Below the pieces are notes generated by a model. That model searched no databases, was not told where the DNA came from, and worked only from the letters and a program-made list of their open reading frames with translations. Made by a program: the position numbers and the translations under genes. From a virus, in IMG/VR virus record IMGVR_UViG_3300032241_001566, positions 1 to 39,740 of that record: 39,740 bases of DNA, one strand, 5' to 3'. Each line of letters opens with the position of its first letter. Within the stretch, counting starts at the first letter, position 1. This document shows, piece by piece, positions 1 to 39,740 of this stretch.

Positions 1-1
1 A

Positions 2-1342
2 TTATCTGAAATTGATATTGAGAAAGAATTGCTTGCACATAGAGACTTAACTGTATACAATCAAAAGAAATCTAGATACGATGCGTATAATGCAGTTGTT
101 GCTAGACATACTGCTTGGATTCAGAAAAGAGATAATGAGGTTCTTGGTTATCAAAAAACATATGACCAGTTAAGTCATATTGATATCGATGTTGAGTTAC
201 AAGCACACAAAGACAAAGCTACTAGAATTGTACAGTTGAAGGCTAAAGCGGATAGAGACAAGGATCTGTCTCGTCTTAAAACAGACACATCTAGTCAAGA
301 AAAATTAATCAAAAAACTAACAAGTGAGATCGCTACATTAGAAGATCATAAGTGTTATGCTTGTGGGCAAGATTTCCATGATGAACAACATGCTACTGTT
401 TTATCAGATAAGCAGGCTATGCTAACAGATGCACAAAATACATTAGATAGCAAAGTTAATGAACAAACTATATTATTAGCTAATGATATTGTTGTTATTG
501 AACCCGAACCAGTTACATTTTACAAAACTGAGGCTGAGGCAATCACACATAGTAATCATTTAGACACTATCTTATTGAATATTAAAAACAAACAAGAGGA
601 AGAAAGCCCATTTGCAGATCAGATACTTGACAAAGCTGAAGATCCTGGACAGATGCCTAAAACAATTTATGATACTGAGACAGAGGCAATTAAGCATAGT
701 TCCAAGTTAATCAACTTATTAGAACAAATTGCTAAGAAGTATGAAGAGGTTAGTCCTTACCTTGAACAAATTCAAGAGATGGAGAATCAAGCTATACAAA
801 AAGTTGACTTTGAAAAAATCAACGAACTCAATCGTGTTATGGAACATCAAAAGTTCTTACTAGATATTTTAACTAACAAAGATAGCTTTGTTCGTAAAAA
901 GATTGTAGACCAGAATCTAAGCTATCTTAACAGTAGATTGACACATTACTTAGACAAGATTGGTTTACCGCATCAAGTTATATTTAAAAACGATATGACT
1001 GTTGAGATTACTGAGTTGGGTCGTGAACTTGATTTTGGTAATCTAAGTAGAGGTGAAGCAAATAGATTGATTCTAGGTTTGAGTTTTGCTTTCAGAGATG
1101 TTTGGGAAAATCTATATCAACCGATCAACACACTATTCATTGACGAGTTAATAGATAGTGGTCTTGACACAATGGGTGTTGAAAACTCTGTTGCTATTCT
1201 CAAAGACATGAGCCGTCGTAGAAATAAAAGCATTTGGTTAGTCAGTCACAGAGAAGAACTAGCAGGGCGTGTTCCAAATATTCTTAAAGTTGTCAAAGAA
1301 GGTGGCTTTACTTCATACTCAAGCGCAGTTGACGTACAATAA
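2..1342 (+). CDS. gp46: Recombination endonuclease subunit gp46 (SbcC/Rad50-like ATPase), 5'-truncated
   Basis: C-terminal part of an SMC-type ATPase. With gp47, T4 gp46 processes DNA ends for recombination-dependent replication. The frame is open from base 2, so the gene begins outside the window and the Walker A lobe is missing; the TTG at 29 is not a credible start. Numbered from base 29, a zinc-hook CxxC (Cys109-Tyr-Ala-Cys112) lies between two coiled-coil stretches rich in Lys, Glu and Gln. The head domain follows with the ABC signature LSRGE (from 339), Walker B TLFIDE (Asp372, Glu373), a D-loop SGLD and the switch histidine in SHRE (His407). Family assignment is secure. Identity as gp46 rather than generic SbcC rests on the T4-like context. 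The next gene starts 35 bases downstream on the same strand. Confidence 0.9.
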   Translation, partial: LSEIDIEKELLAHRDLTVYNQKKSRYDAYNAVVARHTAWIQKRDNEVLGYQKTYDQLSHIDIDVELQAHKDKATRIVQLKAKADRDKDLSRLKTDTSSQEKLIKKLTSEIATLEDHKCYACGQDFHDEQHATVLSDKQAMLTDAQNTLDSKVNEQTILLANDIVVIEPEPVTFYKTEAEAITHSNHLDTILLNIKNKQEEESPFADQILDKAEDPGQMPKTIYDTETEAIKHSSKLINLLEQIAKKYEEVSPYLEQIQEMENQAIQKVDFEKINELNRVMEHQKFLLDILTNKDSFVRKKIVDQNLSYLNSRLTHYLDKIGLPHQVIFKNDMTVEITELGRELDFGNLSRGEANRLILGLSFAFRDVWENLYQPINTLFIDELIDSGLDTMGVENSVAILKDMSRRRNKSIWLVSHREELAGRVPNILKVVKEGGFTSYSSAVDVQ

Positions 1343-1377
1343 TTTTTTGGAATTGAAATAATTAGATAAGTAGTAAC

Positions 1378-1935
1378 ATGACAAGCCCACAGAAAGCAAA
1401 AGGATCAGGATTTGAAAGAGAAGTAGCTAAGTTTCTTAGCGACTTGTACGGTGAAAGTTTCATCCGTGCTCCCGGTTCAGGTGCATATATTGGTGGTAAA
1501 AATCAAAGTAGAACACAAGTTTTACACGAGGGTCAGATTAGAAGTTTTAAGGGAGACATTGTTCCAGGACAAAGTTTCACTAAAATGAACATAGAATGCA
1601 AATTTTATGCTGACTTCCCTTTTCATTTGCTAATGTCCGGTGAATGTAAAGTTATAGATGCTTGGCTAGGACAATTGCTAGATGTAGAAGATCCAGGTGA
1701 TTTGAATTTACTCATTATGAAATTCAATCGTATTGGTCGTTACATTGCAGTACAACCTAAGCTAACATGGATCGTAGATAACTACGTATTCTATGCTAGT
1801 GAGAAGTACGGAGACTGGCTCATTACAGATTTTTCTAGCTTTTTCAATAATAATGCAGAATTAGTAAAACAATATTCAGGCACATCAATAGACACAAAGT
1901 CAAACACAATAACCCTTAACACAGAACCCTTATAA
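1378..1935 (+). CDS. PD-(D/E)xK nuclease, Hjc/RecU-like Holliday-junction resolvase candidate
   Basis: A 185-residue protein with the order of motifs seen in archaeal Hjc-type resolvases: an N-terminal GSGFERE helix (Glu13, Glu15), RAPGSGA (30-36), GDI (Asp60) and IECK (Glu73, Lys75). Asp60, Glu73 and Lys75 would form the PD-(D/E)xK metal site. The C-terminal half has no motif I recognise. It follows gp46 on the same strand, which fits a role in recombination or junction resolution; T4 itself uses the unrelated endonuclease VII (gp49). No clear Shine-Dalgarno precedes the ATG. The fold is inferred from motif spacing. Another PD-(D/E)xK function, such as general end trimming, is possible. Confidence 0.68.
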   Translation: MTSPQKAKGSGFEREVAKFLSDLYGESFIRAPGSGAYIGGKNQSRTQVLHEGQIRSFKGDIVPGQSFTKMNIECKFYADFPFHLLMSGECKVIDAWLGQLLDVEDPGDLNLLIMKFNRIGRYIAVQPKLTWIVDNYVFYASEKYGDWLITDFSSFFNNNAELVKQYSGTSIDTKSNTITLNTEPL

Positions 1936-2009
1936 AAATTAGTTGGCTGAGTTGTCAGTCCTCCTTGAGATTGTACAGATTGTGCTGTGCCGTCAGATTC
2001 TGGAGTATG

Positions 2010-2027
2010 CATGTTGGTAACAACATG
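2010..2027 (+). other. 7-bp hairpin with GTAA tetraloop
   Basis: CATGTTG at 2010-2016 pairs perfectly with CAACATG at 2021-2027 around GTAA, a GNRA-type tetraloop on the plus strand. GNRA loops are common in folded RNAs, so this hints that the region is transcribed rightward. Confidence 0.5.
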
Positions 2028-2251
2028 GAACACCGAGAGGGCAATCTGCATAGGGAACCCTCGATGAGTCTATATCTTATTTTATCTTGCGGATATAGAA
2101 CATGCGTTGCTGAATGAAATCCTAATTAAACGGACGTATATTCAACTACAGACCCAACAAACCTTACAGAGCAACCGGTGGCGAACGATGACAGAAAAAG
2201 TTGATTGTTCGGGGTATAGATGACAAAGGATGACGAGCATGGCATGTTTTT

Positions 2252-2283
2252 CCATTGGTAGTGCTAATTTAGCACTACCATGG
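2252..2283. repeat. Strong palindrome: 11-bp arms, 1-base centre, extended by 4 bp with one bulge
   Basis: GGTAGTGCTAA (2257-2267) and TTAGCACTACC (2269-2279) are perfect reverse complements around a single T. T2256 pairs with A2280 and, after bulging T2255, CCA pairs with TGG. No T-tract follows on either strand, so it is not a classical terminator. It could be a protein-binding dyad or an RNA stem. Confidence 0.65.
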
Positions 2284-2352
2284 CTTCAAAGCGGCATAGT
2301 ATCCCTAAAGAATTAGTTTTGATTAATACTTATATAGAATAGATTACCGTAA

Positions 2353-2400
2353 AACTAAACAACGAACGAAGTGAGTTGTTTGATGAGCGATAGCTCATCA
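2353..2400 (-). terminator. Possible terminator hairpins for the leftward gp26 transcript
   Basis: Downstream of the frameshifted ORF stop (2442), the minus strand has a perfect 8-bp hairpin (2400-2381, loop of 4). Next to it, sharing base 2381, is AAACAAC...GTTGTTT (2381-2357), followed by a weak AGTTTTA stretch. Position and order fit transcript termination, but the T-tract is poor. Confidence 0.4.
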
Positions 2401-2441
2401 CTAAAAGAAAAACCCGATGTGCATAAATGACTAACTATGGA

Positions 2442-3493
2442 TTAGAAGAATGGAAGTTTTGTAGTCTTAGTTGTCTCTAAGTTCTCTTCAATTAACTTAT
2501 TAACGTAATCTCTTTCGGCATTACCCATGTTTAATAGGTCATTATATGATATACCACCGCGCATATACCAAGCCATCTTTATTGCATTATTTTTGATGGT
2601 TTCGCACTCTTTCTCCAATTGATCGATGTATTGCTTAATCTCTTCGGAGCTTAAGAGAAGAAGCTTTAGTCGAAAAAATCAGATACGTTTATGTTAAAGG
2701 GTTGTTGATATTCATGGTTGCAATTCATACATGTAATATCAAATGGTTTCAATTCAGTACTTTTTCTCAATTCAATATTAGCATCTTTGATTGCATTGTA
2801 TGTGTTTTTGTTACAATTGAGTAGAAATTCACGTATAAATTCTTTTTCTAATACCATTACAGATGGTGCTTTAATATACTCAATGGTTTCTACGATAATA
2901 TCCATTGAAATAGAATTGATGTGTTTTAATAAATCAGTTGACTTTTGATTCTTTTCATCACCGTCTTCCATTTGGTTAATAGCCAACAATTGTCGTTGAA
3001 TCTCAAATTGATCTTCACCTGCCAAATTCATCTGTTTATATGTTAAGGGTTTGAATTTGATTGCTAGGTCATCAATCATCAATGGTTGATTATAGTCACC
3101 GGGTTTGAAACTAGCTAATAATCCAGTTAAGTTAATATCATATTTGCTAGTTTCTTCACAAGCTGGGCATCTTGTTGATAATTCCATGGTACTACCATTG
3201 GTTGCAATTTTGATAGCAACTAATATTGGATCTAAATCGACATTTAGTACTTTCCATGGATCTTTGATATTTGGAACACAACTTTTGATAATTTCAGTAA
3301 CAGCAATCCCATTGAACAATGCATCGGGAGTTCTAGTTGTGATTTCATCTATTGCAGTCATTGGGTAAATAGGTAATTCTTGGTTGTCAGGCATGTCAAT
3401 TGTGTCAGGGCCATATGAACCTCCACCACTAGGGAGCTTCAAATATAAAGCAGGTCTACGAAAGTATTGTTTCAATGGGTTGTCTGTTGTCAT
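2442..3493 (-). CDS. Predicted -1 frameshift fusion: gp26-family protein plus 76-residue extension
   Basis: If ribosomes slip -1 at the T-TTT-TTC heptamer (2678-2672), 274 codons of the gp26-family gene are joined to a 76-codon -1 frame (2672-2442) ending in TAA, giving about 350 residues. The extension reads as real protein: an acidic helix (EEIKQYIDQLEKE), then MAWYMRGGISYNDLL, an NAERDYV helix and a LETTKTTKLPFF tail. It has no plausible independent start with a Shine-Dalgarno. The layout matches the gpG/gpG-T tail-assembly chaperone pairs known from many phages, where the frameshift product loads the tape-measure protein; a tape-measure-like gene starts 70 bases away on the other strand. 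Frameshifting itself is inferred. Confidence 0.72.
2640..2678 (-). promoter_or_regulatory. Programmed -1 frameshift signal: slippery heptamer and pseudoknot
   Basis: Reading the minus strand, T-TTT-TTC (2678-2672) sits in the X-XXY-YYZ register of the gene (codons GAT TTT TTC). A 6-base spacer (2671-2666) includes the zero-frame stop. Stem 1 is AGCTT (2665-2661) with AAGCT (2652-2648). Stem 2 is CTCTT (2657-2653) with AAGAG (2644-2640). Connecting loops are CTT and CCG with no base between the stems. This is a compact H-type pseudoknot at the usual distance. Confidence 0.7.
2666..3493 (-). CDS. gp26: gp26-family tail/baseplate protein (zero-frame product)
   Basis: A 275-residue protein of the T4 gp26-like baseplate family. 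It is named for the overall pattern: a proline-rich N-terminus (RRPALYLKLPSGG), a DEI-TRTPDALFNG segment at 48-62, and a split zinc ribbon made by Cys109-Pro-Ala-Cys112 and Cys255-Met-Asn-Cys258. T4 gp26 is shorter (about 208 residues). The ATG at 3493 has AGGAA six bases upstream. A perfect T4 late octamer TATAAATA lies 52 bases upstream on the same strand (3553-3546). The gene ends in a slippery site (see the frameshift entry), so this is the major product of two. It is divergent from the tape-measure gene, and a tail-assembly chaperone role is likely by inference. Confidence 0.8.
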   Translation of the reverse strand: MTTDNPLKQYFRRPALYLKLPSGGGSYGPDTIDMPDNQELPIYPMTAIDEITTRTPDALFNGIAVTEIIKSCVPNIKDPWKVLNVDLDPILVAIKIATNGSTMELSTRCPACEETSKYDINLTGLLASFKPGDYNQPLMIDDLAIKFKPLTYKQMNLAGEDQFEIQRQLLAINQMEDGDEKNQKSTDLLKHINSISMDIIVETIEYIKAPSVMVLEKEFIREFLLNCNKNTYNAIKDANIELRKSTELKPFDITCMNCNHEYQQPFNINVSDFFD

Positions 3494-3524
3494 GGTTATT
3501 CCTAAAAAATGGATTTTGTATTAT

Positions 3525-3532
3525 ACTAAATA
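3525..3532 (+). promoter_or_regulatory. Late-promoter-like octamer before the tape-measure gene
   Basis: ACTAAATA lies 31 bases before the ATG at 3564. It differs from NATAAATA at one core base. A similar GCTAAATA precedes the prohead core gene, so this may be a variant of the phage's late element. Confidence 0.45.
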
Positions 3533-3545
3533 CAAAGATACCTCT

Positions 3546-3553
3546 TATTTATA
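3546..3553 (-). promoter_or_regulatory. T4-type late promoter for gp26
   Basis: The minus strand carries TATAAATA, an exact match to the T4 late promoter consensus. It lies 52 bases before the gp26-family start. Confidence 0.7.
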
Positions 3554-3563
3554 GGTAAAAAAT

Positions 3564-6095
3564 ATGGCAGAAAATATAAACACCGAAGATACGCAACGAG
3601 CGTTAACTATGCTTGAAAGAGCAGCCATTGACGCCGCAAAAGCTAATGAGAAAAGTACCATTTCTGCCGGGCAACTTAAAAATGCTTTTGATGCATTTGG
3701 AAGACAATTAGGCTCTAATGTAGTTACTTTAGGCAAAACAGTTGCGTCTACCGGTGACGGAATGAGTAAGTTTGGTGGAGTTATTAATTCCACCGCAGAA
3801 AGTGTTGGTAATTTAGCTGAAATAATGCTTAAGGGATTTGGTCCCTTAGGATTTATTATAGGTGGTTTGGTTAAAGTAGTAGGAGCGTTGGGTGTAGCTT
3901 CTATGAAGCAAACAGATCAACTAATGTCATCTTATAGAAATCTGTCTGAATTAGGAGATTTAACTTCCGGTGGCTTAGATGAGTTGTCAAGCAATTTACA
4001 TAGAGTTGGATTGGTTGCGGAAGAAGCCGGAAAGTTTGAAGAATCACTTAGAAAAGTAACACCAGAGTTATCTAATTTAGGTAGTGTTAGTACAGGTGTA
4101 GCAAAGTATGTAGATACAGTCAGTGGACTAATAGGGCCAAATAATAAGATTGAAATTGGTCTTGAGAACATTGGCTACACAACTGATGCTATACGTGATG
4201 GTACTGCTGATTATTTGGCTAAACAAGCTAGACAAGGTACCTTGCAAGGTAAATCTATTGAACAGTTACGTGATGAGTCAGAAAAGTATTTGTATTCATT
4301 GAGAGAGTTGAGTGAACTAACAGGTTTACAAAGAGACCAAGCTCAGAAATTAATTGATGAGCAAATGCGAGATTTTAGGTATAATCGGTACTTAAGTGAA
4401 TTAGAAGCGTCAGGTAAACAAAAAGACGCTGAAAATACACGTGCATATATGGTTGCTTATCAAGCAACATTTGGTAAAGAAGCTGCGCAGGGGTTACAAG
4501 AAAAAATATATAATCATGGAGCTATAGTAGGTGAGTTGAGTGTAAGATCACACCAAGCAACAATGGGTAAAGATTATGAAGTATTTCAACAAGTTCAAAA
4601 AGGCAACATTGACGCTGCTCATGGTTTAAAACAGATTGCTGAAGCTAATCACACAGTAACACAACGATATAGCAAAACAATAGACATTGCCGGTGATTCA
4701 ATGAAAGATGTCACCGGTGATATGGAAATGATGAACGGGGCTCAGGCTACCTTAACTAGATCATATGAAAAAATAAATGAAAAAGTAAAAGAGTCTTCAA
4801 AACGTGAAGATGAAGTTGCACAGAACAATAAAAATGACCAAATTCAACGTCAATTGCGTATAGCTGCTGATGAAGCGTTACGTGAAGTTGCTAAAATAAC
4901 AACTGAAATTTTTACCAGATTGAATCAAGCTATGTTAAAATTTGGTAAAACATTAGCTAGTGTAGTGGATTGGATGAGTGGTTGGGTTCCTGGTATGACA
5001 AAAACTCATTTAGCAGATTCATTTAGAGATTTAGATGATAATGCCGCAGATTTGTTGCATGCTAAAAGGGAAGAATTAGCTCATTCTAGGGCACTAACAC
5101 AAGCACAAAAAGACTTAGCTGATGTAACTGATGATAGTAAATTTAATATAGAAGATCAAGTAAAAGCACAAAAAAAATTAGTCGAATCATTAAAAGATAC
5201 TAGTGAAAATGCAAAAACTGAAAGAGAAAAAGCAATTGCGCGCGGAAAATTAATAGGAGCTAATAATCGATTAGATCAATTAACTAATGAAGAAAAAGAA
5301 GGGAAAATGCATAGTAAAGTACATGGTAAGATTGATATTCCTACCATTATTAATATGCGAAAAGCTAGGATAGCTGAACTTGAGGCACAAGAAAAAGCAG
5401 ATAAGGCTGCTATTGAAAGATTGAATGCCGAACATGCAAAAATGTCCGGTGAGGGTGGTATGGAGGAACCAACTACTACAATAGAAAAAGGTTCTATGGC
5501 AGGATTGAAAATTAAAAAGGGAGATGTTCAATCAGCAGGTGCAACAGTTGATCCAAAACTTATTGAGATAGCAAGACAGGTTCAGTCGAATGTTGCTGGC
5601 TTTAAAAATTTTACTGGATTTAACGATAACTATCATCAAGAAAAAGCACCGCAAAGTGCACACACAAAAGGTCGTGCATTTGACTTTACACTTGATCATA
5701 AACCTTCAATAGCAGAGGGTGATGCAATTGTAAGAGCATTAATTGGAATGGGAGCAAAAAGTGCATTGGATGAATACAATCATCCATCATCAAATGCAAT
5801 CGGCTCAGGGCATATTCACGCAGAAATTTCTGGTAAGACACAAGGATTATTTAAAGGTCCCGATTCAGGATATCTATTACAAGCGCATGGTGAAGAGGCG
5901 TTATTGAATAAACAAGGGTTATCAAATCTTATAACCAAAACACAAATGCCAAATATGAATCCTGAGTCAAGTGATATATTCTCTGATATGTTAGATGCAC
6001 TTATGTCTTTAAAAGACGAGATTACCGAATTAAAGAACATATCTAGAAATTCGTTGACTGTCAATGAAGACATTTTAACGTATACAAAAGCTTAA
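3564..6095 (+). CDS. Tape-measure-like tail protein with C-terminal M15-type peptidase domain
   Basis: An 843-residue, largely helical protein. Residues 1-80 are polar. Residues 84-112 form a glycine-rich hydrophobic segment typical of tape-measure proteins. Residues 115-650 are charged helices with coiled-coil character. Residues about 662-760 match the M15 D-Ala-D-Ala carboxypeptidase/endolysin fold: HTKGRAFD supplies His700 and Asp707 and GHIH supplies His752, an intact zinc triad. The end (GEEALLNKQG, then a short coiled coil) resembles tape-measure C-termini. It would set tail length, and the peptidase could open peptidoglycan during DNA entry. AGG lies 8 bases before the ATG. It is divergent from the gp26/frameshift gene and sits directly upstream of the portal. 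Assignment as gp29-equivalent is by architecture, not by clear T4 similarity. Confidence 0.7.
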   Translation: MAENINTEDTQRALTMLERAAIDAAKANEKSTISAGQLKNAFDAFGRQLGSNVVTLGKTVASTGDGMSKFGGVINSTAESVGNLAEIMLKGFGPLGFIIGGLVKVVGALGVASMKQTDQLMSSYRNLSELGDLTSGGLDELSSNLHRVGLVAEEAGKFEESLRKVTPELSNLGSVSTGVAKYVDTVSGLIGPNNKIEIGLENIGYTTDAIRDGTADYLAKQARQGTLQGKSIEQLRDESEKYLYSLRELSELTGLQRDQAQKLIDEQMRDFRYNRYLSELEASGKQKDAENTRAYMVAYQATFGKEAAQGLQEKIYNHGAIVGELSVRSHQATMGKDYEVFQQVQKGNIDAAHGLKQIAEANHTVTQRYSKTIDIAGDSMKDVTGDMEMMNGAQATLTRSYEKINEKVKESSKREDEVAQNNKNDQIQRQLRIAADEALREVAKITTEIFTRLNQAMLKFGKTLASVVDWMSGWVPGMTKTHLADSFRDLDDNAADLLHAKREELAHSRALTQAQKDLADVTDDSKFNIEDQVKAQKKLVESLKDTSENAKTEREKAIARGKLIGANNRLDQLTNEEKEGKMHSKVHGKIDIPTIINMRKARIAELEAQEKADKAAIERLNAEHAKMSGEGGMEEPTTTIEKGSMAGLKIKKGDVQSAGATVDPKLIEIARQVQSNVAGFKNFTGFNDNYHQEKAPQSAHTKGRAFDFTLDHKPSIAEGDAIVRALIGMGAKSALDEYNHPSSNAIGSGHIHAEISGKTQGLFKGPDSGYLLQAHGEEALLNKQGLSNLITKTQMPNMNPESSDIFSDMLDALMSLKDEITELKNISRNSLTVNEDILTYTKA

Positions 6096-6097
6096 TT

Positions 6098-6105
6098 GAT
6101 AAATA
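6098..6105 (+). promoter_or_regulatory. Late promoter GATAAATA immediately before the portal gene
   Basis: The octamer ends 7 bases before the portal ATG. T4 late transcription starts about 6 bases past the element, which would leave only one or two bases of leader. No Shine-Dalgarno is present. Confidence 0.6.
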
Positions 6106-6112
6106 TATAACT

Positions 6113-7921
6113 ATGGCATATAAAAAGCGTTTCACTGGCAACCACAATCTTACGGGTCAGTTAAGTCCGATATCTGGAAATAACAGCAATGCTGGCGCTT
6201 GGAACGCCGGAGGTGGACCTAGTGGCGCTGGAAAATCTAGCAACGACTATTATAATAATCAAGAGTTTGGCTATAAAAACTATCAAAGTCGCTTACCTGA
6301 AGTATACACAGGGCATCCAAATCGCATAGAACGCTATAATCAATATGAAATGATGGATGTAGATGCTGAAATTAATGCATGTTTAGACATTATTGCAGAG
6401 TTCAGTACACAGACAAATGAACAAAATAAGACACCTTTTGAGATAGTTTTTAACGAAGATCCTACTCCACACGAAGTAGAATTGGTTAAAAAACAATTAC
6501 AACAATGGTGTAAACTCAATGAGTTTGATACTAGAGTATTCAAAATATTCCGTAATGCTATCAAATACGGAGATCAAGTATTCATTCGTGATCCAGAAAA
6601 CTTCAAGTTATACTGGGTCGATATGACTAAAGTTACTAAGGTTATTGTTAATGAGAGTGAAGGTAAAAAGCCAGAACAGTATGTTGTCAAAGACATTAAT
6701 CCAAACTTACAAAATTTAAGTATTGCTGAAAAAGTAAGCACAGACTTTGCAATGAGCCCTGCAACTGGATTTGGTGGCACCGGTGGTGGTGGTTCTGCTC
6801 AAGGATATACTGTTCCTAGTATGCCAAGTGGACAAGCAGGAAGTCGTTTTAGTTTAGCACTAAATGAAGCTGCCATTGATTCAAAACATATATTACATCT
6901 AAGTTTGACAGAAGGTTTAGACAGATATTGGCCTTTTGGTCAAAGTGTGTTAGAGAATATTTTTAAAGTATATAAGCAAAAAGAATTGCTTGAAGATGCT
7001 ATTCTCATCTATCGTGTACAACGTGCTCCTGAGCGTAGAGTTTTTAAGATTGATGTAGGTAACATGCCAAGTCACATGGCTATGGCTTTTGTAGATAGAG
7101 TTAAAAATGAGATTCATCAAAGACGTATTCCAAGTGTACAAGGTGGTTCTAGTATTATGGATGCGACATATAATCCATTATCAATGAACGAAGATTATTT
7201 CTTTCCAGTCACCGCTGATGGTAGAGGTAGCGATGTTACAACATTGCCCGGTGGTGATAACTTAGGTCAAATTGATGATTTACGTTATTTTAACAATAGA
7301 TTAGCACGTGGATTGCGTGTTCCAAGTAGCTATTTACCGCAAGGTCCTGAAGATAATCCTACCCCATTGAGTGATGGTCGTGTTGGTACTGCTATGATTC
7401 AAGAGTTTAGATTCAATCAATATTGCGAAAGATTGCAGAAGTATATCGGTCAAAAATTGAATGAAGAATTTAAATTGTTTATGCGTTGGAGAGGGTTAAA
7501 CATTGATAGTTCATTGTTTGATATTAAATTCAATGCACCTCAAAATTTTGCAGCTTATCGTCAAAGTGAATTAGACTCTGCTAGAGTAAGTGTATTTCAA
7601 ACTATGGAAGCATTTCCATATATTGCAAAACGTTTTGCAATGGAACGTTTCTTAGGATTGACACAAGAAGAAATTGAAAAGAATCAAAGCATGTGGTTTG
7701 AAGAACGTGAAGCTCCTGAAGATAGTGAAACATCAGGTAGTGATTTACGTAGTATTGGTATTAGTCCAGGTGATCTAGAAACAGATACAGAGACTGCCGA
7801 TAGTTTGGATGATATGGGAAATGAAGAATTGGGACCAGATGGTATGCCACCAGCAGTAGCAGGTCCAGAAGCAATGCCAGCCGGAGCCGCAGGTGCACCA
7901 GCTGGAATGCCAAATATGTAA
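6113..7921 (+). CDS. gp20: Portal vertex protein gp20
   Basis: A 602-residue T4-family portal protein forming the DNA-packaging and neck-joining ring at one capsid vertex. T4 gp20 has 524 residues. Recognisable stretches are RLPEVYTGHPNRIERY near residue 60, MMDVDAEINACLDIIAEFST at about 80-100, KYGDQVFIRD, the ILIYRVQRAPERRVFKIDVGNMP core in the middle, and GTAMIQEFRFNQYCERLQ. Extra length comes from a Gly/Ser-rich N-terminus, a GGTGGGG linker near 222, and an acidic then Pro/Ala/Gly/Met-rich tail from about 545. It has no Shine-Dalgarno; a GATAAATA late element abuts the start. It is followed by small core, protease, scaffold and capsid genes in T4 order. Confidence 0.93.
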   Translation: MAYKKRFTGNHNLTGQLSPISGNNSNAGAWNAGGGPSGAGKSSNDYYNNQEFGYKNYQSRLPEVYTGHPNRIERYNQYEMMDVDAEINACLDIIAEFSTQTNEQNKTPFEIVFNEDPTPHEVELVKKQLQQWCKLNEFDTRVFKIFRNAIKYGDQVFIRDPENFKLYWVDMTKVTKVIVNESEGKKPEQYVVKDINPNLQNLSIAEKVSTDFAMSPATGFGGTGGGGSAQGYTVPSMPSGQAGSRFSLALNEAAIDSKHILHLSLTEGLDRYWPFGQSVLENIFKVYKQKELLEDAILIYRVQRAPERRVFKIDVGNMPSHMAMAFVDRVKNEIHQRRIPSVQGGSSIMDATYNPLSMNEDYFFPVTADGRGSDVTTLPGGDNLGQIDDLRYFNNRLARGLRVPSSYLPQGPEDNPTPLSDGRVGTAMIQEFRFNQYCERLQKYIGQKLNEEFKLFMRWRGLNIDSSLFDIKFNAPQNFAAYRQSELDSARVSVFQTMEAFPYIAKRFAMERFLGLTQEEIEKNQSMWFEEREAPEDSETSGSDLRSIGISPGDLETDTETADSLDDMGNEELGPDGMPPAVAGPEAMPAGAAGAPAGMPNM

Positions 7922-7927
7922 TAAATA
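7920..7927 (+). promoter_or_regulatory. Late-promoter octamer AATAAATA overlapping the portal stop
   Basis: The octamer overlaps the last bases of gp20 and ends 5 bases before the next ATG. A T4-like start point would therefore fall on or next to the A of that ATG. Confidence 0.5.
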
Positions 7928-7932
7928 AGTAT

Positions 7933-8157
7933 ATGAAATTATTTGAAATGTTTGATGCTGCCATTGAAGGTTATCAGGATACTAGTTCTGATAACAGTAA
8001 ACCTAAATGGAAAGAAAGCCGTAAAACAAAATTGACACTACGTCAAATCAGAAAGTTACGTAAAATGTTAGATGTTCGTAACTTTGAAAAAGCACAAAAT
8101 CTAAAAAAATTGCGTAAACAATACACACCTGCAGCACCTGAACAACCAGGTCTATAA
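7933..8157 (+). CDS. Small basic head protein, prohead core candidate
   Basis: A 74-residue protein starting MKLFEMFDAAIEGY, followed by a strongly basic helical section (residues 24-66, many Lys and Arg) and ending in a Pro/Ala tail. It lies between portal and the acidic core protein, where T4-like phages place small prohead core genes (67/68 in T4), and this is the only basis for the suggestion. It has no Shine-Dalgarno. The late octamer 5 bases upstream suggests a leaderless message. I cannot assign it to gp67 or gp68 by sequence. Confidence 0.6.
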   Translation: MKLFEMFDAAIEGYQDTSSDNSKPKWKESRKTKLTLRQIRKLRKMLDVRNFEKAQNLKKLRKQYTPAAPEQPGL

Positions 8158-8272
8158 TAGCAAAAATCTCTTATCTTTATAAAAAACGTTAAAAATACGT
8201 ACTTAATGAGTAGTTTTATTAGCTATATGCTAAATATTTCTACACAAGCCATTCTATTCAGGAGACAAAATA
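8158..8272 (+). promoter_or_regulatory. Intergenic leader with late-like octamer and strong RBS
   Basis: The 115 bases before the acidic core gene contain GCTAAATA (8229-8236), resembling the element before the tape-measure gene. A strong AGGAGA ribosome site lies 7 bases before the ATG at 8273. Confidence 0.45.
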
Positions 8273-9133
8273 ATGGACAACAAAAAATTTGAAAAGTTAA
8301 TTGATTTGATTATCAATGAAGACGAAGAACAAGCACGTGCTATGTTCCATGATATCGTGGTTGAGAAAAGCCGCGAAATCTATGAGAACCTAATGGCAGA
8401 CGAAATGGACGAAGGTATGGGCGGTCAAGTTGGTGATTTATTAGATGAAATCGGCCACGAAGAAGAAGGCATGACCGAAGAAGAAGACGAATTTGCTGAT
8501 ATCGATGTAGATGATGACGGTATGGGCGATGAAGACAGTATGGAACTAGGTAGTGATGAAATGGATCACGAAGGTGGTGAAGAAAACCTAGAAGACCGTG
8601 TCGTTGACTTAGAAGACAAATTAGATGAACTCATGGCTGAATTCGAGCACCTAATGGGCGGAGAAGAAGGCGAAGAGCATGAAGAAGGTGACGAAGAAGA
8701 AGGCACTGGTGACGAAGATATGATGGAATCTGATGAAGAGGAAGAAGACTCTTTAGAAGAAAGTGAAGAAGATGATGAAGAGGAAGAAGATACTTTAGAA
8801 GAAGCAGTTCAACTAAAGAAAGTTTCTGTAACTCATGGTGACAATGGTCAAAATGCTAAAAGCGTTGTAAGCAGTGGTCCAAAAGTACCAGGCAACGGTG
8901 CTAAGGCTATTCACACAAATGATGGTAACACAGCAGGTGGTACAGTAAAAGCTCCAGCAACGATTCCAGGTAAGTACAAAAATGCTCCAGGATCAACTTT
9001 CTCTGAAAAGGGTGAGGCTGCACCAAAACCAAAACACGGTGATGACGGACAAAATAAGAAATCAGTAATTGAATCTAAAAAGTTTGTTAAGAAGCCAGTA
9101 GCTAAAACTACTACTAAGAAAATTGTTAAGTAA
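8273..9133 (+). CDS. Acidic prohead core protein (gp67/gp68-like)
   Basis: A 286-residue protein. Residues 1-45 form a helical head (LIDLIINEDEEQARAMFHDIV and an EKSREIYENLM helix) that resembles the start of T4 gp67: a short helix, then an 'A..MF..I..EK' pattern. Residues 45-180 are overwhelmingly Asp and Glu with scattered Gly and Met. The final 100 residues are basic, Lys/Gly/Pro-rich, with the phrase HGDNGQN/HGDDGQN repeated near 188 and 253. T4 gp67 is only 80 residues with an acidic tail, so this is a much enlarged relative if the assignment holds. Acidic core proteins help shape the scaffold and are degraded by gp21. A strong AGGAGA site sets the start. Confidence 0.65.
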   Translation: MDNKKFEKLIDLIINEDEEQARAMFHDIVVEKSREIYENLMADEMDEGMGGQVGDLLDEIGHEEEGMTEEEDEFADIDVDDDGMGDEDSMELGSDEMDHEGGEENLEDRVVDLEDKLDELMAEFEHLMGGEEGEEHEEGDEEEGTGDEDMMESDEEEEDSLEESEEDDEEEEDTLEEAVQLKKVSVTHGDNGQNAKSVVSSGPKVPGNGAKAIHTNDGNTAGGTVKAPATIPGKYKNAPGSTFSEKGEAAPKPKHGDDGQNKKSVIESKKFVKKPVAKTTTKKIVK

Positions 9134-9147
9134 GGTAACCTGAGATA

Positions 9148-9783
9148 ATGGCTTTGTATCTCAAAGAGAATCTCACTTTCGACCGCGCACAAATGGTAGT
9201 CGAGAGTGAAGGTGAAGGTAGTAAGAAGAGTCTTTACATGAAAGGCATCTTCATTCAGGGCGGGGTTAAAAACGCAAACGAGCGTGTTTACCCTGTGTCT
9301 GAAATAGAACTTGCCGTCAATACTCTAAACGAACAAATCACAAATGGTTATTCTGTACTAGGTGAAGTAGATCACCCAGATGATTTAAAAATCAATTTGG
9401 ATCGTGTATCACATATGATTACTAGTATGTGGATGGATGGTGCAAATGGATTCGGAAAATTAAAAATATTACCAACTCCAATGGGACAACTAGTTTCAAC
9501 TATGTTAGATAGCGGAGTGAAGTTAGGCGTAAGTTCTAGAGGTAGCGGTAACGTTGACGACGGAACAGGTAAGGTTAGTGACTTTGAAATAGTCACTGTG
9601 GATATTGTCGCACAGCCAAGTGCACCTAATGCATACCCCAAAGCAATTTATGAAGGCATGATGAATATGCGTCATGGTCATAAAATGCTGGATATTGCAA
9701 AAGATGCGCAGAACGACAGTAAAGTACAGAGATACTTGAAAGAAGAGGTAACTCGTCTTATCAAGGATCTCAAAATTAAATAA
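9148..9783 (+). CDS. gp21: Prohead maturation protease gp21
   Basis: A 211-residue serine protease of the T4 prohead protease family (T4 gp21 has 212). It cleaves scaffold, core and capsid proteins inside the prohead. NERVYP (44-49) begins the core. His76 lies in GEVDHP, the nucleophile is Ser129 or Ser130 in GVSSRGSG, and VDIVAQPSAP (151-160) is the characteristic stretch after the catalytic centre. All motifs are intact and the length matches. It follows the acidic core gene by 14 bases and precedes the scaffold by 12 bases, so these genes are probably co-transcribed. Confidence 0.93.
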   Translation: MALYLKENLTFDRAQMVVESEGEGSKKSLYMKGIFIQGGVKNANERVYPVSEIELAVNTLNEQITNGYSVLGEVDHPDDLKINLDRVSHMITSMWMDGANGFGKLKILPTPMGQLVSTMLDSGVKLGVSSRGSGNVDDGTGKVSDFEIVTVDIVAQPSAPNAYPKAIYEGMMNMRHGHKMLDIAKDAQNDSKVQRYLKEEVTRLIKDLKIK

Positions 9784-9795
9784 GGGGAAATAAGC

Positions 9796-10899
9796 ATGTT
9801 TGATGCTATCAAACCATTACTTGAGAGTGGTCTTATCAATGAAGAAACTAGCCAAGCTATCAACGAGGCATGGGAATCTAAATTGAATGAAGCTCGTGAA
9901 CAAGTACGTGCTGAATTACGTGAAGAATTCGCACAACGTTATGAACATGATAAAAATGTAATGGTAGAAGCCCTTGATAATATGGTAACAGAAAGCTTAC
10001 AGGCTGAAATTGAAGAGTTTCAATCTGAGAAAAAAGCAATGAACGAAGACCGTGTTAAGGCTCAACAAAAATTGCGTGAAAACGCAAACAAGTTCAATAG
10101 TTTCATGGTAGAAAAACTATCAGAAGAAATTAAAGAACTACGTAACGAGCGCAAAGTACAATTGGAAAGTCAACAAAAGTTAGAGCAATTTATTGTTCAA
10201 GCTCTTGCGAAAGAAATTAAAGAATTCTCTCAAGACAAACAAGCGGTTGTAGAAGCAAAGGTTAAGTTAGTTGCTGAAGGTCGTAAACAGTTGGAAGCAT
10301 TGAAGGCACGTTTTGTGTCTGAAAGTGGAAAGCGTGTTAACGAAGCTGTTGCTAGACATCTAAAGGGTGAATTAAGCCAATTGAAAGAAGATATTAAGAC
10401 TGCTCGTGAAAACGATTTTGGTCGTAAAATTTTTGAATCTTTCGCAAGTGAATTCTCTGCAACTCATTTAAATGAGAAAGCAGAAACACGTAAGTTGTTT
10501 GCTCAACTTAAAGAGAAAGATGCACAATTAGCAGAATCTACTAAACAAATCACTGAGACTAAGAAATTAGTTGAAAGTAAAGAACGTGAAGTTCGTATTA
10601 TTAAAGAATCTACAAGTCGTCAAAAGACTATGGATGAATTGCTAGGAACTCTAAATGAGGAAAAAGCAAGTGTAATGCGAGACTTACTAGAAAGTGTGCA
10701 AACACCAAAATTGCAAGCCGCTTTCGACAAGTATCTACCTGCAGTGCTAAACACGATTACTGAAAAGAAAGAGTACAAAAAGACTGTTCTATCAGAAAGC
10801 GCAAAAGCAGTTACTGGAGATAAAGCTACCGCAAAACAAGAAGTTGAAGAAACGCCACGTGATAACGTGATTGATCTAAGACGTTTGGCAGGTATTTAA
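9796..10899 (+). CDS. gp22: Prohead scaffolding core protein gp22
   Basis: A 367-residue, almost wholly helical protein rich in Glu, Lys, Gln and Arg, with long coiled-coil stretches (residues about 25-300) and no cysteines. It sits between the protease and the capsid gene exactly as T4 gp22 does (T4: 269 residues). It begins MFDAIKPLLESGLINEE, a start common in this family, and ends in NVIDLRRLAGI, a conserved-looking C-terminal peptide likely to dock on the shell. Several Leu/Ile-x-Glu triplets are potential gp21 cleavage sites. The start is fixed by AAGGGGA upstream. Confidence 0.88.
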   Translation: MFDAIKPLLESGLINEETSQAINEAWESKLNEAREQVRAELREEFAQRYEHDKNVMVEALDNMVTESLQAEIEEFQSEKKAMNEDRVKAQQKLRENANKFNSFMVEKLSEEIKELRNERKVQLESQQKLEQFIVQALAKEIKEFSQDKQAVVEAKVKLVAEGRKQLEALKARFVSESGKRVNEAVARHLKGELSQLKEDIKTARENDFGRKIFESFASEFSATHLNEKAETRKLFAQLKEKDAQLAESTKQITETKKLVESKEREVRIIKESTSRQKTMDELLGTLNEEKASVMRDLLESVQTPKLQAAFDKYLPAVLNTITEKKEYKKTVLSESAKAVTGDKATAKQEVEETPRDNVIDLRRLAGI

Positions 10900-10931
10900 T
10901 TTAAGACATTGAATTTAGGAGAAAAATAATT

Positions 10932-12131
10932 ATGTCACAAGTTCTATTAGAAGGTCGTTGGGACGAGACCAAAGAAGCCCTACTTGAAGGTCTTAAAGGT
11001 ACTCGCCGTTCAACAATGAGTGTTATTTTAGAGAACACTAAGAAGTCACTATTAGCTGAGTCTTCAGCAGGTACAACTACTGCAGGTAACATTGCAACAT
11101 TGAATCGTGTTATTCTACCAGTTATCCGTCGTGTAATGCCAACAGTTATCGCTAACGAGTTGGTAGGTGTTCAGCCAATGACAGGTCCAGTTGGTCAGAT
11201 TCACACATTGCGTGTACGTTATGCAAACAACTTGAATGATACAAGTGCAGCATTGACTAGCGTAACAGCTGGTGAAGAGGCATTGTCACCATTCAAAATT
11301 GCACAAGCTTACTCTACGCAACCAAGTAGTAGCAATAGCTCAACTATCTATACTGGTAACAATACATCAGTACTAGAAGGCAATGGCGGTAAGCAAATCA
11401 GCGTTCAAATTCTACGTCAAGCTGTTGAAGCTAAGTCACGTAAGTTGCAAGCACGTTGGACATTCGAGGCTGCTCAAGATGCTCAATCACAACATGGTAT
11501 TGACGTTGAAGCAGAAATCATGGCAGCTCTTGCACAAGAGATTACTGCTGAGATTGACCAAGAGATTCTTTTGAGCCTACACACATTGGCTACAACTGAG
11601 TATACATACAACCAAGCTACAGTATCTGGTACAGCTACTTTCGTTGGTGATGAGCATGCAGCTTTAGCAGTATTGATTAATCGTGTTGCTAACTTGATTG
11701 CTCAACGCACACGTCGTGGTGCAGGTAACTGGGCAGTTGTAAGTCCAGCAGCTTTGACAGTATTGCAATCAGCAACTACTTCAGCTTTTGCACGTACAAC
11801 AGAAGGTACATTCGAAGCTCCAACAAATACAAAATTAGTTGGTACATTGAACGGTGCAATGCGTGTATTCGTTAATAGCTACGCAGCAGACACACAACCA
11901 GTATTGGTTGGATACAAAGGTTCAAGCGAGACAGATGCAGCAGCATTCTATTGCCCATATATTCCTTTGATGAGTTCTGGTGTTGTTCTAGATCCATCAA
12001 CATTCGAGCCAGTAGTATCATTTATGACTCGTTATGGTTATATCGAGTTAACAAATACTGCATCATCATTTGGTAATGCAGCTGACTACTTGGGCGAGAT
12101 TGCTATCGCTAACACATTATCATTCCAATAA
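10932..12131 (+). CDS. gp23: Major capsid protein gp23 (short form)
   Basis: A 399-residue HK97-fold capsid protein of the T4 gp23 family (T4: 521 residues). Recognisable features are the N-terminal delta domain (residues 1-45, LLEGRWDETKEALLEGL), the NIATLNRVILPVIRRVMPTVIANELVGVQPMTGPVGQIH block (about 53-90), and the C-terminal stretch YCPYIPL ... FMTRYGYIELTNTASSFG. A Leu-Ala-Glu triplet at 41-43 fits the (Leu/Ile)-x-Glu consensus for gp21 and would remove the first 43 residues. It is some 120 residues shorter than T4 gp23. AGGAGA lies before the start, and a strong terminator lies 44 bases after the stop. No gp24 vertex gene follows. Confidence 0.93.
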   Translation: MSQVLLEGRWDETKEALLEGLKGTRRSTMSVILENTKKSLLAESSAGTTTAGNIATLNRVILPVIRRVMPTVIANELVGVQPMTGPVGQIHTLRVRYANNLNDTSAALTSVTAGEEALSPFKIAQAYSTQPSSSNSSTIYTGNNTSVLEGNGGKQISVQILRQAVEAKSRKLQARWTFEAAQDAQSQHGIDVEAEIMAALAQEITAEIDQEILLSLHTLATTEYTYNQATVSGTATFVGDEHAALAVLINRVANLIAQRTRRGAGNWAVVSPAALTVLQSATTSAFARTTEGTFEAPTNTKLVGTLNGAMRVFVNSYAADTQPVLVGYKGSSETDAAAFYCPYIPLMSSGVVLDPSTFEPVVSFMTRYGYIELTNTASSFGNAADYLGEIAIANTLSFQ

Positions 12132-12174
12132 TAACGGAATAAAACTTACAACCCTCGGGATGGGAAGTTTACTT

Positions 12175-12198
12175 AAAAGGCTCTACGGAGCCTTTTTT
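12175..12198 (+). terminator. Rho-independent terminator after the capsid gene
   Basis: GGCTC pairs with GAGCC around TACG, flanked by A4 on the left and T6 on the right. It ends the head operon and shares GGAGCCTTTTTTGTTGGCT with the terminator at 12842. Confidence 0.9.
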
Positions 12199-12218
12199 GT
12201 TGGCTATAGTATCTACAA

Positions 12219-12226
12219 AATAAATA
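12219..12226 (+). promoter_or_regulatory. Late-promoter octamer AATAAATA for the oxygenase gene
   Basis: It lies between the capsid terminator and the oxygenase start (16 bases before the ATG at 12243). An AAAGGA ribosome site lies between. This makes the oxygenase an independent transcription unit. Confidence 0.6.
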
Positions 12227-12242
12227 ACTCAAAGGACTAACA

Positions 12243-12818
12243 ATGAAAGGTGAATGGTGTTATTTTGGTAAACATTTCTCTGTAGAAATGTGTGAAAAAA
12301 TTCTAGAATTAGGGTTAAAAATACCAAGCCAAGATGCTGCTATGGGATTAGCAGGTGTTAGTGAAGTAAAATCTAATGACTATAGACGTAGCAAAGTTAG
12401 ATTTTTAGAATCATCAAATTCTGATTTTGATTTTTTATTTGATGATATATGGAAAATGGGAATACAAGCTAATCATGAATGGTTCAACTTTCACATTACG
12501 AATTTATCGTTCATTCAATTGGCTGAATACGATAGTTTATATAAGGGTGAATACAAAAGGCATCACGATGTTTTTTGGATTAATAACAGTATCTATCACA
12601 GAAAACTAACATGTGTTATACAATTAAGTGACCCTAATACATATAAAGGTGGAGATTTTGAAATATTCAATCAAAATCAAAAACCCAATAAAGCAGAAAT
12701 CCGTGAGCAGGGTACAGTAATATTCATACCCTCATTTATAGAACATCAAGCAACACCAGTTACACATGGTACACGCTACAGTTTAGCAGTATGGTTTGAA
12801 GGTCCTAAATGGGTCTGA
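12243..12818 (+). CDS. 2OG-Fe(II) oxygenase, prolyl-4-hydroxylase/PKHD type
   Basis: A 191-residue non-heme iron dioxygenase with the complete facial triad: His107-His108-Asp109 (HxD), distal His168 in FIPSFIEHQATP, and Arg178 (GTRYSLAVWF) for the 2-oxoglutarate carboxylate. GGDFEIF (136-142) between them is typical of the P4Hc/PKHD fold. It should couple oxidative decarboxylation of 2-oxoglutarate to hydroxylation of an unknown substrate, perhaps a phage or host protein. It sits alone between the capsid and fibre genes with its own late-type promoter and terminator, like a moron. Such oxygenases are frequent in aquatic T4-like phages. Confidence 0.88.
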   Translation: MKGEWCYFGKHFSVEMCEKILELGLKIPSQDAAMGLAGVSEVKSNDYRRSKVRFLESSNSDFDFLFDDIWKMGIQANHEWFNFHITNLSFIQLAEYDSLYKGEYKRHHDVFWINNSIYHRKLTCVIQLSDPNTYKGGDFEIFNQNQKPNKAEIREQGTVIFIPSFIEHQATPVTHGTRYSLAVWFEGPKWV

Positions 12819-12841
12819 CATATAAATTACATATATAATTC

Positions 12842-12863
12842 AAGGCTCAATGGAGCCTTTTTT
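12842..12863 (+). terminator. Rho-independent terminator after the oxygenase gene
   Basis: GGCTC (12844-12848) and GAGCC (12853-12857) form a stem with AATG loop and a T6 tail. The 19 bases from 12852 are identical to the capsid-gene terminator. Confidence 0.9.
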
Positions 12864-12895
12864 GTTGGCTCTACACGATGCTATTATCGAAAAAT

Positions 12896-12903
12896 GATAA
12901 ATA
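12896..12903 (+). promoter_or_regulatory. Late promoter GATAAATA for the appendage gene array
   Basis: It lies 30 bases before the first fibre gene (ATG 12934), after the terminator. A GGGGA ribosome site lies 8 bases before the start. It is the only clear late octamer I see before the long co-directional array, so much of the array may depend on it. Confidence 0.6.
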
Positions 12904-12933
12904 ATTAAATATAAAGATAATTCGGGGATATAC

Positions 12934-13623
12934 ATGTCATCAGATCCATTCAATGCGGTAGGCGGTTATACAGTAGGTATTCCACCTATACCTATAATTG
13001 ACCAAAATGGAGCAATTACTGCCGCTTCTGCTAGTATAGGTAATATAAGTATTAGTGGTGATGCAATCGTGTACGGTAATGTACAAAGTTCTTTGTTTTT
13101 GGGTAGTTTTCATGGTAACATTACCGGTGCACTAGGTGTTCCGGGTGGTAACAACTATGTTATTTTTAATGAAAATGGTAATGCACAAGCTGATGCAGGA
13201 TTTCAGTTTGACTCTACACAACAACTTCTCACGATAAGCGGAGACTTAGTAGCAAATTCTGTTACAATTGGTTCAGGTGCAAATGAATTTGTCACACAAA
13301 AGATTTTAAATGCAACAACCAATAGCAGAGTTGTTGATCAAGTACTGTATGCAATTGATTCAACAACAATTGCATCAGTAGATTTTACTGTTATAGCAAC
13401 AGATGCTGATGGTGGATTTAGACAAACAACCAAATTATTTGGTAGCATATATGGAACGGATGTAGGATATTTTGAAACTGGTACTATTGACGTACCCATT
13501 ACAAGTCCTGGGGTAGGTGATTTTAAAGTACAATATGATAGTGGTAAAGTAAATTTAACAGTTACACCACTAACCGCTAATACTGTTACTTATAAAATAA
13601 TGATAACAAGCTATAAAGAATAA
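12934..13623 (+). CDS. Small appendage/fibre structural protein with VGGY N-module
   Basis: A 229-residue protein. The N-terminal FNAVGGYTVG (about 5-14) matches the starts of the next two genes (FNSVGGYSVG and FKSVAGFAVG) and is probably a shared attachment module. A middle part of Gly/Asn/Ser-rich beta repeats (30-115) includes an FNENGNAQADAGFQFD segment recurring in other array members. The C-terminal beta domain (125-229, TNSRVVDQVLYAIDS to MITSYKE) looks related to the C-terminal domains of the 778- and 615-residue neighbours. It is the first gene of the array; GGGGA and a late octamer lie upstream. No enzyme motif is visible. A virion structural role is inferred. Confidence 0.75.
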   Translation: MSSDPFNAVGGYTVGIPPIPIIDQNGAITAASASIGNISISGDAIVYGNVQSSLFLGSFHGNITGALGVPGGNNYVIFNENGNAQADAGFQFDSTQQLLTISGDLVANSVTIGSGANEFVTQKILNATTNSRVVDQVLYAIDSTTIASVDFTVIATDADGGFRQTTKLFGSIYGTDVGYFETGTIDVPITSPGVGDFKVQYDSGKVNLTVTPLTANTVTYKIMITSYKE

Positions 13624-13635
13624 GGAAAATAAACT

Positions 13636-15972
13636 ATGGCAATTAGAACGTTTAACTCGGTTGGTGGTTACTCAGTAGGTGAAACACCGGATACAATAAT
13701 TTATGCTAACGGTGACATTATCACTGCAAATGCAGTACTCACTACAAATTTAGATGTAGGTACTTTACTTGCCGGTAATGGTAATATTACAGTTGGTAAT
13801 GCAATTGCAGCAGGTAATGTGTTAACAGATAATTTATTACATGCAAACGGTGTACGTTGGGACTTTGCTACTGCTTCTGGATTATCTGGTTGGGTTCAAT
13901 ATTCAAATGGAACAGATTTAACTGCAAGTGGTAATCTTGTTTATATTGATGCAACGACTTTAAGTGGTACTTCAACATTAACTATTGGTAATACATCAAG
14001 TAATGCACAAGTGTTTATTGGTACTTCTACTAGTAATACAGCAATTAATAATGGTAATATTAATGCAACAGGTCATGTAGATGCAAAAGGTTATGTATAT
14101 GCTAATGACAATTTAGTAGTAGGTTCTACTACTGGTGAAGGCGGTCAAGTTGTATTTGGTTTCGTGGGTGTCAATAACATTACTGGTCAAACAGACGGTA
14201 CATGGAATCTTGATGTAGATTCATCAAACAATTTTAGATTATTTGCTCAGTATAGCGGTGGTGTTCCCGGTATTGTTCTTACAGCAGATGTTGGCAACGG
14301 TGATGTAACATTTGGTGCCAATGTATATACAGATGGGTCTGGTGATTTTGCAACTATCTATGATAGAAATTTAGAAAATAATGGTTATATTGTATTCACT
14401 GATGGCGACGGTCAATTAATTAATGATAGTACACTAACATATTTGAATGGTGTATTAGCTGCATCTAATGCAAATATAGGAAATTCTACAAACTATGTAA
14501 ATATTTCTAATGGCAATGTAACAACAACTGGTAATATACAAGTAGGTACAGGTAGTAGCAATGTAATTATTACGGATACTGGTAATATTACTGCTACAGG
14601 TACAATTAAAGCTTCTAGTATTATATACACAGGTAATGTACAAGCACCTGGTTCAGATACACAGGTTGTATTCAATGATGCTGGTAACGTAAATGCTAGT
14701 TCTGGATTTACATTTGCTAAATCATCCAATACACTAACAGTTGGTGGCAATATTGTATCTAATGGTAATATTGTAACTACTGGATCTGGTGGCGATATTA
14801 GAATGACCGGTGGTAATATTACTGGTGCTAATAATGTAAGTGCTAATTCATTGTCATTGGCTAATGATGCTAACATCACTGGTAATGCTACCATCACTGG
14901 TAATGCTACCATCACTGGTAATTTGTATGTAGCTGGAACAACAACATATGTTAATAGTTCTACAATGGCAGTCGAAGATCCAATTATTCAATTGGGCGGT
15001 AATGCAAATAATGCAACATTGACAACTAATGATAGTATAGATCGTGGTTTATTGATGCATTATTATACAACTCATGCAGTCGATGCATTTATGGGTTGGG
15101 ATAATTCAGGCAGTCAATTCATAGTTGCTAGTAATGTTACATATAACTCAACTGGTCAAACAGTATCAGTAAACACATATGGTAACTTAATTGCAGGCAA
15201 TGCTAATTTAGGCAATTTAACTACATCAAATTACTTCCATGGTGTATTTGATTCAACTTCAAATATTCAGTCAAATATTGATACTTTGGGAACATTGACT
15301 GGTCTATCATCAACTGGTACGGTTAATTTTACTGCTGCGAGCAATGTAAGTTTAGGACCAGTAGCTAACGTACATATCACCGGTGGTGGTATGGGTTATG
15401 TATTGTCTACTGATGGTGCAGGTAATCTTTCTTGGACATCAAGTCCAGAGGTTACCGAAATTCAAAATGGTACTAGTAACGTAAGTATTCCAACAACATC
15501 CGGTAATATCAATTTAAGTTCTGGTGGAACTGCTAATGTTGTAGTAGTCACAAGTACTGGAGCAAATGTAAAAGGTACATTGAATGTAACCGGTAATACA
15601 ACTATCGGTAATTTAACAAATGGTACTGGTAACTTGATTATAGGTTATACAACAGTACAATCTGCTACATTAACAACTACCGCTACGACAGCTGGTCAAA
15701 CAATTGTTACAGTTGATGTAAATGGAACTAGTATTCGTGGCATTGAATTCTTTATTAAAGGCGAGAATGCCACTGATAGTAAATACAAGATAGCTACAGT
15801 TTCAGCAGTTCATGATGGGTCAGCCGTAGAATATACAGAAACAACAGTTGCAACTACAAATGGTTCACCCGGAACATTTGGTGTTACAATGTCAGGTACT
15901 GTAATATCATTGGTAGTTCAACCTCAAAGCAGTCATTCTACAGTATGGACAACACAGTATAGAACTATTTAA
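13636..15972 (+). CDS. Long repetitive fibre protein (778 residues) with VGGY N-module
   Basis: Begins with the shared RTFNSVGGYSVGE module. Hundreds of residues of short Gly-Asn-X-(Ile/Thr) beta repeats follow, a composition typical of trimeric beta-helical phage fibres. A recurring domain lies at about 437-515 (TTYVNSSTMAVEDPIIQLGG, then SIDRGLLMHYY and FMGWDNSGSQF); the same 'EDPI-LGGGANGA-DRG-MGW' domain is found in five array proteins. A FSLGPVANVHITGG segment near 575 and a C-terminal beta domain (about 680-778) complete it. AAGGAA lies before the ATG and the gap from the previous stop is 12 bases. It has an exact 18-base tandem repeat near residue 412. Function as fibre is inferred from composition and position. 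Confidence 0.75.
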   Translation: MAIRTFNSVGGYSVGETPDTIIYANGDIITANAVLTTNLDVGTLLAGNGNITVGNAIAAGNVLTDNLLHANGVRWDFATASGLSGWVQYSNGTDLTASGNLVYIDATTLSGTSTLTIGNTSSNAQVFIGTSTSNTAINNGNINATGHVDAKGYVYANDNLVVGSTTGEGGQVVFGFVGVNNITGQTDGTWNLDVDSSNNFRLFAQYSGGVPGIVLTADVGNGDVTFGANVYTDGSGDFATIYDRNLENNGYIVFTDGDGQLINDSTLTYLNGVLAASNANIGNSTNYVNISNGNVTTTGNIQVGTGSSNVIITDTGNITATGTIKASSIIYTGNVQAPGSDTQVVFNDAGNVNASSGFTFAKSSNTLTVGGNIVSNGNIVTTGSGGDIRMTGGNITGANNVSANSLSLANDANITGNATITGNATITGNLYVAGTTTYVNSSTMAVEDPIIQLGGNANNATLTTNDSIDRGLLMHYYTTHAVDAFMGWDNSGSQFIVASNVTYNSTGQTVSVNTYGNLIAGNANLGNLTTSNYFHGVFDSTSNIQSNIDTLGTLTGLSSTGTVNFTAASNVSLGPVANVHITGGGMGYVLSTDGAGNLSWTSSPEVTEIQNGTSNVSIPTTSGNINLSSGGTANVVVVTSTGANVKGTLNVTGNTTIGNLTNGTGNLIIGYTTVQSATLTTTATTAGQTIVTVDVNGTSIRGIEFFIKGENATDSKYKIATVSAVHDGSAVEYTETTVATTNGSPGTFGVTMSGTVISLVVQPQSSHSTVWTTQYRTI
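14869..14922 (+). repeat. 18-bp tandem repeat, three copies
   Basis: Three nearly perfect copies of an 18-base unit encode NITGNATITGNATITGN in the 778-residue fibre. One base differs in the first copy (AACATC instead of ACCATC). It looks like recent slippage expansion. Confidence 0.8.
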
Positions 15973-15997
15973 AACTGGGCCATAATAGAGAAAAATA

Positions 15998-17755
15998 ATG
16001 GCAATTAAAAAGTTCAAGTCAGTAGCAGGTTTTGCGGTTGGAGAAGATGGACAATCATTTGATGTTATCGATAGCAATGCGAATGTTACTGCAAACACGT
16101 TACAGGTTAACGGCGATGCTATAGTCGCCGGTAACCTAAGCGTCAATGGAACTGTAGAATACGTAAACACAACAGTCACATACATTACCGACCCTATTAT
16201 TGAACAGGGCGGTGGTGCTAATGGTGCTGTACTAACTTCCAACGATTCAAAAGATCGCGGTCAATTACTACATTATTTTGACCCAATTGCAAATGTAGCA
16301 GTTGACGCATTTGAAGGTTGGATACACGGTAACTTAGAATTTACATTTGCCAGTAATGCTAATGTAACTGACAATGTAGTTACTATTAATGATCTTGGTA
16401 ACATAAGAGTTGGTAATGCTGAATTGGGTAATCTAGCAAATGCTAGTTATTTCAAAGGTGATGGTGGCTTACTAACAAATATTGCGGCTACTAGTGGTAC
16501 TTCAACAACATTAAGTGCACCTGTTGGTAATTTGACAATTACAGGTGGCACAGACGGGCAGTTTTTACAAACAGATGGTACTGGTAATATTACATTTGCA
16601 AATGCACATGCAAATGTATCATCTAACATTACAAATGTAGTAGCAGGATCAGCAATTGGAGTAAGCATGGATTATACAGATCCTGTAAATTATCCTGCAG
16701 GTAAGTTTGTAATATATCAATTAGGCCCAGTTAGTTTAACAATGACTGACGTTTGGAAAGAAGCAGCCAGTGCAACTAAAGATTCATATTCTAATTATGT
16801 TGCAATACCTAGCGTAGTTAACACACAAAATGTTAATGTTACTTTTTCATTAGCAAATGCTAATTTTAGCATACAATCAACTGATTATATTAATATAGGT
16901 TATAGTAATGTTACTGGTGCCAATATTTTAGCATTAGGTATTACTGGAAATAGTGGAACATATACAATACCAAGTACATACTTGGTTGCAAATACAGAAG
17001 CAAATGGAACCAGTACTGTAACTGCCGCAGTTAGTGCTAGTTTGACTACGGATAGAGGAGTATATACTTCAAGTGGTACTACATTGACAGCAACTGCACC
17101 AGTACCGTATAGTGTTAATTCAATTACTGGAAGTTTCCCTAGCAGTAGTATACCATATTGGAATATAAATCAAAGTTTCAATTGGAGTGTATCAGTAACT
17201 GGAACAACTAGTTCAGGTAATCTAGTATTCAGCGGTGGTAGTATCGTAGGTACAAGTTTATCTAGTACTGGACAGACCAGTGGGACTAGTTCTAGTGTAG
17301 ATAGCACAAGCAGTTACACATTAACTACAAGTGATTACTATGGTGCAGGATTACATGGTTATGGTAATAGAATTATACCCAGCACGGTAACTGGTACCGT
17401 AAGTGCTGCAACAAGATACTATCCATTGTTCTGGAAAATAACAACAAATAGTACAATCCCCACATTTACAACTACCGATAATCACAACACCAATACATAT
17501 GCAACAGGTCAGGGTGCTACAACATCTACAACTAAAACAGATTATCTTTGGATAGCTATTCCAAATTATCCAAGCAACAGTTCAAGCCTAGCTACTCATA
17601 CATTTAAGCACGTGTTTGGTGGATTTGACATTGTTGATGACCCAACTGGTCATACAGGAACACAGTCTATATCATCTGGTGGACAAAGTTATAACTATTC
17701 AATTTATGGTTTTTCTGGATTTACATTAGCATCTTTTATATTAACAACTTCATAA
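15998..17755 (+). CDS. Fibre protein (585 residues): VAGF N-module plus large C-terminal domain A
   Basis: N-terminal KKFKSVAGFAVGEDG resembles the starts of the two preceding genes. Residues about 40-145 carry the recurring EDPI-type domain, here with YITDPIIEQGGGANGA, SKDRGQLLHYF and FEGWIHGNLEF. A FKGDGGLLTNI connector follows. From about 208 to the end lies a roughly 375-residue domain beginning NVVAGSAIGVSMDY and YPAGKFVIYQLGPVSLTMTDVW, rich in Ser and Thr. It is closely matched by the last 360 residues of the 929-residue protein at 26018. The downstream ATG follows its TAA after a single base, as in that second copy, so the pair is probably translationally coupled. Function is inferred as receptor-binding or structural. 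Confidence 0.75.
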   Translation: MAIKKFKSVAGFAVGEDGQSFDVIDSNANVTANTLQVNGDAIVAGNLSVNGTVEYVNTTVTYITDPIIEQGGGANGAVLTSNDSKDRGQLLHYFDPIANVAVDAFEGWIHGNLEFTFASNANVTDNVVTINDLGNIRVGNAELGNLANASYFKGDGGLLTNIAATSGTSTTLSAPVGNLTITGGTDGQFLQTDGTGNITFANAHANVSSNITNVVAGSAIGVSMDYTDPVNYPAGKFVIYQLGPVSLTMTDVWKEAASATKDSYSNYVAIPSVVNTQNVNVTFSLANANFSIQSTDYINIGYSNVTGANILALGITGNSGTYTIPSTYLVANTEANGTSTVTAAVSASLTTDRGVYTSSGTTLTATAPVPYSVNSITGSFPSSSIPYWNINQSFNWSVSVTGTTSSGNLVFSGGSIVGTSLSSTGQTSGTSSSVDSTSSYTLTTSDYYGAGLHGYGNRIIPSTVTGTVSAATRYYPLFWKITTNSTIPTFTTTDNHNTNTYATGQGATTSTTKTDYLWIAIPNYPSNSSSLATHTFKHVFGGFDIVDDPTGHTGTQSISSGGQSYNYSIYGFSGFTLASFILTTS

Positions 17756-17756
17756 T

Positions 17757-19604
17757 ATGGTAGCCGCAACCCTCACCTTCCCCTCACAAACGTTGCTTAA
17801 AAACGTAGTGGATCCTGTTGACGGGACAGATGCCGCTACTAAAGAATATGTTGATAACGCACTTGCCGGTGGCGGTAGTAGTGTTGGTGCTGCCGGTAGT
17901 AACACACAAATTCAATACAATAACTCAGGTAAATTAGGCGCAAGCGCAAACCTAACATTTGATAGCTCACTTGAAGTTTTTACCGTTATTGGAAATATTG
18001 TTAGTAGTAATGCTAATTTGGGAAACGCTGCATCTGCAAATTTCTTTATTGGTGACGGTGGATTGCTTTCAAATGTAACTGCAGTGGGTGGTATGGCTGA
18101 TTTTGCTGCCAATGCAGGAAATGCAAATTATGCAAATTATGCAGGTAATGTAGTCAATGCAAGTCAACCAAATATAACAACAGTTGGCAGTCTACTAAAT
18201 TTAGAAGTTCTTGGTAATGTATTAATAGATGGAACAACTAACACAACCGGTACAGGAACAGGTGCACTAATAGTAGATGGCGGTGCAAGTGTAACCAAAG
18301 ACTTGTATGTTGGTGGAAATTTATATACTACTACTGTTATTTCTCAGAATACTCAAATATTACAGATTACTGATCCTTTATTATATTTGACTGCAACTAA
18401 TCCTTATCCATATAGTTACGAGATAGGGTTATATAGTCATTTTATAGGAGGACCCGGAAATCACTATCAACATACTGGTATTGTAAGAAATCATGTTGAT
18501 GGTGATTGGTATCTATTCAGTAATATTCCCGAACCCTCAGGTGGATTAGTTGACTTAGGTAATTCAAATATTGTATATGATAATTTAAAATTAGGTGATG
18601 TGTTATCATCAGGTAACGCAAATATTGCAGGAAATCTAAAAACAGGTACAGGTACAGGTGGTTCAATAACTGGTGCTAACTTGGTTAGTGCCAATTACTT
18701 TTCTGGTACATTGGATAGTCTATCAAACAACCAACCAAATATTACTAACGTAGGAACACAGTTAAACTTTACAAGTGTAGGTAATGTAGATTTTACAGGA
18801 GCAAGTAATGTACTGTTAGGACCAGTTGGAAATGTATTTGTAACCGGTGGTATGTCAGGGCAATACCTACAAACAGATGGTACCGGTAATCTAAGTTGGT
18901 CTACCTTGGGTTCAGGTCCATTAGCCAATGGAACTAGTAATATAGTCATTGGTTATAGCGATAATGTTGCAGTTAGTGTGGCAGGAACAAGTAATGTATT
19001 GAACATAACAAGTACTGGTATCAATGTAAGTACAACAATCACTACTAGCAATATAACTACTAGCAACCTAAGTACTACTAATTTAAACGTTACAGGGAAT
19101 ACGCTAACATTAAATGGTGCCAATATTACAGTTTCTTATGGAAACGCAGGGATATATAATCTTGGAATCAGCAATGTAAATATAGGACTTTCAGCTAACG
19201 TAAACATTGGAAGTACCACAGGAAATACAACAGTTAGGGGTAATTTGGTAGCAAATAACATAACTACCAACTCCCTAGCATTATCAAGCATCACAAGCAA
19301 CTCTTCCCCAATCCCAGTTACAACTAGTACCATAATCGACTCATTCCCCAAAAGTTTATACAGGTCAGCTAAATACATTATAACAGCTAAAAATGACGAT
19401 GGTTATCAGGCTGAAGAAATATTATTATTGCATGATGATAGTATTAGTTTCATCACAGTTTATGGTAGTTTAAGTACTGCTTTTGATGATGCTGATATTA
19501 TTACCGTGTCTAGTAATATAGTCAGTGGTAACGTTTGTCTTTATGCAACAGGGAGTAATTCAAATACAGAAGTAAACTTAATAAGCACTTATGTAACTGA
19601 TTAA
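17757..19604 (+). CDS. Fibre protein (615 residues) with DAATKEYVDN N-module and YRSAKY C-domain
   Basis: Starts one base after the previous stop. N-terminal FPSQTLLKNVVDPVDGTDAATKEYVDN-type module (about 7-34), common in phage fibres, is shared with the 2148-residue protein. Beta repeats follow (NANLGNAASANFFIGDGGLLSN). A second recurring domain at about 195-290 (TDPLLYLTATNPYPYSYEIG, YQHTGIVRNH, WYLFSN) is also found in the 2148-residue protein. The end (about 520-615, SLYRSAKYIITAKNDDGYQAEE) is a C-terminal beta domain related to those of the first two array genes. All features indicate a virion appendage component. No lyase or glycosidase motif was seen. Confidence 0.75.
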   Translation: MVAATLTFPSQTLLKNVVDPVDGTDAATKEYVDNALAGGGSSVGAAGSNTQIQYNNSGKLGASANLTFDSSLEVFTVIGNIVSSNANLGNAASANFFIGDGGLLSNVTAVGGMADFAANAGNANYANYAGNVVNASQPNITTVGSLLNLEVLGNVLIDGTTNTTGTGTGALIVDGGASVTKDLYVGGNLYTTTVISQNTQILQITDPLLYLTATNPYPYSYEIGLYSHFIGGPGNHYQHTGIVRNHVDGDWYLFSNIPEPSGGLVDLGNSNIVYDNLKLGDVLSSGNANIAGNLKTGTGTGGSITGANLVSANYFSGTLDSLSNNQPNITNVGTQLNFTSVGNVDFTGASNVLLGPVGNVFVTGGMSGQYLQTDGTGNLSWSTLGSGPLANGTSNIVIGYSDNVAVSVAGTSNVLNITSTGINVSTTITTSNITTSNLSTTNLNVTGNTLTLNGANITVSYGNAGIYNLGISNVNIGLSANVNIGSTTGNTTVRGNLVANNITTNSLALSSITSNSSPIPVTTSTIIDSFPKSLYRSAKYIITAKNDDGYQAEEILLLHDDSISFITVYGSLSTAFDDADIITVSSNIVSGNVCLYATGSNSNTEVNLISTYVTD

Positions 19605-19636
19605 AATAAAAATAGCAATGGGGATTGTTTGGAACT

Positions 19637-20152
19637 ATGGCTAATAAGTATTTTAACGTCAAGACCGGCCTAAGCACCGGTAATATAACGTTAGACGCCA
19701 GCACGAGCGATATAAATGCCAATAACTTAACGTTAACTGGTAATGTTTCTGCGGAAGATTTGAATCTATCCGGGAACCTAACGTCAAACCTTATCCCCAA
19801 TTCTGATTTAATACTTAATCTAGGAAATCCTGCAGCTAGATTTAATAACGCCTATGTGAGAAGTGTTATTGCATCAAGTAATGTAAAGATTGGTTCACAG
19901 ATATTATCTGCTAACACAGATGGCATAATATTTTCTGGAAATGTTTACGCAAACAATATAGCTGTATCAAGCACAGAACAAGCAGTATCTACTCAATCCG
20001 GTAGTATTACAACACCCGGTGGTGTAGGTATAGAGAAAGATTTGTATGTAGGTGGCGCAATACACCTAGCAAACAACAATGGTGGTACTACATCTAAAGT
20101 TTCATTGGCTTACAATGATTTGGTGTCAGGCCTAGAATTTAACTTTAATTAA
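19637..20152 (+). CDS. Small fibre-associated protein (171 residues from ATG)
   Basis: I choose the ATG at 19637 (MANKYFNVKTGLSTGN) over the in-frame TTG at 19625, because TTTGGA lies just before it and the resulting N-terminus resembles other array starts. The body has Asn/Leu/Thr beta repeats and SDLILNLGNPAARFNNAYV, a segment typical of phage fibre 'replica' repeats. GSITTPGGVGIEKDLYVGGAIHLAN (about 125-150) also recurs in phage fibres. It ends YNDLVSGLEFNFN, closely like the end of the 1540-residue protein (NASANSIDFIFN). Both are followed by a gene of the same paralogous type (302 and 77 residues), suggesting a paired functional unit. Confidence 0.7.
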   Translation: MANKYFNVKTGLSTGNITLDASTSDINANNLTLTGNVSAEDLNLSGNLTSNLIPNSDLILNLGNPAARFNNAYVRSVIASSNVKIGSQILSANTDGIIFSGNVYANNIAVSSTEQAVSTQSGSITTPGGVGIEKDLYVGGAIHLANNNGGTTSKVSLAYNDLVSGLEFNFN

Positions 20153-20165
20153 TGGATAATATATT

Positions 20166-21074
20166 ATGTCATCACCCTCAACGATAGGCGCAAGATTAAC
20201 AAACGACGGTACATTGTATGTAAACAGACCATCTCCTACAGATCAAACTTTGGATGATGGATTTGATGAAGTGACACAAGACAACATTAGTATTACTAAA
20301 CTGAATGTATTTGCTAAAGAATTTGATGAAGTAACAATCAGTACAAATTTTGTGTCAGGTGGTTCATGGTCATTGAATGGAACAAATCAACGTGTTGAAG
20401 TGCAGGGTACAAGTGACTTTCAATTTGGTACACATGATTTTACAATTGAGGGCTGGTTCTATCTAACATCAACTGCATATACTAGACTTTGGTGTTTCCC
20501 AGACGGAGATAACTTAGAAGTTCAAAATGGTACTTTGTACTATTGGAACGGTGGTGCTAATATTGTAAATAGCGGTGCAAGTACGATTCCTCAAAATTAT
20601 TGGTTTCACGTTGCTCTTGTAAAACACAATGGTGTAGCAACTGTATACGTAAATGGAGTCAGTAAAATTACTGATAACAATCCATTCAATTCTCAAAATT
20701 CAAGACCATTCAGTATTGGTGGAGAAATTGGTTCATTAGGGGCTGATGATAATCCTAGTACTGCTGGTTGGTTTGCAGGTTATATCACAAATGTAAGAAT
20801 TATTAAAGGTACTGCGTTGTATACTGATGCATTCAGTACACCTTATGCACCTTTTAATAGTTTTGATGATACAGTATTATTACTCAATGTAGTAGATAAT
20901 GCTCACTTATTAGACGACTCATCTGGAAAAAATCAGGTAGTCACTAACATCGGTTCTGTTACATATAGTACACAGACACCGCTCTCGACCGTTTACAATG
21001 GTGCGATGAAACAGTTAAAATCTGGAACATTGGAAGTTGGAAACGAATTTAATGAAATAACAGTATTAGCGTAA
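20166..21074 (+). CDS. LamG-domain fibre protein (302 residues)
   Basis: Residues 1-60 (IGARLTNDGTLYVN, then FDEVTQDNISITKLNVFAKEFDEVTIS) and the last 25 (MKQLKSGTLEVGNEFNEITVL) align with the start and end of the 77-residue protein at 25752. Between them lies a roughly 210-residue concanavalin/LamG-like jelly-roll: FTIEGWFYL, WFHVALVKHNGVATVYVNG and TNVRIIKGTALYT are hallmark strands. LamG folds often bind glycans, so this is a good candidate for host-surface or interparticle binding. The ATG at 20166 lies 13 bases after the previous stop with only a weak ribosome site. Confidence 0.8.
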   Translation: MSSPSTIGARLTNDGTLYVNRPSPTDQTLDDGFDEVTQDNISITKLNVFAKEFDEVTISTNFVSGGSWSLNGTNQRVEVQGTSDFQFGTHDFTIEGWFYLTSTAYTRLWCFPDGDNLEVQNGTLYYWNGGANIVNSGASTIPQNYWFHVALVKHNGVATVYVNGVSKITDNNPFNSQNSRPFSIGGEIGSLGADDNPSTAGWFAGYITNVRIIKGTALYTDAFSTPYAPFNSFDDTVLLLNVVDNAHLLDDSSGKNQVVTNIGSVTYSTQTPLSTVYNGAMKQLKSGTLEVGNEFNEITVLA

Positions 21075-21117
21075 AAGTAATACGAAATAAACTTAGAAAA
21101 CCTAAAGGAAATAAAAA

Positions 21118-24100
21118 ATGGCAAAACTAAAAAGTTCTAGAGTTTACGGTAATCTCACAGTTGATGACATATTACTTGTAAGCACAGATGCAACGGTTAC
21201 TGGTAACTTAACAGTACTAGGAACAACTACAACAGTTAATTCAACAACTGTTACAATCGAAGGTCCAATCGTTCAACAAGGTGCAGGCGCTAATGGTGCA
21301 ACACTTACTAGTGATGACGGTAAAGATCGTGGTTTAGATTTATCTTACTACGCAGGTGGTGCACAACTTGAAGCGTTCATGGGATGGAATACTGCAAATA
21401 GCGAATTCGCATTCGGTGATAATGTAACAATTTCAGGTGATAAGGTAACATTCACTACATATGGAAATGTTCGTGCATTACACTATATCGGTGAAGGTGA
21501 TAAATTAGGTAATGTCACTGGTGCTAATGTTACTGGTTGGGTAGCACAAGCAAATTATGCAAACTATGCAGGTACAGTTGTAAATGCAAGTCAAGGCAAT
21601 ATCACAAGCTTAGGTAACTTGACTAATTTACAAATTGGTAATGCAACAACTACAGGTAATGTAGTTATTGATACAAATGGTAATATTACTGCAACAGGTA
21701 GCATTATTGCTAATGGAGCACAATCAAATCTTATCATTGGTACTTCAGTAGCAAATAATAGTCAAGCAAATATTTATGGTAACTTGTACGTAAGTGGTAC
21801 AATTAGTGGATCTATTAACGCTACTATTAGTGCTAAAGGTAATGATAAAGACATTCAATTTAATGACGGTGGTGATATTAGTGCTACCGATGGTTTCACA
21901 TTTGATAAAACAACTAACACAGTAACAATTGGTGCTAACATCACTTTAAAAGGTGATACTGGTATTGCAAACATCAAAGGCAATATTAATTTAACTGGTA
22001 CAAATCAAACAATTAGTGGTGCTAATGTTACATTGCAAGGTACAAATGAGTTAGATTTATTAGGTGATACATCAAATATTAAATTAAGTACAACTGGTAT
22101 CAACTTAGCAACCTCAGGTGGTACTGCTAGTTTAGATGACAATGGTAATTTAACTGTATCAGGTACTGCTAACTTTGCAGGTGGTAACTTAGTAGCTGAT
22201 AAAAATGGTAATGTAAACGCTGCAGGATATGGTAGCTTTGCTCAACTATATGACACTGGTCTAACTGCAAATTATATTGTATTCCCGGATAGTACTGGTA
22301 AATTAAAAGGTACTGCAGGATTTACAATTGCAAGTAATGTATTAAGTGCAAACAATTTTGCAACAACAGATGCAAATATTACGGGTAACGTAACACTTAC
22401 TGGTCATACTGCTGGTAATTTATTGACTACTAATAACAATGGTAACATCATTGATTCAAACGTATCATTCAGTACAAATACATTAACAGTAACAAATGCA
22501 AATGTAACTGCTAACTTAAAAACTTCTAATTTACAAATTACTAATTTAAATAGTGGTAGTCCAGTAAGCGGTGGTATTTTAACTACTGACAACACAGGTA
22601 ATGTAACAGAGTCAACAGACTTTACATATACTGCTAGCACATTTTTTACACCAAATGCTAATGTAAGTGGTCAAGTTACTGCTAGCAATGTTGCTGTAAA
22701 TACAATTTCTCAAACACAAGTTGTATTCGCTGGTTCAGGTGGTTTGTTAGAAGGTGATGCAAATATCACTTATACAGTTGGAAATTCAACACTAAAAGTT
22801 AACAATATCAATTCAACTGGTATTGTTTATGGTAATGTTCTACAAACAAATCTAAGTGCAAATGTTGTACCAGTATTAGACAATAACGGTAATCTAACAT
22901 CAGATGCCGGTTTAGCATATTATGTAGGTAACACAACATTAGTTGCAAATAACATTGTTGGTACAACAACAATCAAGTCAGCAAATATTTTTGATACTGA
23001 CTTGGCATTGCACTCAGTTGTTATTGCAGGTACTAATGGTCAGTTGCTGGATGATACTGCAGGTGGATTTGCATATTATACAGGTAATGCGACATTAACT
23101 TCAAATAATGTTATTGTTTCAGCTAACCTTACATCAGGTAATGTTTATGCTAATACAGGTAATATAAGTGCAGGTAATATAATATCTGATAATTTGCTAT
23201 ATGCAAACGGTAATCCTTGGGACTTCGCTAAAGCAAATGGTAGTGCTACTGATATTCAATTCAAGTCAAGCACAGGTGATTTGCAAGGTAGTTCAAACTT
23301 CACATTTGATCCAGCTACATCTTTGTTGACTGTCACAGGTAATGCAAATGTAACAGGTAACTTATCAGCAAATAATGCAAATCTTACTACTGACTTACAT
23401 GTAGGTGGTAATGCAAATATCATCGGTTACATGAAAGCAGGTGACACTACGATTACTGGTAACTTGGTTGTTACTGGTACTACAACAAGTGTTAACACAA
23501 CTACTACACAACTAGAAGATCCATTGATTGATTTGGGTCTAGGTGCTAATGGTGCTGCATTAACCAATGACGATGGTAAAGATCGTGGTGCAATATTGCA
23601 CACATATAACGGTGCAACAAGTACAAAAAATGATATCTTTATGGGTTGGAAAGACTCTGAAGGTTATTTTGTATTGGCACAAAATGTAACTGTAACCAAT
23701 AGTGTAGTTGATTATGGATCGACAGATGCTGATAAACAAGCTAATCTTGCTGATCTACATTTAGGCAACATCTATGCATATAACGCTAACTTTGGTGGTG
23801 TTGTATTCTCAGAGGGTAACATTAATTTAGGTTTAGGTTCATACTTGAATGGTGACGTTCATGGTAACATTAGTGGTAACATTAAAGTAGCTGGTGCAAA
23901 TGGTTCAATTCAATTTGCAAATAATGTAACTGCACACACAGTTACAGTAGGTGCGTCTGCTATTGTTAGCGGTACAAGTTATACAATTGTGTCACATGGT
24001 ACAACTGACTTTACCTTAATTGGTTCTGCTAATAATAATGTAGGTACAACATTTACTGCTACTGGACCTGGTACTGGTACTGGTACTGCTAGCTATGTAT

Positions 24101-25740
24101 CAACATACGGTGATTTGGCTAACGACGGTGCAAACTTAGAATATATTGCAGGTACATTGACTGTATCATACGCTGGTGCAGGTACTGTTGTTGCAGATTT
24201 GTTAACAGGTACATTGACTACAACTGCACAACCTAACATTTTAAGTGTTGGTACATTAACAAGTCTATCTACTAGTGGTAATATATCAATCGGTAATGCT
24301 ACTCCAACAAATGGTTTGTTAACTGATAATCTATATTATTCAAACGGTACTCCATGGGACTTTATGACTGCTGCAGGTAGTACTGGTCAATTGCAATATC
24401 ATGGTTCTGGTACAGACTTAGATGCAAGTGCAAATTTGACATACAATGATGGTACACAAACTTTAACAGTTGTTGGTAATATTGTTACTGGTACTGGATC
24501 AGGTGGCAACATCACAGGTGCAAATGAAATTCATGCTAACTATTTCTATGGTGATGGTAGTAATTTAGCTAACGTAAGTGCTGAATTTGTAGCAGCTGCC
24601 AACTTAACAGGTAGTACATTATCAAGTAATGTTACTGCATCTACTTTAACGAGTGTAGGTGATTTAACTAATTTAACGGTTGGTGCATCTTCTTCAAATA
24701 CATATATCGATGGTTCAGGAAATATTACTACTTATGGTGATATTACAACAACAAATGGTAATATTGCTGTTACAATAGGTGATATAAATGTTACTACTGG
24801 AAATGTAAGTGCAAATAATATCACTTCAAATGCATTGACAAGTACAGGTATTGTTTATACTAATGTTTCTAACACATTAGTAACTGATGCAACTAACTTT
24901 AGTTATACTGCAGGTACAGGTACATTAAGTGTTGCAAATGCAAATGTGACAACTACGTTGACTGCAGGTAACATTGTTGATGCAGGACTAAACACTAATC
25001 AAATTGCATACACAACAGTAGGTAATGCAATTAGTGGTAGCGATTCATTTACGTATGATGGTACGTCATTAAACGTAGGTACAAATGTATCAGTAAATGG
25101 TACAACTGGTGCAATTGTTGCTGCAAATGTAACATCAAATAATTTAACAGCTACACAAGTAGTATATAGTGGTACTGGTGGTAAATTAACTAGCAATAGT
25201 GGATTTACATACGCAACAAACACTACAACTTTAACTGCTAACAACTTTGTTGCAACAAGTACTGCTAATTTAGGTGCAGTTGGTAATGTAACAATTACAG
25301 GTGGTAGTGATGGTCAATATTTGGTAGCTAATGGATTAAGCGGTGGTCTAAAGTGGGCAAGTGTTGATGCTGCAATGATCAGCAATGGTACAAGTAATGT
25401 AAATGTTACATCATTAAATGGCAACATTGATATGAATGTCAATGGTTCATTGATTGTAGAGGTATCAGGAACTGGTGCTAATGTAACAGGAGTTATTACT
25501 GCAACAGGTAATATTACTGGTGACAACATTATTTCTAATGGTGCAGTCATTGCTAATGGTACAGTAGATGCAACAGATGCGATTACTGGTACAATTAAAA
25601 CTGCTGGTGGTATTTCTGCTCAAGGTAACATTTATACAGGAGACGCGGTAGGATTTGCGCATGGTGGTGGTAACACTGATAGTGCTGCATATATTAAATT
25701 TAACGCAAGTGCAAATAGTATAGACTTTATCTTCAATTAA
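21118..25740 (+). CDS. Very long fibre protein (1540 residues)
   Basis: Built of Gly/Asn/Thr-rich beta repeats with almost no charged helices. Two copies of the EDPI-type domain are seen: residues about 40-110 (VTIEGPIVQQGAGANGA, DDGKDRGLDLSYY, FMGWNTANSEF) and about 795-860 (QLEDPLIDLGLGANGA, DDGKDRGAILHTY, FMGWKDSEGYF). Residues about 941-1000 (GTSYTIVSHGTTDFTLIGS to GTGTGTASY) are a small domain seen in many phage fibres. NVLTDNLL/LYANGNPWDFAKA-type segments also occur in the 778-residue protein. It ends SANSIDFIFN. A strong AAAGGAA precedes the start. It probably forms a long rod-like appendage. Confidence 0.77.
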   Translation: MAKLKSSRVYGNLTVDDILLVSTDATVTGNLTVLGTTTTVNSTTVTIEGPIVQQGAGANGATLTSDDGKDRGLDLSYYAGGAQLEAFMGWNTANSEFAFGDNVTISGDKVTFTTYGNVRALHYIGEGDKLGNVTGANVTGWVAQANYANYAGTVVNASQGNITSLGNLTNLQIGNATTTGNVVIDTNGNITATGSIIANGAQSNLIIGTSVANNSQANIYGNLYVSGTISGSINATISAKGNDKDIQFNDGGDISATDGFTFDKTTNTVTIGANITLKGDTGIANIKGNINLTGTNQTISGANVTLQGTNELDLLGDTSNIKLSTTGINLATSGGTASLDDNGNLTVSGTANFAGGNLVADKNGNVNAAGYGSFAQLYDTGLTANYIVFPDSTGKLKGTAGFTIASNVLSANNFATTDANITGNVTLTGHTAGNLLTTNNNGNIIDSNVSFSTNTLTVTNANVTANLKTSNLQITNLNSGSPVSGGILTTDNTGNVTESTDFTYTASTFFTPNANVSGQVTASNVAVNTISQTQVVFAGSGGLLEGDANITYTVGNSTLKVNNINSTGIVYGNVLQTNLSANVVPVLDNNGNLTSDAGLAYYVGNTTLVANNIVGTTTIKSANIFDTDLALHSVVIAGTNGQLLDDTAGGFAYYTGNATLTSNNVIVSANLTSGNVYANTGNISAGNIISDNLLYANGNPWDFAKANGSATDIQFKSSTGDLQGSSNFTFDPATSLLTVTGNANVTGNLSANNANLTTDLHVGGNANIIGYMKAGDTTITGNLVVTGTTTSVNTTTTQLEDPLIDLGLGANGAALTNDDGKDRGAILHTYNGATSTKNDIFMGWKDSEGYFVLAQNVTVTNSVVDYGSTDADKQANLADLHLGNIYAYNANFGGVVFSEGNINLGLGSYLNGDVHGNISGNIKVAGANGSIQFANNVTAHTVTVGASAIVSGTSYTIVSHGTTDFTLIGSANNNVGTTFTATGPGTGTGTASYVSTYGDLANDGANLEYIAGTLTVSYAGAGTVVADLLTGTLTTTAQPNILSVGTLTSLSTSGNISIGNATPTNGLLTDNLYYSNGTPWDFMTAAGSTGQLQYHGSGTDLDASANLTYNDGTQTLTVVGNIVTGTGSGGNITGANEIHANYFYGDGSNLANVSAEFVAAANLTGSTLSSNVTASTLTSVGDLTNLTVGASSSNTYIDGSGNITTYGDITTTNGNIAVTIGDINVTTGNVSANNITSNALTSTGIVYTNVSNTLVTDATNFSYTAGTGTLSVANANVTTTLTAGNIVDAGLNTNQIAYTTVGNAISGSDSFTYDGTSLNVGTNVSVNGTTGAIVAANVTSNNLTATQVVYSGTGGKLTSNSGFTYATNTTTLTANNFVATSTANLGAVGNVTITGGSDGQYLVANGLSGGLKWASVDAAMISNGTSNVNVTSLNGNIDMNVNGSLIVEVSGTGANVTGVITATGNITGDNIISNGAVIANGTVDATDAITGTIKTAGGISAQGNIYTGDAVGFAHGGGNTDSAAYIKFNASANSIDFIFN

Positions 25741-25751
25741 GGAGATAGTCT

Positions 25752-25985
25752 GTGACTAAGATTGCGGCTAGATTAAGCAAGTCCGGCACATTCTACACTA
25801 GTGGAGACACTAGTGTAGTGTTTGACGAAATAACACAAACTAAACTGAGTGTTACACATACAGGTGTTTACTCAGGTGAACTTGATGAAGTTTCTGGAAC
25901 AAATAACGGGCAAGCTATGCAACAACTAAAGACAGGTAGACTTATTATTTCAGGAGTTTTTGATGAGGTATCTGGAATATCATAA
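25752..25985 (+). CDS. Small fibre protein (77 residues), LamG-less paralogue of the 302-residue protein
   Basis: GTG start at 25752 with AAGGAGA upstream (12 bases after the preceding stop). KIAARLSKSGTFYTS, FDEITQTKLSVTH and the ending QQLKTGRLIISGVFDEVSG mirror the two ends of the 302-residue LamG protein. It is either the ancestral core or a version that lost the insert. Like its paralogue, it follows a gene ending in FxFN. Its role is unknown, probably structural. Confidence 0.72.
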   Translation: MTKIAARLSKSGTFYTSGDTSVVFDEITQTKLSVTHTGVYSGELDEVSGTNNGQAMQQLKTGRLIISGVFDEVSGIS

Positions 25986-26017
25986 GTATATAATAAAAGA
26001 AAGTTACACCAGAAACC

Positions 26018-28807
26018 ATGGCACGTTTACAATCAGGGACTAGAATATACGGTAATGCTATAATAGACACCAATGTGTCTATTAATGGCACTACTGTTGC
26101 CACTAGTAATACCACTGGTGCATTGGTCGTTGCGGGTGGTATAGGTGTTGCTGGAAATATATTTAGTACAGGTAACATCACTGGTTTAAATGCCAATTTG
26201 GGTAACTTAGTTATCGCAAATTATTTTACTGGTACTCTTACTACAGCTAGTCAACCCAATATTACCTCAATAGGTACACTAATTGGGTTAAATGTAAACG
26301 GAAATACAGTAATTACTGGTAACTTAACTGTTACTGGTAATACCACGTATGTTAATAGCAACATTACTCAAATCGAAGATAGGATTATCGAACTAGGTGG
26401 CGGAGCAAATGGTGCTACTCTTTTAGTAGATGATAATCTAGATAGAGGTATAAGTGTTCATTACTTCAAGTCTACAGCAAAAACTGCATTCTTTGGTTTA
26501 GCCAATGATACATTAGATTTTGAATATTATGTAGACGGGACTGAAACAAATGGAGTTTTTAGTGGTACTTATGGTAACATTAAGGGCTTAGTATTCATAT
26601 CAACTGCAACAACTGGAACTGCACCTTTTGTAATTAATTCAACTACAGAAGTTCCAAATTTAACATCTCAGTTTGCAAATATTGCAAATTCTTCCAATAC
26701 TGCTAATACAGTAATTGCAAGTTCACAGCCTAATATAAAAAGTGTTGGTACATTAACTTCACTGACTGTAAGTGGCATTACAACTTTAGGTCCAATTGGT
26801 AATGTTAAAATATATGGTGGTGCAGCTGATTATATATTAAAGACAGATGGTACTGGTAATTTATCTTGGGTAATGCCTTCATCTGGTGCAGGTACAGGAA
26901 ATGCAAATGTAGGCGGTAGTGCTTCAGAAATTCAATATAATGATGGCACTAACTTAGCAGGTAGCGCAAACTTAACATTCAATGCAACTACAAAAACACT
27001 AACAGTAGATAATATTGTTTCTAATGGTGTTGGGTTAACAAATTTAACAGGTGCAAATGTTACAGGTTATGTGCCAAATGCTAATGTGGCAAACACAGCG
27101 TATAGTGTTTCAGGTGGTAATGTCAGTGGGCAAGTTGCTAACGCATTAGTAGCAGGAACAGTATACTCGTCTAGTCAACCAAACATAACAAGCGTAGGTA
27201 CATTAACTAGTTTAGATGTTACTGCAAATATTACATCAGGTAATGCAAACTTAGGTAATATAGCAACTGCAAACTTTTTTACAGGTAATGCATATTTATT
27301 AACATCAATTACCGGTGCAAATGTTACAGGATTTGTACCAAACGCTAATGTAGCAAATACTGCTTATAGTGTTTCAGGTAGCAATGTTTCAGGACAAGTG
27401 GCCAATGCATTAGTAGCAGGTACTGTTTATGCAAGTGCACAATCAAATATTACAAGTGTTGGTACATTAAGTTCATTAACAGTAAGTGGTTTATTAACTG
27501 CAACTGGTACAGGCATCAAAGTTGCAAATATAGAAGACAGTACAGGCACTATTGCAATTACTACCAAATATAATGGTGTTGCTGGTGATGTAGGTATTAC
27601 TGGTAACTTAACTGTAGGTACCAGTGGCACAGGAAATGTAACTGCTAATTATTTCATTGGTGATGGTAGTAAATTAGCAAACATTAATACTTCTAGTATA
27701 TTGTCAGGTGTAGCTACATTTGTCACAAGTAATATTACTAATGTAGTAGCAGGATCAACAGTTGCGGTAGTTGCTGATTATAGCAATACAACTTATCCCG
27801 GCGGTGTATTTACAATCACTCAATTGGGTCCTGTTAGTGTAACTATGACTGATGTTTGGAAAGAAGCTGATAGTGCAACTAAAAATGCGTATGCTAATTA
27901 CTTAGCCTCAACAATAAACACTCAAAATGTTAATGTAACATTTAGTTTGGCAAATGCTACCTTTAGTGTGCAGAGTAGTGATTATATTCTTATTGGATCT
28001 GCTAATATCACTGGTACAAACTTAACTGGTTTAGGTATTACTGGTACAGGTGGAACATATACTATACCTAGTAGTTATATTGGAAGCGTAGTAGAAACTG
28101 CAACAACTAGTACAGTAAGTGCACACTTAACTACAAATAGAGGAACATATAACGCTACTGGTACAACATTGACTGCAACACAACCAGTAGCATTTACAGT
28201 TAATTCAATTACAGGTAGCTTCCCAAGTAGTACTGTTCCATATTTTAGTTTAAATCAAAGCTTTAACTGGAGCGTCAATGTAACTGGTACAGTAGCTAGC
28301 GGTAACTTAACATATAGTGGTGGAAGTATAAGCACTACTAGTTTATCTAGTTCAGGTGCTACTAGTGGAACAAGTACTAGTATTGATAGTACAAGTAGTT
28401 ATACATTAACTACAAGTGATTATTTTGGTGCAGGATTGTATGGTTATGGTAGTAGAACTATTCCTGCTACTGTAACAGGAACTGTTAGCGCTGCCACTAA
28501 ATACTATCCACTTTTTTATAAAATAAATACTAGTAGTAGTAACCCAAATTTTACAACAAGTGATACATATTTGACACATAATTACGTAACCGGTGATGCA
28601 GCAACAACAGGATCAAGTACAAATCAGTATTTGTGGATTGCTATTCCTGGCTCAAGTAGCCATACATTCGCTTATACATTTTTAGGTAGTCAAGTTGGAC
28701 AACTTCCAGCTCAAACTTACACAGGACAAACAATTTCTGGATATACCTATAATGTATACGGATTTACAAATTTTTCAGTCGCAACTGCGATTTATACGGT
28801 AACATAA
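26018..28807 (+). CDS. Fibre protein (929 residues) with C-terminal domain A
   Basis: The N-terminus RLQSGTRIYGNAIID resembles the start of the 1540-residue protein (KLKSSRVYGNLTVD). TGALVVAGGIGVAGN (about 33-47) is a common fibre segment. The EDPI-type domain lies at about 105-190 (QIEDRIIELGGGANGA, NLDRGISVHYF). An 88-residue repeat (264 bp) occurs twice at about 345-490. SGLLTATGTGIKVANIEDSTG (about 490-550) is almost identical to a stretch in the 2148-residue protein. From about 568 to the end it carries the same large domain as the 585-residue protein. The next gene starts one base after the stop, as in the paralogous pair. I see no catalytic motif. Confidence 0.77.
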   Translation: MARLQSGTRIYGNAIIDTNVSINGTTVATSNTTGALVVAGGIGVAGNIFSTGNITGLNANLGNLVIANYFTGTLTTASQPNITSIGTLIGLNVNGNTVITGNLTVTGNTTYVNSNITQIEDRIIELGGGANGATLLVDDNLDRGISVHYFKSTAKTAFFGLANDTLDFEYYVDGTETNGVFSGTYGNIKGLVFISTATTGTAPFVINSTTEVPNLTSQFANIANSSNTANTVIASSQPNIKSVGTLTSLTVSGITTLGPIGNVKIYGGAADYILKTDGTGNLSWVMPSSGAGTGNANVGGSASEIQYNDGTNLAGSANLTFNATTKTLTVDNIVSNGVGLTNLTGANVTGYVPNANVANTAYSVSGGNVSGQVANALVAGTVYSSSQPNITSVGTLTSLDVTANITSGNANLGNIATANFFTGNAYLLTSITGANVTGFVPNANVANTAYSVSGSNVSGQVANALVAGTVYASAQSNITSVGTLSSLTVSGLLTATGTGIKVANIEDSTGTIAITTKYNGVAGDVGITGNLTVGTSGTGNVTANYFIGDGSKLANINTSSILSGVATFVTSNITNVVAGSTVAVVADYSNTTYPGGVFTITQLGPVSVTMTDVWKEADSATKNAYANYLASTINTQNVNVTFSLANATFSVQSSDYILIGSANITGTNLTGLGITGTGGTYTIPSSYIGSVVETATTSTVSAHLTTNRGTYNATGTTLTATQPVAFTVNSITGSFPSSTVPYFSLNQSFNWSVNVTGTVASGNLTYSGGSISTTSLSSSGATSGTSTSIDSTSSYTLTTSDYFGAGLYGYGSRTIPATVTGTVSAATKYYPLFYKINTSSSNPNFTTSDTYLTHNYVTGDAATTGSSTNQYLWIAIPGSSSHTFAYTFLGSQVGQLPAQTYTGQTISGYTYNVYGFTNFSVATAIYTVT
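27049..27490 (+). repeat. 264-bp imperfect direct repeat (88 residues, two copies)
   Basis: GTGCAAATGT begins at both 27051 and 27315. Each copy encodes TGANVTG(Y/F)VPNANVANTAYSVSG and continues to SVGTL(T/S)SL. Synonymous differences show some age. Confidence 0.7.
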
Positions 28808-28808
28808 A

Positions 28809-31800
28809 ATGGCTTTAGTATTCCCCGCACCAGCCCAGATTAAGAACTTATTAGACCCTACGGCTAGTACGGATGCGGCTACCAAAAGCTATGTTGATAA
28901 TGTAACTTCTGGAAGTGCAAGTGCAAACTTTACTGCTAACAATGTAACTGCAAACTCAATCACAATTAACTCAAATATCATAGCTAATACTGCTACTATT
29001 TCTAATTTGGGTAATGTTGTTGTTGCAAATTATTTTACTGGTAGTGGTAATAATTTAAGTAATATTCAGGCTTCAAATATTACAGGTACAGTAGCAAATG
29101 CAAATTACGCTGCATATGCAGGTAATATAACAATTTCAAGTCAGCCAAACATTACAAGTGTTGGTACATTGATTACTTTGGGTGTAAGTGGTGACACAAC
29201 ATTAAATGGTAATTTAACTGTAGCCGGTACTACGACTTATGTTAACACAACCGTAACTTCTATAGAAGATCCTGTCATTGAATTAGGCGGAGGTCCTAGT
29301 AGCGCACCTCTAACAACAAATGATGGTATGGATCGTGGTACATTATTACATTACTACACAACTACCCCTGTTAGTGCATTCATGGGTTGGCAAAATTCAA
29401 ATAGTGAATTTGTATTTTCTAGCAATGCAACAATATTAAACAATGTCATTAGTGTTAATGATTTGGGTAATATCAGATCAGGTAATGCTAATTTAGGTAA
29501 TGCAGTTGTTGCTAATTATTTTGTAGGTGATGGAAGCTTATTAACAAACATATATGCAATCAATGCTAACTTTGCTAACTATGCAGGTAATGTAACTGTA
29601 GCAAGTCAACCAAACATCACATCAGTTGGTACATTAACAAAATTAGATGTAACAGGTAACATTACATCAGGTAATGCTAACTTAGGCAATGCAGTTAAGG
29701 CAAACTATTTTGTAGGAAATGCATATTATTTAACAGGTGTCATTGGTAATGCTGCAAATGCTAACTTTGCTAATTACGCAGGTAACGTAACACTAGCAAG
29801 TCAACCAAACATCACATCAGTTGGAACACTATCAGGTTTAACTGCAACTAGTGTTGTGGATTTTACTAGTGCAAGTAATGTAAGTTTAGGTAGTAATGCA
29901 AATGTTCATCTAACCGGTGGATCAAGCGGTCAGTATTTGCAAACTGATGGTACAGGAAATTTGTCATGGTCTAGTGTAGTAGTAACTACATCTAAAATAT
30001 CCAATGTAAATAGCAATGTAAGTATTCCAATTGCCAACGGTAACGTAACAATCAGTTCAAATGGTAATGCAAATATTGTAGTAGTAACTGATACAGGTGT
30101 CAATGTTGCAGGTTATTTAACTGCAACAGCTAATGTAACTGCAAATTACTTCATAGGTAATGGTAGTCAGTTAACAGGTATAATTGCAGATAGTGCTAAT
30201 TTTGCTAATTACGCAGGTAACGTTACTGTAGCAAGTCAGCCCAATATTACAAGTGTTGGTACATTAACTAGTTTGAAAGTAGGAAATGCTACAGCCAATA
30301 CAACTTTTGGTAACGGTACAGTAACTGCAATCACAGTAACTGGTAACTTTATAGGTGATGGTAGTAATCTAAGTGCATTGAATGGTGCTAATGTAACTGG
30401 ATTTGTTCCCAATGCAAACGTTGCAAATACTGCATTATCTGTATCAGGGTCAGACGTTGTAGGACAAGTACAAAATGCGATTGTAGCAGGCACGGTCTAT
30501 ACTGCAAGTCAACCAAATATTAAGAGTGTTGGTACATTAACTAGTTTTTCTAGTAACGGGACAATTAACTTCACAAATGCAACCAATGTAAGTTTGGGTC
30601 CAGTCGGTAACTTACATGTAACAGGTGGATCAAGTGGTCAGTATCTACAAACTGATGGTACGGGAAATTTAACTTGGGCATCATTTGTAGTAACTACTAC
30701 TTCTATTATATCTAATGTAAACAGTAATGTAAGTATTCCAGTTGCTAATGGTAATGTTACTATCAGTTCAAATGGCAATGCAAATATATTTACAGTAACA
30801 GGTACTGGTGCAAATGTTGCTGGATACTTAGATGTATCTGGAAATATTACTGCAAGCTCTGTTATTAATGTTTCTAATTCTACACAAGCAACTGGTACTG
30901 GTACTGGAGCATTGATTGTTCAAGGTGGTGCAAGTATCACTAAAGATTTGTATGTAGGTGGAAACTTATATGTACCTAATCTAATATCAACAAGTAGCAC
31001 TACATTAACTGTAGAAGATCCTTTGTTGTATTTGTCTGCTAGTACACCGTATCCTTATAGTTATGATATTGGATTTTACAGTCACTTTGCTACATCAACT
31101 GGGGCTAGCGGTAGTAATGGATACCAACACACTGGTTTTATTAGAAATCATTCAGACAATTCATGGTATTTGTTCAGTAACTGTGCAGTAGAACCAACAG
31201 GCGGAACAGTTTATTTAGCAGATCCAAATTTAAAACTTGATGATGTTAATGTTGGTAATATATCAGCGGCTAACATAACTGCTGGTAATGCGAATTTAGG
31301 TAATGCAGTAACTGCAAACTACTTTATCGGTAGTGGTAATAATTTAAGTAACATCAGAGGTGGCAATGTAAATGGACAAGTAAGTAATGCACTAGTAGCA
31401 GGTACTGTCTATACAGCAAGTCAACCCAACATTACATCAGTCGGTACACTTACGAGTTTAGTAGTAACAGGTAACATTACATCAGGTAATGCAAATCTAG
31501 GTAACGCTGTAAATGCGAATTACTTCATTGGTAGTGGCAATAACTTAAGTAATATTCAAGGTGGTAATGTAAGTGGACAAGTGGGTAATGCATTAGTAGC
31601 AGGTACTGTCTATACAGCAAGTCAACCAAATATCACATCAGTAGGTACATTAAGTTCATTGACTGTAAGTGGATTACTAACTGCTACTAGTACAGGGATT
31701 AAAGTTGCCAACATTGAAGATAGTACTGGTACTATTGCTATTACTACAAAATACAGTGGAGTTGCAGGTGATGTAGGTATTACTGGTAACTTGTCAGTAG

Positions 31801-34800
31801 GTACAAGTGGAACTGGAAATGTAACTGCAAATTATTTCTTTGGTAATGGTTATTATTTAACAGGCATTACAACAACAGGATTTGCTAATTTTGCTAACTA
31901 TGCAGGAAATGTAACAGTAGCAAGTCAACCAAACATAACAAGTCTAGGTACACTAACTAGCTTAGTGGTATCAGGTAATATCACATCAGGTAATGCTAAT
32001 TTAGGTAATGCAGTAAATGCAAATTATATATCTATAGCAAACAATGCAAATATAAGTGGTATTGCTAATATAACAGGAAATGTTATTGCTGGTAATGCTA
32101 ATTTGGGTAACGCGGCAACTGCAAACTACTTCATTGGTAGCGGTAACAATTTAAGCAATATTCAAGGTGCAAATGTATCGGGTGTTGTAGCTAATGCTAC
32201 ATATGCAGTTAGTGCATCAAGTGCAGTTACTGCTAGTACAGTAACGGCTTCGGCACAAGGTAATATCACAAGTGTTGGTACATTAACTAGTTTAGCGGTA
32301 ACAGGTAACATTACTTCAGGTAATGCTAACTTAGGTAACGCAGTAAATGCTAATTACTTTATTGGTAACGGTAGTCAATTAACAAGTGTAATTGCAACCA
32401 GTGCTAATTATGCAAATTATGCAGGTAACGTAACAGTAGCAAGTCAACCAAACATTACATCAGTTGGTACATTAACTAGTTTAGCAGTAACAGGTAACAT
32501 TACTTCGGGTAATGCTAACTTAGGTAACGCAGTAAATGCTAATTACTTTATTGGTAATGGTGCATTATTAACAGGTATAACAACATCAACTTCTATTACA
32601 AATGGTACTAGTAACGTAGTTGTTTCTGCTAGTAGCAACATATCAATGTCTGTTAGTGGTACATCTAATGTAGTTGTGGTTACATCTACAGGTGCAAATA
32701 TAACAGGCTATGCAAACGTATCTGGCAATGTAACTGCCGGTAACGCTAATCTGGGTAATGCAGTATCTGCAAACTATTTTGTAGGTAACGGTAGTTTGTT
32801 AACTGGAATGGCTGCGCCCAATGCAATATATAATGGTACAAGTAATGTATATGTAGTTAATAACGGGAACGCAGTTGCAAATATAGCCGGCAATAACACA
32901 CTCATAATAACAAGCACAGGTGTTAATGTAGCTGGTTATGCAAATATAACTGGAAATGTTATTGCTGGTAACGCTAATTTAGGTAACGCAGTAAATGCAA
33001 ATTACTTTATTGGTAATGGTAGCTTATTGACTGGTGTAGGTTCTCCAAATGCAATCTATAATGGTACAAGCAATGTATATGTAGTTAATAACGGGAACGC
33101 AGTTGCAAATATAGGTGGTAATAATACATTAGTCATAACAAGTACAGGTGCAAATGTAACAGGTTATGCAACGGTGTCAGGTAATATTACTGCTGGCAAC
33201 GCTAATTTAGGTAACGCAGTAACCGCAAACTACTTTGTTGGTAATGGAGCTTTTATAACTGGAATTGGTGCTCCTAATGCAATCTATTATGGTACTAGCA
33301 ATATCTACGTTATTAATAATGGTAATGCAGTTGCGAACATAGCCGGTAACAATACATTAGTGATAACAAGCACAGGTGTCAATGTAGCTGGTTACGCAAA
33401 TGTATCTGGTAACATAACTGCAGGTAATGCTAATTTAGGTAACGCAGTAACAGCTAACTACTTTGTTGGTAACGGTGCATTCATCACGGGTATAGGTGCA
33501 CCAAATGCAATTTATAACGGCACTAGTAACATCTATGTCATCAATAATGGCAATGCAGTTGCTAATATTGGTGGCAATAATACAATGGTTCTTACTACGC
33601 TTGGTGCTAATATATCAGGTTATGCTAATGTTACTGGCAACGTAAGTGCTAATTTCTTTATTGGTAATGGTAGTTTACTATCTGGTATTAGTACATCTAC
33701 ATCATTGGTTAATGGTAATAGTAATATTGTAGTAGATTCAAACTCGTTTATTCAGTTTAGTGCAAATGGTGTATCAAATGTACTGACACTAAGTGGTACA
33801 TTTGCAAATGTATTAACTAATTTGAATGTCGGTGGTGTAAGTAATTTAGGAAACATTGGTAACGTAAAGATTACAGGCGGTAGTGCAAATTATGTAATGA
33901 TTACAAATGGTGCAGGTGGTTTAACATGGGGTCCTGCATCAGCTATCTATTCAGATACATTTACTGGTACAGGTGCTCAAACAACATTTGGTCCATTAAG
34001 TGTGACACCAACTGCACTTAATCAAACTATTGTTAACTATAATGGTGTAATACAGTTACGTAGTGCATATTCACTAAGTGGTGCTAATATTGTATTCACT
34101 TCTCCTCCTGCATATGGTGCATTAATTGAAGTTACAACAGTTGGTGTAACTGCGGTTGTAGGTACTACTGGTGGTTCAGGTCCAACAAGTTATGTGCAAA
34201 ATGGTAATAGTAATGTAGTTGTTAACACAAATTCTTCTGTTGTAATTTCTACGAACGGTGTGTATGATATTGTAAGTTTCTTAGATACTGGTTCATATTT
34301 TAACACCGCAGTTACATTCAATAGTACTACAAATCTTGGTCCACCTAGTAATATTACTATCAGTGGTGGTTCTGCAGGATACGTATTAAGCACAGATGGT
34401 ACTGGTAATTTAAGTTGGGTAGCACAAAGTGGGGGTTCAGGTGGAGGCGGTGGTAGTGGAACTGGCTACAGTTTAGCCAATGGTACAAGTAATTTGTTCA
34501 TAACAAATAATTCTACTATTAATATGTCTGCAAATGGAGTTGCAAACATAGTAAGTTTCTTGGACACTGGTTCATTCATTAATTCTTCAATAACATTGAC
34601 AAGTGTTACTAATTTGGGACAAGTTGGTAATGTTAAAATTCAAGGTGGTACTAGTGGGTACTACTTGCAGACTGATGGAGCAGGTAATTTAAGTTGGAGT
34701 GCAGTTACTGCTACAGGTTACAATATAAGCAATGGAAATAGTAATGTTACAGTAACTGGTAATTCTGCGGTCAACATATCTGCAAATGGTGTAGCTAATG

Positions 34801-35255
34801 TTGTAAGCATTTTAGATACTGCATCTTATGTTAATAGTAACATAACAATGACAAAAGTTACTACTTTGGGTAGTAATGCAAATGTTAAAATTACCGGTGG
34901 TACCAATGGACAGTTCTTAAGTACTGATGGTACAGGTAATTTAAGTTGGACAACAGGTGGAAGCGGAGGTTCATCTGCATCATTGTATTCAGACGTATTC
35001 ACAGGTACTGGATTACAAACAACATTTGGACCATTAAGTGTAACACCAACAACAGTCAATCAAACATGGATTAATTATAACGGGGTACTACAATTGCGAA
35101 GCTCTTATTCATTGAGTGGCGCCAATATTGTATTCAGTTCACCACCTGCATATGGAGCTTCAATTGAGATTACTACCATATCAGCAGGATCAGTAAATGT
35201 AACAACATCACAGACAGCTAGGGCTATGGTGATGGGATTAATATTCGGAGGATAA
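28809..35255 (+). CDS. Giant fibre protein (2148 residues)
   Basis: The largest gene in the window. Its N-module VFPAPAQIKNLLDPTASTDAATKSYVDN (in two parts, residues 4-32) pairs it with the 615-residue protein. An EDPV-type domain lies at about 155-225. Dozens of units like SQPNITSVGTLTSL and ITSGNANLGNAVNANYFIGNG follow. The EDPLLYLSASTPYPYSY domain (about 738-800) is shared with the 615-residue protein. Four exact-period 76-residue repeats lie at about 1338-1627. A domain FTGTG-QTTFGPLSVTP-NYNGV-QLRS-YSLSGANIVF appears twice, near 1717 and 2060, and is known from other phage fibres. It ends AMVMGLIFGG. It is likely a very long fibre or whisker shaft. The gene is coupled to the upstream gene by a one-base gap. 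Confidence 0.78.
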   Translation: MALVFPAPAQIKNLLDPTASTDAATKSYVDNVTSGSASANFTANNVTANSITINSNIIANTATISNLGNVVVANYFTGSGNNLSNIQASNITGTVANANYAAYAGNITISSQPNITSVGTLITLGVSGDTTLNGNLTVAGTTTYVNTTVTSIEDPVIELGGGPSSAPLTTNDGMDRGTLLHYYTTTPVSAFMGWQNSNSEFVFSSNATILNNVISVNDLGNIRSGNANLGNAVVANYFVGDGSLLTNIYAINANFANYAGNVTVASQPNITSVGTLTKLDVTGNITSGNANLGNAVKANYFVGNAYYLTGVIGNAANANFANYAGNVTLASQPNITSVGTLSGLTATSVVDFTSASNVSLGSNANVHLTGGSSGQYLQTDGTGNLSWSSVVVTTSKISNVNSNVSIPIANGNVTISSNGNANIVVVTDTGVNVAGYLTATANVTANYFIGNGSQLTGIIADSANFANYAGNVTVASQPNITSVGTLTSLKVGNATANTTFGNGTVTAITVTGNFIGDGSNLSALNGANVTGFVPNANVANTALSVSGSDVVGQVQNAIVAGTVYTASQPNIKSVGTLTSFSSNGTINFTNATNVSLGPVGNLHVTGGSSGQYLQTDGTGNLTWASFVVTTTSIISNVNSNVSIPVANGNVTISSNGNANIFTVTGTGANVAGYLDVSGNITASSVINVSNSTQATGTGTGALIVQGGASITKDLYVGGNLYVPNLISTSSTTLTVEDPLLYLSASTPYPYSYDIGFYSHFATSTGASGSNGYQHTGFIRNHSDNSWYLFSNCAVEPTGGTVYLADPNLKLDDVNVGNISAANITAGNANLGNAVTANYFIGSGNNLSNIRGGNVNGQVSNALVAGTVYTASQPNITSVGTLTSLVVTGNITSGNANLGNAVNANYFIGSGNNLSNIQGGNVSGQVGNALVAGTVYTASQPNITSVGTLSSLTVSGLLTATSTGIKVANIEDSTGTIAITTKYSGVAGDVGITGNLSVGTSGTGNVTANYFFGNGYYLTGITTTGFANFANYAGNVTVASQPNITSLGTLTSLVVSGNITSGNANLGNAVNANYISIANNANISGIANITGNVIAGNANLGNAATANYFIGSGNNLSNIQGANVSGVVANATYAVSASSAVTASTVTASAQGNITSVGTLTSLAVTGNITSGNANLGNAVNANYFIGNGSQLTSVIATSANYANYAGNVTVASQPNITSVGTLTSLAVTGNITSGNANLGNAVNANYFIGNGALLTGITTSTSITNGTSNVVVSASSNISMSVSGTSNVVVVTSTGANITGYANVSGNVTAGNANLGNAVSANYFVGNGSLLTGMAAPNAIYNGTSNVYVVNNGNAVANIAGNNTLIITSTGVNVAGYANITGNVIAGNANLGNAVNANYFIGNGSLLTGVGSPNAIYNGTSNVYVVNNGNAVANIGGNNTLVITSTGANVTGYATVSGNITAGNANLGNAVTANYFVGNGAFITGIGAPNAIYYGTSNIYVINNGNAVANIAGNNTLVITSTGVNVAGYANVSGNITAGNANLGNAVTANYFVGNGAFITGIGAPNAIYNGTSNIYVINNGNAVANIGGNNTMVLTTLGANISGYANVTGNVSANFFIGNGSLLSGISTSTSLVNGNSNIVVDSNSFIQFSANGVSNVLTLSGTFANVLTNLNVGGVSNLGNIGNVKITGGSANYVMITNGAGGLTWGPASAIYSDTFTGTGAQTTFGPLSVTPTALNQTIVNYNGVIQLRSAYSLSGANIVFTSPPAYGALIEVTTVGVTAVVGTTGGSGPTSYVQNGNSNVVVNTNSSVVISTNGVYDIVSFLDTGSYFNTAVTFNSTTNLGPPSNITISGGSAGYVLSTDGTGNLSWVAQSGGSGGGGGSGTGYSLANGTSNLFITNNSTINMSANGVANIVSFLDTGSFINSSITLTSVTNLGQVGNVKIQGGTSGYYLQTDGAGNLSWSAVTATGYNISNGNSNVTVTGNSAVNISANGVANVVSILDTASYVNSNITMTKVTTLGSNANVKITGGTNGQFLSTDGTGNLSWTTGGSGGSSASLYSDVFTGTGLQTTFGPLSVTPTTVNQTWINYNGVLQLRSSYSLSGANIVFSSPPAYGASIEITTISAGSVNVTTSQTARAMVMGLIFGG
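32274..32580 (+). repeat. 189-bp-period direct repeat in the giant fibre gene
   Basis: About 115 bases beginning GTTGGTACATTAACTAGTTT at 32274 recur at 32463 with very few differences. They encode SVGTLTSLAVTGNITSGNA and the following LGNAVNANYFIGNG. Near-identity at the DNA level suggests recent duplication or conversion. Confidence 0.75.
32815..33690 (+). repeat. Four tandem repeats with exact 228-bp period
   Basis: ATGCAAT of each unit starts at 32821, 33049, 33277 and 33505, so the period is exactly 228 bp (76 residues). Each unit encodes PNAIY-GTSN(V/I)YV(V/I)NNGNAVANI followed by GYA and then an ANLGNAV-ANYF stretch. The last copy drops part of its end. Confidence 0.88.
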
Positions 35256-35256
35256 A

Positions 35257-35613
35257 ATGTCGGCACCAAATTTATTAGTAACAGCAAACTGTTACGGGAA
35301 CACAACATTAGCAAGTTTAACAACTGTTACTGCTAACGTACTTACAAATACATCAAGTAGTAATTCAGTAATAAAACTCAATACAGTTGTATTGGCAAAC
35401 TATAGCGGTAGTGCAGTTACTGCAAACGTATTGATGAATCGCAGTAGTACTGCATACTATATAGGTGGCACAGTTTCTATACCAGCTAACTCAACATTGG
35501 TTTTGTTAGCAAAAGATACTGTCACATATATGATTGAGGGTGATGTATTACAAGCAAATGTATCAGCAAATACAGCAGTAAGTTTAATGTGTTCATATGA
35601 AACATTGAGTTGA
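35257..35613 (+). CDS. Small virion structural protein (118 residues)
   Basis: Begins one base after the giant fibre stop; GGAGG within that gene's last codons is the ribosome site. It is a single compact beta domain: TANCYGNTTLASL, VIKLNTVVLANYSGSAVTANVLMNRSSTAYYIGGTVSIPANSTLVLLAKDT (in pieces) and YMIEGDVLQANVSANTAVSLMCSYETLS. This 'ANYSGSAVTANVLMNR ... GDVLQANVSAN' pattern is familiar from small structural proteins of T4-like aquatic phages that sit beside fibres. Role unknown, perhaps a fibre connector or cap. Confidence 0.7.
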   Translation: MSAPNLLVTANCYGNTTLASLTTVTANVLTNTSSSNSVIKLNTVVLANYSGSAVTANVLMNRSSTAYYIGGTVSIPANSTLVLLAKDTVTYMIEGDVLQANVSANTAVSLMCSYETLS

Positions 35614-35617
35614 TAAA

Positions 35618-36352
35618 ATGCGCACACACAGGAATTCTGGTGTCATTGGTAAAGTTGTAAGTTCTACTACACCATCAGTTGCATCACTTGATGAACGAAG
35701 AGTTGCATCTCCTTTTATTATAGCTACAGGAGGTACGATCTCTTGTGCTAGTTGTTACCGTTACCATACATTTACAGCAAATGGAACTTTTGCTGTAACC
35801 GGAGGTGGATCAGAAACAGTATGCTATGTTGTAGTGGGTGGCGGTGGAGCAGGTGGAGCAGGTGGACGTTCAGGTTGTTTTTTCTTTACAGGTGGTCAAG
35901 GTGGCTCAGGTGGTGTTGTTGCAGCATCAAATGTAACCTTAGCCAGTTCTTGTCTTCCGGTAGTAGTTGGTTCTGGTAATACTACACCCGGCTCAAATGG
36001 TTCAAACTCTACATTTAATGGAAAAATAGCATACGGTGGAGGTGCAGGATCTACATGGAATGGTGGCTCAGTTTTACCTGGTCAAAATGGTGGCTCAGGT
36101 GGCGCTGCTGGACACGCGGATAATTATGGTTGTGGTTCACAACATTATGTCTATAGTAGCCCTGGCTCAGCTATACAACCTTCAAGTGCTTCAGGTGGTT
36201 ACGGTGGTAACGGTAGTTCTTGTTCTGGCAATGGTGGTAAAGCTAACTATACTTGGGTTAATGGAGTAGTTTACGGCGGAAGCAGTGGTTATGGAGCAGC
36301 CGGCGCCTCAGGAGTAGTTATTATCAGATATAAGTATTCTAAATTAGTTTAA
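35618..36352 (+). CDS. Glycine-rich, cysteine-containing tip adhesin (244 residues)
   Basis: N-terminus RTHRNSGVIGKVVSSTTPSVASLDE (residues 2-26) resembles that of the last gene in the window. Then comes CASCYRYHTFTANGTFAV (about 44-61), a strand-rich lead-in, and a glycine-rich domain from 75 to 235 with runs such as GGGGAGGAGG and GGNGSSCSGNGG and many cysteines, ending GVVIIRYKY. Glycine-rich beta-sandwich/PG-II tips are used for receptor recognition in T-even gp38-type adhesins and other phages, so host binding is the best guess. Its stop codon directly abuts the stop of the convergent minus-strand gene. Last gene of the rightward array. Confidence 0.75.
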   Translation: MRTHRNSGVIGKVVSSTTPSVASLDERRVASPFIIATGGTISCASCYRYHTFTANGTFAVTGGGSETVCYVVVGGGGAGGAGGRSGCFFFTGGQGGSGGVVAASNVTLASSCLPVVVGSGNTTPGSNGSNSTFNGKIAYGGGAGSTWNGGSVLPGQNGGSGGAAGHADNYGCGSQHYVYSSPGSAIQPSSASGGYGGNGSSCSGNGGKANYTWVNGVVYGGSSGYGAAGASGVVIIRYKYSKLV

Positions 36353-36601
36353 TTATTCTTTAGATGAATTGATAATAGCAGTAGAAGTTTCACGATCTAT
36401 AGTCATGTAACCCTCACAACTAAAGTTCCAATCGTCATTGCCCATACCATCACCGGTAGTTTCATCATATGTTGGTACATTGACTTTGAAGTGCTTAAAC
36501 AAATATTCTTTGCCATTTTCAAATACACGCCAAACATGATCCTTAGTTCCTCGCCCCGGTTGGCCTCTAGTTTTATTAAAGCGAATGTGATATTTGTTCA
36601 T
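36353..36601 (-). CDS. Conserved small phage protein of unknown function (82 residues)
   Basis: Contains RFNKTRGQPGRGTKDHVWRVF (two parts, residues 7-27) and WNFSCEGYMTIDRETSTAII. I recall similar short proteins in cyanophage-type T4-like genomes, without known role. It overlaps the end of the oxygenase gene by ATGA, so it is almost certainly translated from the same message. Its TAA abuts the stop of the convergent adhesin gene with no intergenic base. Confidence 0.7.
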   Translation of the reverse strand: MNKYHIRFNKTRGQPGRGTKDHVWRVFENGKEYLFKHFKVNVPTYDETTGDGMGNDDWNFSCEGYMTIDRETSTAIINSSKE

Positions 36602-37344
36602 ATGATTTCCGGTTGATTGTTGTTAACAACATTATTTGTTACACCTAAATTTGCTGGATCGATCATATCTACATTAAGTGTAAAGTGAATAAGTCTTATA
36701 GGACTTTTGCTATGATTTCGTCCAATACTATGGGGAGTCCATGCATTAATTAAAAACATGTCTCCGGGATTTGGTACAAAATTAACTGCATCACTAGCAT
36801 AAGTTGCATTTGTTATATTGGCTTCTGGTAAATTGATTTGCTTTTTGCTAGGTCTAGGATCGTGAAACACGACTCTAGAGGAATCTTTTGGTACATCTAA
36901 AAAATAAAACCCTACAAGTTGTGCACCAAATCCATGTATATGTTCTTCATGTGCACTATGTTGAAAATGTTCCTGTACCCACATGCTACTAAAATATACT
37001 CTTTTATTGTTCATATCATAGCCTTGATCACGTAACGTATTGAATGAAATATCAGCAATATATTGTGCTAGTAGTCCAATTTCCGGCTCTGTTGAAATAT
37101 CATGTGTTTGATATAAGGGAAAAATGGGATTCATTTTAGGGTTTTCTTTTTTGAATTTAGTCAATGCTTTGTTTGCGCATTTTCTAGCATCATTTAAAAA
37201 ACTTGGCATTTCTATTTTATATACAGATGTTACAAAGTAATCAAATCTATTTCCAACTAATTCAATAGGATCAGGGGTATTACTAGATTCAACTATTTCT
37301 GGGGTATTGTCTACAATTACAGGATTTTTTGTGGATTTTTTCAT
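36598..37344 (-). CDS. Putative 2OG-Fe(II) oxygenase (2OG-FeII_Oxy_5-like)
   Basis: A 248-residue protein. An N-terminal 20-30 residue polar stretch is followed by a domain with SSMWVQEHFQHSAHEEHIHG, in which His135 and His137 stand where this family has its first metal ligands. GFYFLDVP, VVFHDPRP (about 158-165), PNPGDMFLINAWTPHSIGRN with distal His205, and Arg217 in RLIHFTLN follow. This order matches the '2OG-FeII_Oxy_5' group common in cyanophages. Substrate unknown. It lacks a Shine-Dalgarno; AATAAATA ends 5 bases before the ATG. It is followed by the small conserved gene with a 4-base overlap. Together they form a leftward cassette between two rightward adhesin genes. Confidence 0.8.
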   Translation of the reverse strand: MKKSTKNPVIVDNTPEIVESSNTPDPIELVGNRFDYFVTSVYKIEMPSFLNDARKCANKALTKFKKENPKMNPIFPLYQTHDISTEPEIGLLAQYIADISFNTLRDQGYDMNNKRVYFSSMWVQEHFQHSAHEEHIHGFGAQLVGFYFLDVPKDSSRVVFHDPRPSKKQINLPEANITNATYASDAVNFVPNPGDMFLINAWTPHSIGRNHSKSPIRLIHFTLNVDMIDPANLGVTNNVVNNNQPEII

Positions 37345-37349
37345 ATATC

Positions 37350-37357
37350 TATTTATT
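37350..37357 (-). promoter_or_regulatory. Late-promoter octamer AATAAATA for the minus-strand oxygenase cassette
   Basis: On the minus strand the octamer ends 5 bases before the oxygenase ATG (37344), placing a T4-like start point on or next to that A. Confidence 0.55.
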
Positions 37358-37380
37358 TTGACCTACTGTGCCCAAAAAAA

Positions 37381-37388
37381 GATAAATA
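37381..37388 (+). promoter_or_regulatory. Late promoter GATAAATA for the terminal adhesin gene
   Basis: It lies 22 bases before the ATG at 37411, on the opposite strand from the oxygenase promoter, so the 66-base gap holds two divergent late elements. No Shine-Dalgarno is visible. Confidence 0.6.
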
Positions 37389-37410
37389 TGTGTATAGTTA
37401 CTATTTAAAT

Positions 37411-39740
37411 ATGAAATCAAGAATTAATAACGGTATTATTGGTGTCACCATTAGTTCGATAAATCCGGGCGGTGTTTATAGTGAAGATACTCAATACCTA
37501 GCAGAATTATCAGGAACATGGCCTAATGTTGCATCAGTTGCAACACCTACCATAGTTTCTATTGTATATGCAAATTCAACAACATCTGCAAACCCTGCAG
37601 GCGGTGAAACTATAACATTAAATGGATATAACTTTTTAAGTACTAGCACAATAACGGTAAATGGTGTAAGTGTAACAAAAACTTATGTAAGTGCAAATCA
37701 ACTGACATTTGTAACAAATTCAATGGTTAGTGAAGGTAATTATGTATTGGTTGTAAACAACCCCTCTACGTCATTATCAACAACATCTACAATCTCATTT
37801 ACCAAACCACCAATCTTTACAACACCTGCAGGAAGCTTAGGTACATTCACACCCGGGGCAACAGTATCAATTCCCATTAGTGTGTATGTTAGTCCAACAG
37901 AAACAGCAACAGTTACATTTGCATCCGGTACATTACCGAGTGGTATGTCATTTAATACCTATACCAATCTTATAACAGGAACCGCGCCCATATTAACATC
38001 TGTTACTTCACCCGTGGTATATACCTTTGCATTGACAGTAACCAACACTTATAACCAAACTACAACGCAAACATTTACTATATCTATAATAGCTGCTTAT
38101 CAGCCAGCGGCTCCTTCAGGTGGTACTCCATCTAGTGACAGTAATTATAACTATATGACTTTTACTAGTAGTGGAACACTTAGTATAACGCAATCATATA
38201 TAGGCGTAAAATTTAATTACATACTTATAGGTCAGGGTGGTTCAGGTGGCGGAGGAGCATGTTGTTATCATAACGATTTTGCTGGTGGAGGTGGTGCTGG
38301 TGGAGTAGTAGTAAGATCATGTCAAACGTTAACAGGTAGTTATACCGTTACAATATCTGGTAACACAACTGCATTTGGATTAACTGCATTGCAAGGTGGT
38401 CAAGGTGGCTCTGCAGGTAGTCCAGGTGGTTCAGGTGGTTCAGGTGGCGGTGGCGGTGGATACACTAGTGGTACTGCCTCGGGTGGTTGTGCTTTGCAAC
38501 CAAGCAGCTCTTCAGGTGGATATGGTGCCTCAGGTGGATATGGTGGAGGTGGTGCTGGTGGTGGCGCCAGCTATACTTGGATAGATGGTAAAGTATATGC
38601 TCAGGGTGGTGCTGGTGGGGGTAGAGGAGGTGTTGCAACCACTCCCAGTGGTTACGGTTCAGGTGGCGGAGGCGGAAGAAGTGGCAATGGTTATGCAGGC
38701 GCCGCAGGAAATCCAGGTGCATTGATTTTAGCTTGGCCATTGACAACTGGCGTTTCGACACCAAGCTCTGGCACTATCATTTGGATTAACCCAACCAATA
38801 ACTCAAGCTTCACTTATTATCAATATTTTGCAATCACTAATGTACAATTGAATGCGTATACTTATTATGGTGATACTCAGACATATACTGCAAGTGGATT
38901 ACCTACGGGATTATCATTGTCATCCTCTGGGTTATTATCCGGTACTCCTACGGCGTCGGGGACGTATACAACTACATTTACTGTTACATCAAGTTATAAT
39001 AGTGTAGCAAGTTCTATTACAGTTACATATACAATAATTGCAGAATTTGTATGGGTAACCCCAACTAGTGGCTCTACTATATCAAACTTTGCACAGGCTG
39101 TATCTACAAACACATACACATTATCTGGTACTCCTGCTCAATTAGGTGACGCCACATACACTTATAGTTCTAGTAATTTACCTGCAGGACTAAGTATTTC
39201 TGGTAATCAAATTGTAGGTACACCAACAAATCACGGGACAACAAATAATGTAGTAATAACTGCTACATCAACTCTTACATCAGGTACAACTAGTGTTACT
39301 TTTAATATGGCAGTTGCTAATTCCCCAGTCGTTAGTGCAACGGGTGGGTGTGTATCTACGTGCGGAAATTACAAAATTCATACATTTACTTCGGGTGGAA
39401 CTTTCTCTGTAGGGCTTGGTGGTACAGTTCAATATGTGCTTGTTGGTGGAGGTGGCAATGGAGCCGGCGGATCAGGAAACGGTAACTGTAATGGTGGCGG
39501 AGGTGGAGCCGGCGGATACCTTGCAGGATGTTTTACTGTAAATTGTAGTCAAACATATACTATTGGAATTGGTGCAGGTGGTGGAGCTGGTGGATCAAAC
39601 ACTACTGCTTTTTGTTTAACCGCGTATGGCGGTGGTGCAGGTGGTGGTACAGCCGGCAATGGCGCCAGTGGTGGAGGAGGTGGCTCCGGATACACTGGAC
39701 ATGGCGGTGGCCTAGCTATATATGGATCCCAAGGACATAA
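37411..39740 (+). CDS. Large modular glycine-rich adhesin, 3'-truncated by the window
   Basis: I translated this frame from ATG 37411 to the last base and found no stop: 776 codons, continuing beyond the window. Start KSRINNGIIGVTISSINPGG resembles the 244-residue adhesin. Residues about 43-130 (PTIVSIVYANST, GGETITLNGYNF) look like an IPT/TIG Ig-like domain. About 150-226, 487-543 and 565-633 look like putative-Ig (He_PIG) domains, each with LP-G(L/M)S and then a GTP or GTA turn. Two glycine-rich, Cys-containing domains lie at about 271-437 and 647 to the end, the second introduced by CVSTCGNYKIHTFTSGGTFSV. This is a receptor-binding architecture; an unidentified host surface ligand is likely. 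Confidence 0.82.
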   Translation, partial: MKSRINNGIIGVTISSINPGGVYSEDTQYLAELSGTWPNVASVATPTIVSIVYANSTTSANPAGGETITLNGYNFLSTSTITVNGVSVTKTYVSANQLTFVTNSMVSEGNYVLVVNNPSTSLSTTSTISFTKPPIFTTPAGSLGTFTPGATVSIPISVYVSPTETATVTFASGTLPSGMSFNTYTNLITGTAPILTSVTSPVVYTFALTVTNTYNQTTTQTFTISIIAAYQPAAPSGGTPSSDSNYNYMTFTSSGTLSITQSYIGVKFNYILIGQGGSGGGGACCYHNDFAGGGGAGGVVVRSCQTLTGSYTVTISGNTTAFGLTALQGGQGGSAGSPGGSGGSGGGGGGYTSGTASGGCALQPSSSSGGYGASGGYGGGGAGGGASYTWIDGKVYAQGGAGGGRGGVATTPSGYGSGGGGGRSGNGYAGAAGNPGALILAWPLTTGVSTPSSGTIIWINPTNNSSFTYYQYFAITNVQLNAYTYYGDTQTYTASGLPTGLSLSSSGLLSGTPTASGTYTTTFTVTSSYNSVASSITVTYTIIAEFVWVTPTSGSTISNFAQAVSTNTYTLSGTPAQLGDATYTYSSSNLPAGLSISGNQIVGTPTNHGTTNNVVITATSTLTSGTTSVTFNMAVANSPVVSATGGCVSTCGNYKIHTFTSGGTFSVGLGGTVQYVLVGGGGNGAGGSGNGNCNGGGGGAGGYLAGCFTVNCSQTYTIGIGAGGGAGGSNTTAFCLTAYGGGAGGGTAGNGASGGGGGSGYTGHGGGLAIYGSQGH

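Follow-up and report, generated by a model that had tools for sequence, protein, structure and literature searches.

Introduction

Does the gp26-family gene of this phage specify one protein or two forms of one protein? The gene lies in a 39,740-base IMG/VR contig (IMGVR_UViG_3300032241_001566, positions 1 to 39,740), referred to here as the window, which also carries genes for a T4-like portal, prohead protease and major head protein. Close to its 3′ end a run of T residues precedes a second open frame. Several questions follow. Is the second frame entered by −1 slippage of the ribosome? Are the slip site and the frame kept among relatives? What might the two products do, and how do they compare with gp26 and gp51 of T4?

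Results and discussion

Reading frames at the locus

The frameshift feature is located wholly on the minus strand of the window (Table 1). A preliminary description, which left the strand unstated, had placed T-TTT-TTC in register before the zero-frame end, and this is what the sequence presents. The 3′ end of the gene reads TCT GAT TTT TTC GAC TAA in the zero frame, with the heptamer in the correct X_XXY_YYZ register for tandem −1 slippage. Because the −1 frame is shut by the TGA, a slip is possible only in the few bases between this codon and the zero-frame TAA. Among the 11,813 codons of the window T_TTT_TTY occurs in frame just twice, the other site being internal, so the presence of the gp26 heptamer is not attributable to chance.

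The −1 frame product is FFRLKLLLLSSEEIKQYIDQLEKECETIKNNAIKMAWYMRGGISYNDLLNMGNAERDYVNKLIEENLETTKTTKLPFF, 78 sense codons including those for the two slip-site phenylalanines, terminated by a TAA at 2442–2444. The frame stays open, as described earlier. That it has no start of its own is correct for the first 19 codons, which include no ATG, GTG or TTG; a TTG occurs at codon 20 and ATG codons from 34 onwards (0-based). In terms of coding potential, a slip close to its 3′ end would let the gene specify one protein in a short and a long version. Conservation, codon-level selection and a downstream stem-loop strongly support the assignment of a programmed −1 frameshift to the window gp26 gene.

Table 1. 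Positions of the features discussed, in window coordinates
Feature	Position	Strand	Basis
Short form (TAC-N, gp26 family), zero frame, 275 aa, ATG at 3493	2666–3493	−	PF12322, phrog_150, AlphaFold2/Foldseek
Slippery heptamer T_TTT_TTC	2672–2678	−	Sequence; kept in relatives
TGA closing the −1 frame, directly 5′ of the heptamer	2679–2681	−	Sequence; 0 codons open upstream
Zero-frame stop TAA, beginning 4 nt past the heptamer	2666–2668	−	Sequence
Stem-loop, likely frameshift stimulator, 7 nt 3′ of the heptamer	2633–2664	−	Predicted fold, paired cells in relatives, folding z
−1 frame extension (TAC-C), 78 codons and stop, all-helical mini-domain	2442–2678	−	dN/dS, AlphaFold2, profile match to T4 gp51/cyanophage extension
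Candidate tape-measure or tail structural protein, 843 aa, divergent neighbour	3564–6095	+	Inference
Conserved structured non-coding RNA, roughly 400 nt	1936–2330	+	Covariation in relatives

Conservation of the slip site

Three samples of relatives were assembled. The first, obtained with the window gp26 from IMG/VR and public phage records, comprises 37 distinct alleles including that of the window; gp26 identity is 35–97% for the metagenomic loci and about 24–31% for the isolates, which include Atu_ph07, Phosso, PA5oct, RaK2, 121Q, CBB, SCTP-2, XbC2 and Vibrio phage 2.275.O. TTTTTTC is in register in 36 of the 37, the −1 frame being open in all. Queries with cyanophage and Aeromonas phage phiAS5 gp26 gave a second sample of 60 distinct alleles, every one with a TTTTTTC that finishes 6 nt short of where the zero-frame stop codon ends. 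The third was collected by means of a 19-base DNA pattern outside the gene and adds 44 new distinct alleles; in all of them TTTTTTC is present, the extension has 78 codons and the distance to the zero-frame stop is unchanged. Because the alleles are related they do not amount to independent trials; their divergence is nonetheless large. Retention of the heptamer and the −1 frame among homologues, a check that the preliminary description had proposed, is therefore observed in all three samples.

Elsewhere in the surveyed gp26 genes 67% of phenylalanine codons are TTT, and TTT TTC is expected in approximately 22% of Phe-Phe pairs. At the slip site TTT TTC is fixed except in XacN1 and the preceding codon always ends in T. 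The exceptions to the heptamer itself are XacN1 (TTTTTTT), RL38J1 (TTTTTTG) and Pseudomonas phage Cygsa01, which has none.

The gp26 gene of Cygsa01 (locus L051, 2809–2982) ends AGC ATT TTC ACC TAA and is followed, with a TAATG overlap, by a gp51-like ORF; this lineage may have swapped frameshifting for reinitiation. A homologue that keeps the downstream frame and lacks the heptamer had been named beforehand as an argument against frameshifting. Cygsa01 is such a case, set against a heptamer that is otherwise near-universal.

Selection and composition of the extension

Selection was assessed with 21 ungapped 78-codon extensions from the window's clade over the region outside the overlap. Pairwise dN/dS values, where estimable, are 0.10–0.24, which is the purifying selection that the preliminary description had suggested looking for. 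Changes at the first, second and third codon positions number 6494, 4350 and 9479, an excess at the third, and the −1 frame is free of stops compared to averages of 6.1 and 7.7 in the other two frames. The length is invariably 78 codons in this clade and ten alignment columns do not vary, among them those of FFR at the junction and of a C-terminal P-x-F.

The short form and the extension were folded separately with AlphaFold2. The extension model (pLDDT 87) is an all-helical mini-domain, in agreement with the earlier impression of a protein-like, helical sequence. A Pfam search with the extension gave nothing over threshold. Likewise tblastn of the window extension alone against phages returned no match, and the extension of a relative matched only Atu_ph07 and Phosso. 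The RaK2-clade extensions share only 31–32% identity with that of the window and have neither MRGG nor the LPFF end.

RNA structure following the slip site

The window stem-loop consists of an outer stem, GCUU/AAGC, and an inner stem, UCUCUU/AAGAGA. In five relatives 92% of cells are paired, with compensating changes at two pairs. In nine relatives the 3′ arm of the outer stem is displaced by three bases, with 98.4% pairing as opposed to 35–59% in slid controls. A joint consensus fold of all 13 near relatives gave no structure because this arm moves three bases between subclades. Just 3′ of the heptamer, folding z averages −1.71 in the 37 alleles, compared with −0.14 for gp26 controls (p = 6e-9); in the 44 new alleles it is −2.84 using mononucleotide shuffles. 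The strength of the stem-loop is uneven and several RaK2-like isolates have z near 0, so it belongs to the window's clade and some others rather than to all. It would probably stimulate slippage.

The preliminary description had proposed a compact pseudoknot at this point. The interleaved 5-bp stems, AGCUU/AAGCU and CUCUU/AAGAG, are present as letters, but 59.2% of cells are paired in 13 relatives against 57.0% in shuffles, which is inside the shuffle range (102 of 500), and the pseudoknot is not supported. The conserved nested stem-loop reuses the second of its stems.

Protein family and comparison with T4

The earlier placing of the gene in the gp26 family is confirmed. The window short form matches PF12322 (E = 1.1e-14, 55.1 bits against a curated cut-off of 24.5) and phrog_150, 'baseplate hub' (E = 1.9e-17). 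Its AlphaFold2 model has pLDDT 88 and in Foldseek matches predicted T4-like baseplate hub proteins with E down to 4e-24; searches of the PDB with gp26 found nothing by sequence, and nothing by fold at E<=1. Comparison of jumbo phage gp26 profiles with single T4 sequences gives a weak signal; the Pfam and PHROG profiles do link them.

Foldseek against BFVD also returned proteins of 450–550 aa from Ralstonia phages RSF1 and RP12, Erwinia phage Special G and Aeromonas phage PS1 as matches to the gp26 model (E from 3e-4 to 5e-8), a hint that unrecognized tail chaperones may exist in those giant phages.

T4 gp26 and gp51 both belong to PF12322, and gp51 comprises a PF12322 domain (residues 1–201) and an extension of about 48 residues covered by phrog_150/634. 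The cyanophage extensions are covered by phrog_150/phrog_634 in the same way. The C-terminal end of the window product, ...ISYNDLLNMGNAERDYVNKLIEEN, resembles that of T4 gp51. With hhalign the extension aligns to a T4 gp51/cyanophage profile over 32 columns with 34% identity (P = 3.7e-4), a weak match of 36% probability.

Among 16 whole records T4 has two PF12322 matches, 14 others have one and SCTP-2 has none at the threshold used. In T4 the short version thus comes from gene 26 and the long one from gene 51, and the heptamer phages examined have a single PF12322 gene. T4 gene 26 ends GAG TTC TTT GAG TTA CTA TAA, with no −1 ORF and no intact heptamer. The previous remark that T4 has no described frameshift here is in keeping with this, and it is so because the long form is encoded by a separate gene, 51.

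Proposed mechanism and alternative explanations

We consider it very probable that the gp26-family gene encodes a tail assembly chaperone read in two ways, to give a short form and a slipped long form. The slip site, its frame, the selection, the RNA stem-loop, family membership and the single gene copy are observed parts of this explanation, from which we infer slippage and its rate, the chaperone role and the partners of the extension. Most ribosomes would stop at the TAA and release the 275-residue short form (TAC-N). A minority, slowed by the stem-loop approximately 7 nt downstream with peptidyl- and aminoacyl-tRNA-Phe on T_TTT_TTC, would move back by one base and continue in the −1 frame to give a long form, about 349 residues in all, that ends in a helical domain of 76 residues (TAC-C). 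If gpG and gpGT of phage lambda are a guide, coating of the tape-measure protein would fall to the short form and linkage of the coated complex to the tail tube would fall to the long form, and neither would be kept in the virion. The T4 equivalents would be the paralogous genes 26, the short form, and 51, a gp26-like domain with an extension. The suggestion that the gene encodes a tail chaperone was made in the preliminary description, and it finds backing in the PF12322 family, the gp51-like extension and an assignment that citing papers report as published. On the other side, no solved chaperone fold was matched; Foldseek with the gp26 and extension models identified no known chaperone of solved structure, the extension giving only a Moogle 'tape measure chaperone' at E=3.

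The product might instead be a structural subunit of the baseplate hub with a frameshifted variant. Most records carry the name baseplate hub, some T4-family records say hub subunit, and genetic studies, as cited in PMC3004832, assign gp26 to the T4 hub. The same paper names both gp26 and gp51 among the hub assembly chaperones, with gp51 absent from the particle, and two forms arising from a slip near the 3′ end are a hallmark of tail assembly chaperones. A structural role is accordingly unlikely. Less probable still is a separate small gene, in which case TAC-C would be made alone, either from a start codon within it or through reinitiation after termination at the overlapping stop, and no fusion would arise. 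The annotated records examined do present gp26 and the extension as separate CDSs, often overlapping as TAATG, with a joined CDS in none; many relatives have an ATG shortly after the zero-frame stop, and in cyanophages one lies a few codons into the extension. The title of Vladimirov 2022 names a mechanism other than frameshifting. The missing heptamer of Cygsa01 and the early cyanophage ATG indicate that some lineages may translate the extension independently. Such translation cannot account for the window, with no start in the first 19 codons, or for PA5oct, with none anywhere in the extension frame; three further relatives (L022, L024 and L026) have none before codon 34. Reinitiation also leaves unexplained the stem-loop and the in-register T6C of nearly every lineage.

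Slippage of RNA polymerase on the T6 run could open the same frame by adding a base, since a +1 insertion in the U run yields the same fusion, and XacN1 has seven T residues. Such slippage usually needs runs longer than six T, and the kept C, the codon register and a stem-loop at fixed spacing are the needs of tandem ribosomal slippage, which makes the polymerase a very improbable source of the fusion. A sequencing error or a decayed gene, the former raised in the preliminary description, has in its favour the disrupted frame itself and nothing more. Recurrence in independently sequenced isolates and metagenomes, with purifying selection, refutes it.

Comparison with known systems

Tail assembly chaperones in T4-like phages were reportedly assigned by Vladimirov, Gautam and Davidson in 2022 (doi 10.1016/j.virol.2021.11.003). 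The T4 genes meant there are presumably 26 and 51. Two later papers that cite it describe, in the passages concerned, T4-like phages with one short gene and one longer fusion gene (PMC10885494) and poly-T slip signals in T4-like chaperone genes (PMC12846349). As the assignment is, according to these citing papers, already published, we do not claim discovery of the principle. What this analysis adds is the locus in a jumbo clade, the stem-loop, the codon-level selection, the contrast of one gene with two, and a single survey of conservation over RaK2-like, PA5oct-like, Atu_ph07-like, cyanophage and Aeromonas phage genomes.

The likeness to T4 is in the family of the short form and in gp51, whose layout matches the long form with a related extension; the difference is that T4 uses two genes where the window has one gene and a −1 slip. 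With lambda gpG/gpG-T the window shares a slip by −1 close to the 3′ terminus of a chaperone gene, from which a short and a long product would arise; in lambda both are missing from the virion (PMC5009743). The slip site differs, there is no detectable sequence kinship, a stem-loop follows and, unlike lambda G-T, the gene does not immediately precede a tape-measure gene in the same orientation. The window system may work like the lambda type; we do not claim homology to it. The cyanophage and phiAS5 loci also have T_TTT_TTC a few bases before the stop and a −1 extension annotated as a separate CDS, but the extension is shorter (60–68 codons), an ATG is often early and the downstream sequence is different. 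In the Vandenendeviridae and Andersonviridae (PMC12846349) the chaperone gene of a myovirus likewise has a conserved −1 poly-T slip with a misannotated downstream ORF; there the motif is GTTTTT and the gene is upstream of the tape-measure gene.

We regard it as fairly probable that a single frameshifting gene is the ancestral and usual state in the T4 superfamily, including the RaK2-, PA5oct- and Atu_ph07-like jumbo phages and the cyanophages, with the stem-loop stimulator in the window's clade, and that the T4 26/51 pair is derived, its slip site having decayed. If so, this would explain why a review describes the G-T frameshift as conserved in long-tailed phages except T4 (PMC5009743). Independently of that history, the locus offers a testable account of gp26 and gp51, long-studied T4 hub-assembly proteins of unclear function, in that distant relatives encode their short and long counterparts in a single gene with a slip site. 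Jumbo phage and cyanophage records, for their part, divide what is probably a single protein between two annotated genes, 'baseplate hub' and 'hypothetical protein'.

The neighbouring gene

The divergent neighbour is a candidate for the tape-measure protein. Unlike the other large structural genes in the comparison, which are rich in strand, it is helix-rich, and its homologous family adjoins gp26, divergently transcribed, in most relatives. Lengths in this family are 620–1411 aa, some of them truncated where the locus ends or measured from stop to stop. Atu_ph07 has gp26 without an adjacent copy. Profile searches with the 843-residue protein gave no match to a tape-measure family, and a comparison with T4 gp29 did not link the two. 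By eye the C-terminal end resembles an M15-type peptidase (HTKGRAFDFTLDHKPS...GSGHIHAEI), with no Pfam match at the threshold used.

A structured RNA beside the proposed chaperone gene

Between a convergent PDDEXK gene, which ends at 1935, and the end of the extension at 2442 there are 506 nt (1936–2441), most of which are occupied by what is apparently a new structured non-coding RNA, possibly more novel than the frameshift. Alignment of the window RNA to eight relatives gives 60 consensus pairs with 97.6% of cells paired; 32 of the 60 are changed on both sides, compared with 14.5 in shuffles and 3–7 in slid controls. No Rfam family is matched at gathering score, the window and L024 having no match even at relaxed E-values and the L019 RNA having two weak sub-threshold ones.

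In isolated RaK2-like phages too, the extension is followed closely by a gap of roughly 700–800 nt that is largely free of long ORFs (L003 3052–3821, L005 3055–3859, L007 3055–3842, L009 3037–3874 and L053 3052–3736). A blastn search did not detect the sequence of the window RNA in these gaps, which may therefore hold an RNA that has diverged or is a different one.

An exact 19-nt core of the window RNA, ACTTTACAGGGCAACCGGT, is found in 85 IMG/VR contigs, with the chaperone extension within 1.5 kb in 76 and the PDDEXK gene in 77.
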